This document shows positions 1 to 64,000 of a stretch of 64,000 nt of DNA, one piece after another. Position 1 is the stretch's first letter. Each line of letters opens with the position of its first letter. The notes under the pieces were generated by a model, which was given only the letters and a program-made list of their open reading frames with translations, was not told the origin of the DNA and ran no database searches. The stretch comes from Karstenula rhodostoma CBS 690.94 (lineage: Eukaryota > Ascomycota > Dothideomycetes > Pleosporales > Didymosphaeriaceae), in contig MU001499.1 of assembly GCA_010093485.1 (NCBI GenBank), positions 1,193,397 through 1,257,396 on the forward strand, written 5' to 3'. The position numbers and the translations under genes were made by a program.

Positions 1-157
1 GCAATTTGAGAAATCGTCTTAAACCGAGACCGATAGAAAGTATGACTGGACAATGTAGGCCGTGTACCGCATACATGGCGGGAAAGGACAAACATTTACT
101 CTGCCACATCCAGGTCTTCGTGAGCTGCCGGAGGAGGTGTTTCGTCTGTGTTGTCGA

Positions 158-1115
158 TCAGAGGAGGTCGTCGTCTTGTAGGATGGGGTGCTCACTCTTC
201 ACGGGGTTGCGCTCCTCGCCGTTGGTGGGAGCGTCGCGGTCCCGCTCGCGATCTTCATCACGATCGCGCACATCTTTCATCTCCCGATCACCGTCACGTT
301 CAGGGCTCCGGGAGCGATCTCGGTCGCGACGTTCGTAGTCGCGCTCCCGACGATCTTCCTTGCGCGGAGAGTAATCGCCACCACGGCTACGACGAGGAGA
401 GCGGCTACGAGGACGCTCGCTACGCGGTGAGCGGTCTCCACCACGGCCGCCGCGCTCGCTACGTTCGCCACGCTCGCCACGCTCACCACGAGGACGATCA
501 CGGCCGGAGTCAAAGCGCCATGAAGCCGAAGGCGGTGTGCGAGCCCACTGTTGCATGTTAGATACAGTAGCTTGCTGAACATGACTGAACGTACCTCGAT
601 CTTCAACAAGTCATCACGGCCGATGCGCTTGTTGTGCATCTCGTGGTACGCATCATCAGCATCACGGCGGCTCTCATACTCAACGAAAGCGAACCTTCCG
701 CGCATTGTTAGTTGGTTAATATAGCCGGGGGTGTCCGTGGATGCTTACAGCCTGCTGGAGGCGGAACGCGGCGCAGGAATGTCGCAGCGAACAAGACGAC
801 CGTAGCTGGCGATGACATTAGATGTATTCGTGACGTGGAAGGTGATAGCGAGAGGGAGCTGAACGAGGCGGGCTTTGCGCATGGGGAGGGCGTGGGAAGC
901 GGTATCAGGTGCGACGTGACGGTGGCATCGAAAAGGGCGACGAGGCATTAAGCAGTTCGATGGCGCATAACGGACGGTGGACGAGGGGCGCGGTAACGAT
1001 CGGGGAGGGCGGTGCGTTGAGCAACATACCGTTCGAACTCGTAGGCGAGGTCGCGGGCGCGGGTGCCGTGGCCGAAGCCGGTGACATAGAGCGTGGTGCC
1101 GCCGCCGCGAGACAT
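158..1115 (-). CDS. SR-type splicing factor with one RRM
   Basis: Four exons: 1030-1115, 749-805, 595-694 and 158-547, giving 210 aa. The assembled protein starts MSRGGGTTLYVTGFG, has a single RRM (RNP2-like LYVTGF near residue 9; RNP1-like LFAFVEYE after the second intron) and ends in a long Arg/Ser/Asp/Glu-rich tail with many RS and RD dipeptides. This matches SR proteins, which bind exonic RNA and recruit the spliceosome in the nucleus. Introns have donors GTATGT, GTAAGC and GTACGT; the second has an ACTAAC branch site 13 nt before its AG. The start is the first ATG that puts the RNP2 strand near the N-terminus. The RNP1 Gly/Arg residues seen in the genomic frame fall inside the intron, because the only usable acceptor is GGAAG. 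It is transcribed away from the Nab2-like gene. The family is clear; the exact orthologue is not. Confidence 0.85.
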
Positions 1116-2097
1116 GTTGGTGATGTGCAATTAAGGTCGTGGACGGCTCGGGGTGGACGGAGTTGACAGGGCTCTTTGTCGCGTCGTGGGCGGTGGTGGT
1201 GTGAAAAGCGAGCGTGAGGCTGGAGACGCGAACTTTGAAGCTGGAGGCAACTACGTAACTGCGCTAGTACCAACACGGAAAGAAGCTTCTGCCGCGCCCT
1301 TAGGAGCGCTTTTGAACAAAGACAGTCATGGCTGCCGGAAGCAGTCGCTGTGGGATGCAACTGCTGGCTCGGAGATCGCCTCAAGTTTCGATGGGACACG
1401 GCTACTTTGGAAAGCCTCTTATATAGCCAATCGCGGAGCATTTGTGCTATAGCACGCGAGTAGCTCAGCGAGACTTGGCTCAACTTATGCCGGCGAACAC
1501 GATAACATTTCATACGAGGTGGAGATTTTTGAGAGGACGGAGCTGTTCTGATGGAAGACAAGCCAAACTAGTTACGAGTAACGCCAGGTCGTACCGACGC
1601 CGAGTGTATGGATATATGTAGCCTTGAGCCTCCAAGTCCGATCTCCAATAGCCCGACGTGAACCTGTTAGAACTTCAAAGCGAACGCAGACTCGAACTCG
1701 TGAAAGTCACTTGACAGCTGTAGACTCGATGCGCGGTCAAAACCCATTGCGCTATATCACAGAAGTAGAAGACGATCGAAGCGTGCAGATAGTCATTGAA
1801 AATGCTCATCGGCGGCTGTCGCATGTGGTCCGTGTGAGTTAGTCAGCGGGATATCTCACTTCGCGCCAGAAGCTGGGTCCAAACAATTACTTCACTTTGC
1901 CCGCTCCCCCACCGAGACAAAGCTCCCTGTCTACGCGCCACTCCGTCGCGTCCACGACACCGACCCATCGCTTGCCTTTCGACGACTGCGGAACAAGCAC
2001 GACGCGATAAAGGCGCATTCGCTCGCCACTCCCTTTGTCTCACCTCTCCATTCCTTCGTGTCGCGCTCTCGCAGGCGGACCGTTGACCGACTTCACC
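1116..2097. promoter_or_regulatory. Divergent promoter region, SR gene / Nab2-like gene
   Basis: No gene is seen here. A TATATAA-like site with a nearby CCAAT lies around 1417-1432. The last 200 bases before the Nab2-like ATG are pyrimidine-rich, a common fungal promoter/5'UTR feature. It probably serves both divergent genes (inference). Confidence 0.4.
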
Positions 2098-3837
2098 ATG
2101 GCTACCGATCTTGCGGCAGGGACGCCTCTGGCGGCAGCGCTACAGAATCTTGTTCAGCCCAAGCTCGCCGAGTTTGGGTGGACAACGGGCGGCGACGACA
2201 CGACTCTATTCGACTACATCCTGCTCATGCTCTCGAACGGCAAGAACGAGGAACAAGTTGCGACCGAGCTCTCGAACGACCTCCTCGACGAGGCCGAGGG
2301 TGAAAACACAGACACACACCGCTTTTCGCGATGGCTATTTGAACAGGTCGACCAGCTCCGCGGGAACTCTGCTGGCGGCATTGCGCAAACCACCGATAAC
2401 CAGATGGGACATGCCGCTCATGATCCCATCGAAGCTCCGCAAGATATGGAGATGGACGGCGTCTCAGAAGCCGGAGACGCTTCATCTGGCACTATGTATG
2501 ACACCAATTTCCTTTCAAGTTCTCCTCCTCAGTCCTTTGAAGAAGTACGAAGGGACAGCGCCTGCGGACTTCCGATTCCCACAATCGAGTCCTCTCGGCG
2601 CGAGTCTTTGAAGATTTCCCGGACTACCAGCACTTCTAGACGACATTTTCTAACAAGCGGCAGACCCACCGGACCTAAAGCTATGCGGAACGGCAGCGGC
2701 CCCAAGCAGGCACGCGGCGGCCGCATGATGAATCAGGTGAACAGGCAGATGAACCGCAACGACGATCCTCTCCACCGTGTCCGAGGATCGCAGGGAGTTG
2801 GCCGCATCAATTCGCACACACGTGAGCCACCGAAAGGACCCCGCGGGCAGAATATTGGACGAGGGCTCGAAGCAATGGCGAATGGAAGGGGTGGGGGTAA
2901 CATCAATGTCGGCCCTGGCATGAACGGAATGGGCGGTATGGGTATGAATATGGGTATGCCGAACATGCCTATACCGCCCATGGGACAGAATCTACCGGGT
3001 GGAGGATTGAATCCCCAACAGCAGATGGCCCTCATGTCCATGTACGAGCAGCAAGCGCAGATGATGCAACAGATTTTCTCTGGACAGACTCCGCAACCCT
3101 TCGTCAATCCCAACTTCCAGAAAGGAAAAAAACCATTCGCTCGTGGATCGCAAGGAAACCGACAGAACCTGCCGCCATCGACCAAGTTCACGAAGAAAGA
3201 AGGCGATGATGAGAATATGGCCGATGGACCCGCGACCGAAGGCGACGGTATGCAGATGGAGACGTCGCGGCAAGGGCCACCAGATCCTTCGACCACGATG
3301 TGCCATTTCAACCAGAAGTGTGCCAAGGTCGATTGTCCCTACGTACACTCGTCACCTGCAGCCCCTAAGACGGCGGTCGTTGATATGAACACTACGTGCG
3401 ACTACGGAGCAGCGTGCAAGAACTTCAAATGTGTTGGCAAGCACCCCTCTCCCGCTAAGAAACAACAGTTTCAAGCTGAGCAGGAGTGCATTTACTTCCC
3501 CAACTGCCGCGATCCCGCCAATTGTCCGTACAAGCACCCAGTCGAGAAACCGTGTCGCAACGGTGCCGACTGCACGACGCCGGGGTGCACTTTCTGGCAC
3601 AGCTCTGTTGTCTGCAAGTTCAACCCCTGCACAAACGCTCGCTGTACCTACAAGCATCCTCAGGACGGTCAAAAGACGGGCATCAAGGGCAAGGGCAATG
3701 TTTGGGTAGCACCGAAGAACGGGGAGGAGCAGAAGAAGGAGCACGTCAGCGAGAGGAAATTCATTGACGAGAATCAAGAGGAGGAGCTGATTATTCCGGG
3801 AAAGGCTGATGCGGCGATGGCTGAAGATGCGCTCTGA
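2098..3837 (+). CDS. NAB2: Nab2/ZC3H14-like CCCH zinc-finger poly(A) RNA-binding protein
   Basis: Uninterrupted 579-aa frame. The ATG at 2098 is in a good context (CACCATGG), and the in-frame extension upstream has no ATG. The N-terminal ~90 residues resemble the Nab2 PWI-like fold (ALQNLVQPKLAEFGW, then an acidic helical stretch). The middle is Arg/Gly- and Met/Gly-rich with a QQQ-containing helix. Five CCCH fingers lie near residues 402, 434, 464, 486 and 506 (for example CHFNQKCAKVDCPYVH and CKFNPCTNARCTYKH). Nab2 proteins bind poly(A) tails, limit tail length and promote mRNA export through the nuclear pore. Yeast Nab2 has seven fingers, so two may be degenerate or absent here. No intron is needed. 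Confidence 0.9.
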   Translation: MATDLAAGTPLAAALQNLVQPKLAEFGWTTGGDDTTLFDYILLMLSNGKNEEQVATELSNDLLDEAEGENTDTHRFSRWLFEQVDQLRGNSAGGIAQTTDNQMGHAAHDPIEAPQDMEMDGVSEAGDASSGTMYDTNFLSSSPPQSFEEVRRDSACGLPIPTIESSRRESLKISRTTSTSRRHFLTSGRPTGPKAMRNGSGPKQARGGRMMNQVNRQMNRNDDPLHRVRGSQGVGRINSHTREPPKGPRGQNIGRGLEAMANGRGGGNINVGPGMNGMGGMGMNMGMPNMPIPPMGQNLPGGGLNPQQQMALMSMYEQQAQMMQQIFSGQTPQPFVNPNFQKGKKPFARGSQGNRQNLPPSTKFTKKEGDDENMADGPATEGDGMQMETSRQGPPDPSTTMCHFNQKCAKVDCPYVHSSPAAPKTAVVDMNTTCDYGAACKNFKCVGKHPSPAKKQQFQAEQECIYFPNCRDPANCPYKHPVEKPCRNGADCTTPGCTFWHSSVVCKFNPCTNARCTYKHPQDGQKTGIKGKGNVWVAPKNGEEQKKEHVSERKFIDENQEEELIIPGKADAAMAEDAL

Positions 3838-4277
3838 GCAGGCTGTAAAACAAGGGCAGGGCAGGGCACGAGGAAATGATATCCGATGTGGCATGGTATG
3901 GTCGCAGCATCAGATGCTGTAGAACGAGGAACACGGCATTTGTACTATAGTTCAGGATACCGAAGGGCACGGCGTTTTGGCTTGGGCGGCACTTGACCTG
4001 CATTGATGGGCCGCATCTGCGATGGTTCTCTAAAATGGAGCCTGATGTTTTCTGGTGGCTGAAGAGCTGCACCTCTTGTTTACACACTCTTGCCTACACT
4101 GCTGTGACGTTTTCCTGATTGTGTAGTGCTGGTGCTGGTGAGCTTCGGCGAAGTGAGTGAGCGCGTCAGAGAGAGAGAGAGCAGAGCGGCCCGAGCTCGG
4201 CTCTGGCGCACGTCACGAAGCTCCAGCATTGAATCCGTGGGCCGCATTTACAGACACCCGACTCCTCACACACGGCA
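3838..4277. other. Intergenic, Nab2-like to HEM14
   Basis: Spacer between two co-directional genes. It holds a short GA microsatellite at 4168-4182 and presumably the 3'UTR of the first gene and the promoter of the second. No coding signal is seen. Confidence 0.5.
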
Positions 4278-6085
4278 ATGCGGCTCAGAAAACATGTCCC
4301 GCTCATCGAGTCGACATTGAAGCGCGTTGCTCTGCGCCCAGCTGCCTCTTCGCTATGCACCCGCTGCCGCCGCTACGCTTCGTCGCAAGCCTATCCTGAG
4401 AAAGTGGCCGTGCTTGGCGGTGGCATATCAGGTCTCGCGAGCGCGTACTTTGTGAGCAAGGAGTTTCCAAGGAGCAAGATCACAATCTATGAAGCGAACA
4501 AGGACAGTGGGGGCTGGATCCAGTCGAGGCGTGTCCAGACTCCCACCGGCGATGTGCTGTTTGAATACGGGGCGCGGACGCTGAGGCCGGGGAGTAACGC
4601 GTTGATCACGGCGCAATTGGTGAGCATCGAGGCCTGTGTGTTGGACAATTGGCTAACGCGTGCTAGATTCAAGATCTGGGTCTTACAGACAATGTCATCT
4701 TCGCTAAGACGGGTTCGACCGGCGCAAAAAACCGCTATGTATACTATCCCGATCGACTCCAACGCCTTCCTTCCCCAGGAGACGCACCCGACTTCTGGCA
4801 CATTGCTGGGCTGTGGCAATCTGGCCTTCTCGCCGGTGCGCCGTCTGCGCTTTTACTTGAACCCTTTCGTCCCCAACGGCCCGAATCTTTGAAAGATGAA
4901 TCGATCGGTGCTTTCATAGAGCGCCGCCTAGACAAGCGCGTGGGAAACAATCTTGCTTCTGCCGTGATGCACGGCATCTATGCTGGCGACATCTGGAAGC
5001 TCAGTGCTCGGACGCTGCTGTCGCAAGCGTGGATGCTGGAGGGTCTGGCAGGTAGCATATTCAAGGGCATGATCAAGATTCAACAGGAGACTCCGTTGAC
5101 GGACAAGGTGATGCTCTTCCATCCGCACGATTTGGATGTGTTCAAGGCCATGAGGGAAGAAGTCAAGCTGGATGAAACTTTCCAGAGGCACCTTGACGGG
5201 TGCGCCATGTTCACCTTCGAGGATGGCATGGCCGAACTGGTAACGGCATTGAAGAAGAATCTCGAAAACAGTGGGCGGGTAGACTTCAAGTTCGGTAGCT
5301 GGGTACAAGACTACAAGCTGGCTGGGGAAAATCGGCAACATGTTGATGTCACCACTGGAGTAAGTACACTCGATTCTGAACTACCTTCCAAAACTGACGC
5401 TTTGCAGCCCAAAGACTCACCCTCTACCGAAAGATACGACCTTGCAGTCTCCACGCTTCGCGACAAGAGACTTACACCTTTTGTCACCGTCCAGACAGTG
5501 AACCTCTATTTCCCGAACCCCAACCTCATTCCTCAAAAGGGCTTCGGCTACCTGATTCCTCAGTCCGTCGCCTTCGAGGAAAACCCCGAGCGTGCTCTGG
5601 GCGTCATCTTCGATTCGGACGCCATCCAAGGACAGGACACTGCCGAAGGTACCAAGCTCACCGTCATGCTTGGTGGCCACTATTGGGATGGCTGGGAACA
5701 CTTCCCCTCTGATGACGAAGCTTATGGTCTAGCCATGTCGCTCCTCCGTCGCCATCTGAAAATCAAAGAGGAACCTACGCACTACAATGTCAACCTCAGC
5801 AAGGACTGTATTCCACAATATACGGTAGGATACGAGGACCGGCTGAAATCGTACGCGGAGCATGTTACATCCCAATATCTGGGAAGGGTACGGGTGGTGG
5901 GAAGCCAAACGCACGGCGTGGGTGTTAACGACTGTATAAGAGGAGCATGGGCGATGGCCCGGCAATTAAGGGGTGCAGGATGGAAGAAGATCGAATCAGG
6001 GTTGGAGAGGGCGATGGATGCTAGGTATGATGGCGCCTGGGTCAGTGCACCTGCCAACCAGGGACCGCCAAAAGTGAAGTCGTAG
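4278..6085 (+). CDS. HEM14: Protoporphyrinogen oxidase, mitochondrial
   Basis: Exons 4278-4619, 4667-5359 and 5408-6085, 570 aa. PPOX oxidises protoporphyrinogen IX to protoporphyrin IX, the penultimate step of heme synthesis, at the inner mitochondrial membrane. The N-terminus is Arg/Ser-rich without acids (a likely presequence), followed by the FAD dinucleotide-binding motif VAVLGGGISGLASAYF (Gly-rich loop at residues 47-52). The C-terminal part carries the usual flavin-amine-oxidase-type ending with GVGVNDCIRGAWAMA. Intron 1 (GTGAGC...CTAG, 47 nt) joins ITAQL to IQDLGLTDN. Intron 2 (GTAAGT...GCAG, 48 nt) is a multiple of three with no stop, so retention would add 16 residues. Length is near the yeast enzyme's (about 540). 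Confidence 0.93.
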
Positions 6086-6593
6086 GGCATTATATATGCA
6101 TCTCTGTACACAAGACAATACTCGACATTGGAGCTGGCAACTAGAAAATGTATAACATCTAAGAGTGGAGATGGGGCGATGTGCTTGGTGCAATGCAAGT
6201 CTAGAGCCACAGACAGGGAAACAGCAATCGGCGACTACTTTACAGAGCCATGGAGTCGTGTTGCTCCATGATTGCCTCGCCTCCTGTGGATGCGAATTTC
6301 GCTTGTATCATTCGCTGCATGGACTACGCCGCACTCCTGCATCGGATAAGTGGGATTGGCGCCTGTTGCTACCGACTATAAACACCAGGAGGCAATCATA
6401 GGGCCTCACATCGTCCGCGCCGCCAACACTAACGACTTATGGTACGATCAATACAATGCGATACCACAGTCACGGCACAGCCAATGCGCTTTGCAAATAT
6501 GCGGCGGGCGCGGCGCTCTTCACGAGTTTGTCGCACGCGTTCTCTTTTGTTCTCTCATCGCTCTGTTTTCGCTGATGCCTCTTTGTCTGTTCC
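6086..6593. other. Intergenic, HEM14 to CFEM gene
   Basis: Nothing recognisable; short ORFs on both strands lack codon or domain signal. Confidence 0.4.
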
Positions 6594-7814
6594 ATGTCTT
6601 TCACTAGTGTGTTATTGCTGGCCGTGGCCGGCACAATGGTGCATGGCGAGCTCGTCACTCTTCAGGTTCGAGGAGCCAGGCCACCGCCCTCATGGTGTTC
6701 TGAATCTAGCCATTCGTGCCCATCGACGATGGTCCCGCAAACGTCGACAGAGGAGGCGAGCGTCGTTACGTTACTGCCGCCTGTGTCCATCACAGAAGCT
6801 CCGGAGCCATCCACCACATCATCCTTCTTCGACGCATCGGCCTGGCCAACGGGCAATACAGCGAAACCAGTGCCGCCTCCTTGTGCAGGAGTCAGTCGCC
6901 CACTGCAGAATACCAGACTACGACCATGCTAATGTGTGCTTCTAGAGATGTCTTCCTGGAGGAGTCTTCTACGACTGTCAACTCGACGACGCATCAAACG
7001 ATTTCTCCTGCGTGTGTTCGAAGCAGCGGCGATTCGTGGACGAGTTCTTCGATTCGGTAGCGCCGTGTGTAGCGAACTCAACTGGTTGTTCCGAGGGGGA
7101 GTGGGCTGGTAAGTAAACCCCCTGCTTTCTTTGGAGGAGGAGCGCGGATAACCAAGTAAGAGTACTGAAAGTGAACTAGCATATATGTACATGATGGAAA
7201 GTACCTGTGGAGCCCTGGGTAATCCGATTTCGACTTTGCCATCAACAATCTCAACGTGGATGAAGTACACCTATTCGCCTACTGCATCGGATACTGGAGG
7301 CGCTGTCGAGACACCGAGTACGATGGTGACGTCGACATCGTCGGGCTCGTCTGGACCGGCGGGTTCATCGAATTCGTCTGGCAGCGCGGATGGTGCTGGG
7401 GGAGGTTCATCCGGGATGTCCACTGGCGCGGTTGCTGGTCTAGGTGCAGGCATTTCCATCGGCGCCCTTGCCGTCATTGCCGGCGTAGCATTCTTCATCT
7501 GGCGGAAACGGCGCAGACAGGCTCAGCCAAAGACGACAGAAGAAGTCGATGACGCGACGCCACCTCCCGATGCCCCTGTTGACGAGAAGAAGGCGCAGGT
7601 CTTTGAACACTCGGTGGGGGCGTCGGAACTTGATGGCGCTGATGAGAGGGCAGAGCTGTATTCACCGCCAACCGTGGCAGAGGTTGGTACAGGTGCTTAT
7701 GTGTCGGAGTTGCCTGGCGATTCGAACTATCTCCAAACATCGCCTAAACCGGACGCTGCGAGGATGAGTAATGTGTCTGAGTTGGAGGCTGATGTTGGGA
7801 AGAAGGAAAAATGA
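6594..7814 (+). CDS. CFEM-type single-pass membrane protein
   Basis: Exons 6594-6890, 6946-7108 and 7180-7814, 364 aa. It has a signal peptide (MSFTSVLLLAVAGTMVHG) and a Ser/Thr/Pro-rich segment. An eight-cysteine block spread over exons 1-3 follows (PCAGRCLPGG, YDCQLDDASNDFSCVC, APCVANSTGC, STCG), in the order expected for CFEM domains, including an Asp upstream of the CxC pair. Next come a Ser/Gly-rich stalk, a membrane span (AGLGAGISIGALAVIAGVAF), a basic stop-transfer and an acidic cytosolic tail. CFEM proteins sit at the fungal surface and include heme-binding and pathogenicity-related receptors. The intron 1 donor is GTCAGT, less usual, but only this join restores the cysteine pattern. 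Whether it binds heme or signals cannot be told. Confidence 0.8.
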
Positions 7815-8395
7815 AGATGATGACTGGAGGCGTAAGGCCAGGACCTTCAGTGAAAGTAGCTGGTAGAATCTGGGTCTCGAGGGTGCGGCTTATCTTTTGC
7901 TGGAATATAATAATAATCAGATGCAGCCAGTAGACTTACTTGAGAAGAGGCAGTAGTGTTGTATATTGTGGAGGCGCACTGGGTGGTAAGGCGAAGACGA
8001 GGCTTGCTGTGAAGGAACGGAGAGTATGTTGTCAAGATAGGTCACTGATCATGAAGAGAATATGTGGCACGCTCCCACGCCGCGTGCGTGTGGAAATCTA
8101 CCTCGCGTTTATACTACAAGTAGTTTACGAGAGTCATAGTCACTGTTGAGGATATGAGTACATGCATCACTAGCATCAGCACCTGCTGTCGAACAAACGG
8201 AGTTGCATTCTCTTCACACATGCCTTCAATTGCAAAACACAACGACATGTTTTTGATGTTCCCCTTGAAGTGCTAGCTAGCCCTGAAGTACTTGTATCTC
8301 CAAGTTCCCCGTTCTTAACTACACCACGCACGCAGCTCAGTATCGCAAATCTTCATTACCCTGCTCCACACCTCGCAGCTCCATCTTCCACGGCC
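7815..8395. other. Intergenic, CFEM gene to RapZ-like gene
   Basis: AT-richer than its neighbours, with a run of AATAAT-type triplets near 7908. No gene recognised. Confidence 0.4.
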
Positions 8396-9235
8396 ATGGC
8401 ATCCTTCAACTTTATCCCACCTCCCTCGCTCTTCGACCAGCACCAAACCATCACCCACCAAATCCACCACCCCGGCGTCGCCCTCCAAAACCAGCAACAC
8501 GTAACCGTCCATCAAGTCCACAACCCGGGCGCCATCATCCACCACCCCACCCCCTTCCTCCACCACCCGCTCCCGATCACCCCCTTCATCCACGACCCGT
8601 TCCCCATGATGTACCCCCACAACCCGTACCCCATGACGTACCACCACGCATCGCCCATGCACCACCCCGGCGCCATCGCCATGCAAAACTTCGCCCCCGG
8701 CACCCTCCAGCAGAACCTCGCCCGCCAGCCGCGCCGCCTCGCCCACATCATGACCTACAGCACGGCGCGCCTGGCAAGGGGCGAAGCCGCCGCGCACGCG
8801 CTGTACGAACAGGCGCTCATCGCGACGGGCCTGCAGCCGCTGATTACCTTCGACGTGGGCCACTTCCCCGCGCCGCCGCCGCCGCTGGCGATGCAATTCA
8901 CGGGCGTGAGCGGGGAGATCCAAGAGGTGGTTAGGGGGTATGACGAGGGTATGAGGGATTTGTGAGTTTTCCCTTCTTTTTTGTAGTTGGACGTGGCGCT
9001 GGGCTTTGGATTGGAGCTGACGAAGGCGCAATGTAGGGATGAGGTTGTACGGTTGATGATGAGTGCGTATGATCAGGGGAGTGGGTCGTTGCTGTTGATG
9101 GTGGCGTGTCCGGGGGGCACGCATAGGAGTGTGGCGGTTGCGGAGATTATTAAGAAGAAGTTGCTTAGGAGAGGGGTGACGACTGTGCACTTGAATCATG
9201 TGCATCGGGTGAGGCATCCTGGGGATGCTATTTGA
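8396..9235 (+). CDS. RapZ C-terminal-domain protein with His/Pro-rich N-terminus
   Basis: Exons 8396-8961 and 9037-9235, 254 aa; intron GTGAGT...TGTAG, 75 nt. The start is the ATG in GGCCATGGC; an in-frame upstream extension to 8270 is possible. Residues 20-120 are rich in His, Pro, Met and Tyr, with imperfect repeats (HHPG, HNPG, HDPF, HNPY). The C-terminal half holds LITFDVGHFP and then LLLMVACPGGTHRSVAVAE (Cys213 to Val221). This matches the C-terminal domain of bacterial RapZ/YvcJ, whose signature is C-[TP]-G-G-x-H-R-S-V. RapZ is an RNase adaptor that binds aminosugar phosphate; the N-terminal P-loop kinase-like domain is absent here. Fungal stand-alone copies have no established function that I know of. 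Confidence 0.75.
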
Positions 9236-9999
9236 GTGGTTTGGCGAGATGGAGGGTTTTGGTGATAGGGACGATGCTGGTGGGAGTAAATTCGACTTAG
9301 CGTTGCGAGGGTTTGTTTGAAAAGGGGCGCGTTGCGGGGATGTGCGAGGATGTGTGAGGCATGAGCTCGAAGTCGTTCGGTATTTCTACTGTATGTTTTA
9401 TATTTGCGGTGTATTCCATTTTTCACTTATTATCACACTATCATAGCATTTCCGAACCAGTTTGAGTGGTTGTGTGCGAACATAGAATGCGTAAGGCTTC
9501 GAGCATCAACCAATGCTTGTGAACTACTGGCTCCCTGTTCCTCGGGTCGCGTTGGGATACGGCGAACAAGCGAAGAGATCGCGTGCAAAACTTGAGAAAG
9601 CCCTGGCATCAGCCGTCTACCGAACAAGAAACGTTGTCAGCCAGCGAAATAGGGACGCGATGGCGACCAAAGACCAGGCCTGTATCAATTGAACAGATTC
9701 GAAGATAGAGACCCTCGGCAAACAGTGTCTGGAACTGCTAGCGCTATCGGACAGTTTATGCCGTTATAGCGAGAGCTGATATTCTTGAAAAATGTCGTTT
9801 GCGAACTTGATTTCGAAGGCAGTGGCGAGGTTGATGGCGACATTTGGAGCGACTGAAGGGTGTAAATCATGACAGACACGCTGAACCCCCGATGTCGAGA
9901 GGTCGTCTGACTTCTTGTACGCCGCCATAGTGAGAAAAAGCAGTGGTTATGCATGAAAACACACTGAGTTGAATGTAAACGTTCGCTTGTTGCATGTAC
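9236..9999. other. Intergenic between convergent genes
   Basis: 3' ends of the RapZ-like gene and the dual-cluster regulator face each other here. No coding or RNA signal recognised. Confidence 0.4.
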
Positions 10000-12033
10000 T
10001 CATGTATGACATTTAGGTATTAATCCATACACAACGCTCATTAGTCGGTACCCAGTGCCGAAGCAAACAGAGTGGCCGCTCTCCCTAGCGAATATTTCCA
10101 GACAAGATTCGAGGGTTTCCATAATGGTCCGACGAGGAGGGATTGTATTCTCTGATCCAACAGTGGTAGAAAGTGGTGCATCGACAGACAGTAGATGTAT
10201 ACATGTAGTCAGCGCCGCTGCGAAGAGATCCATCATGAAAGGTCGAGCAATCAGATGGACGTTGGCTGGAAATGCTCCACATTGGGCCATCATCGCCCGT
10301 TGGTGCACGATTAGCGCGAGGCAACACTCGAGCGAAGACCAATACGATGTGGGGTACACGCTCGGAGCGTCCGGATCCAAGGCGTAGTAACGATGTAGGA
10401 CCATGAGCACGCGCCGAAAGAAGATATCGGTCGTTGTGCGTATGATGTAGTTCTGGTTCTCTGCAGCTGCAACAGCCATTCGCATGACTCGCCTTACTTC
10501 CGTGTCGTAATGTAAGACTTCTTCATAGGATATCATTTCCATGCTCGTGTTGAGTCTGGTAAGAATTTCGTGGATGAGAGGATACGAGATCGGTATAAGG
10601 TCGCAGCTATCATGTGGCAGACCCTGCACGTTGTCAAGGGCGTTTGCTAAGAAAGCATCAGCTGGCAACGGAGAAGCCTGCCCAGTCACGAGGGATGTTT
10701 GGATGTCCATCTTGACAACTGCGTTCCATAGACGTTTGCGTTGCTCCCTCTCTTCGAATATGCTGGGCATCTCGTCTGGCTCGGGATTCCAACTTCTATG
10801 CAGCCCCATCATGATGGATAGACGAACAATGAGCCCCACAATATTCCAAGATGCATCAAGGGCCCAGCACGTAGCATAGCAAACCTGCTTGGCCTGAACA
10901 TGTAGGAATAATGTCCGGATGTTAGTCACTGTAGAGCGATACATAAAGGGTGTCTGTGCGAGACAGGCTTCGCTGGCGAAGAACAGTTCAGCAGCGACTT
11001 TGTCTTCGACGCCTGTGGCAGATGCGCCTAATCCTAGCACGGCGAGATACTGAGCAAGCCAACCCAGGTCGAAATTATCCGGAGTTTGCCAAAACTGCTG
11101 CACCTCCCCTTGAAATTTCGAGTTATCGAATACTTGGGTGCTGTCATATAGAGCGAAATAACTTTCCAAATACGTGGAAGCCATGTGACGATGGGTTTCG
11201 AATAGTCTCCGAACTTCTGGTGATGAGCGGTACGGGATGGATTCCGTCGATCCGAACGGAAAGTTACCAGGCAGGGCCAAGTCTTTACTGCAGTCACCTT
11301 GCATATGTGAGCGAACCGACATTGACAGCTGACTCTAATTAGCTTATGCACAGAAACAAATTACATGATACAGACCCATTCAAACGGGGGGTCGCCGAGG
11401 CCAGAAAGCGACTCAAGCTGCTTAACTTCAGTATTTACATCGGCAGAAGAGGTATACTACTCACCCTGGTCATAAGAACCCTCCAATGACCCGAGCCCCG
11501 TTTGCGTTGAAACCAAAGGCTCACGATCATTTCCGCATCGTCACCATCCACTACCAAAGGACCGGCCGAAAACGGAGGTTGCACCTTGTGCGTATACATA
11601 CAATCTCTTCCATGCCCCAGCCGAGCGCATCGGCTACAGCACGGCTGCCCCTTGTCGCATTTTACCTTGAGCCGATGACACCTTATACAAGACAAGGTTG
11701 CGCGGTCCCTTTTCTTGGCGATCCGTCCAGGTGCTGATTCTGTCTCGAGCGGGCTTGGATGACTACTCGACGAAGGACTCAACAATCCAGTTTGAGGTTC
11801 AATTGAACTTTGAGTCAAAGTGTGCTCGGGATAGATACAAATTTGATTCGCGCGCTGGCATCGCGAGCAGCTTGGCTTGAGCTTGTCACACCGACGCTTG
11901 GAGTCCTTGCAGCGTGTGCACTATGCTCATAGGTACAACGTTAGCTGAGTTACAAAAGTGGGTTTGCGTACCAAGTGTCTAAGCGACTTTGTACCAGGGA
12001 GTATCGTACCGTCTGAATTTCCCGTGCGGGCAT
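10000..12033 (-). CDS. Fungal transcription factor with two tandem Zn2Cys6 clusters
   Basis: Modelled exons 12010-12033, 11465-11920 and 10000-11328, 602 aa. Exon 1 is eight codons (MPAREIQT); exon 2 opens directly on the first zinc cysteine. Cluster 1 is CTRC-x6-C-x6-CSRC-x6-C (residues 9-36) and cluster 2 is CIRC-x6-C-x6-CSRC-x8-C about 60 residues on. Both have the lysine/arginine-rich loop of GAL4-type DNA-binding domains. Exon 3 has the helical fungal 'middle homology' type region (for example VRRLFETHRHMASTYLESYF), where ligand or co-regulator control usually sits. Intron 1 (11921-12009) is entirely an introner-like element. The 136-nt gap 11329-11464 may hide a micro-exon near 11372-11424, readable as KQLESLSGLGDPPFEW, so that join is uncertain. 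Target genes are unknown. Confidence 0.75.
11921..12009 (-). mobile_element. Introner-like element, copy 1 (89 nt)
   Basis: On the minus strand it starts GTACGATACTCCC and ends GAGCATAG, so the element ends coincide with the splice sites of intron 1 of the dual Zn2Cys6 gene. It contains GGTACAAAGTCGC, the block AAACCCACTTTT and the branch-like AACTCAGCTAAC. All are shared in the same order with the element at 41413-41513; a net 12-nt internal length difference separates them. The ends are imperfect inverted repeats (GATACTC / CTATGCTC, each followed within a few bases by GGTACAA). No clear target duplication remains at this copy. Confidence 0.8.
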
Positions 12034-12604
12034 TCTGAAAGGGCGAGCTATGTATGCCGCAGTGCATAGTCAATCGGCGACAACCGCGCGGGTCCGCCAT
12101 CGGTTTTATAATTGAGGGAGCCTGACCGATAGAGGTGCGGCCGCAATGATCGACTATCGCCGACTGAGCCTAACGCCAGAGGGACTAGTGCGGCTAACGT
12201 GTGGAGGAGCGGCAAGCTACTTTGCAACTTTGGAGATTCAGGTAGAATCTCAATACGTCAGTGATCCAGAGATACATAGATACATAATGTGTAATTCGGC
12301 CCCTAGGTTGTAGTTGGGGCCGATTTCGGGCTATTCGTTCGCCGTGTGAGGCGAGAAGGATTAGGAGCAGGCTCCCAGTGGAAGAGCTATCATTGGCTTG
12401 TCTGTCGTTTGCTCGCGCACCTTTACTACTTGTACTCGAATATATTTCTGAATGAGAATGTCCTCGCACAAAAAAAAAAAAGCACGGATGACCGCTCAAT
12501 GACTGCTCCAGAGCAGGCCTGCATGGACGCTGAAACCGAGTAACGTGAATGTTGATGTACTTACTCGCACGCAGCTCTTCCCTCGACAATCGGGGCCTTC
12601 TGCT
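12034..12604. other. Intergenic, regulator promoter to mARC-like 3' end
   Basis: Contains the TATA-like site noted separately and an A13 tract at about 12471. No gene recognised. Confidence 0.4.
12104..12110 (-). promoter_or_regulatory. Putative TATA box of the dual-cluster regulator
   Basis: TATAAAA on the minus strand, 71 bases upstream of the chosen ATG at 12033. Position and sequence fit a core promoter element; no further support. Confidence 0.35.
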
Positions 12605-13856
12605 TCATCCGATGCCGGGCCAATCTACGAATGTCAGCAAATGATAAACGGTGTGCTCTAAACAATGTAGCTTACTGAAAGCTGTTCGATCCTTGTTGCG
12701 GTCAGTCACGACGGCTTCGTCTCCGACCTTGAAGACTTGTCCGTTATCCCTCCCTCTCCAAAAAGCATATCTACCAAAGACTGGGCTCCACTTGGCGCCT
12801 TTGTCGACCCTCCTATCCTTTTGGAGCATCTTCAGGACTTGACCTGCTCCACCAGTTCCTGGCTTGCCTGTCTCGTAGTCGACGTTGATACTCGTACAGC
12901 GTACGCAGTTGTGCTTCATGACGAGGTCAACGCTGCCGATCCGTACCTGTCTCCAGTAGTCTTCTTCCCAAGCCTCGTCGGCGCCGGACAAGACAATGTT
13001 GGGACGAAACTTTGTGACATCCATGGGTTCGTCTGGGGCCAGCCTCGATGAGACATTGTCAAGCGAGGTCGACGATACCACCAAATATGGTGCGCAATCG
13101 GCGAAGGTGATCTTGGGGGTCTGTGGTATAGCGGAGCCGAGCAAAGGAATACGAGCTAGTAGAGACGGGTTCTGCGTCTGCACCAGATCCATCCACAGGA
13201 CTTCACGCTTGTTGTCGCCCAGGTAAGCCAGCACGACTTGATAACCGAAACATGCGGAGAACCATGCGCTGTACTCATTCGGCATCTCGAAGGCCGCAGT
13301 TGGGCTCCCATGCATGTCTACATTGATTGGTTCCAGCTTCTCTGTGTCTGGCGTGAGTGGAACGCTCAGTGTTTTTGATTTCTCTTCCCTGCCAAATGCT
13401 CTGAAGGTAACATTGACTACCGCTCTCCCGTCTTTTCGGTCTTCGATGGAGGTGAGAAACTGGGTCATGTCCGGGTATGTTGAAACCGTCATGTTCTTGT
13501 AGCCCTCTGGTACAACTTGGAGCAGCATGAACACCCCTACCAATGTCAGATAGGGCACAAAAGCAAGTGGCTCAAGAGGCAAACTACGTACGATCGTGTT
13601 CGAAGCCATGCTTGGTCGCCAAGGCCGATTTGAGCTTGGTGGGGCGAAGAGACTTGATGGGATACACATATATCTGATTTCATAGATCAGCAACGAGGAC
13701 GTGTCTAAAGACGTTAAGCAGTACCTCGCTTATCTGCAATGACTTCGCCTTGGTAGACCTGGTCTGCAAGGCAAGGACGGCGTGGTAGAGGATTAGAAGG
13801 GCTATGGCTGCTCCGGCAACGATGAGGCTTCGCTCAGTGAGTAAAGTGTGGGACAT
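12605..13856 (-). CDS. MOSC-domain protein, mARC-like molybdenum enzyme
   Basis: Exons 13725-13856, about 13592-13673, 12676-13536 and 12605-12624, 364 aa. Residues ~11-31 form a membrane anchor (LIVAGAAIALLILYHAVLAL). The MOSC N-terminal beta-barrel start follows (ISEIYVYPIKSLRPTKL ... FEHDRVFMLLQVVPEGYKNM), then the MOSC core with the cofactor-binding stretch KHNCVRCTSINVDYETG. The end DRTAFNWPGIG comes from a 20-nt last exon. mARC proteins at the outer mitochondrial membrane reduce N-hydroxylated compounds with cytochrome b5 and its reductase. The second exon lies in a different frame from the largest open frame, and the join was chosen because it restores the YPIKSL motif. Its lower boundary may be off by one base. 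Confidence 0.83.
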
Positions 13857-15028
13857 TGTGACGTAAAGGCAGGTCAAGCTGCAAGCAAGACAGTATTGAT
13901 TTTCAACCACTGGGGTTACACACGAGCACGAGGTGGAGAGGCTTTCACCGTCGAAGCTGAGGCGGGATGTGGGGTTCGCACGAATGGCGAAATTTGCGAG
14001 AGCGGCATGTCATCCGTAGCGTACGCCCTACCTACACAGCGCCCTGGTACAAGTGCATTCCCTCGTTGCTGAAGTACCTGCAGCAGGTTGAGCTATGTTT
14101 ACCTTGTAGAGCAAGTACCTCGGTGTTCTTCCCTATCAAACGCATAATCACTCTCGCCGAGATTTCTCTCCAAACCACCCTCTCCGGCGGACGCACTGCC
14201 TACACTGACGGCTGCAACGACAGTACCTTAGCTGGGGACCTTGTTGCGCATGCTTCGAGGAGCGGTGGAAAGGTGCGGCATTTCGGAGAGGGCGAGGGCA
14301 GTGCTCGTGACGGGCCTTCGACGGCGGGTGGTTGGTGCCCAAAGCCCAAGCCTGGCTTCGGGCGTTCCTGAAGGCGAAAGCGGGCCACGGCACACCCGCT
14401 GCAGGGGCGAAGACGCTGCCACCATGCAACGAGGTGTCAACATGGCAACGGAACAAGAGTGGCGTCGTGGCGCAGCGCTCGTCTTTGCTGGCTTTCCCGG
14501 CCGAAGCTGGGGTGGGGCTGGCTTGGGCGGTTGGCAACGTCATGCCAACCCTGTCTGCCGGCGCACGCACTCGGACACGGACGTGGACATGGATGGGTGA
14601 ATGCCAGTGACGCGCGCGGTGAAAAGTCGACGGCGGGAAGCGACCTGGGCCTGCGCGTGCGGCTTGCGACTTGTGGCCTGTGACCTGTGACTCTCTCTGC
14701 ACTGCACTGCACCTCGCCCTCTCCTCCACCAACTTCCCTCGACCCCTCGCCCAGTTGCCAACCGTCAGCCCAGCTGCCAACCCGCCTGTCAACCCACACT
14801 GCGCTAGGCTCCGCCCGCACCACCACAGCTACCTGACGCCTACCTCGAGCTCGAGCTGAGCCCAAGGCCGAACGCAACAGAAGCCTCTCCCAACCGCAGT
14901 GCGCCTCTTGCGCCACCACCTTCGTCTCCGACATATAGCGCCTTCGAACCCCGGCCTGCCTGCGACGCACCCACGACCGTCGCGGCCAACCCACGGCCTG
15001 CCGCCATCCACGCCGCAGCCGCGACAGC
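13857..15028. promoter_or_regulatory. Divergent promoter region, mARC-like / patatin-like genes
   Basis: About 1.2 kb between divergent start codons. 14690-14990 is strongly C/T-rich on the plus strand and probably forms promoter and 5'UTR of the patatin-like gene. Long open frames here are GC-driven and carry no recognisable domain. Confidence 0.35.
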
Positions 15029-16992
15029 ATGGCGAACAATGGCATCCGCCGCAAGGACACCACAAAGGGTCCGCCGCTGCGCATCCTCTCACTAGGTACG
15101 TCCGAACTGCATGCTTCCGAAGACGGGCACTGACGCGGGGCAGATGGCGGGGGTGTGCGCGGCTACTCGATGCTCATCATCCTCCAAGAACTGATGCACC
15201 GAACCTTCGTCGAGACCGAGGGAAGGGCCCCGAAGCGACACGAAATCCCGAAGCCATGCGACCACTTCGACCTCATCGGAGGCACCGGCACCGGCGGCCT
15301 CATCGCCATCATGCTGGGACGCCTGCGCATGGATGTAGACACATGCAAAGACGTCTACGTGCGCATGACGAAGCGCGTCTTCGAGACAGACAAGACCTTC
15401 GCCGGCATCCCGTACCGACACACCCTGTTCAAAGCGTCCAAGCTCGAAGATGCAATCATGGAGTGCGTGCGCGAACACACCGTCTACGACGACGAGGGCA
15501 ACGACAGTGAGAACGCAATGTCCTCCAGAGTGGATCTGCGCACACCCATGACGCCTGGCAGCGCATACCCAAACAGGATGGAACGAAGCGCAAGCACTTC
15601 CAGCAGATACAGCCAGATTGGCATGGCCCCAGTGAACCAGCGCATCGCCGCTCTCAAGTGGGGCAACCCCCATGCACGTCTCTACGACAACAGAGAAGAG
15701 CGCACAAAGACGTGAGTAACATGCTCCTTGCACACAGGACACACTTTGACCGTCACAGCGCCGTCACGGCTGTCTACAAGGGCTCCAAGAGCGCCAGCAC
15801 CGGTCAGATACTCCTACGCTCCTACGATTCCCGAAAAGAAACATCGGTAGAGCCCCATGCCACCATATGGCAGGCTGGTCGGGCGACGTGCGCAACCCTG
15901 CTCGCTTTCAAGCCCATTCGAGTCGGCCAATCGGATTTTCTAGACGAAGGCGTCGGCAAATACAACCCAGCACCCATGATCCTCGACGAGGCTGTTTGCA
16001 ACGAGTGGCCTGGTCGCGAAGTGGGTGTCTTCGTTAGCATTGGCACCGGAAAAAGACCTGAAGGGACGAATCAACAAGCACATCTGTGGTGGGAAGGTTT
16101 CGTTTCAACCGGCATTGGAGATTTCGCCGAGGCCAGGCGGAGATTGATCACCAAAATTGAAGACTGCGAAAAAATACACCAGTCCATGAAAGATCATCTG
16201 GCCAAGCGAGGAGTCAATCAGGAGCATTATTACCGACTCAACGTCAATGTGGGTGTCGGAGAATTCGGCATGAATGAGTGGAATCGCCTCGCCGAAATCA
16301 GCTCCAGCACGCGCATGTATCTGGGGGACAAAGAGGTACAATCCAAGACGCTCGACTCAGCCAACAAGCTTGCGCGGATACATTTTGCGAAAGTGAGGTG
16401 GGAAAGAGCAGACAAGGGACTGCCACCACGCGGCGGCCAGGTACAACAGTTGAAGAGTCCCTACGAGCGTGCCTTCCCTACGGTACCGGATGCTTCTCCG
16501 TTAGCCATCGAGCTTCCTGCAGAAGAAGTCACCCCCAACTTCTACTCGCACCAGAAACAGGAACCCGACATCATGCTCCATCCGGCCTATCGTCGTGCGT
16601 CAGATAACGACAAGTTTGCCGTTGTATCTTCCGACGAGTATCCCGAGCCCATTGACTCTGCCTTGAGCCCCCGTTACTCGGGAGAATTCATGAACCGCAG
16701 ATCCGGGGAGCAGTTCACAGTAGGCTCATCGCACAACTCGCCACGAGTGAGCAATCTCAGTTTCGAGGAACAACATCCGGGCAGTTCATATACAAATCAT
16801 CCACCTCCCAGGCCACCAAAGACACCTTTCGAGGATGGTTCAAGACCAGCGGATTTGACTAGTGGTCCACCGCTATCGCCGCCTCCGACTTCGTCCTTGC
16901 CCAGACCACCCCCTGGAGCGCCGCTACCATATCCCGACACGGACGGGCCGCCACCTGTCAACATGTCAAGGAAACCGGAATTCAGACGATGA
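15029..16992 (+). CDS. Patatin-like phospholipase family protein, nucleophile Ser replaced
   Basis: Exons 15029-15095, 15144-15711 and 15759-16992, 622 aa. The patatin oxyanion-hole motif DGGGVRGYS is at residues 23-31. The nucleophile elbow normally written GxSxG reads GTGTG (residues 69-73) within DLIGGTGTGGLIAIMLGRL, so the catalytic serine position is Gly71. The catalytic aspartate region reads FLDEGVGKYNP (Asp274) instead of the usual DGG/DGA. The rest of the fold, including TAVTAVYKG, IWQAGRATCATLLAF and VSIGTGK, is well kept. The C-terminal ~200 residues are disordered, Pro/Ser-rich and end in a PPP-containing tail. Active family members hydrolyse acyl lipids; this one may be a pseudoenzyme or use another residue. 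Introns have donors GTACGT and GTGAGT. Confidence 0.85.
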
Positions 16993-17765
16993 TGGAGTTC
17001 ATGGTCACGACCGTAATGTGTTATACTACGCTTGTCTATTCCAATATTTCTTCTTTCGCCTTGGCGTAATTCTGGATTGACGTACGCTTGGGATACCGGC
17101 AGCCGCCCGCCACTGTCGATTGTGCCCAGGCAGCAGCTTGTACACTGTCCTAAGCTGCTGGGTCGGCAACATGTACGGTTTCTTTTTGTCGCATATGGTG
17201 TGCGTGCACTGGCAATGAGTTTACAGATACCCTTCCATTTATAGTAGCACTCGACTAGCATTCTCACTAGTTTTGACTCGCAAAAAAAAAAAAAATCTTG
17301 CTTTGTGTGATTTGTCTGTCTGTGTTTTATCTGTTTCGTACAGATTGTTAGAAAAGGACCGACGGGTGACCTCGGGAGCATGTTTCGCCCCCAGGGATTT
17401 AAACGTTTCGCTACCCCGCGCCAGTAGGATTAAGGTATTAAGCTTAATTGTGCAGCTATCGACGGTTGCCTGTTTGGGGAGGTAGGGTACGTATGGATGA
17501 CGGCATGGGGGTTTATTTTTTTTTTTTTAAAAAAAAGGGAGGATTTACATATTTAACAGTATTGTGAGTTGGAGATTGGAAGTACAGTTTTTGTTCCAAC
17601 GTCATTCCTCGACGCACGGTGGAACGCGCAATCTCGCTGCCAAACCGGGCGCCCCCCTTCCCTGCAGTGGCTAGCATCTGTCCTTGCAGCATCGAGACTC
17701 GCTTTCCTCGCTGCGTGCACTCCTGCGAACACCTCTTACGCAGTGTCCTGCACTTGTGCGGGCTG
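16993..17765. other. Intergenic with A/T homopolymer tracts
   Basis: An A13 tract near 17281 and a T-tract followed directly by an A-tract near 17516-17537. These lie between convergent genes and may include poly(A)-signal regions. No coding signal. Confidence 0.45.
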
Positions 17766-18284
17766 CTAGTCGTCCTCGGGCTCCTCGTAGCCTGCGAAGA
17801 CTAGGCATGTCTCGTGCTCTTCCTCGTGCGATGGGCCATCGTGTGTCTCGCTCTGATCTCCTGCTTCGGCTTCCTCGCACTCGAAGCCAGCCTGGGTGCG
17901 GGCGTGGGAGTGCGTTGGGGTGGTGTCTGCTTCGTCTGCGCGGGGGGAGAGCGGGTGTTGCGCGCTGGAAGGAGGGTAGTGATTGTAGGTGTGTGGGCTG
18001 CGATGGGGTACGTTTGGAGGATGTATGTGGAAGTGCGCAGCGGGAGGGGGAGGCTGCGCGAACGAGATGTAGGGATGGAGTTGGCTACGATAGTCTGGGC
18101 TGAATTCTGGGCGGGTGTAGTGGTGCGTGAGATGCTGTGGATGCATGCGAGCATGGCAGTGGTGGTGGGCAGGCAGATGGTGGGGATGTTGTACGCGTCG
18201 TTCGAATGCCTTGTGGGTCTCGAGGCCGGGCGTCCATCGCGAGGAAGACTCGAGGGGCGTTTGTCTGGCGGTGAGGTCTGACAT
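17766..18284 (-). CDS. Hypothetical His/Pro-rich protein with acidic C-terminus
   Basis: Single-exon 172-aa frame beginning MSDLTARQTPLESSSRW. The middle is unusually rich in His, Pro and Tyr (for example HHLPAHHHCHARMHPQHLTHH). The end is strongly acidic and finishes EEHETCLVFAGYEEPEDD. No known domain recognised. Support is the real ATG, the clean frame and the non-random transition from His/Pro-rich to acidic composition. It could be a spurious GC-rich frame. Confidence 0.4.
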   Translation of the reverse strand: MSDLTARQTPLESSSRWTPGLETHKAFERRVQHPHHLPAHHHCHARMHPQHLTHHYTRPEFSPDYRSQLHPYISFAQPPPPAAHFHIHPPNVPHRSPHTYNHYPPSSAQHPLSPRADEADTTPTHSHARTQAGFECEEAEAGDQSETHDGPSHEEEHETCLVFAGYEEPEDD

Positions 18285-18800
18285 GTCGCTCTCCGGTATG
18301 AAAGGTTTGGTGGATCGGGAGTAATGTGAGTACACCTTCAGAGCAGAACCTAGAATGGGGTGTTGGAACAGATAGACAGTTCTTGGACATAGGCACCGTT
18401 CTCGAGAAGGGGTATGCAAACGACCGCACTTCCATTGTGAATTCACACGTAAATATTCCATTGGTGTTTCATATTTTGATCGCAACAGGAGGTTTGCAAT
18501 GCGTTATCATGTTTGAGAATGTGTCTATTAGTGTGCGGGAACAGAACAAACTGTACCAAAGAAGGACTTTATCTGTATCATCGCGATCACGCTTGATGAA
18601 GACGGTTTGACAAAACAGGGCGGCTACAACTGACTACATAGCTCGAGCTCAGGGAATTAACGGTAAGTCACATCAACATACCTACATCTAAATCAATCCA
18701 GCCGCAAACTCTGCCGGTGGCTTACTCAGCGCCCATTGCTATGGCTTACATACGTGCTGTTGGCAGTTTATCTGCTGGGTTCCTCCAAACTTGATAATCA
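18285..18800. other. Intergenic
   Basis: No gene, RNA or repeat recognised between two small minus-strand frames. Confidence 0.4.
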
Positions 18801-19217
18801 CTAGTACCTACGCCCGCGTCTTCCGCCATATCCATAGCCGCCATAACTTCGTCCATAACTGGGACTATAGCCACCATACCTTGGGCTATATCCTCCGTAA
18901 CTAGGACTATACCCTCCATAACTTGGGCTATATCCTCCATAACTTGGGCTATAGCCACCATAGCTTCTTCCATAACGTGGGCTGTCATAACTTGAACTGT
19001 AGCCACCATAACTTGGGCTGTAATAACTTGGACTACCGTAGAAGCCGTCCGAGCCGTACTCCCCGTAGAAACCTCCAGACCCGTAGGAGTCGTATCCACT
19101 GCCGTAGTCGTCCGAATCATACGGGGCAAAGAATTCGTATCCCCCCTCAGAGTTGCCATCGTATTCAAATTCTCCGCCCTCGCCGGTCTCCGGGTGCTGC
19201 CAAAGTACACGAGGCAT
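18801..19217 (-). CDS. Tyr/Gly/Ser repeat protein
   Basis: Single exon, 138 aa, starting MPRVLWQHPETGEGGEFEYDG. An acidic segment with GSGYDSYGSGG is followed by tandem heptads GGYSPSY (seven-residue, 21-bp period), with variants GRSYGGY and DSPRYG, then a basic end GGRRGRRY. Such Y/G/S-rich low-complexity chains resemble prion-like or adhesive/structural proteins. No signal peptide is seen, so an intracellular, possibly condensate-forming role is a guess. Alternative frames over the same repeats are also open because the period is a multiple of three; this frame has the most coherent composition. Confidence 0.55.
   Translation of the reverse strand: MPRVLWQHPETGEGGEFEYDGNSEGGYEFFAPYDSDDYGSGYDSYGSGGFYGEYGSDGFYGSPSYYSPSYGGYSSSYDSPRYGRSYGGYSPSYGGYSPSYGGYSPSYGGYSPRYGGYSPSYGRSYGGYGYGGRRGRRY
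18836..18990 (-). repeat. 21-bp tandem repeat encoding GGYSPSY
   Basis: On the plus strand, units like CCATAACTTGGGCTATATCCT recur with substitutions about six times. The period is 21 bp and stays in frame with the Tyr-rich protein. Confidence 0.7.
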
Positions 19218-20089
19218 GTTGGATCTGAGATTGCGGAAAAGTCGCTGGGATAGGGTCGAGTGTTGGGTTGCTGTTGAGCTTGTGGTGTGAGAAGTAGTTG
19301 GTGTGGAAACTCTGGAAAGTGGGCGACGGGGTAGGATATAGTGCCGGGAGCTCGCAATGCTGAGCTGGCATCGTGGGAAGCGTTCATCGGTTGCTGACGT
19401 ATGTGCTTGCTTTCCTAGCACGACACGTTAGAATTCAAGTGAAGGGATATCGTCGCTATTTTACACTGCTATCCGTGATGAATATCCATGGTAGGCTACA
19501 TCTACGATAGAACATTGCTCTGTAAAGTTATGACATATGCCAGGACTTGTACAGACATTCCAATACGTGTGGCAGAAAATGCCTAATTAGGGTCATGATT
19601 GCGTCGTACAAGCGCCGCGTGTTATTTGAATGAAGTCAACGGGAGCTTGTTTTTCCTGGTATCACTTAGTGAAGTTTAGTTGCAGTTGATAGAAGTCTAG
19701 AAATGGAAAAGTTGACGAAAGTGCGAGGTCGTAGATACAGTAGAGGAAGCTACACAATGCTGAGCTGTCGCTACAAGCGGTGCTCACAACTTGCTGAAGA
19801 ATTTGCTTTGGCTACTTGAGAGTATACTTGATAGAGGAGCTACGTGAATACTGGTTGCTGGATTTTGAGCATGTGCAATGGTAGAATTTAGATGTGGTAC
19901 TTTTCTGTCAAATACAATACCTTCAAGACACATCGGAATTATTTGAAGGCATGTGATTTCCATGATGATTGTGAACCCTTTGACAGATTGATTACCGTCC
20001 CCATATATGACTTTTTTGAGCCAGCTTGTAATCTTTAGATAAGGCACATGAACGTGTGGAAGGTGATACAAGTAATAGCTAGGTGGTGC
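19218..20089. other. Intergenic
   Basis: AT-richer spacer between two minus-strand low-complexity genes. Nothing recognised. Confidence 0.4.
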
Positions 20090-20455
20090 CTAATTTGAGT
20101 CCGAAGAAGAAGAAACAACCACTACACCTGAACTGTGTAAAATACTTTCTTCGGCACGAGTTAGTCTTCGTTGGAGATGTACTCGGACACGTCGACCCCT
20201 TCTCTGTCCGCTTTCGGAAGACTCAGAATCATCGCTAGAGCTAGTTTCGCTTGATTCTGTCTCGTCACTTGAGTATTCCCAACAGTATCCCGCGTAATAG
20301 CCCTCTCTGGCGGCTTCGCTAAACCCGCCATAGCCCATACCCCCAGGAAATCCGTATTCTTCATCGCTAGTGCTTGCGGAGCCTCCCGCCTCGGAGTCAG
20401 ACTCCGAGCTGTCGACAACATGGCGTCTAGAGCTTCTTCGATTCCGATCGCTCAT
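20090..20455 (-). CDS. Small Ser/Glu/Asp-rich hypothetical protein
   Basis: Single exon, 121 aa, starting MSDRNRRSSRRHVVDSSESD. It has a basic start, a Gly/Tyr patch (GGMGYGGFSEAAREGYYAGY), a long Ser/Glu/Asp stretch (SSETSSSDDSESSES), a basic QRRGRRVRVHLQRR segment and a Ser-rich end. Composition resembles the neighbouring low-complexity gene at 18801-19217, and the pair may belong to one family of small disordered proteins. The Ser-acidic blocks would be casein-kinase-type phosphorylation targets (inference). Confidence 0.5.
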   Translation of the reverse strand: MSDRNRRSSRRHVVDSSESDSEAGGSASTSDEEYGFPGGMGYGGFSEAAREGYYAGYCWEYSSDETESSETSSSDDSESSESGQRRGRRVRVHLQRRLTRAEESILHSSGVVVVSSSSDSN

Positions 20456-20959
20456 CTCTTTGCGCGAAGGTGTTTTCGGTAGGGTGTTCGGTGTTTGATT
20501 ACGGTTCCAGTTTGATAGTTCAAGCCTGCCAATAGCTCGATTGTGTAGTAAGCCACATCAGGATCGTGAAAGCTACTTTAAGTACGTGTGCCAAGGCGGG
20601 TACGCCTGGATGAAGAGTAGCAATAGTGATGTGATAGGAGTGGCATTCCCCCTTTGTTCGTGCATTGGCAAAGCACCACGCGCCTTTTTATCCCCCTTAC
20701 TTCATGGATCCACCCCGCCTTATATAATTATCTACAATATATATATAGGAGTGGCATGTTCCGAAACCAACAGCTTCATTTAAATGATGCATTCACAATC
20801 GAGGAACTCGACACACTGTAAATAGCATGTGTTGATGACGACATATGGTTAATTTCCTCCACTGACCTACGTTGGGGGAAAAAGTCGAAGACACGCTGGA
20901 TACTTTTAACATATCGGACAAAATATTCGACGCCTTAAAGAAAGCTAATCATAAAGCCT
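20456..20959. other. Intergenic with AT-rich core and short direct repeat
   Basis: An AT-only-like stretch around 20720-20752 carries several TATATA motifs. The 13-mer ATAGGAGTGGCAT occurs at about 20634 and again at about 20746, flanking roughly 100 bases. Confidence 0.45.
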
Positions 20960-22011
20960 TTACAAAAAGAGAAAGAAAACCAACCCAGCAATAACATAAA
21001 AAAGTGTTACTAGCGGCATTGTCGAAATCGAGCCAGTTGAATTTGGATCCATCGGCACCTCCTGGGGCTTCGCGCTACTATTGCTCACATGCTTCCCAGA
21101 TCTCAAGCAAATCATGTGTGCTTTGGCCCACGATACCGACTCACGGCTCGCCATGTGAAGAGTCGTGACGATGGGGTCGATGGAAGTTGTCAGATTGTTG
21201 TAAGCACGAAAGCTGGTCGAGTTGTACGTCGATGCACCCCACGTGTGTGCAACGAATGAGGACGTGCTGTTAGTGCATTGAGAGCTGTTCAGGGCCGAGC
21301 TTGCCCATACTATACATGTTAGACCAAGTATCCTTAATTTTTCGGAGACCACCTACAAAATGTTTCAAACCATACGTTTGGCATGAAATCATCTTTGCAC
21401 TTCGTCATCGTCCGGTTACTTTTTAAGACCGACACTGCTTGACACACGTCATGTTCGACTGGTTCTGGATTTTCTTTGTGCTTGTGTTTATCTTTTTTCT
21501 TCACGTTGAGGTACTTCGCCTTGAATTCCGCCTACTTCGCGTTTAGCAAGTCTCATGGGCGCACAATGATCAGGACAACACTCGCCTCGGAAAGTATAGC
21601 CTTGCGGCACTCTTCACTAATAAACCCTGTACAGTCACCCTGTAAACCGCCTTGACTCTTCACTACTCTGTCGTATTTGGCACCGTGAATGATGAGGCCA
21701 CATCCTATGTAATCGTTTTGGTAGAAGAGACCTGGAGAAGGTGGAGGGCTTATACTGAGGCTGAGTGATTGACGCAGGCTGGTGTTACCGTCAGTTTTAT
21801 GGTTGGGAGATTTTGTATCGAGCTGCCATGTCCAGTTGCTGGAGATGTTCTTGCTGTAGAGACCCTCTTTGGGGCGGAAAGGATTCTCAATGGTGACGTT
21901 ATCCGTGGCATTTGTGTATTGTAACGAGTTTTGAGAACCACAATCTACTTGCATGGAAGGGCCAAAAAGCAGAGGTAATATAGACAACGAAGATATCCAG
22001 ATGTGGTACAT
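20960..22011 (-). CDS. Secreted, probably GPI-anchored glycoprotein
   Basis: Modelled exons 21580-22011, 21357-21531 and 20960-21309, 318 aa. The N-terminus MYHIWISSLSILPLLFG is a signal peptide. The body has many N-glycosylation sequons and spaced cysteines (for example GDCTGFISEECRKAILSEAS and KCKDDFMPNVWFETF). The C-terminus NSTGSISTMPLVTLFYVIAG plus hydrophobic tail fits a GPI-attachment signal. Intron 2 (GTAGGT...TATAG, 47 nt) is good. Intron 1 needs a weak GTTGTC donor but has a GCTAAAC branch region and a TAG acceptor, and it opens a clearly coding exon. No named domain recognised. It is divergent to a second signal-peptide/GPI-type gene at 23233. Confidence 0.6.
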
Positions 22012-23232
22012 GTCGTGATTAATGGTAGTAATTCTGTGTTGGACACCTGAACGAATCGAAGGATCCTGTGAGAATGTTATAATGGACTGCGACTTTATTA
22101 ACGAAAAAGTTTGGCCACATGATCTCCGTGCATTGAATGAACCTTCACATCACATCGCACCTCCTAATTGAAGAGCTGCGTTAGTTTGGGGTTTCGACTG
22201 CCCGGTGATCGGCACCAGTGAATTAATCCAACCTGGCGAAGACGGATTCAAGTACGATATCAACGGCGTCCAAGAGGTTGCACTCGACAGTGATATCAAT
22301 GTCGCGGGAGAGTACAACCCCAGCTTGCCGAAGCTTGGTTCCAAATACTGCGTCACTCCTCCCGAGAAACCTCAAGAATCGTTGAGAAAAGAGGAAGACG
22401 AATACCTGGGCCTGTGGTCGAGCATATCGTAAGTCGCTACCCGATTTGTTACTGATCTTGTACGGTAACTTCTTAACGACGATGACTTTTGTGAGCGGGG
22501 AGTATAGAACAAGATGGACCTGAAGCGAACTGGAGTTGAGATGTGCTCGTTAAGCATTCACCTGGCAAAGTACAGTACTAGGACAAAGTTTGATTACAAT
22601 CGGCCTACGTAATGCCTACCCTATGGCAACAGACTGTACTCAGACTCCTGTCATAGTACTGTAGACCACCGGAATACTTACGATGTTGCACGATTTGAAA
22701 TAGTATTGGTAGATACTAGACATTTCGTCTCGAGATGGAGGTTGCTGCGTACCTAAGTGTAGTACTGCCATGGTTCCAAGAATACGCAAGCTGCGACGTT
22801 AAATTCTGCTTGCCTGGTAAAAAGTGTAAAATTAAGACGATGATATAGGATGAACGGCCCGTCCAAGTTTTGAGATGTCAAATCCCAGTTGAGACTAGCC
22901 CCTACCATTGACACAAGCCTGCACACCTCTCACACCCCACGTCTCACAAGCCCTCCCCGCCCATCTCGCCTCAAAAGTCCACCAGTGACATTCCCCTGCA
23001 CATTTAGCCACCACAACTATTGCGCGATGCCTGATTGTCGTTCTCTAACCATGTCATGCGCGATGCTTAGGCGACCGGCCGCCCCGCGACTGCATTGCAC
23101 TCTTGATGCCTTGATCCCATGCTGCTCAAGCTGCGCCCTACCTCATACTGGTCCCCTCATCGCCCTCACCACGCACCTTCCTTTTGTACTTTTCCTCGCT
23201 GGCGCGAGAGAATGTGCCATCGTTGTTGAGCA
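22012..23232. promoter_or_regulatory. Divergent promoter region of two surface-protein genes
   Basis: About 1.2 kb between divergent genes. An open frame at 22205-22432 shows some codon-like texture but no start context, partner exons or domain, so it is not called. 22890-23000 is C-rich. Confidence 0.3.
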
Positions 23233-24253
23233 ATGATCGGATTACCCTTCATCTTGCGTATGGTTTTAATACTTGCCATATTATGGGAGAACGGGAATGC
23301 GCAAATGCTAGGGCAGTGGGGGAACAATCACAAAATAGTGGCGCGACAGGATGGTAACGGGAACAACAACGGGCAACCCGACACCAGCGCGTTCAACATC
23401 GTCAACGGACGGATATTTACACCTGGGTTGGGTATAATTTTAGCTGTGAGAACTCCAAATTTCTAGCGCAATCATTACTGACGTCTGCTAGCCTCAACCC
23501 TTTACTCCGATGGGCGGTGATTTCTTGCACGTCGCTATAGATGTGTCGGGGGATGGAAAGCTGCAGGTACCCCCGAAGGATATCAGCGATCCGCTCACCC
23601 AAGTTTTCAATTTCACCATGTTCTTGACCAGCAACGAACTCCTCAAGAACTTCACAATATCTAATATCACGACCACAACACCCCCACTAGCCGATATCAT
23701 GAACCAAGAGCCAGGGCAGACGGTAAAACACATCAATTTCGAGTGGCCCGACTGTCTGGTCGGTGACGGCAAAGAAGACATAGGGACTACAGCACGGGGC
23801 GAATACAACATCTCGATCCACCAAAACTTCCGCCTGAACGGCAGTGACTTCTACAGCGTCTTCAATCTACCCATATCTGTAACGAACAGCATCTCGCAGT
23901 TTCCGAGTGCGAGGCAATTGCTCACCAAGCCGGCTCCTGGTCCTTTAAGTGCGAATGGTGGCCGTATGAGCTGCAACATGATCTCGAATCCAATGATGAA
24001 CCTCACCGCTCTTGTCAGAAGTGTGAACAACCCGCCAGGTCAGCCATTCCAGGATATCCCTATCGAGACAGCGCCGAGGGATGATGGTGGCCAAGTCGGC
24101 GGTCCTGGAGTCGCGAACGGAGATGGTCGCACACCTGCCGGAGGTACAACTGAAGGTCAAGTCGGTGGTGGAGCTCTAGCTCTAAGTTTACGACATAGCG
24201 ACCCGATACTCATAGGAGCGGCGATGGTCTTGGTTTTCATCATAAGCTCGTAA
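23233..24253 (+). CDS. Secreted GPI-type surface protein
   Basis: Exons 23233-23445 and 23492-24253, 324 aa; intron GTGAGA...GCTAG, 46 nt. It has a signal peptide (GLPFILRMVLILAILW, cleaved near NAQ) and an Asn/Gly-rich linker. The core begins PQPFTPMGGDFLHVAIDVSG, with repeated N-glycosylation sites (NFTM, NFTI, NITT, NISI) and two cysteines. A Gly/Asp-rich stretch and a hydrophobic C-terminus (DPILIGAAMVLVFIISS) suggest a GPI anchor. I know this architecture from uncharacterised secreted proteins of filamentous ascomycetes; no function is assigned. The shared layout with the gene at 20960-22011 makes a paired surface-protein locus plausible. Confidence 0.7.
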
Positions 24254-25381
24254 GCTCTGGCGCGATCATTCCAATATTAAGCTGGGCGGTCCATTAAAGA
24301 GGCACAATGAAGACACGAAGTGCATTCAGAGAGTGACTTCCTGGAAGATTATTATGAAGTGTTCACTCAGACGGAAAACATGATACCACGCGTCTGGAAT
24401 GGTAATTTCGATGTAGCTTAATTCACTCTTCACCACGTTTTCAGAGATCGCATGCCTTCCTTAAATGTGCAGTTCTTTGAGAACACGAACACGCTCCCTC
24501 ACCCACAAGTATTCTCCAGTTGAGATTTAGGGCAGGGTCCAGCCGTTTCGGACTCGCAGACGTGCGGTGTCTCAACGTGCGACGTGTCACATATCCTTCT
24601 CGACACACAGACCTGGTTCATGCGGGCGTTCAAGCCCTATGCCTGACGCAAGGTGTTAATTGGAGATTTAACACTCAGAAAGGCAGGTACTTTGGCTAGG
24701 TAATATCCTGATGTACGCAAGGGATGTCGAATCTAATCGGGTTATCTCTCTATAGTGGGACCAGGTAGTTGGCTTAAACACACGTATCAAGATTACGCAA
24801 CAAGCGGAGGTCAGTGTAAAAAACCCAGCTCATTATACCAACACATCGAATAACACTTTTGGCTCGTCCAGAATTGACTTTCTGTTAGAACCGCGACGCA
24901 TCTGCGAAGGACGCCGTGATTCATGGTCTCACTCAACCTCAAAGTTCAAATATCCCGTACCATCATCGTTTGTCCTTGATCTGATCGTTTACGATTCATG
25001 CTGTAATGACTGACACTCGAAATCTCATCGACTTCGATGCTGTGGATCGCACGATAGTTCATAGCGATATGTTCCGAAATCCGTCTCCCATTTACAAGTT
25101 GTATCTTCATACAACATAGGCCAACGTATAGGGTGACAGCATTCACTTAATCATATTCGGATCGGTGGAGATACAAGGGATTCATCGCAATCATTTGGAG
25201 TCATTAAAATGTGTAAGTTTCTCACTACCTCTCCCCACGCGTTCGCTCTTCCTCTAGCGGGTGTTCGCTTCCCACACCGACCAATCGGCTTCAGCCGCCA
25301 CATTACCCGCTCCGGAAACGACCGGATAATTTTCCATTTCCCCAGGCAACTGTTCACTCCTCTTCAAAACCGTCGAGAACG
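24254..25381. other. Intergenic, promoter side of the second Zn2Cys6 gene
   Basis: About 1.1 kb without a recognisable gene or RNA. Confidence 0.4.
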
Positions 25382-27997
25382 ATGGAACGTGATTGCGAGG
25401 GTGCGTCCGGGACACAAGCACCATCAGAGTGGGTCCACGTCACAGGCAACCCTACCTCAGGGAACGCAGAGGAAGTAGCAAGCACACCCGATGGTGCATC
25501 AAGTGGCAATACCAGTCCGCCTGCGAAGAGAAGGAGAGAGACAAAGGAGAGATCGAGGGTTAGTAGAGCGTGCGACAGATGCAAGAGGTAAGCAATCCAT
25601 TTGAGACATGTTTTGTCTGCGCAGAACTAGACCTTACACGAGTGAAAACTACCATAGCTTTGCACGTGGTTTTACTTATCCGAAGTCCCCACTCTCATAC
25701 ATGAGCATTATGCACTACCTAATGCTATGCCAGAAAAAAAACAAGATGCACAGGCCGCTGCCCTTGTGCGCTATGCTTGGTATCAAACCAATCCTGCGAG
25801 TTTACAGCTTCATACACACGAGGCAGACTACCTTCCGTCATCGTAGACGAAGCCGCAGTAACAGCAAATACCAATGCGCGCCCGCGCGTATCTTTGCCAG
25901 CACCTCACTCTATAACGGACAACATCACGCCTGATCTCCCCACACCAACTGTCCAGCTTCAAGGGCCGTTGTCTCCATCACGCATAGACGCACCAAATAT
26001 CTACCACGGAACAGATCGTCTCGCCGTTAAGGATGAGCCCAGCTCTCGCACATCACCCGAGCCTGCGCAGACTGATCAGCAGGGACACTATGTCGGTCCG
26101 GCTAGTGGTGTATCATTCCTCCTACGCATTCAGAAAACACTGCACCAGAACAGCTCCCTTTCTCACGATAGTTCCATCTTCACCTTCGGCGATGCTCCCT
26201 TGCCGGAATTCGATCCCACCTTCTTTGTACTGCCGCCCAAAGCGGAGGGCGAGAAGCTTGTGGAACGATATTTTGATTTCGCCGCTCCCACGCATCGGTT
26301 CTTGCACAGGCCCACGATTGAGGGCCTGTTGCAGGAATTCTACGAAACCCAGGGCGATATGAAGAACAAGGAGGAAGCGCCAGGGAAGACAGCTTTGTTG
26401 CTGATCGTCATGGCGCAGGCGAAGGCCTATATGCCTGGAGAAGCAGATGCGCATTCAGCTAGGTATCCTCTGCACTGACACCTTCCGACCATGTCAGCTC
26501 GTGTGCTAACACTGACAGTGCCCGATATTACTTCGCTTCTGAGCATCAGCTGAGTAAAGAACGTGGATCCGTGCGTCTGGCAAGTGTTCAAGCCAGGTTA
26601 GGCCAATGCTTCTATCTGCTCACCCAGTCCCGGATAAATCACTGCTGGAGTCTGTTCGGCACAATGGCCCACCTCGCGTTTGCCATTGGTCTAAATCGAG
26701 GCCGGAGCTGCAGTCCTTCATCTTCTATCGACTTCATCGAACTCGAGAGTCGGCGCCGCCTTTTCTGGGTTGCCTACGTACTTGATAAGTATCTAGCCGC
26801 AGCCCTAGGCCGCCCTCGCACCTTCAAGGACGAGGACATTGACCAGGTAGGCATTCCAAACAAAAAAAATCTTGTCTCCTTACAGGTTCTCACAATGCAA
26901 AGGAACTCCCGACCCTCGTTAACGATGCCGACCTAACATCCCACTCCATAACCCCCTCCCCCTCCCTCGGCTACTCCATGCCCGTAATGATGGCAGCAAT
27001 AGAGCACATCAAGCTCTCCAAGATTCTCTCCGCCGTACTCCGCGACCTCTACCCGATCCGCTCCCCATCTCTCCCGCACCGCCTCTCCCTCGCGCAGAAA
27101 TACACCACCGACCTCACCGCCTGGCGCCAATCCAACGCCCACTTCCTCGACACCAACAACCTCCCCTCGAGCCTCCTAATCCCCATCTACCAGCGGCAGC
27201 GCAACGTGCTCAACCTCGCCTTCTACCACGCCGTCCTCCTCGTGCACCGGCCCTTCCTCCTCCTCAACTTCGCCAGCCTCACGCAACTCGAGCAGACGGC
27301 CACCGGCAGTGACGCGCAACCCGCCATCGAGCTCACCTGCAAGGAGAACCTCGAGCACTGCCTCGCTGCCGCCATGGGAATCGTGCGCGTCGTCGACGAC
27401 ATCGCAGAGAGCCAGGTCTTCCGCGCCTTCTGGTTCACACAGTACTACGCCTTTTGTGCTGTCGTCGTGCTGTACATCTACCGCATCCAGCAGGGCGGCG
27501 TGGAGCCCGCGAGGTCCGAGGGGTTCTACGCTGCGGGGAGGCGGTGCCAGGGCGTGCTGTCGGCCATCTCGGAGGCGGATTGCTTGTCCAAGCGGTACGT
27601 GCTTGTGCTGGAGGAGCTGAGGAGCGAGGCCGCCAAGGTGAGGGGCCCGGCCAGACAGCTGGAGCGGGCGCAGGAGCAGGCGCAGAGCGCGACGACGCCG
27701 GCGGTGGCGGTGGCGGGCGGACTGACGCCAAATCTGGGGGAGGATCTGGGGGGCAATCCGGGGGAGAGTCCTAGGTTTGTGGATCCCTACTTTGGCGCTG
27801 GGGGTGGTGCTATGGGGAACAATCTGCCCACGCCTGATAGTACGGTGTTCAACACGAACTTTATGCCTACGAGCAGCATCATGGCGGATCTGACGAGCTG
27901 GGGACAGTTTGATAGCTTGGTCACGGCGGGAATAGGTATGCTGGACGGAGGAGGCTACGGTGGGGACGCAGGATTTGGCTTTGGTCTGGGGATATAG
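25382..27997 (+). CDS. Zn2Cys6 transcription factor with fungal_trans-type domain
   Basis: Exons 25382-25587, 25734-26462, 26519-26846 and 26903-27997, 785 aa. The Zn2Cys6 cluster is split by intron 1: CDRCKR then KKTRCTGRCPCALC and C (Cys 64, 67, 74, 80, 83, 90). A basic segment PPAKRRRETKER precedes it (nuclear localisation). The middle region holds LGQCFYLLTQSRINHCWSLF, AIGLNRGRS and ESRRRLFWVAYVLDKYLA, the classic fungal-specific transcription-factor domain. It then continues to ELPTLVNDADL and SMPVMMAAIEHIKLSKILS. The C-terminus is Gly-rich with few charges. Intron 3 uses an AAG acceptor (GCAAAG), the only join that restores DIDQELPTLVNDADL. Target genes unknown. Confidence 0.85.
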
Positions 27998-28291
27998 TCC
28001 CGGGACAGGAGCACGACTTGCCCGCGGGTTGTCCATCACGAGGCGGGATAGACATGACATTCAGCCCGGATGGTGTTCAGCTTACGCACTTGAGTGCTCT
28101 ATACCCTGGTACACCGCAAGAAGATAAGAAGGGTCGATGCTCATGAATTCATTGCCCCATTACTATGCCACATATGCTCTCGCCCAGCCTCCGTGCCATG
28201 ATCACACGCCATATCTCGTGATCCGCTTCCCTCGACAGCAAGCTCGTCTCTTGCAGAAGAACCCTGCCAACCAGCCAATATCCATGTGCGA

Positions 28292-28754
28292 CTAGCAACC
28301 CCCCCTAAGAGCAAGCACCAAATGCAGCGTGGCCCCGCCCTCCAACTGATAATCCTCGGCCGTCTTGTCGTCAGCCCTGCCTCTGTCAGCCCACACCCCT
28401 CTCACGGCCAACCCCGTCCGCACTTACATTTGCTTCCCGCCGTAGATGAGCCGCTGCTGCGCGGGCGGGATCCCCTCCTTCTCCTCGACGCGCTCCTTTA
28501 TCCTCGAGACCTGTCGCCCATCAGCACGGTGGCCTGCACTGTCACGCGGTTGGGTGGGGGTGTCGGGGTAGCAAGGAAAGGGTGGGCGGCGGAGGCGCGT
28601 ACCTTGTAGTCGGCTTCGATGTCGAGCTCGATCTCTTTGCCGGTGAGGGTGCGCACTCTGTCGGCTGTCAGTCCGGTCTCTGCATGTGCTGTCTTGCACG
28701 TCGTCGGGACGGGTAACGAGGCAGGTGTGCCCGCGGCGCTTACTTGATCTGCAT
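28292..28754 (-). CDS. RUB1: NEDD8 ubiquitin-like modifier
   Basis: Exons 28744-28754 (11 nt), 28603-28657, 28428-28510 and 28292-28376, 77 aa. The assembled chain begins [20 protein letters not shown], continues [20 protein letters not shown] and [20 protein letters not shown], and ends ALRGGC. This is the NEDD8 family rather than ubiquitin: LDIEADYK and [12 protein letters not shown] are NEDD8 features. Ala at the -4 position before the GG (ALRGG) also distinguishes it from ubiquitin's Arg. A single Cys follows the Gly-Gly and would be removed by a NEDD8 hydrolase before E1 activation. NEDD8 is conjugated to cullins and activates SCF ligases. The first coding exon is only 11 nt. Confidence 0.95.
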
Positions 28755-29099
28755 CGTGGCTGGTGTGCGGCAATCGGGTTGTGGTGGTTTGCGAGGTGCG
28801 CGCGGCGATTGCAGTGGCTGCGAGTGGATTGTTGAGCGGGCAGAGGGCGCGGATGGCCGTGTTCGTGGTGTTTGTGTGTTGAGTCTGAGACGCGGGCTTG
28901 GACGAGCCAGGCTGCAGTTGCCTCATCTCATGGTGGGGCTCCAAAGCCGAGAGCACCAGCCACAGCCGCGGGGCACGAGCGCCACATGTGGCGTGGAGAG
29001 ACAGAGCTAGCGTGCACTAGCCTCGGTAGGAGGCGCTGTCCTGTGAAAGCGCAAAGGCGGTGCGAGTTCCTCATGCGCGACTTGATGCTCGTTGGAATT

Positions 29100-29140
29100 G
29101 GCTTGATGGCTTGATGGCTTGATGGCTTGATGGCTTGATC
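29100..29140. repeat. 8-bp tandem repeat (GCTTGATG)5
   Basis: Five consecutive copies, four exact and the last ending GATC. Confidence 0.9.
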
Positions 29141-29499
29141 CGTCGTACAAGCGCTGTGAGATTTGCCGTTTGGACGACTTCGTGACAGCTGAACGCCTGA
29201 ACATTGGCAGTCATCTTGACAGACACCAGCTCGGAGCACCGGCGGCAGACCAGTCCATCTTTGCATGGAGTAATTGATTCCTGTAGGAGACATGGCTCGG
29301 CGTCGTGCGTCTGCCAGCAGCCAGCACTGTTGTATACATGAACACTTGTACACGTCGACGACCACAAAGTCAATGGCGAGCCCTCGGTTGGAACCCAACC
29401 CCCATACCATACCCATACCAATCAGCTCGTAATCGCATTCAGCCCGCGCACCTAATCCTACGGCAAGCACCGCCGCTCCGCTGCAGATTGCCTCGGAAG

Positions 29500-29540
29500 C
29501 AGCCTCACGCAGCCTCACGCAGCCTCACGCAGCCTCATCC
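29500..29540. repeat. 10-bp tandem repeat (AGCCTCACGC)4
   Basis: Three exact copies and a fourth with an altered end, in a C-rich stretch. Confidence 0.9.
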
Positions 29541-30144
29541 TTCCACATCCCTCCCAAACACCCCTCGTGACACAAGACCCCTCGACACACTCAATCTCGC
29601 CCCATCACCTGAGCGCCACATTTTCGCCCTGTCTCCAATCATCGCGCTCAGCGGCATACTACAGCGCTAATTTGCAACCGTGCAAATCTGAAACACGAAC
29701 ACACCGCAAACGCCAAAATTATCGTCTTTGCTCTGGCCCCAAGCCGTGAAAGGACAGCCAGCTGAGCTGCTTCGGCCCACGCGACCGAGCCGAACCGAGC
29801 GCCCGCTCGCTGAGGCGCGACTGCATTCCTCTACGTACCGAACACGCGTCGAGTGGTTCTACACAATCCGAGTACCCCATCGCCGGATGCTCTGCCTTCC
29901 GCTCCAAGCCTTCGCTCCCGTGTGCTCCCACACATGCAAAACTCGCCTGATGCTCCCTCTCAAAGACGCCCCAAGAATATATACAATTGCTGACGCGAGA
30001 TGCTGCAAACCGAGTAATCCCGCGCGGGGTGGCGCCCAAAATAACATGCTAAACCCCGACTCCAACAACGCCCATTGCCATGTCCAGGGAAATGGGTATA
30101 TATAGAACAAATTGCGGCACATGCTAAAACAGATCCCGGAGATC

Positions 30145-30222
30145 AGAAGGGAAAGAAAAGAGAAGAGGAGAGGAGAGAAGAGGAGAGGAGAGAAGAAGAG
30201 AGAAGAGAGAAGAGAAGAAAAA
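30145..30222. repeat. Purine-only GA/GGA tract
   Basis: About 75 nearly uninterrupted purines built of GAGAA and GAGGAGA units. Such mirror-like purine tracts can form triplex DNA; here it is just noted as simple sequence. Confidence 0.85.
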
Positions 30223-31347
30223 CCCATACAAAGAGAATGCTCTAGTGTGAGTGCAAATGAAGAAGACGGCAACCGAAGCACTAGAAATCATCTATCCGAA
30301 AGCCGACGCGATGTGGTATGCCAATGTTGTGATGAGAACGAGCGATATATCCAAGAACGCATGTCGTACTGTAAGTCGCCCCAAAGTAATGATAAGAACC
30401 GTGCTCCAAAACGGCTGGGTTATGACGGCATCCAGTACCATATATAAAAAGGTGGTTAAGAAACCCGAGTGGGTGTTGAAGACAAGAGAAATTCCCGATG
30501 CGGAAGTGACGTCCAACGAATCATGCTTGTTACGCAAAGGCTGGCTGCACCGTTGAACATCATATGCTCAACATCTCGGGTGGTCACGTTCCATGTGCCA
30601 TGTTGTACAGCGGCGTATTCGTGTCTGGTCTAGCCGTGGCACCGGTTAGCTGGACCCGACTGCTGCATCCAGATGTCGAGTCTGCACACAGTCATCGATA
30701 GCACGGCGCTAACTGCTGGTAAACTTCGACCATGCGTAAGCAGCCTCGGCGCTAGTATATCTTGAAGTGTTTCGGATGCAGCCGGGACTATGGGGAACTT
30801 GTTCGCTGACGAAGAGTTCTCGCACGCACGCGTCCACCTTGACCGGAAACGTGACGAGAGACCTGGACCCAGAAGTCGGTCGACAGCATGGGAGCAATTA
30901 TACGTATAGCTGTCAAATGCCTGGAGCAACGCGATCATGTTCTGGGCAATGCAGTTGAAACGTCCAAGGCCCTCACCCATATTCAGAGACTGGATGTCGA
31001 GGTTTCAGCCGTTATGGGTGAATCGGGCCTTCCCAAGACCAACAGCCAACTTGATAAGCCCAGCATCCATCGGTCATTTCAAGCGTAACGAGGCTTGCGG
31101 ACAATGTCCAAAGTAATTTGCTAAGATTGGCTGGCAGCGTTATTGGTCCGTGTCGCATGGGTGATTTCGTAGTCGAGATGAGTTGAATCTGGTGTTGTGG
31201 AGCTCATCTCGCTTGCAATGCCTGCATCCCGCGACCGAAATATACATGCGTGTGGCGTCATTATACTAAGAACCTTGGTTCCAGGATTCGGTCGCGCATC
31301 TGATGATGAATTTCGCAAGTGAGAAAAATGCTGCAAATCCATTCAAG

Positions 31348-32922
31348 CTACTGTCCTCCGGGCTCGCGTTTCGGTGACGATGCGAAACCCCGATCCAGCT
31401 GCTGATGTGGCCCGGCTTCCCGCATTCCACCTTGATATGACATGGATGACGCGGATTGCGAGTGTTGTCTGTTCCCGCCACCCTCACTTCGCAATGGTGT
31501 CGTAAACGATGATTCCCTCTGTTGGTGCTCCTCTGGCCCACGCAACGGCGGTTGGAATCGGTATTCGGTTGATTCGTGGTGGTGTGCACCTGCTTCTGCA
31601 TGTGCGTGCGTCGAGACAGTGCCGCGACGACTCAAAGCACTGCTGCGCCCTTCTGGCCCCCGTGTAGATGCATCAGAACGGGCTCGTGTGTGCCCTCGTC
31701 GTCCTGGAGTCGATGTGGAAGATGTCGATACGTGCGAGAACGACGGCGATGTGTAGGATTGGGGCGCCGTTGATGGAGGTGGTGGGGCTGTGTGTCCGCC
31801 TTGCGCTTTACGCTTCTTGGGGGAGCTGGTGTAATCTGGGTCAGACGCATGAGAGGTGGCACGTTGACGAAGAAGAAAGCTGGGTGAGGAGGCTTTGTAT
31901 TTACCTGATGGAGTTGCAGGTGGATTCCCGCCAGACGGCTTCTCCTGTTGCGAATTGGGCGGGACCCAGTGGTGGAAGTAGATCGATGGTGAGGAGTGCT
32001 GTTCTTGCTGAGCTGCCTGGTTTGACTGGAGCTGTTGTATGTTCGAAGGCGCTGCTGGTGGCTGTTGGATGTGGAGCTCATTCGTAGTCAGCCTGGGAAG
32101 GTGCGATTGTGGTGGAGGACGGGGAGCAGAGGTGGGTGCACCGACATGAGGTGGTTGGGCAGCTCTCGCGCGGGGTGACATGCTTCCTGCAGCGTACGGG
32201 GATTGGGAGAATGCCCCATGCTGAGGTTGGGATGGCAGGGGTTGGCCCGGTAGAACTGCCGTTGGTGGTAATACGGTTTGTGGAGTCTGCGGTTGTCCTC
32301 CGTAAGGTGCTGGTTGTGACTGGCCAATTAACCTCGTTTCCCGACGAAGCTCTGGGGACAATTGGGACTGTGATTGCGCTTGCGCTTGCCGCTGCGCAGC
32401 TTGAAGCTCGAGCTGGTGTTCCCGAAGCATGTCTGCACTGAGGCTCACAAGACTTCCTCCTCCCATGCCTGCAAAGATCATAGGGATTAGGTGTGGCGGC
32501 ACACCACCCTGGAGCGACTCCCGAAGCATTGACTGCTCAATTCGTCGTTGTTCGACTCTGAGATCTTCCTGTCGCGTTCTCTCCTCCTCTTGTCTTCTCT
32601 TCTCCTCCTCGGCCTTTGCGGCCAGCCAATTCTTCATACCATCCTCGGCACCTTGCCACTGGGTGGGAGCTGGTGGCAGGGAACCCATCGGTTGAGAAAT
32701 AGAGGATCCGCGCCCAGGATCTGGCAACGTCATCGCCGAGGGCGGAGGGAGTCCTCGGTGAGGCGTCCCCATGTTGGACGTGCTGGTCGGCTGTGTGGAA
32801 AACAGCCCACCGTTGAGTTTGGGTGAATATCGAGGGGCCGCAGACGAGATGGCAGTCGGAGACCAATCATGAGTCTTAAAGTCGAATTCGGACTTTGGTG
32901 GTTTAGCCAACGTGAGCAACAT
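31348..32922 (-). CDS. Pro/Gln/Ser-rich hypothetical protein with coiled segment
   Basis: 524 aa from the ATG at 32922; the frame upstream has only non-ATG starts. It starts MLLTLAKPPKSEFDFKTHDW. A charged helical segment near residues 100-140 (AEEEKRRQEEERTRQEDL) precedes VPPHLIPMIFAGMGG and a second helix with alternating Gln/Ala (AQRQAQAQSQSQL). After a Pro-rich middle come SIYFHHWVPP and SSPKKRKAQGGH, a nuclear-localisation-like basic motif. The C-terminus is Ser/Arg/Gln-rich. A 69-nt in-frame, stop-free segment (GTAAAT ... CTGACCCAG) encodes GKYKAS...HASDP and may be an intron; splicing would leave ATPSDYTSSPKKRK. Probably a nuclear protein; I do not recognise a named family. Confidence 0.7.
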   Translation of the reverse strand: MLLTLAKPPKSEFDFKTHDWSPTAISSAAPRYSPKLNGGLFSTQPTSTSNMGTPHRGLPPPSAMTLPDPGRGSSISQPMGSLPPAPTQWQGAEDGMKNWLAAKAEEEKRRQEEERTRQEDLRVEQRRIEQSMLRESLQGGVPPHLIPMIFAGMGGGSLVSLSADMLREHQLELQAAQRQAQAQSQSQLSPELRRETRLIGQSQPAPYGGQPQTPQTVLPPTAVLPGQPLPSQPQHGAFSQSPYAAGSMSPRARAAQPPHVGAPTSAPRPPPQSHLPRLTTNELHIQQPPAAPSNIQQLQSNQAAQQEQHSSPSIYFHHWVPPNSQQEKPSGGNPPATPSGKYKASSPSFLLRQRATSHASDPDYTSSPKKRKAQGGHTAPPPPSTAPQSYTSPSFSHVSTSSTSTPGRRGHTRARSDASTRGPEGRSSALSRRGTVSTHAHAEAGAHHHESTEYRFQPPLRGPEEHQQRESSFTTPLRSEGGGNRQHSQSASSMSYQGGMREAGPHQQLDRGFASSPKREPGGQ

Positions 32923-35900
32923 GGAGGGTAAGAGGGTTGGCGCGGAGGGCGTGTGTGTGGGGTGTCGACATTGAAATGCCTGGCAGGGCAACTCCAAGAT
33001 CCAGAGTTCCTGAAACGGACGGAAGAGTATACGTACTTATTCAAATGGGAACAACCAGAAGCAATGTTCAGTTACTGCCCATAGCACCACAGCCGTTGCC
33101 TTGCGGGCTGGGCCTGATGCTTGCTGATACAAACGATCCGCTTTGATTCGCGGGTAAAAGCTAAGCTAGAGGAAGCAAGTGGATGGTTCAAAGAAAGAGC
33201 TCGCTGGACCGAAGATCTCAGCCAGTAATGGCTTACGACCACGCGGACAGGTCTGAGCGGTCACGCCTAGGAAGTGCTAGGATTGAGTAGAGAGATTCTG
33301 AAGAAGGAAGGAGTGAGCACGGCGGAGAAGGTTGTAACGAGTGCACAAGAAGGGAAGAGCGCCCGGTAACGGTTGACCAACCGGCGAAGATGACTTACCA
33401 GAGCCAACGAATTTACGGTACGAGGGGCGGCAGGCCGCGCGACCAGAACGAGCTGGTGCGTGGCGGCGTTCAGCGGGCGGCAAGTGGGAATGAGTAGCAA
33501 GGATATGCATGAGCGACCAAGTTGCCGTCAGCAAGTGAGGGATGGAAGGGTCCGCAGTGGGCAAGCGTAGTCTGCAGTCTGACGTGCCGAAGAAGGCTCC
33601 CGCCGCCGCATGTCCTGGTAATGTATGCCAGCTCGGACCTGTGGCGTTTGCATCGGCCACACGACTACTTTTTGACGTGCGTCTAGCCAAGCGGAGAAGT
33701 ATTTCACGAAGTTTGATGGTGCTAGACCGGCATGGATACGGACGGCTCCCACCTGAATTTGCGTTTGGCCGCCGCGTCGCATCATTTCTCTGTAGGAAGG
33801 GTCCTACAAAGAGTGCAAGTAGACTGATGAGCTGATGCTGCCCATCGTTACGCTTGAAATATGCGCCTATCAGATCGGGTAGAGCCCACGGCCACCAAAA
33901 AAATACATTTCGCTTTGAGCGCGTTGAAGTCGACGGTATTGCAGCGACATGATGCACAGTGCGCTCGGTCGGCGCTGCTGTGACCATGGGGTACAAAGCT
34001 GGTGAGCAAGCATTAAAGGAAGTAATTTCTGCCATGTGCTGCTGTTCATGTCTGCTGCATCTGGACTCGGCATGCCGCTGCCGACCAACCTAGTTTGGGC
34101 ATCGTGGCTGATGGCGGCGAGGGTTGTGGACTTAAAGATGGTCGGGTCGACATGGGCTCACCTGCGCGGCGCAGGACCGCCAGACAGGGTCGAAAGTTCG
34201 GCAGGAAGCGAAGCTCCTGGTTTGGTGAAGATTAACGCCCCGGTGCATGGACCCAAAGGACGCTCTTTTCGAGCACATGGACATTGGACGTTGCTCGAGG
34301 CCGCGTGGAGGGAAATGAAGGGCCATGCTCCTGTCAGACTTTGAATGTGTGATGGCCCAAAGGAGCAGGGCGAAATGAAGTTTGCATTGCAGTGGAGCCG
34401 CGGTGTATCAAAGCGAAACTGTCGACGAAGGACACGCTGTACTTAGTGTCTCCATAGACGCGCTGCTGCAGACCCGTCCAGCACCGACCAGTGCACGACC
34501 CGAACAGGCAAAACACATGCCGTCACTCAACCGCTAACGGCTGGCCGAGTGGTGTTCCAGCTGCAGGATGCTTAGCAGCATCATGGCACACAAACACCTT
34601 GTCAACCTGTCAGCCTTGGACCTGACGCTCCGGTGGATCGACGCACCGTCGTGGGCGGCTGGCAAATCGATAAGAGCAACGATCAACGATCAACGAACTG
34701 GCCAGCGTGGGCGGCGGGCGGAGCGTTGCATAGGGCGCCGGCTGGAGTGCTGGAGTGGGCATGGTTGGATGGCTGGATGCTGATCACTGGGCCATGGGCG
34801 ATGGGCTCTGCTCCTCGTCGTGCTCTGCGCGCTGGAGTGGGACCCACCGCCCAGACCGTCCGAGAGGGGCTACTCGTGAGCGCTGGGTTGCGCAATCACC
34901 GAGAGCCTGGCACCGGTTTGAACGATCGACTCAGCGTTAAATTTCCGTGTGCGCGCTGGCGCTTTGGCAGATGGTGTAGCGGCGGGGATCTACCTGAAAC
35001 GCCGTGGCGCCCTAGATCAGTCCAGAGGATCTTTTGGGCGAGATTTGGGTCGCTGGGGGATTAGGCGCGCCCCAATCACAGCCGCGAGGCCTTTCGGCTA
35101 GCCTCTGCCCAGACCCCATCTGTGACTGCTTGGCGCTTGCCGTGTACGCTGCACAGAATCGCCCTGCTCGCTACGCCCTGCCAACGACGGATGCAGCAGT
35201 CGGTCGCGCAGCCCTCGACCCTCGTCGTGAAATGAAAGGGCTCTGACGAAATGAGATGCCGGGGACGGTCCGGAAGCCTATTTGGACGTTTGGACGCGGG
35301 ACACCCGCTTCCAGAGCTTGCCCTCCACGCGCATGCCTTTCTGGGATGCGAAATTGGCGCCGAATGGGCAGTACGCACACGTCCAAAGTGAAAGTGGTGT
35401 ATCTCACGCATCCAGACGGAAATTGGCCGGGACGGCTATTGCTCCGTTCGGTTGCTGACCTTGATCCTCTTCCACGGCCGTGACGCTGAACATGACGTGG
35501 GCGTGGACGAGGCCTGGAGACGTGTCAGGGGAGAGTCGACACAGACGCAGCCACTGTCAAACAAGGCGGAGCAAACACCGGCGTGGGATGGGAATAACGA
35601 GAAGCATGCGGATGCCTTGGAACAGAACAGCAGGCCATCGAGAGGGACCGACACCGGTTGCAGGCCGACTTCATGTTTGGAGGTCGCAGTAAACAGTGCA
35701 GTACAGTACATAATCCGGGCCAGCGTAAGCTTCGCACTTGTTCAGCCCTAGGCAGTGGTAGTGGTAGCGGTAGTGGTAGTGGTAGTGGGCATCGGTAAGT
35801 CGGTATCAGCATCCAGCCGCGATGAGATGAGCCTACGTAGTCGTTGTGCAGTAGACAGACGTGGCTGGATAAGGCTGGATAAGGGGGAGCCGATGGAATC

Positions 35901-37325
35901 TCTGTTCCACTTTCCAACAGACGGAACAGAGGGCCAAGATTGGAGAAAAATCATGCGATTTGGCAACGGCTGAAGAGTAGGTACCGCCGTCCCGTGCGGT
36001 CCTAAATGAAAACGGTCAGTGGGCAGAGATGCACCCCGCTTTTTGGGGGGCCACTCTGTACCTGTACCGACGTAGCATGTACAAGTCTGAACCGAGTATA
36101 CGAGTGAGGCTCGGCTTCACCTTCACCATGTCCAGCTCGCAATCGCTTCCTCGCGCAGGCTCGCGGTGGCGGGTCCGAGAAGGGCAGCGCATAAACCATA
36201 GCGCGTGCGACGGCTCGCGTCGAAGCACCCAGCTCTTCATCCAGCAGCCGCCGCGCCGATCGGGCTCGCCTCACCTTGCTAGCCATCATGCCACTGATCA
36301 GCGTTAGCCGGCTGTTCTATCCGTCTGCATTCGCCGCCGGAGGGACCGTCGTCACCTCGACCCTAGCAGCCGAGAGCTGCGCCGGCTGTGTTGTTCTGTT
36401 GTTCGTGGAGGCAAATTCAACGCGCACCGCGATGAAGAGGGCAGGAACAGACGACCCCACCCACCGCTCCCTTCCCGATGCGGAACCGCGCCTGCCTAGA
36501 ACTTCCGTGGGCCTTGCGCCGCCTCCAGAGTTTTCGCGCCTCCGCAGTGCCTGCTGCGTGCATATGGCATATGGCATATGTACGCCGTACAGGCCACAGT
36601 ACCTCTCCGGTTGCGTTGGCAGATCCATTTCCCATCTCCCACCGGCAGTTTGTGCACCACAGCGGGTCGCAGACGGCCGTCTTTTGGCCGTCTGGAAGAC
36701 GCCTCGGCCACAACATGCGCACCACGACGCCCGTCATCAGACACTGCTGCACTGCGCTTGCTCCTTGACATTAGAGATTATAAACTACGAGCTACTTCTG
36801 CTTGCTCACTGCGTGGTACCCTAGCGTCCAGCCTTCGTCATGGCATATTCCAACATGAAGAAAAGGTATCTTGTAAACCACCACGCTCGTGCATGCGCCC
36901 ATAACAAAGAAATAATCCCATCTGTAAAACAAAAGAGCACCTTCAGCCCTATCGACAGGGACCTTTCAGCAGTAGCCCGTAAACCGGCCCGTCTCTGAGT
37001 CAAGGGGAGCAACGTGTAAGGGGTCGCTCCTTCAACGTTTGCGATGACTCGAAAAGCCTAGAATTGCTGTGCGGTAAGAATTGCCCTCAATGTAAATCGA
37101 TAGAACCCGGATCCGAGACCACGTGAAAGCCACGCTAGATGCACGCTAGATGCACGCGCTACACAGGCCGGCAAGCCACTGATCTCAGGGATCGACAACC
37201 AACATCGGGAACGCTTTCTCGAAAAAGCATGGCAAAGTAATCGAACCTTCCGTGCCGCCGAATCGCCCACTGTGGCTGCCGGCTAGCAACCACCGGCCTG
37301 CACAAATCGAATCGAGACAGCCCCT
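32923..37325. other. 4.4-kb region without a recognisable gene
   Basis: Many short open frames on both strands follow the high GC content, but none shows a domain, coherent splicing or codon texture. A (GTGGTA)n-like tract lies at 35754-35788. It may contain long UTRs, a non-coding transcript or a decayed gene. Confidence 0.4.
35754..35788. repeat. GTGGTA/GCGGTA simple repeat
   Basis: About six imperfect hexamer units. Confidence 0.8.
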
Positions 37326-39551
37326 TCACCCTGCCTTGGCTCGCTTCTTTCGCATCTTGTATTCCGCTTTCGCCACCTTCATGAGGAGGTCGTCGTCCTT
37401 GACCGGCACCCACGAAGTCAACACTTTCATGGCATTCTCGAAATCTGAATCAAGCAAGATCTCCCTCGTTGCATCAATAAGCGCAGCCGACGTTGCATGC
37501 AGCATGTCCATGTCCCCACTGAAGCTCGACGACTTATCATTCGAGTACGAAGCATCCCCTAAAAGCATGAACACATCCCACACACGGAGCTGTGCTGAAA
37601 AGGGCAACGAGTAGTTGAAGAGGGTCAGGTACCATCGCGTTCCGTAAGCCGTCGAGGTGATGCCCATTTCATCCTGACGCCGTGGTTAGCGGATCCCTGG
37701 AAAATTTCATTTCCGGCCACCAAAGCTTACCAGCTGCTTCGCTACGTCTCCATTGCGAAGCCAATTCTTCTCGAAATCTTCCAGGGCTTCCATGAGACCC
37801 GCAAAGCCAGATTCGTAGAGCCGCTCCAAGCCTCGATGCATCCAAAGTCGGACCAACATGACGAACGCTCGGTCCTCTTCGAAATAGCACAGGAGTGTTG
37901 CTGCTAGGGCCGCCATCCCCTGCACATACCCGGTGTCGGGTAGGTATAGAGACATGGCATGCAGAACTCGAAAGAGAAGCCGTTGTCTTCGTGGAAATTA
38001 GCAGACGTGGGACAACAGTCAAGAAATGATGCACTCACCCTCCCCGATACCTTCTGCGAAACATGATGTGGCGATTGATGGTTCTCGGCACGTCGACATC
38101 GATCTGCATGTCGTCCGCCGAATTCTCGTCCTGTAGCTCGTAGAAACTAGTAACCAGTTCTTCATCCGTTGGACTGTTCTTGTCTGCTTTTGCGCTCGCC
38201 GCGAGGAAAGCGTACCAAGCAGTAGCCCTCCAGCGATCGGGAATGCCCTTCCATGTTCGGGATATCACTTTGGGGTCCTTGACATCGAATTCAAACATCA
38301 TACCACCGCTCTTCGCTCCTGCCTGCACCACCTGGGCCATCTTTCGCCATTTCTCTTCACGCTCTATCTCTTTTGCTCTGGCTTTTTCGGCTGCTCTGCC
38401 GCCTTCTTTTTGCTCCGCAACTTCAGCCAGACCAGGAGGTAATCTGAGCATGTCGCTAGCTTCGTCCAGTAATCGGCGGTCTCTGTTGTGCGGGAGGCGA
38501 TTTGTAGCCTGGCGAAATGGTCTTTGGGGAGTGCTCCGAGCTGTGCGATTCGACATGATAGACGCTGCTAGCCTGGTTGACTTTTGCGATCGTCGCCTCT
38601 TGGGTATGGTCGTTCCTACAGTACCAGAGCGAGAGGAGCGAGCCTTTGACACACTACGCCCTAAGCCCTTTCTTCTAGGCTCTTCGGATGCCAGCTGGAG
38701 CGCTGTTGATACGCGTTGGATGCGAGGCTCATCTGGACCGGCCCCAGAACCGCCTGATGCCGTCTTCTTCGGGACGATGAATCCGTATCGGTCGACCTCG
38801 TCACCCCCCAACTCAGACCAATCTTCGATGCCACCTGCAGTTTCATTTGGCTCTTTGGCTATGGGCACGCTTTCTCTTCTCGCACTCATCATAGAGCTCG
38901 ACTCGGCCCTGCTCTCTTCAGCGGCTAGCGACGAGCTGTTAGCTGGCGTGCCGGTGACGCTGATGTTGTCCACATAGCTGTTCCGCATGCTTTCTGCCTC
39001 TTCCTCTACGCCGTCCCAATTGGCCGCGCTTTCGTTTCCGTGTTGGTACATGGAACGCACTTTCCGTGACAACGTCATCTCATCAGTGGACAGGGCGCGG
39101 CTGCTTACGACCCTTCCCCTGGTCGAGATGCGCGACAGCGAGCGCGCTCGAGGGGTGAAGCGGGGTGTCACGGGGGTGGAGAGGATCTGCTGCTTTGGTT
39201 CCTGCGGCGTGTCCAGGTCAGCGTGGGGCGGGGGTGCGTCTGGCTGGGTGGCAGGCGCGCCCTCGACAACGAGGCTTAGTTGCTTGTTCATTCTGCTGGG
39301 GCGCTGTCCGCCGAGGAGCATGCTTCCGCGCTTGGAGAAAGAAATCTGAGCGGGCGAAGTGAGGTCGTCGAAGCCGCCGGTGGGGATGAAGGTGTCTATT
39401 GCGTGGAAGTCGGGGGCGGCGTCCCCGTTACTGCTCGGTATGCGGTGTAACGAGCTGCTCGATGGCACGGCAGGGTCATCTTGGACGACGATGGCAGGAA
39501 GACTGGGCGTCTTGCGCAGGCTGGTGGGAGTTGACGGCGCGTTGACGGCAC

Positions 39552-39584
<33 letters not shown>

Positions 39585-39837
39585 TGCTGGCTGTAGAATT
39601 AGAAGATGCCAAAGCGGAGTCGCGTCGAGCATCGTCCTCGGTCAACAGGGTGCGCTTGAGGGCAGCCTTGGGCGCGGGCGACGTCTTAGGCCGGCGCACG
39701 CTGGTGAGCCATCCCCGCTGCTGGTGGAGCGGAGGGGCAACTCGGTGCTGGTGCTGGCGTGGGTGCTCCTGGGTCGCGGGCAGGGTGGGCTCTGTCGTCG
39801 CGTCACCGTCGGGGGTGCGCACAGCCTCAGCACTCAT
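37326..39837 (-). CDS. TBC-domain Rab GTPase-activating protein
   Basis: Exons 38039-39837, 37731-37986 and 37326-37673, 800 aa. The first ~500 residues are disordered and Ser/Arg/Pro-rich with a (DA)n tract. The TBC domain follows: motif A WKGIPDRWRATAWYAFLA, motif B with the arginine finger DVPRT (Arg585), and the glutamine finger GYVQG (Gln622). Both catalytic residues are present, so an active Rab-GAP that stimulates GTP hydrolysis in membrane traffic is expected. The C-terminus has a basic KMRKKRAKAG end. Joins (GG|A...; CTG|GAT GAA) keep the RRRYRGGQRLLFRVLHAM block, typical of the family. The substrate Rab cannot be told. Confidence 0.9.
39554..39586 (-). repeat. GCGTCG hexamer repeat encoding Asp-Ala
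   Basis: About five GCGTCG units, in frame, giving DADADADADA in the N-terminal disordered part of the TBC protein. A likely length-variable site. Confidence 0.85.
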
Positions 39838-40890
39838 GGTCGAGGGATCACGTAGCTCTCATCGAGGATGCTCGGAAATGGCGTCGCGCTCGGGTCGCGG
39901 AGGAAATGAAGGCGCGCAACGTGCGATGGATGGGTGCTTGTTCGGCGTCTCTTCCTGCGGCACAGCTACCGTGCAGCTATGTGACGAGGGATTCCAGGGC
40001 TTGCAATGGCAGTTGCAATGCGCGCAATCGAGCAGTGAGTGTGCATGCGACAGCAACATCGACCCGCGCAGAGAGGTCGTCCAGGACATGTCAGGGGAAA
40101 GGGGCGATTGCACATCATCCATGCATCCAGGTGCGGTGCTATCGCGACCCTGCTACCGCTACCGCTACCCGCCACGGTAGCCCGTTCATTGGCTATCTCG
40201 CTAAACGAACGCCATCCCGCCTTGGAGCCACCTCTCCATCTGAATACATATTGGACATGCACATCCTACGAGCCTTTACACACAGACCACTGCCTCGGCA
40301 CCAACATCGACATGTGCCCTATCCGCATTGGGGGCGTTGTTCCCCTACCAAGCAGTAATTGTCGATATTTCGATCGCCGAATCTTGCGTAGGTCGCGTCA
40401 ACGCTACAAGCTGGAGGCTGTTGACACTCGTGGACAACAGGCATCTTCAACGTTTGCGAGCACGGGAGGGGCTCCAATAGTGGCACGTTGGCGCCGTCTC
40501 CCGTTTTCCCTTGCGTGAGCCTTTAGGGCCTCGAGCCTCCGTTGACAAGCAGTGCACCCCGTCAGTATATTACAAACACGTCTTCTTTGTCCTTAGATGT
40601 ACGGATCACCAGTTTGTGAGGGTTGAGCCAGTGCAGTTCAACTGTCATCAGAAGCCGACATGCTCACCAGCGTCAAAAACTCCGGACACAACTCCCCCAT
40701 GACACTGATGAACCACAGCCTTGGTCCTGTGGTACAACTGGTCGTCCGATGACGAGTTGATAATTACCTCCTTCCATGATGATATACACCGGGCACACAC
40801 GGCACTTTCGCACTGGTCAAGTGCAACTAATATTACGGCCAACTAGACGTGACTTGAAATAATTGGGACAATTCAATATCTTACCAGCTG
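39838..40890. other. Intergenic, TBC gene to epoxide hydrolase
   Basis: About 1 kb between the TBC promoter side and the epoxide hydrolase 3' end. No gene recognised. Confidence 0.4.
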
Positions 40891-42398
40891 TTACGCCTTG
40901 TAAAATTGAGGGAAGAACTCCCGCATATCGCTCACCATCTCCTCCGGACACTCCATGCACGCAAAGTGCCCGCCATGATCGTGCTCTGCGTCGCGTCAGC
41001 GCTTCACCTTGCGTTTTACAGGAACCCTTACCTTTGAAGAACTGCAAGTTCGTCGTGGTCGTTTCTGCACCGGCTTTTGGGACTGGGAATGCATCGTACG
41101 GAAACGTGCTCACGCCGAGAGGGACCCGAATGAGGTTCTCTTCCTTTGCGTTGAACTCGGTGTAGACCTCATGCCGCACATTGTTGTAGTAGCACAACAT
41201 CGATGTCATAATGGAAGGCGGAGTGAAGAAGTACAACGACAGCGTCGTGCAAAGGTCATGATTGAATTGCTTGTTCTCCAGACTGGCAGTCTTCAAGCTC
41301 AGATCCGCAAGCTCCTGGTATTTTTCGCCGACAAACATCATAATGCCAACCGGGTTGTCGTTGAAAGCCACGCCAATCGTCTGTGGCCGCGTACGCATCT
41401 CAATCGCGTACCCTATACTCGCGGGTACAAAGTCAGCTGAGTTATAAAAGTGGGTTTATGTACGAAGTGTCCATGTCTAAGACATAGCGACTTTGTACCG
41501 GGGAGTATCATACCCATGTGGCCTTCATTCAGCGGGTCCCCGATCCACCACTTCGCGCGGTCCATGGCTGCCTGTTCTTTCTCGTTCAACTTGGTGCCTT
41601 TTGGTGGCGCTCCTGGGCACATGTTGGTGTGGACTGCCTTGCATGCGGGGTATTTGCCAGTTCCGAGTTCCCGTACTACCTGACCGGAAGGGAACATAGT
41701 CAGCGGAGCCAGATCAATCTGGTGTTCCCATCCTACGTACCCAGTGGCCCCAGTCACCTGCTTGTGCAACGTAAGTCTGATAGCCAAGAAGCCTCATCAA
41801 TTTATCGTATATACGCGCGGTATGTTGCAACGTCCACTTCTCGTCGGGCGGTCCTTGAGACCAACAGAAACCAGGCAGCGAAGGGACGACGAGATGGAAG
41901 GACGGCTGATCAGGCTCTGAAGGCTCGAGCAGAGCATGCATGACATTTTGGAACCTGCCTGTTGTTAGCTTGGGAGCTGACTTCTCACTCAGGGGTCAGG
42001 AAACACACTCGAAAAACGTGCCTGGCCAGCCATGAACAAGGAGGAGTGGTATTGCCTTCTCTTTTCGCACTCTAGCCTCTTCATGTATGAAATGAACGTT
42101 GAGATCTTGTATCACTGTCGTGAAGTGATGCCATTCTGATATCTGCTTCTGTGCGTCTGGCCAAGAGAAATCGTTCAACCAGTAGTTGTACAGTTTGTTT
42201 ATCCGTTCTAGCGAGGGTCCTTGGCCGTATCAGTTAAATCAGATTCAATCACGCGCTTGCGTAAATCTACTGACCATAGGCATGGCCCGCATCCGGCACA
42301 ATGGGTATCTGGGGTAGCCGTGTATCCTTGAGCTTCCGAAACAAGCGATCTACCTCATCCTTGGGAATGCTAGGGTCGAACGGTATGATGTCGGCCAT
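40891..42398 (-). CDS. Microsomal-type epoxide hydrolase (alpha/beta-hydrolase)
   Basis: Exons 42275-42398, 42009-42219, 41741-41954, 41514-41679, 41032-41412 and 40891-40988, 397 aa. An EHN-type N-terminus (IPFDPSIPKDEVDRLFRKLK) leads into the alpha/beta-hydrolase fold. It shows the oxyanion motif HGWPG, the nucleophile AQAGDWGHW (Asp179) and the catalytic His region EHDHGGHFAC (His372, encoded by the last exon). Such enzymes open epoxides to diols in detoxification or secondary metabolism. Two joins use less usual sites (GTCAGT donor with CAAG acceptor; GTGTGT donor). Intron 4 (41413-41513) is wholly an introner-like element. Intron 5 is only 43 nt. The frame closes exactly over all six exons, which supports the model. 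Confidence 0.9.
41413..41513 (-). mobile_element. Introner-like element, copy 2 (101 nt)
   Basis: On the minus strand: GTATGATACTCCC, then GGTACAAAGTCGCT, AAACCCACTTTT, AACTCAGCTGAC and GAGTATAG. The termini are inverted repeats (GATACTCCC-CGGTACAAAGTC against TATACTCGC-GGGTACAAAGTC). GGGTA occurs at both ends and can be read as a 5-bp target duplication. The GT and AG used for splicing sit at or next to that duplication, and the element fills the whole intron of the epoxide hydrolase. CTGAC, 19 bases before the AG, is a good branch site. Confidence 0.88.
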
Positions 42399-44515
42399 TC
42401 TCTGAGGGCGTCTATGGGATGATGCTCGGAGGCAAGAGATACATTGATTGCGCAAAGCGTCGCGCAGTACAGTGTGCAATACGGTCGTGCATCGTAGCGG
42501 AACGAATAACTTATTATGCCGCTCCCGAAGGGCGATTCTACTGTGTCGTCAATTGAAATTGCGTTGGCGAATCATCAATGGCCGGACCGTGGAGGGCTGG
42601 GACCGTAGCCGCTGTCCCCGCTTGAGCTTGTTCATGACGCAGTGCATCGACACTTATCTTGAGAGCAACAGCGGAAGGCATGCGGCTCGCTTCAAACGAC
42701 CTTTTCATGAGGGATGCCGTTTTTAGTATGCCATTCGCAATGGGAAGCTCCGATCAGCGATCTTCTTCTTGCATCCTTGTTGACGCGTAGACATGTCTGG
42801 CCGGTCTGGATCTATATGTAAGCGCAAGGCCGTCAAGATCTCTGGAACCAAGTCCGACTACTGCACTCCGCATGCGGTTGTCAAATTGTAGCGGAAGGGA
42901 TTTGTTTAGTGGCGGGTAGTGTGTATGAGAGCAGTAGGACGAGACTCAAACAGCCGCAGTCCGGCAACCGTGCCCGCGACCGCGCTTGTCAAATTGGAAA
43001 AACGGACCGTTCGTGCTAAGTATTCACAACTCATCGTATGTGTGAGCGGAAGTGGCCAGCAAATCGAGCATCGATACTATTTGCTACAACAAGAAATCGG
43101 GCCCAAAAAGACAGTCGTCACCCCAGTTGCACTTTGTGGACAAGATTTTCTTGAGAGCTCTCGAGCTCGGCGTTGTTAATGGCGCACCGATTGCTTCCGT
43201 AAGATACATGATTGGATATTTCAAGCGCCTACAACTATTTCGATGAATGTAGCGCCTTTGCAGCAACCAACATGGTTGTAATGATCCATCCCCTCTGTCT
43301 GAAAATAACGGTCGCCGGTATGGCCCGTCATCTTCTATCCACGTTCGCCTGCGTCTTCATGGTCTGAGACACATCAATACAAGTTTTAATTATGTAGATA
43401 TCGCTGCAGTGGTGTGAGGTGTTTGATTTTCCCGTTCCTTAATTGGTATCATCTCAAATTTCACTATTGCTCTCTCTCAGAGTGTAGATTTGATCCGCGC
43501 ATCTTCTACAAAGTACAAGCCCAGAATGCCTCTCTTCAGGGGTAATGTTAACATATACAGTTTAGTGTTTCAAAGAGTTTTGCATGTCACTTGATCAAGT
43601 GCAGCACACCACTTCGTGGTTCGCGTCAACAATCAGAAAAAGAAAAAAAAAAAGCAAGTGCGAAGTAAGAATATATGAACGATAAGCAGGGACAGCCAAA
43701 CGCCCATAGCCAGGACAGTACTGACAGTGACGTTCCGTTCTCCCGGGTCTGGGAGACATCCCAGATACTCTTTTATCGCACATGCAAATTCTGTATCTGT
43801 TCTACTTATGTCCTAATCAATCCCTGGCTTGGTTAAACAAACATGGCAGATTTCTTGCACCTATGCTCCAGGTGCCAGCCAGCGCTCACAAAGCTAATGG
43901 AATTACCCACATTCACATCGCCTACACACCTCATATTCCCCTCCGAAGTACTCAACCCCTCCTAAAGTGCCACTCAACCCCTCCTAAAGTGCCACTCAAC
44001 AACCACCACCCAAAGAGCCCGCCTGCCCCACATGACCTATCTTACATATGGCGTGACACCCGCATGGACTCCACCAGATTTACTTTCCTGGTCCAGCCCA
44101 GCCACTTGCGATACCAAGAACACTGGGCTGAGGTAATACCTACAGAAATGTTGGGCCACTGCGGCGCGCGCCCAGCTTTGGCGGAGACTAGCGCGTCTTG
44201 GAAGCCAAGCTGGCGGAGCGGGAAGCTTGGCATGTGCCGAGTTCCGGGCTTGTGCTGTGACCTGGGCTGCGTTCGGAAGTACGGCGCGTGCTCTCGCTGG
44301 CCTGGGCAAGGCATTATCATGCGGATGTTATCATCTGAATGCGGGGTATGGTGTTGGAAGTGGTCTTGATACGAAATGTTCTTACGTACATGAATTGGTA
44401 CATACAAAACCATATGAAACGCTATCGTGATATTGAGCTCGAAAACAGAAACCCACAACGCCAGGAAGGTCATAGCTAACGCGATTGTCGAGTCATCTCG
44501 TCTTACTAGGGTCCT
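42399..44515. other. 2.1-kb intergenic region
   Basis: No gene recognised between the epoxide hydrolase start and the ATPase 3' end. It contains an A-rich tract near 43640-43655 and a 22-bp tandem duplication at 43951-43994. Confidence 0.4.
43951..44000. repeat. 22-bp tandem duplication
   Basis: CTCAACCCCTCCTAAAGTGC-CA occurs twice head-to-tail, followed by a partial third CTCAAC. Confidence 0.9.
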
Positions 44516-47500
44516 CTAGACCTTCTCATCGTCTGTGCTGATCGCCGTACTGAGGTATCTTTCGAAAGTCCTCTTCTCCAAATCCATACTTCCCCTACGC
44601 ATACCTTTGGCGTGTTCCTGTCTCTTGAAATACTGCCTCTTCGCAAATTTCCAAGACTCGATGCCCAAGAAGAACAGAATCGTGGCAATGAAAACAACAC
44701 CCCACTCCCAACTAATGCCCTTGTGCTTGAACACAACAGTGTTGATGACAGGGATGTAGAGCACCGGGAAGATGGTGATGAAACCAGCCATGATGGACCA
44801 GAAGAGAAACTTGTTGCGCCACACATCTTGGAACCATTGCGTGAAGTACTTCTTGGAGCCGGGCTGCATGTGGAAGAATGAGCGTCGCATGTCAACCATC
44901 TGCCAGGCGAGGAAGAGCGAGAACCATGTAAGACAAGCGAAGCAAGTCGCACGGGCACGGAAAACGGTATCGCAGTCGTCACTGTAGCTGTCGTTGCAGG
45001 CTGTGCCAAGTTGGCCATCCCCCCAGCCGCTGAGGACCAGAGTGAATGAAGCGAGGCAGAGCGCAGCAATCCACAGACCGTATACAAGCATGTCGAGCAG
45101 TACTTCGACGGTGAAGACACCTCGCTTGAGGCTCTGAGGTGGGCGTGAGAGAATGTCAGGCGATGCGACCTCGAAGCCAAGGCCCATGTCTGGAACTGAC
45201 GAAGTGACCATAATAATCCACATGACCTCGACAGGAGAGAGAGGGAAGACTGAGAGACCAGTTTCATCCTTGAAGACCAAGCCGATAAGTAGAGTGCATG
45301 CTTGGGCGATGTTCTGGGCGAGAAGATGGAGGATGAACTTCTGGATGTTGTCGAACATACGACGTCCTTCTTCGATAGCGTTAAGGATAGAAGCGAAGTT
45401 GTCGTCAGTCAGGACAATATCTGACGCGTCTTTGGCTACGTCTGAGCCAGTACCCATACCGATACCAACATCGGCACGCTTCAACGATGGAGAGTCGTTG
45501 ACACCGTCACCGGTCTACAGTCGTTAGTCAGATGGCATGATACAAAAACTAGAATAAGACATACCATTGCAGCGAAAGCTTTTCGGCGATGCAGAGCATC
45601 AATCATGCGAACTTTGGTGTTTGGTGCGCACCGCGCAATGACCAAAGGCAGGAGCGGGAGCGCGTCAATCTCATCTTCCGACAGCTTGTCGAATGAGGAT
45701 GCAGTCATCACCATAGCGTCTACAACGTCCTTGGCTATAGTCGCTATGTTCGAAGGTAGGATGCCAACTTCCTCGGCAATAGCCCGAGCAGTACCCGGAT
45801 GATCGCCAGTGAGCATGTGGACTTGGATACCAGCCTTCTGGCATTGTCGCACCGATCCAGCTGTCTCGGGTCTGGGTGGATCGTATAGGCCTACAAGCCC
45901 TCTGAAAGTGAGACCTTCCTCGATCTGGCTGCGGTCGACGTCCTCGCCCTTTGTAATCGTTCCGTCCCACGATCGGCTAGCCAGAGCTAATACACGAAGT
46001 CCTTGTGATGCCAGCGCGTCCATGTTTTTGAGGATATCATCACGAATTGCATCAGTCATCTCTGATGTGCCGTCGTCGCTTTGGAAGAGAGAAGTACAGG
46101 AGTAGATCACCTATAAGGTCGATGTGGTCAGCAAAGTCTCATGCACTAAAGGTACGCTGGGGTAACTCACTCTCTCCACAGCACCCTTGGTGAAAACGTA
46201 TTTTTGCGATGTCTCCACTTTTTCGAAGATGACTGACATCTTCTTGACGTCGGAATCGAATGGGAATTCCGCAAGTTGCCTCCATTGCGGGCTATCACCC
46301 TGGGTGTGGTCCAACCTGTTCCATTTGAAACGGGAGGCAAGAACCTGGATAGCGATCTCAGTGGGATCACCTCGGGCGTTCCAGCCACCTTCTTCCTCGT
46401 TAGGATGAACATGCGCAAGATTGGCAAGCGATGCAACCTTGAGGTATTCAAGCAAGTGTGTGTTATTTTCCAGGAGTTGCTCGTATGTCGACTCTTCTCC
46501 CTCCTTCTCCGGGTCGAGTTGGCTAGATGGCTTGGGTGTGAAGCTGAGCGTCCCGACGGTGGGGTCATGAGGAGAATCGGTCGTTCCGACAGAGTAGGTG
46601 CCCCTGGCAGGAATCCAAGCTTTCTTGGCAACCATCTTGCCTTGGGTAAGTGTACCGGTTTTGTCTGAGCAGATATCTGCAAGAGGGTCAGTTAAATTTC
46701 CAACACTCCATGCTGGTGTACGTACCTGTTACTCCACCCAAAGCCTCCAAAGACTTCAAGTTACGAACAATGACATTGCGTTCGACCATGCGTTTCGTTC
46801 CCGCAGCCATAGTAATTGTCAAGACCACGATAAGAGATGCTGGAATCATACTGAGACCAGTGGCAACGGCGTAGATGATGACTTCCTGGTCGTTGGCGAA
46901 GTCGTTGGCTGCCAGGACAATGATTGCGCACACAACAGCGATACCGAACAGAAGGAGTGCAAGACGGGATAGCTTTCTCTGCAGGGGAGTTCCAACGTTG
47001 ACACCTAGGAAGTGACCGACGGCATCGGTCGCAGTCAGGCCCCACGCTTGTACATGCCGATGAGGTCCAGCAGAGCCGTCTTCTTTGCGCTTAACGGGAC
47101 GGCGGCGGGACCCTTTGTCTCGTAGTGACATGGCAATGCTTCCGATCTCGGTGTACATTCCAGTAGCGAAAACAATCCCTCGTGCGCGGCCCTTGGTGAC
47201 AGTCGAAGAGCTAAATGCGACGTTCAGTCGGTCACCAGGTCCAGTATCATCATCGAACGTGGATTCAGCATCCTTCGAAACGGGCAAGCTCTCACCCGTG
47301 AGGAGTGCTTCATCAGTCTCAAAGTTTACAGCTTCGATGAGGCGAACGTCGGCTGGGACAGTGTCACCTGTCTTCATCTCTACCATGTCTCCAGGGACGA
47401 CTTCAACAGTCGGGACAGTGATGGTCTTTCCGTCTCGTACGGCTGTGGCGGTTGGGGAACTGAGTGATCGCAAAGAGTCCATGGTCTTCTCAGCCTTCCA

Positions 47501-47910
47501 CTCTTGGAAAAAACCAACAATGATGTTCAGCAGGATGATGGCGGTCACTACACCGCCCTCAATCCATGATCGAATAGCGAAACTGACAGCCATTGCCAGA
47601 ATTAGAACCTACGGAAGCGTTAGAATAGATGCATAGTTTTTTCCATGACAGTGCTACATACCAGAGTCATTGCATTCGTTACCTGCCGGAGCAAGATCTT
47701 GGCCGGCTGCACTCCGCCATCTTCTCCCAGATCGTTGTTCCCGTACTGTTCATGTCTCTTCGTGGCTTCAGACGCCGACAATCCGTTCTCAGAGTTGCAA
47801 CCTATCTCCTCAAGAACTTGGGGGAAGGTAAGGGCGTGTGCGGGGCGAGAAAGTGGTGTGTTGGCTTGGCCAGACACATGGCCTTCGAGGGTCTGAGTCT
47901 TCTTCCCCAT
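44516..47910 (-). CDS. ENA: Type IID P-type ATPase, ENA-like Na+/K+ exporter
   Basis: Exons 47662-47910, 46726-47608, 46171-46676, 45565-46110 and 44516-45514, 1060 aa. It has an N-terminal cation-ATPase segment (PQVLEEIGCNSENGLSASEA) and actuator motif LLTGESLPVS. The phosphorylation motif ICSDKTGTLTQGKM (Asp382), nucleotide-binding KGAVER and hinge TGDGVNDSPSLKRADVG follow, then the SDVAKDASDIVLTDDNFASI stretch and about ten membrane spans. These fit fungal ENA/type IID pumps, which export sodium or potassium at the plasma membrane in salt or alkaline stress. Introns are regular (47-60 nt, donors GTATGT, GTACGT, GTGAGT, GTATGT). Ion specificity cannot be read from the sequence. Confidence 0.94.
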
Positions 47911-49253
47911 AGCGAGGGGTGGGAAACTGAACACAAAGAATATCTAAGGAGGACAAGCAATCGGTATGCGGGGGGAACTCGCCCCATTTAAACACACGCT
48001 GGAGAAGGCTCGGGATACTGTATGACCGCAGCCAAGAACATGCCTGTACCCACATCTTGGCATGGTGAACGCTATCTTGGAGATGGGAGTGGTCCGGAGA
48101 CTTCGCGGCTGGGTGGTGGCACCAAGAATTAGCCTCCGGGCGGAACGATCTCCACAACATGGTGGTGTTCGAGTTGCAATGCCACCACGGCACTGATGGC
48201 CGCAGCGGAACAGAGATACGACATCATTCTCAGAGAACTGAGAGTCAGTGATGCATCTTTCCGTGACCGATGACACAGCGGGGTCTCGATGCGAGCTGGA
48301 GGGGGCGACTGGTAACGACGCGGGAATACTTGGCGTTCCGCTCTTTCCCCTTGGCAGGCGCTAGTGTCTGTACGCCTTTAGCGGCTCCGCCTATCGCCTG
48401 GACTTCCATGGCCCAAGCCCCTCCAAATCGGAACACGGCACCAGACGTCACTCGGCTCGAGGCGGCCTTCACCGACTTAGCATCCACAATCCTCCTCATT
48501 TGTCAGGCGGACTCGCACTTCACCGATGCCAAGTTCTTGTCCTTGGAGACAGTCTGCCCACCAGCATTGGCGCCTCTTTGTCTCACCGCAAATGGAAGCG
48601 AAGCTTGTTTGCAGCCCAAGCTATCTCCGATCCATTTCGACACTGTTCGCCAGTCTGTCGTCACTATCCACCACGTAGGGTGCGTGCGTACGTGGGGGCA
48701 TCTTCACCATGTCCAAGTATTCATCGTCCCATTATGACATCTATTGAAAGTCAGCGAAAATACGGAATATACACACCTCTAATTGAGACCCTGAACTGAC
48801 TAGACATAGCCTTGTCTGCATCAAGTGCCATCAACTGCCTTTCCCTGCGTATCTTTCTGTGTCCTAATTCATAGCTTGTTCGTGCGCTTGCTGAGCCGAT
48901 TCACCCGTAATTCGGTCCTGCTTCCGACAAAACGATGGCCTCCTACTTGTTTCCCCCTTTTCCCGCTTGCTTGCTTGTTCTTGTCTTGGTATGCCACAAG
49001 CACAGCGGAGCCCTTCCATCCTGCAAACAGGTTCTCGTTGATACTGTAGACGTTGCGCCTCGCAAGGGACTCATCGTGCCTGTGAGCATGTCAGTAACCG
49101 TGCACCCGTAGTAGTTTGTACACGTGATGTGATCACGAAGCTACTGAGGGTGCATCAAATGTTCTTGCTCTTACGGAAACTATGAAATAACTCCCCCTAC
49201 TACGCCTCTTCAAAGAATGGGTCCTGTCGTATTCTCCTTGCCTCTAGCCACGG
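47911..49253. other. Intergenic, ATPase promoter side
   Basis: About 1.3 kb upstream of the ATPase and downstream of the F-box-like gene. Open frames near 48270-48737 (+) and 48245-48499 (-) overlap and have no recognisable product. Confidence 0.4.
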
Positions 49254-51064
49254 TCACACGTGACTCACCCCACCGATCACCCCAACACTCCCTCCTCCTC
49301 GCGGGCGCCTCCCTATTGTCGTCCACGACTCCGGGATCCCCACATGTCTCCTTGCCTCATTCTCCTCGAGAAACACCACTATCCATATGGGCGAGTGTCG
49401 ATGTTCGTCGTATCCTGCAAAGTAGACCTTGTTGTCGCGAATGGCTCGATCCAGAATACTCTTGATATCATCGTCTTCAGCCGTGGCAGATATTTTCCAT
49501 CTCGCGTAATGGGACAATCCCACCATTCTTGTATCCTTGTTGCTTAAGAACAATAAGCTAGTTTGGTGGATGCTTTGCGACCATGTTAACTGTTCCAGGT
49601 GAATGCTGCGAAGCCGTGCAAGTTTCAGCATGAGTTCAAATTTCGCTATCCAGGAGGCCTCTTCGCGCTCGTACTTGTCTGATTGGAGCACAATACTAGG
49701 ATATTGGCCTAGAGGATAATCTTCCTCCTGCCGCCGCGAATATTCGTCTACAGACAAAGTAACACGGTTGAATTTGATCGATTCAAGACATTCAGCATGC
49801 CGCGCCAGAAACATCTCCAAGTACAAATCCTGGACAGGAGCGTGGTATATGTCCAGACGACGCAACGTAGGCAAGTGAGCATTGCAGACAATCTTTGACC
49901 AATAGAATGTGTTTTGACAATGCAATTCTTCCACATATCGGCCACAGCTCTTGAACAGCTCGGTGAGCCAATCCGCCCTGTCGTGTGGATCTTTCAGGGT
50001 CTGTATCGTGCGATGAAGGTTGAGGTATCGGACGCGGTCTTTACAAGCTTGCCAGGAGGCAGAGTCGATATCAAAAGGCTTTGTTGCTTGGACGTACCTC
50101 TCACTCGAGTTGAGGTAGAAATCTATTTTCCAGTTCGGCCGATCCTTGATCGCGTCCAGGGCTTCCAGTATTGGGTCGAGATGCCAGTTGACCTTTTCCG
50201 GTTCGGCATCCCTGAATAACTCCCGGGATAGTTCCCGAGCATCGACGCAGTATGGTGCCATTATGGGATGCAGCTCCTGCACAAGAGTGTTCGCCCCCCA
50301 AGGGTGAGTCCGGCCGCACCAAGAGTCGTTGTATCCTCTGCCCGTATCAACTTCGGGGTATGATTCGATGCTGATTACTTGTAGTTTAGTAAAGTTTGTC
50401 AAGGCTTTCTTCAACAGAAGTGTCCCTCTCCCACTGTCGTGAAACTCTTCCTGTATTACACGGCGGCTTTCATGCCATTTGGTGAAATGTGTCTCATGTT
50501 TGGAGTTCATGTAGATTGGCTGCGCGTATGACGACTGTAAGCTGGTCCATGCGGACATATATGGTGCTTCTGCGGGTGTGCGAGTGAGAGGAATGGATTG
50601 GGGCAAAGTCTTGGGTATGCGGTCAGGGCCTAGAGAGATTTTGTGAACGTATGTCGAAAAGACAGAGTGCCGAGCAATCTCAACGAGTGCTTTTAGACTG
50701 TACTCCGAGAACATGTGTTTGCGATGTCGAAAGACACGGATTGCGAATGCATCTCGGACATAGTGGCAGGTGTGCGTGTCGACCAAGCGAAGATTGCAAA
50801 GGTCGTCGGTGCTCAGTATGTGTTTTGGCCCGCCGGTTTCCTCGTTTGTTTGTATAGCATTCGCAATCATCGTTACGAGCTCCAATGCCAGGCCTATTGA
50901 GAAGTGAGTATATTTACCTGAGGGTTCTAACCTCGGACGTATGAATAAGTATAAAGGGTGGCGTTCTCATCGTGAGAGTTGAAGCAAGACTTGTCTCCTG
51001 AAAAGGGCGAGTACTCACATCTAAATGATATAGTTGCTATCAGCAGGTCGGTCTCAGACGACAT
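49254..51064 (-). CDS. F-box/LRR-like hypothetical protein
   Basis: Exons 51019-51064 and 49254-50893, 561 aa. The first 45 residues (MSSETDLLIATISFRCLALELVTMIANAI ...) look like a degenerate F-box leading into DDLCNLRLVDTHTCHYVRDA. The remainder resembles leucine-rich-repeat-like segments of fungal F-box proteins, for example LPTLRRLDIYHAPVQDL and RSIHLEQLTWSQS. Fungal genomes hold many such fast-evolving proteins, often substrate receptors of SCF ligases. The last 30 codons are unusually GC-rich (RRPRGGGSVGVIGG) and are duplicated in inverted orientation upstream of the gene. The intron (125 nt, GTGAGT...AATAG) is longer than average and is inferred from frame. Confidence 0.7.
49267..49348 (+). 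repeat. 82-bp inverted duplication, copy A (inside gene 3' end)
   Basis: Starts ACCCCACCGATCACC and ends CCCACATGTC; it matches the reverse complement of 51239-51320 with about three mismatches. Copy A encodes the last residues of the F-box-like protein on the minus strand. Confidence 0.9.
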
Positions 51065-51715
51065 CGTGGCCGGTATGTCGGCGAAGGTAGGCACAGGGTG
51101 CTCTTCCAAGTGTTACTTGTGGCTTGGCTTGTGATTGAGAGACCTACGACGAAATATAATTTTCCACCAGACTGGACACATTTCGAGAAGTCTCAAAGCC
51201 CTTCGGTCGAGATTTCTTGGCCGAGAATTCTTGGTAGTGACATGTGGGGATCCCGGGCTCGTGGAAGACAATAGGGAGGCGCCCGCGAGGAGGAGGGAGT
51301 GTTGGGGTGATCGGTGGGGTTCTTGGTAGTTCACGACAAGCAACGGCAGTTGTTGGGAATCGGCACCACTACCAGGATAGGCAGCGCTGAAATCCGGGTA
51401 CCAGCTCATTTGGTATTAAGTGCCCACAGCGTTGACGGGTAACTAAGTTCGTGCGCATTTTAGAAACTAGAACGACTCTTTATGAATCGGCGTCCTTGGT
51501 TCCGTTCCTGCAAGAGTTGTATCACGGGGTACTCAAATCTGGGCAACTAAAAGCCCCACATTGTATTTCCCTTGGTGCATATAAGCCGCCCCAGCATTTG
51601 CTTTTTGTTGACTGTCGTTGAACAAAGCAACAATATTATCGTTCAGTCAAACAGTGGCACGTAGCTAATGTGGATGTTTCCACTGAACTTCTACTTCTAA
51701 ATATTTTCAAGGCAG
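51065..51715. promoter_or_regulatory. Promoter region of F-box-like gene containing inserted fragment
   Basis: Between the F-box-like start and the ketopantoate reductase stop. It holds copy B of the inverted duplication about 180 bases upstream of the start codon. No gene recognised. Confidence 0.45.
51239..51320 (-). repeat. 82-bp inverted duplication, copy B, with 11-bp flanking repeat
   Basis: Reverse-complement copy of 49267-49348. It is flanked by TTCTTGGTAGT at 51228-51238 and 51320-51330, consistent with a target-site duplication. Its frame corresponding to HVGIPGSWKTIGRRPRGGG has a stop directly upstream, so it is a non-coding fragment. Confidence 0.88.
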
Positions 51716-52946
51716 CTACACATTCTTGGACGGAATGTCCACCATGCCCCTCTTCTCCATCGTCCTCCACTGAATTCCCTTCGCCATATGATACAAAACC
51801 TCAATAGTCGGCATCTTGACACCGGCTTTCTTCCCCTCCCTCAGCGGTTCACCCAGCAGATTCTCATGCTCGATGAAATTGCCTTTTCTCACATCCGAAT
51901 ACATGCTCGGGCTCAGGTAACTCTGCAGCGGATCCGCATCAATCATCATCTGCACCACTCCCTCGTCAAGCACGACCCCGTTTGCCTTCGCCGCCTCTAC
52001 AATCTCCTGCATGGCCGGCCGGACCAGGTGCTCTGTCACCTCTCCGTTCGCGGCTAATCTCAGTCTTCCTGTGTCCAGGCCCAGAATAGCGCAGATCGGG
52101 TTCAAACACGCGTTGTATACGAGCTTCCGCCATCGATCATGCAGGACGTCTTCGCTGAGCTTGCAGTCTGTCTTTCCACCGTTCTTGTAGATGTTGACGA
52201 ATTCGAGGGCAGCGGAAGAAGGGGTGTCAATGTTAGGATTTGGAAATGCGCCGATAAGCAGCTTGTCTCCTTCGTCTTGGATGATCTGTCCTGGAGATGT
52301 CTCTTCGCTGCCAATCATAGAGATGCCACTCAGGACGGGTGTCTGGGGATGAGTTTCCAAGAATGGCCTGTAGATGTGGAGGCCGTTCTGGAGGAGGATC
52401 AGGGTGGTGTGGGTGTTGTTTCTGGGTAAGGCGGGCGCGACGAGGTTGACCACCGTGGGCGGAATATCTGGGATATTTTTCGTGCAAAGTAGGATGTAGT
52501 CGTATGGGGGGAGGGACTCTTTGATTATATCGGGAATTGAGTTGCGGACTTTTAGATGAAGTCAGACTTTCTCTACACTTCTAAGAAGAAGGTAAAGAGA
52601 TGGTGATGTTTAAACATGACATCAGAAAACGCTGCGCAAAGGCGATGGAGATGGGGGTATCAAAGAGTCATTGAACCAGGAACAGTCATATGACTAGAAA
52701 GAGCATGCTATAACAGCAACAAAAGAATAGCCATGTGAAAGTCTTACCTATGCTAGGCTTCCAGGCTGGAATGCTGCCGTGATCGCACGATTTGATATCG
52801 AAACCATGCTCGCTAACCGCGTTGTAATTCGACCGCAAGACGAGAGTAACACTCGCGAGTCCGCCTACTTCTAGATTCAATGCAGCAATGGCTCCGACCG
52901 CTCCACCTCCAATGATAAGTACACTCTTCTTTAGCGAGCTAGTCAT
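51716..52946 (-). CDS. Ketopantoate reductase (ApbA/PanE family)
   Basis: Exons 52748-52946 and 51716-52548, 343 aa. N-terminal NADPH-binding Rossmann motif SVLIIGGGAVGAIAALNLE (Gly-rich loop at residues 13-18), then YDYILLCTKNIPDIPPTV. The C-terminal domain includes RKLVYNACLNPICAI, the KxxxNxxxN-type active-site helix of 2-dehydropantoate 2-reductases, and GKKAGVKMPTIEVLYHM. The family reduces ketopantoate to pantoate in CoA synthesis. Fungi carry several paralogues and some may act on other 2-oxo acids. The 199-nt intron is long for this window. Confidence 0.88.
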
Positions 52947-53365
52947 GATGGGATGTTGAGGACGAGAGAGCGAAGAGATTGGGTTACTGCCTATCCTTTG
53001 ACATGCCGTTGGATCCCAGGACCAACCAAGGCGTGTGCGGCGCGAACTTTAGTGGGGCTGCTGCTGATGATATTGCGCAGTACCCCACTCGTTTGGGAAG
53101 AGATAACCGGAACAGGTGCGCATGTCACGTCTACAACACAGCCAAGATATCGACAGTAGTTACGTGAGAGGGCCTTCAATCGAGCTCCATTTGATGCATT
53201 TGTAGGTTACAGTCCGTAAATATCGTGACCGGCATGTTTTCATCCGCAGAACCGCCCTCGCCGCTCCACCATGCTTGTATGTGTCGAATGGGAAAGCCGT
53301 CCCGTCCCTATCCACCCCAGAAGACTACGCCGAGGGCCCAGCAAAAGAGAGAACAAGGAACACGC
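52947..53365. other. Intergenic, panE-like start to eL42 stop
   Basis: About 420 bases with promoter of the reductase and 3'UTR of the ribosomal gene. Nothing else seen. Confidence 0.4.
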
Positions 53366-54358
<993 letters not shown>

Positions 54359-54768
54359 CTTGGCTGATTTTGCTGTGTCGGTTAGAGAGGGCGGGAAGCG
54401 TTGGTGTGGATAGGTGATGGCTTCGTCGTCTAATTTTCGTGTGTGCGGAGGCTCGGCTCCCGTGTTAGTCAGCGCTTTGCCGTTTAGCGCACCGTTCTCT
54501 TGGCACTCGTTGCGCAGAAGGCTGGTCAACTGCGAACGACACTGATGAAATCTGCCCGATGCGGAAGTTTGCAACAATGCACGGACTGGATTTCATACCT
54601 TTTTATGTGACATTATTATAGTCTCAAAGCGATATTCCCATTGACTTCTAAACGTTCAACGCTTGTCGCGTGCCTTCATATACCACGACTTTTCAAGTGG
54701 CTTCACGGCAAGGCAAGATTGCAACTACACAAGACCAGCTCCAGCTTCGGCAGATCCACCCCTTTCCT
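54359..54768. promoter_or_regulatory. Promoter region of eL42 gene
   Basis: About 410 bases between the eL42 ATG and the RPA1 stop. No gene recognised. Confidence 0.4.
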
Positions 54769-56782
54769 CTATGATACGAACAAGCTGTCACTGTCCATGT
54801 CGTACTGCTTGATGAGTTGCGCAAGCTTGTTGGCTTCCTGAGCATAGTTCAGCGTGTTGAGGCCCGTGACCTGGTAGCGAGGCCTATGCCATCGTTAGCA
54901 GGATGTCAAGCGCCATGCGCAGAATTACTTACTTGGGCTGGTCATTGTACGTCTCCATTTTGGCCTTAACCCTAAAGTTGAATGTCTTGCATGTACCCTC
55001 CTGCATAACATTGTTGAAGTTTTGGGTAGAATTCTCTTCGCTGTCGTTTTTGAGCTTCATGAGATCATTGGCTGACATGCCCATGATTGTGCGGGCCGTG
55101 TCGTCGAAGCAGCTCAACCACATCTGACCGGTGTGATCAGAGACGTTGATGCCCAAAACGTATCGGAACAACGGTTCAGGCCACTTCTTCTGGCACTTTT
55201 CGCACCACCACTCGCCGCTGTTCTCTTCGATCACCTTCTTGTTGCAGCCTTCGGTAGAGCAGGCCGGGTAGGCAAATGTAGGGCTGTTCCTGATGAAGAC
55301 GACAGACGCTTTCAGGTTGAAGTATGAGGGCGTGTCCATCTGCAGATAGTTTTCGTCCTCCGTGATCTGAGAGATCAGCTTAGTCTCATTCCTCTGGCCG
55401 CCGCCTGCAGATGCGAGGTTTTGGTGAGTCGAGAACGTAACATTCTGACCAGTGGCATTGAACCAGCCTCGCAACTTGTGAGCCTCATCGATGTCGGGGT
55501 CGATGGTCATACTGCCGGAGCTCAACAAACTCAGACTTCGGCCGCCAAAGTCGCTAACCTTGACACCCTTGAAAGCGATGATAGACTCCAGAGGCGCATC
55601 GAATGTTTGAGCCGAGTTCCCCCATACGGTGAGCCTAACGGAGGTTTGACTGTCGTCGGCCAGTGTCAATTCCCGCTTGCTGAAGTCCTTGTTGGTTTTT
55701 GCGGAAGTGATCGTGCTAACTTCACCAACTTCCTTCAACACGCCAATGGTGTCAATGGTGGTGTCTTTCTCGACATTGTTTAGGTCCCCAATCTTGGTGA
55801 AGTTGTACCGAATTTGGGGTTTGTTGTCTTGGTCTTCAGCCTTCTCAACCTCGGTATCCCTCTCGAATTGGAGCTCGTAGTCGTTCGGTAAGTTTGAGAA
55901 CTGCTTCTTTGCTAATGTCACCTTGCACGGCGCAGAGATGTAGTATACCACTCCTTCTTCGAATATTGGGTACAATCGCTCGCACACGTCGTTGAAACCT
56001 GTACCACGGATCTCGCCAGTATCGTCCAACAGGTTCACAGAGAACAGCTTTCCCTCGCCCTTTTGGTTGTGCCATGTCTTTATATCGCTTTTATGTGTGC
56101 ATCGTGCCCGGATCGTCCACTTGTGCGCGTACGGAGAAAGCGACTCAATGGGGTAGAGGTGCGGGTGCGTTGAGGTACCTTGGTTGCTCTGGTGGACGGG
56201 AAGCGATCGTTGTTGTTGCTGCGGTGCCTGCTGCTGCTGCTGCTGCTGCTGCTCCTCGGGACGCGAGCCATAGAAACCGTCGCCGGAGATGGCTGCGGGT
56301 TGCGGCTCCGATTTAACGTTCTCGAGGGCTTCCGGTTGACCGATCTTGTCATGTTCGCCATAGTGATCGAGGACTTCCAAGTCCATGAGGATAAGGATCT
56401 TCTTCTCCTTCACCTGCTGAGGGTTAAACTTCAAAAGCCGGACAATAGAGCCCTTTTTGAGTTTTCCAGAGAGAACAATATCGTTTGCCGCTTCGAAGTG
56501 TCAGCGTAAGATAGATGAATCCGTACACTGTGTCCACTTACATGTCGCGATCATCGTCTGGATGAAATTTCGAATGTCACTCAGGACAACACGGAAGCGC
56601 TGAACACCACCACCCTCACCCCCTTTGGGATCCATCGTCTTGATCTGCACGCATTGCAGCACCGGATTCTGTACGGACGAGCCGCTGGACTCGAAGATGC
56701 TCCTGCGGTGGTGTTAGCTGCCTCGTTGCTTCGCCGGGAGCGCATACCTAATAGCACCCTGTGTGATAGCTTGTTCCGCCAT
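54769..56782 (-). CDS. RFA1: Replication protein A large subunit, RPA1
   Basis: Exons 56748-56782, 56542-56702, 54933-56490 and 54769-54883, 622 aa. It has an N-terminal OB fold (PVLQCVQIKTM ... GSIVRLLKFNPQQVKEKK) and a linker with a poly-Gln run. DNA-binding OB folds begin at LSPYAHKWTIRARCTHKSDI and at FDAPLESIIAFKGVKVSDFG. The C-terminal fold has a zinc ribbon (CSTEGC ... WWCEKC) and ends EANKLAQLIKQYDMD. RPA binds single-stranded DNA in replication, repair and recombination. Joins are phase-consistent (AG|G, T|CG, AA|G). It shares a ~265-bp divergent promoter with the dienelactone hydrolase gene. Confidence 0.95.
56204..56254 (-). repeat. CAG trinucleotide repeat encoding poly-Gln in RPA1
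   Basis: Two CAG/CAA runs encode Q8 and Q4-type tracts in the linker between the N-terminal and first DNA-binding OB folds. Length polymorphism is likely. Confidence 0.9.
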
Positions 56783-57047
56783 GTTTGAGATGTAACGCAC
56801 ACGTCGGGACAAACAAACGCGTGGGTGTTGTGTTGGGGCAGAAGTGCAGAGTGGAGAGGCGGGCGATCGTGCTTGCCTCCGCGACGCGTCGACGCGTAAA
56901 GCAATCCACGTGATGAAACTTTGGAGGCGAAAGCCCCGCACTAATGGAAGGCGCAGCCAAGCTAGGCTACGTAATTGGTCGGACCCAGCTCACAACCAAG
57001 CCAACGGTGGACTCGCAACAGCAAGCAGACACAATTCCAAAACAATC
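56783..57047. promoter_or_regulatory. Divergent promoter, RPA1 / dienelactone hydrolase
   Basis: 265 bases between two start codons. A short direct palindrome-like GACGCGTCGACGCG is present near 56881-56896 and could be an MCB-like (ACGCGT-type) cell-cycle element, fitting for RPA1. Confidence 0.45.
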
Positions 57048-58110
57048 ATGGCCGACAGCGACATTGCAACCAGAGCGCCCGAAAGCGATGCGCAAGAAAC
57101 ACCAGCAGCTCATGTTCCGCCCCCGGCTGCGTCAGGCCAGAGCCCCATTCCTGGAGACAGCATAGCTCAGGAAGGTCCGACCATGGGTGTAAGCAGGCAG
57201 CAACTGCTGTCGATGTGCTCTCGCTGACGCTTTCCAGGAACATTGCACAACAGACAGGCCTACTCCAGAGGGCGAGACACCCACTGGTGAATTGACAAAG
57301 CTCGGCGGCGTCGACGTATACGTAGCGAAGCCCTCAGACTACCCGCACTCACCATCCAAGCTCCTGCTGCTCCTTACAGGCGGTACCGGTATCAAGTCTA
57401 CAAACAACCAGCTCCAGGCCGACAAATACGCCGCCGAGGGCTACTTGGTCGTTATGCCGGATCAGTTTGACAATGACCCTGCTCCTAACACGGTCAACAT
57501 GGCCGAGCTTACAAAGGACGCGTCATGGCTCGAAACAATCAAGATGAAGAGTGCCGAGGGTATCAAGTCGTTCATGATTGATATGTGGCTCGCAAGGCAC
57601 ACGCCCGAGAAGGTCATGCCAATCCTGCACAAGGTTGTCGAGAGCGCGAAAGAAGAATTCGCTGATGCGGTCGCTAATGGGGGCGGCATCTACGGCGTGG
57701 GGTACTGCTTCGGTGCTAAATATATCCTCATACTGGCAGGCGAGCATCCAGATACAGTCGCTTGGGGTCAAGAAGCGCCCAAGGACGAGGAACAAGGAAC
57801 GGTAAAGGAAGCACCCATAATCAAGGCCGGAGCCATTGCCCATGGCACGATGGTGACGAAAGAGGACCTGGAAGCTGTGAGGACTCCGATGTACATCGTC
57901 GCGGTCAAAGACGACCCATTATTCTCTGAAGAGGAGGTCCTCACCCCGGGACGAGAGACAATGGAGAAGAACCAAGTCGACCACGAGGTCCAGGTCTTCC
58001 CGGGTGTACCTCACGGCTTTGCGGTCTATGGGGACTACAACGATTCCAAGATCAAGCAGGCACAGGCACAGGCTTACGGTCTAATGCTTGGCTGGATCCA
58101 GGCCCACTAG
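57048..58110 (+). CDS. Dienelactone hydrolase-family alpha/beta hydrolase
   Basis: Exons 57048-57188 and 57238-58110, 337 aa; intron GTAAGC...CCAG, 49 nt. The N-terminus is Ala/Pro/Asp-rich, then EHCTTDRPTPEGETPTGE. The hydrolase core has LLLLTGGTGIKSTNNQL, the nucleophile elbow YGVGYCFGAKYIL (Cys in G-x-C-x-G, as in dienelactone hydrolases), the acid region TPMYIVAVKDDPLFSEEE and the His region VFPGVPHGFAVYGDY. All triad positions are present. Family members cleave dienelactones in aromatic degradation; fungal paralogues are broadly detoxifying. The substrate is unknown. Confidence 0.9.
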
Positions 58111-58586
58111 GCACGAATGCGCCCATCCGCAAGAGCCCATGAACGTGGTTCTGCAGGGTACACGTGTCGGCGTTATGGTTTTAAGGGTTTTCTGATATGA
58201 CGAAGTAAGGTCTCAATGACCGTCGGCATATTACCCCGACCTCATCATATGGATGTTTTACCATGTTAGGATCTCATGTGCGATGCGACAAGTCCTATTG
58301 GACACCTCTTACACGGCGACACACGCCAGTGTGAAAAGAGAATCATCCCATTCTTGCCTTTTTGGCAACAATAACTAGCTTGTGCTTCGGCAGTTGTGCG
58401 CACAGTCGCACAACATATGAAAAGCATCTTCGAGACAACCGACATCCCTGCTCATATCAGGCCCAGTCAACACATTGTGAAAACAAGACAGTCCAACACA
58501 TGCAAAAACCGAATAAATCTCATAAACATTGCGAATATACCATCACAAACTCTGACCCGATTCCACACCTCAATCACCCGTCCAAC
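58111..58586. other. Intergenic, hydrolase to solute-binding protein
   Basis: About 475 bases. A short frame precedes the next start codon but lacks support. Confidence 0.4.
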
Positions 58587-59765
58587 ATGTATCTTCCACA
58601 CCTCCTCCCCTTCACCCTCCTGCCCAGCATCTCCGCCCTCAAAATCGCCACCTCCCTCCAATGGATCGAGCACACACCTCAAGCCTACGCAATCAAGAAC
58701 TTTTACAAGGGCTCCTCGACCGCGACGCTCTCCTCCGGCGGCGTAGCCAACCTAGCCTCTGATTCCAGCATCGGTACACACAATCAACCCACCTCTCCCC
58801 AAATCGCACATTCAATCAACGTACAAGCCAACCGGTGAAAAACTAACAGCCTTAGATCTCGCCGCCAACGCCGAAACTCAAGGCCTCAAGCAATACGCCA
58901 ACCATAAGTCCCTCCGCCTCATCTACATCATCACCGAAGTATCCTACCGGCTCGTCGCGCGCGCCGACGCGGGTGTCAAATCCCTGTCCGACCTCAAAGG
59001 CAAGCAGCAAGAAGCTACCCATCCAGTAACCACACTCATCGCTCTACTAACCTACGCACCTGCAGGCAAGAAGATCGGCTCCATGCCCGGTACCAGCGCC
59101 GCCGTCTTCGTGCAGCGCATGCTCGCCTCCGCCGGCGTCAGCGATACCGCGTACAGCATTGTCAGCGGCAACGTGTGCATGAAGGCGCCGTGCGGGAGCG
59201 GCACGCTGCCGGGCATGCTGGCGGGGAAGCAGGTCGATGCGTTTGGGATCTGGGAACCGGCGGTGGAACTCGGGATCAGAGCTATTGGCGCGAATAACGC
59301 AGCGGTCTTTCAGAACGGTGTGCTTGCCCCTTCCCTTTCTGCGTAATGTGTGACGAGGTTGGAGTGGGATGGGATGGGATGGGATGGAATGGGACATTGC
59401 TAAGGGACATAGGCACCGTCTACAGAGAAGTCTACAGCCTCTACACGACCACGGACAAACTCTCCGACCCCAAGAAGCGCGCCGACATTGTAGCATTCGT
59501 CAGCGCGCTCAACCAGACGCTCGAGGTATACAACCACCCCAATGCGAGCGTGTACAGCTTCGTGGCGGACAGGGTGGGCATGGACGCCGAGGTTGTGAAG
59601 GCCGTGTGGGAGGACCACAAGTGGAGCGGGACGTGGAAGGACGCGGAGCTGATGCCGCTGCTGGTAGACGAGGATGTGATGCTTGCGAAGAGCGACCGGA
59701 GAGCGCCGATATCGAGGGCTGACTTGGAGAAGTTCTTGGATAAAAGTGTGATTGAGGCCCTGTAG
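58587..59765 (+). CDS. Secreted NMT1/THI5-like solute-binding protein
   Basis: Exons 58587-58773, 58856-58999, 59066-59317 and 59413-59765, 311 aa. A signal peptide (MYLPHLLPFTLLPSISA) is followed by a periplasmic-binding-protein-like chain. It reads LKIATSLQWIEHTPQAYAIK, then GVKSLSDLKGKKIGSMPGTS, DAFGIWEPAVELGIRAIGAN and a C-terminal helical part. This matches the NMT1/SsuA/TauA-like class of ABC-transporter binding proteins and THI5-type fold proteins. Bacterial relatives bind nitrate, sulfonate or thiamine precursor. Intron 2 uses a GC-AG pair (GCAAGC...TGCAG with CTACTAAC branch), needed to keep SDLKGKKIG in frame. Intron 3 contains GGGAT repeats. A secreted eukaryotic copy without a transporter next to it is unusual. 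Confidence 0.82.
59366..59394 (+). repeat. GGGAT microsatellite inside intron 3
   Basis: About five GGGAT/GGAAT units within the intron of the solute-binding protein gene. Confidence 0.85.
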
Positions 59766-59940
59766 GGCGTACTTTTCTTGCATCTTATAAAGTTGAATTA
59801 GTTCAAATGGAAGATAAGTCGAGTAGCTAGCTAGAAGATAAGGTGTGGTATCATTGAAGAACGTCCAAGGTGCAAGCCTGTCTCAAACAGAACGTGGCCA
59901 AGAAGATGGATAACGCGCACACGCAAAATAAACAAACAGA

Positions 59941-62113
59941 CTAGTACTGCGGATGTCCATCGTCCCAACGCTGGCCTCCCTTCATCTCCTTGGTCTCAGG
60001 CGGGCTGCTGCCGGGTGTCGATGCCCAACCCAGGCTGCGCCGTCCACCATCGCGCTTCCCACTGCTGTACCCATCTTCCAATAACCGAACAGGTCCGATC
60101 CATTCCCACATGCGCGTAACGTCACCGCTAGCGCCTTCTCGCACTGCAGCACGGATGTTCGAATTGTGCTCCACCTTCTTCTGCACCCGCTTCCAGAGGT
60201 TCATGCGACGCGAAGACGAAAATTCATTGCGTAACACGTCATCTCGCAGCTGGTTCATGCTGAGACCACGATCCTGGTATGCGCCCGGTTCTTGATGAGC
60301 CAGGGCAGATTGATTGGCCAGGCGGTCGAAGACGTCGCTGGCCAGTTGCTTCGCTCGAGCTTCAAGCGCTCGGTTGGACGTGATGGCATGCTTGCCGTAC
60401 GCTCCGCTTGCGATGAATAGGATGAGGCCTACAATCTGGAGAAGATGTCGTTCCAGTGACTCTCGGAGGGATCGTCGGATGCTACAAGCGAGGGTGAGTT
60501 CTGCGAGAGAGGTTGAGGCAAGTCGTCGTTCTCCGGTAGTTCTGTATTAGAAGCAAGAGATCTGATTAGTACAGCTCGGTCAGACACATACGATTATTGG
60601 AGTATAAGGGAGTTTCAACTTACCCGTCGCTTTGCTCGACCACTTCCTGCCTTCCCGGTATCTCGCCGAGCGCTTTGGAAAATAGATCCTCGAATTCAGC
60701 ATTCGATAGGCTCTTGCCCTTCCTAGCTAGCAATCCCACCTTGAGGTCTGATACGCTAACCTCGGGGCTTTGGACCACGTTGCCCTTGGCGTCCTCCTCG
60801 CCACACTCGTATTGTGCACGTCGTTGGCGGAGCATTTGTACAGCGTGGTCGGCGACCTGGGTAACCTTGCGTGTCTTTTCCGTATCTGGCTCGCAAGTCG
60901 GAGGGAGAGGGAGGGAGCCTCCGAACGAGAGCGGGTGGGGCTTCTTGATGAAGTCTTTCTCGCACTCGACTTGCAGCTTGGGGTAACAGTATGCATGGGG
61001 CGGGCATGGTTCGCACTGAGGAAGAAACCCAGTCGCAAACTCTGGGATCTCGACCCCAGCGATGGCTGTCGGAACAACAGAGCCGGTGTTGCAGAAGCCG
61101 ATCGCAAACTTCTCCTCTCGCCAGACTCCACCAAGCACGGCGAATGCGGTCGCAAAGAAGGTCAGCAAGAAGGCCTGGACAGTGCTGGCCGTCTTGGAAG
61201 GATTTCCGCGCCGTCGCGGAGGCAGAATGTCCATCTCGCCGTTCTTAGCACGTTCCCGGACCAGTTCCAACTGCTCTTCAGGCGTGTACTCCTCGCCTTC
61301 ATCACCGCTATCTGGCATTGCGACTACTGCAGTTTCCTTCTTGACCCGAGTGACGGGCATGTCGAAAGTTTTTCGGGTAGGCACAACAACGCCGTCGTCT
61401 TGATGGCTCGCTTGCGGCTGAAAGGTTCTCCTACGGTTGGCATCACTCTTGCGCCTCTCTTTGTGTTCGAAACCCATGGTCTTTCTCCGCCGATCGCGCG
61501 CGTGCGACTCAGGACCAGGCGGAGAGCTGCCGCTCTGAAACGGGTTTTCTTGGGTGAACGGACTGTCGGCGGTTGGGCGATGCCACGCCTCCGGGTCCGG
61601 CGTGGGCTCCTTGATCTGAGGGGCGAGGCTCTTCCGGGTGCGCTGATGTGCTGGCTGCCCGTCGGCATCGGCATCAACATCGCGAGCATGCTTGTTCGGG
61701 ACCGTCCGCGAGGGTGTTTTGGCGCGGCGTGCAGGAGTGTACGCAGGCGCAGGCTCCTCCTCTTCTTGTTCGGCCGTCGTCGCGCGCGTCCTACGCCGCG
61801 ACGTCGGCCTTGCTATTGGGGGCGGCGGGACCAGGGTATCGTCGTCCGCATCGTCGGTGGTCGTAGTGCTTGCGCTGGACGGTACATCGACTATGCCGCG
61901 CGTGGACCGCACTGTGCGCGCCGCTTGCCGCTGTATCTTCGTGGCTTGAGGCAGCACGTTGACGATGAAGAGTTCGACGAGGGCGGGCTTCTTCGCCGAG
62001 GCCGGGTAGTGTACGCCGTGCTTGAGCAGAATGCTACGCAGCTCAGGCACCGTAATCTTGGTGGGCTCGACGCCGTCGTCCAGGTACCAGTATTCGCCGC
62101 GTGCGTCGGCCAT
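59941..62113 (-). CDS. SRC1: Man1/Src1-Heh1 inner nuclear membrane protein
   Basis: Exons 60624-62113 and 59941-60541, 696 aa. An N-terminal HeH/LEM-like helix-extension-helix (YLDDGVEPTKITVPELRSIL, then LLKHGVHYPASAKKPALVEL) precedes a long basic, Ser/Pro/Arg-rich nucleoplasmic region with probable NLS blocks (RRKTMGFEHKERRKSD). A membrane span (TVQAFLLTFFATAFAVLGGV), a lumenal Cys-bearing domain (CEPCPPHAYCYPKLQVECE) and a second span (LLQIVGLILFIASGAYG) follow. The chain ends in the Man1/Src1 C-terminal winged-helix (RVQKKVEHNSNIRAAVRE). Such proteins tether chromatin, including rDNA and telomeres, to the nuclear envelope. The 82-nt intron joins GAC GG|A ACT, restoring LASTSLAELTLACSIRRSLR. 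Confidence 0.9.
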
Positions 62114-62765
62114 GGTGGGATGTCTGCGGCGGGCGCACTCTCAAAGAGAAAGTCTTTGGCAGAAAGCTTGCCCAAATTTATGAGTCTACGGGACACAGCT
62201 GGTGCAGCGAAGCGCTTGATTTAGGTGGTAGCGTGCGTGGGCGCAAGGTTGTACGGCGGCGGATGTTGAGCTTCGCTGCGGGCGGGACAGCTGATGACAG
62301 CTTTGTCTGCTTGGGGTCCTGACGTCGTTGGGGGCAACCGCGACCCGCCGCACGGCCCACCACCACCTTCACCGTGGCTGCCTGTTCCATCGCGACATGT
62401 ATCCCATGGGGAAAACTTCTGGCTTCGCACATCAAAGTGTTTTCCTGGAAGTCTTTGGTATCCTCGATCCGAATATCCTCATATTGATTGTATCCTAGAC
62501 AGTTCAACCCGTTTCAGAGTCAAAACTTTTTCGTCATCCACGTAGGGAGCTTCCGACCACATATGAACTGTCCCTGAGGACTGCACTTTCAAGTGTGCAA
62601 GATATCTTTTTACATATGTAGGAAGCGCAACATGATATCTGTCAAGGAGAGACACCGACCCCACTCTTGCTGGATGCACATATACTCAGTCGTCATTTGT
62701 TCTGCTCGCATAGACTATATACAGATCCACCTCTCTCCATCTCTGCATCTCTGCATCCCCGCAAT
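62114..62765. other. Intergenic, SRC1 promoter side to GH131 3' end
   Basis: About 650 bases; no gene recognised. Confidence 0.4.
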
Positions 62766-63731
62766 CTACGCCGACCTCGAGACAGAAGTAGTGAGCGAGC
62801 CGCTCTCAACATACGTGCCACTGAAGTACCAATCCTCGGCACCAGTCCCGTCGTTGCCCGAGCGCGGCAATCGCAGAACGCCCAAGTGCCAGTCAGCACC
62901 GTTGGAAGAGGTGCTTACAGAGAAAGGACCGGCCGTCTTGCTAAGGGCCTCGGAGCCGGTAGAGTGCCAGAACGTAACTTGGTTAGACGAAAAGTCCTGT
63001 TTGCGCGCAGGTCAGTACATATCCTCTTCGACAGTTGGGTGTTCGGCATGTACAAAATGGGTGAGGAAAGACTTACGATCTCATACGCAACGTTGTGCCA
63101 CACATCCGCCACCAACTCCACCTTCCACTTACTCTGCCCGCCCACGAACCACTGCAGATTCGTGTTGCTCGTCCCGCTCTCTCCGTTAACCCATCCGTAC
63201 TTCAGCTCCGTAAAGTGGCTCTCGAAGAACGCAATCTGGTGCTCATTCGTAGCGCTCGGCACGTTCGTCGAGCTCCGCTTGATGCTGAAATGGTAGTACA
63301 CCTTTCCGCTGTTGATGGCAGCTTTGGTCTGCGGGATGAGCTCCGTACGCCACATGTCGCTGTTCCACTTCGCCGTGTTGTCGATGGTGATCTTGGCGCC
63401 TTGCTTGCTGCCGGCATCTGCCGAGTTTTTGTACGACGGCGAGAGGTTCACGTATTTTGTGACGTCGCCCGAGCCGTGGATGTAGTATTGGTAAGGTCCG
63501 ACTTGGTTAGCCCATGACCCTAGCAGATGTGAGCTGAGTGTTGAAGAGGATGACAGAGAACGGACTTACATTTGTTGAGGTCCGCAGAAGAGGTGAACTC
63601 GTTGAATCGACCGTCCCAGAGGATTGTGCCTGGGGTCAAGTCAGGCTTGCGTGGTGAGCACAGTCGGATGGAGACGAACCAGCAGACACAGCGCTCACAA
63701 GAGCGCTCACGAGCGCTGCTTTACCAAACAT
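62766..63731 (-). CDS. GH131-family secreted beta-glucanase
   Basis: Exons 63680-63731, 63570-63629, 63077-63519 and 62766-62996, 261 aa. A signal peptide (MFGKAALVSALVSAVSAG) precedes the mature start TILWDGRFNEFTSSADLNKW. The jelly-roll-like domain includes SWANQVGPYQYYIHGSGD, KQGAKITIDNTAKWNSDMWR, NEHQIAFFESHFTELKYGW and GNDGTGAEDWYFSGTYVESG. This is the GH131 pattern, enzymes with beta-1,3/1,4/1,6-glucanase activity found in wood- and plant-associated fungi. The candidate acid/base and nucleophile residues lie in the TELIPQTK and FFESHF segments (by memory of family alignments). Intron 1 has a weak GTTCGT donor but is forced by the frame. Confidence 0.9.
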
Positions 63732-64000
63732 GATGGAACTGATAGCAAGCAGTCCAGGTAAATGCACAGCAGGCGATCGAGAGCAGGATTTCTGTCCAAA
63801 ACCACGATACCTTCATCGCGCTATATAAAGTCCTACCTTTCACGACCAATCTCGCCATCCATGCATCGTTTCAGTGATCCACTACCCTGCATTCATAATT
63901 CCGGGAAACAAACAACAGTACCGTGTCCAGGCCACGCAAATCCGTCGTGGCGAATGGGTGCGTGACTGACAATTTTAATCAATATTCATGTAGCCGTCGG
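63732..64000. promoter_or_regulatory. Promoter region of GH131 gene at window end
   Basis: Includes CTATATAAAG around 63819-63828; on the minus strand this reads CTTTATATAG, a TATA-like site about 90 bases upstream of the ATG. Confidence 0.4.

Follow-up and report, generated by a model that had tools for sequence, protein, structure and literature searches.

Intron origin is a long-standing question. Introner-like elements were reportedly found in Dothideomycetes by Torriani in 2011 and by van der Burgt in 2012, and Huff is said to have described DNA-transposon introners in 2016. Fungal introner-like elements of Dothideomycetes are also treated in the accessible part of Collemare 2015 (PMC4457414). 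According to the accessible text of Fekete 2021 (PMC8469720), the earlier Dothideomycete elements have inverted repeats and stable structures and prefer AG/GY sites; the same text describes Hypoxylaceae introns with terminal inverted repeats (TIRs) of 45-55 nt and no duplications. In the broad survey of Gozashti 2022 (PMC9860276), as far as its available sections go, ascomycete introner families have neither of these two marks, that is, no TIRs and no target duplications (TSDs), and an Acanthoeca example has TIRs without TSDs.

The element described here is the complete fourth intron of an epoxide hydrolase gene in Karstenula rhodostoma. It lies in a stretch of 64,000 nucleotides, called the window below. 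The gene model has six exons and encodes 398 amino acids; its features are the following:

41413..41513, minus strand: introner-like element, 101 nt, forming the whole of intron 4 in the epoxide hydrolase gene
41512..41513, minus strand: 5' splice site GT (GTATGA), element-borne
41413..41414, minus strand: 3' splice site AG (GAGTATAG), element-borne
41489..41508, minus strand: near-terminal inverted repeat arm, donor side, 20 nt
41415..41434, minus strand: near-terminal inverted repeat arm, acceptor side, 20 nt
41432..41436, minus strand: CTGAC, which we take to be the branch-site motif, straddling the inner edge of the acceptor-side arm
42275..42398, minus strand: exon 1 (gene model)
42007..42219, minus strand: exon 2 (gene model)
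41741..41958, minus strand: exon 3 (gene model)
41514..41679, minus strand: exon 4 (gene model), 3' end ..CACATGG
41032..41412, minus strand: exon 5 (gene model), start GGTACGCG..
40891..40985, minus strand: exon 6 (gene model)

The two arms are 90% complementary over 20 nt. Compared with the 101 nt of the introner, the remaining four introns of the gene measure 46, 48, 55 and 61 nt. As single-stranded DNA, the intron folds better than 200 of 200 dinucleotide-preserving shuffles (z -4.1). Its retention causes a frameshift; the spliced junction reads CACATGGGGTACGCG and encodes HMGYA, the same as in relatives. Positions 41413-41513 are a real intron and an introner-like element, with splicing predicted from the reading frames. 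The first-pass annotation of this DNA had already proposed the 101-nt GT..AG intron, the inverted-repeat ends, the CTGAC motif and the spliced product, and all four hold. Its central idea, that the entire intron is a repetitive inverted-repeat introner that leaves the protein unaffected, is likewise confirmed, and numerous copies occupy intron positions across the genome: the genome-wide search that it suggested yielded about 70 copies, the pair in the window included, and the comparison of orthologues, also suggested there, found the site without an intron in 18 metagenomic relatives.

A profile built from 40 copies matched the genome (44.3 Mb, 29 contigs) 71 times at 27 bits or more and 69 times at 39 bits or more; all copy counts are lower bounds, and the window's own two copies are counted once among the 71. 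The matches lie in 68 of 80 loci fetched, and the other 12 have no profile match. Matches below 27 bits (for example in L112, L104, L028 and L045) are outside the 71, the weak members of which are L093 (30 bits) and a second match in L046 (28 bits). A similarity search of the genome gave 74 candidates, with at least 40 scored copies of 86-100% identity. With as many as 3 mismatches allowed, a 19-base internal pattern matched 70 times, compared with 5 times for its reversed control, and a 21-base end pattern matched 75 times, compared with 0 for the control (both arms counted). Queries with two diverged copies gave 20 and 7 places, none of them new, suggesting that the set lacks few recognisable copies. 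The window's second copy is the following:

11921..12009, minus strand: second, more diverged family copy, 89 nt

It lies directly 5' of a cysteine motif on the same strand, presumably Zn2Cys6-like.

Family-wide measurements refer to a clean set of 62 copies, from which matches below 56 bits, L099, L106, L111 and two more copies without a clean GT or AG are excluded. Since copies had to have GT and AG, and the nearest of each was picked, the presence of GT..AG in 62 of 62 copies is a selection effect; in the unselected alignment, most rows have GT and AG as their first and last conserved bases, exceptions being for example L033, L038 and L046. Length is exactly 101 nt in 38 of the 62 copies, median divergence from the consensus is 7%, and 60 have CTRAY near the 3' end. 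The consensus bears near-terminal inverted repeats of about 20 nt and differs from the epoxide hydrolase copy at 3 of 101 positions.

Some copies have unusual surroundings. Three introner copies of L080 (sense, ~4060-5446) lie in what reads as a single transporter-like gene, and the middle one has no standard 3' end. By reading, the introners of L010 and L020 are separated from another ordinary intron by tiny exons of 11 nt and 5 nt, respectively. Two single-copy sequences with weak profile similarity, L046:294-392 (minus strand, counted in the 71) and L028:1399-1499 (plus strand, outside the 71), are possibly old decayed copies; a second introner family had been suspected from them and was rejected, as each query retrieved itself alone.

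Genome-wide searches with other repeats of the window showed none of them to be an introner, and at gathering scores Rfam does not match the window. An 82-nt repeat occurs at 49267-49348 and 51239-51320 in opposite orientations and has 220 candidates genome-wide (among the 41 matches listed, 40 span 73-82 bases at 94-100%, itself included); its copy at 51239-51320 has the direct repeat TTCTTGGTAGT on both sides. Positions 20647-20741 hold a very abundant repeat (327 candidates, at least 40 scored, 85-93% apart from itself) with flanks that are noncoding by the frame test. The short element at 22571-22664, with ends TACAGTAC..GTACTGTA and 20 genomic places including itself, looks like an ordinary MITE. 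A different repeat family in L090-L092 (~1020-1175, 87-95% alike) was probably caught by the 19-base internal pattern through chance.

In an alignment with the 91%-identical protein of Paraphaeosphaeria sporulosa (Didymosphaeriaceae, Pleosporales), the spliced epoxide hydrolase shows no gap around residues 239-244 (HMGYAI); against remote solved epoxide hydrolases, a gap of one residue falls no more than two residues from the junction. Among the best 120 of 225 relatives, 20 sequences continue beyond exon 5 and lack the usual splice there, and the site motif is uninterrupted in 18 of these; P0039 is aligned without interruption at the intron site too. Metagenomes are the source of 18 of the 20, and all 18 metagenomic frames are uninterrupted at the site and apparently unspliced; nine of them come from contigs of more than 4 kb, and the others could partly be transcripts. 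P0077, with the highest identity among these metagenomic sequences, matches 46% of the query at 92% identity and comes from a 43-kb contig. Absence of the intron in relatives, established at this one locus, points to a recent intron gain at the epoxide hydrolase site. At other loci, there is no gap near the junction in comparison with solved homologues for L036 (plasma-membrane ATPase), L110, L015 and L076; L047 has a one-residue gap about five residues from the junction, and L109 has one adjoining it in comparison with a remote solved homologue.

Nearly all copies are found in genes and on the sense strand. When 90-nt flanks were scored with a codon model that had been trained on long reading frames of the window, 49 of the 71 copies had both flanks confidently coding in a single phase, 45 in sense and 4 (not listed singly) in antisense orientation (binomial p 8e-10); 2000 random window points gave 418 sense and 423 antisense calls. 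A looser multi-window rule called 44 copies sense and 3 antisense and left 24 unclassified; the three antisense calls (L082, L083, L080) were re-read by eye as sense genes. The translations read by eye show sense coding on at least one side in all copies but L079; these readings are judgements, with several copies clear on one side only and L084, L086 and L087 the weakest, and the protein names used in them are our assumption. L079 has no recognisable coding flank and lies about 220 nt past the end of an opposite-strand frame, which we assume to be HIS3-like. Among the 44 automatically called sense copies, phases 0, 1 and 2 occur 3, 29 and 12 times. The frame test placed 1 of 10 copies of other short repeats of the genome above the cut-off, compared with 47 of 71 introner copies; seven of these ten had no coding flank pair, two a weak and one a strong one, in a control that is small (n=10) and in which L100, among the seven, had nearly no upstream flank. 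By this ten-copy control, other short repeats of the genome are mostly outside coding sequence.

In the 62 clean copies no register of a target duplication stood clearly above the pair-shuffled expectation, with registers from -15 to +12 on the donor side and -12 to +15 on the acceptor side and word lengths of 2 to 5; shared words occurred as scattered low counts only. Words of at least 5 shared between the edges were found in 4 of 62 copies, compared with 3.7 in shuffled pairs. No splice site is taken from the target: the element itself supplies GT and AG. Insertion shows a preference for a 3' exon starting nCA, with exon positions +2+3 being CA in 26 of 62 copies (background 8.1%), and for G or T, then C, after the insertion point.

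The inverted repeats can pair as a hairpin: in 31 distinct full-length copies (of 32 chosen from the 62), 92% of cells are paired over 31 pairs, inner pairs included. No covariation was detected in these 31 copies; a change of one pair from T-A to C-G in 6 of 62 copies (2.1 expected) was considered as covariation and is read instead as subfamily ancestry. Across the 62 copies, paired positions diverge by 0.084 and unpaired ones by 0.085, and the hairpin therefore seems dispensable after insertion. It looks as though the repeats came with the founding sequence and are not maintained by selection in resident copies; thus, they are probably unnecessary for splicing. Every place matching the end pattern is in a short copy, save L112, in which one end only is recognisable, so that no long partner with the same ends is seen among all end-pattern places.

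The most probable explanation, in which we have reasonable though not full confidence, is a recently active introner-like family whose new copies arise via an RNA intermediate tied to transcription. We favour RNA-linked insertion because the ends are transposon-like and the footprint of a transposon is absent; such a route agrees with the sense bias, with splice sites flush with the element ends and with the missing duplication. The 101-nt unit would be a self-contained spliceosomal intron with donor, branch site, acceptor and near-terminal inverted repeats of about 20 nt, and its new copies would come from an RNA intermediate coupled to transcription: excised intron RNA may be joined into another gene, preferably immediately upstream of nCA, either through reverse splicing or by being ligated into a break that is under repair. 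The hairpin would aid persistence or capture of the excised RNA and is seemingly not needed once the copy is inserted. Several points count against the RNA route: the repeats and the nCA preference could also be obtained from a DNA transposase, reverse splicing has no obvious use for repeats, L079 has no recognisable coding flank, four copies were called antisense in the 90-nt flank test, and one-residue gaps occur in comparison with remote homologues (L109, L047, epoxide hydrolase). A more specific version, which we put forward tentatively and hold to be rather less likely true than false, is an element born of the spliceosome with the excised hairpin RNA as its moving form, the repeats having evolved or been retained to serve RNA capture and not a transposase, and nCA being read on the 3' exon. 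If true, this would explain some transposon-like fungal introners that have no transposon footprint.

The strongest competitor, which we consider unlikely while giving it some weight, is a miniature inverted-repeat DNA transposon that makes no target duplication and whose sense insertions into exons were tolerated while others were lost. Such tolerance would follow from the element bringing both splice sites; the arms of about 20 nt, the nCA target preference (26/62) and the position of L079 outside recognisable coding sequence all agree with it. However, no target duplication is seen in the 62 copies, and no autonomous partner is seen among the end-pattern places. Moreover, selection would hardly purge intergenic copies, yet nearly all copies sit in sense in coding genes: selection against bad insertions alone would not account for the near-absence of intergenic ones. 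The other short repeats of the genome, in the small control described above (1/10 compared with 47/71), mostly do not share this coding context.

Far less probable, and barely worth retaining, is a DNA-transposon introner of the Huff type with a 5-bp GGGTA duplication that supplies the splice sites, as the first-pass annotation had read the intron. GGGTA is indeed found at both edges of this one copy: the register match occurs in 1 of 62 clean copies, the epoxide hydrolase one, and shared words are at chance level, so that GGGTA is discarded as a family feature and the 62-copy word test refutes such a duplication as a family property. GT and AG do not arise at a duplication, as had been claimed; both are part of the conserved element. 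The further claim that the spliced sequence equals the one before insertion fails under a 5-bp duplication, since the site before insertion would then be one G shorter than the spliced sequence and one base shorter than what relatives encode; the two claims are thus mutually inconsistent. What stands of that annotation is the intron, the arms and the spliced product on the side of observation and the introner element on the side of interpretation; the target duplication and the splice sites made by it fall, and with them the direct evidence for insertion of a DNA transposon. An ordinary old intron with chance similarity to others, for which canonical sites and the four other introns of the gene could be cited, can practically be dismissed, given similar sequence at about 70 places, 3 differences from the consensus in 101 positions and the homologous site in relatives without an intron.

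The family is a new one of a known kind, the fungal introner-like elements, set apart from the named families by their descriptions; a literature search on introners and Paraphaeosphaeria found no prior account of it by title or abstract, in a search scope with subscription papers mostly outside. Like the Dothideomycete introner-like elements, it comprises nearly identical introns that occur in unrelated genes, were gained recently and seamlessly, are predicted to fold strongly and exceed ordinary introns in length, and the AG/GY preference given for the earlier elements in the accessible text partly overlaps the G or T, then C, after the insertion point. It differs from them by a host near Paraphaeosphaeria (Pleosporales), near-terminal inverted repeats of about 20 nt in the consensus, the nCA preference on the 3' exon and the phase-1 excess. 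DNA-transposon introners, as far as the available descriptions go, likewise have terminal inverted repeats, many copies and splice sites at the element boundary; unlike them, the present family has no target duplication, brings both splice sites itself and is strongly biased to the sense strand. Copies in either orientation or outside genes, a trait of MITE introners, were not found among the 71 in the reading by eye, with the exception of L079.

TIRs without target duplication and seamless insertion are also described, in the accessible text, for the symmetrical sister stwintrons and type-2 cropped introns of Hypoxylaceae, and these introns (PMC8469720, PMC12403724, available parts) similarly function on the coding strand only, with canonical introns among them. 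In those parts, however, the Hypoxylaceae arms measure 45-55 nt, compared with about 20 nt here, and meet at a central palindrome in cropped introns; the members are mostly twin introns, whereas here a single 101-nt intron is found in a different fungal class; and no target preference is reported there, while nCA is preferred here. This is a young family of manageable size, about 70 recognised copies, with repeats present and duplication absent. The separation of these two marks, together with the target preference and the strand bias, makes the family well suited as a natural test case for telling DNA transposition from RNA-linked insertion. On the descriptions available, it is nearest to the Dothideomycete elements and the Hypoxylaceae introns.
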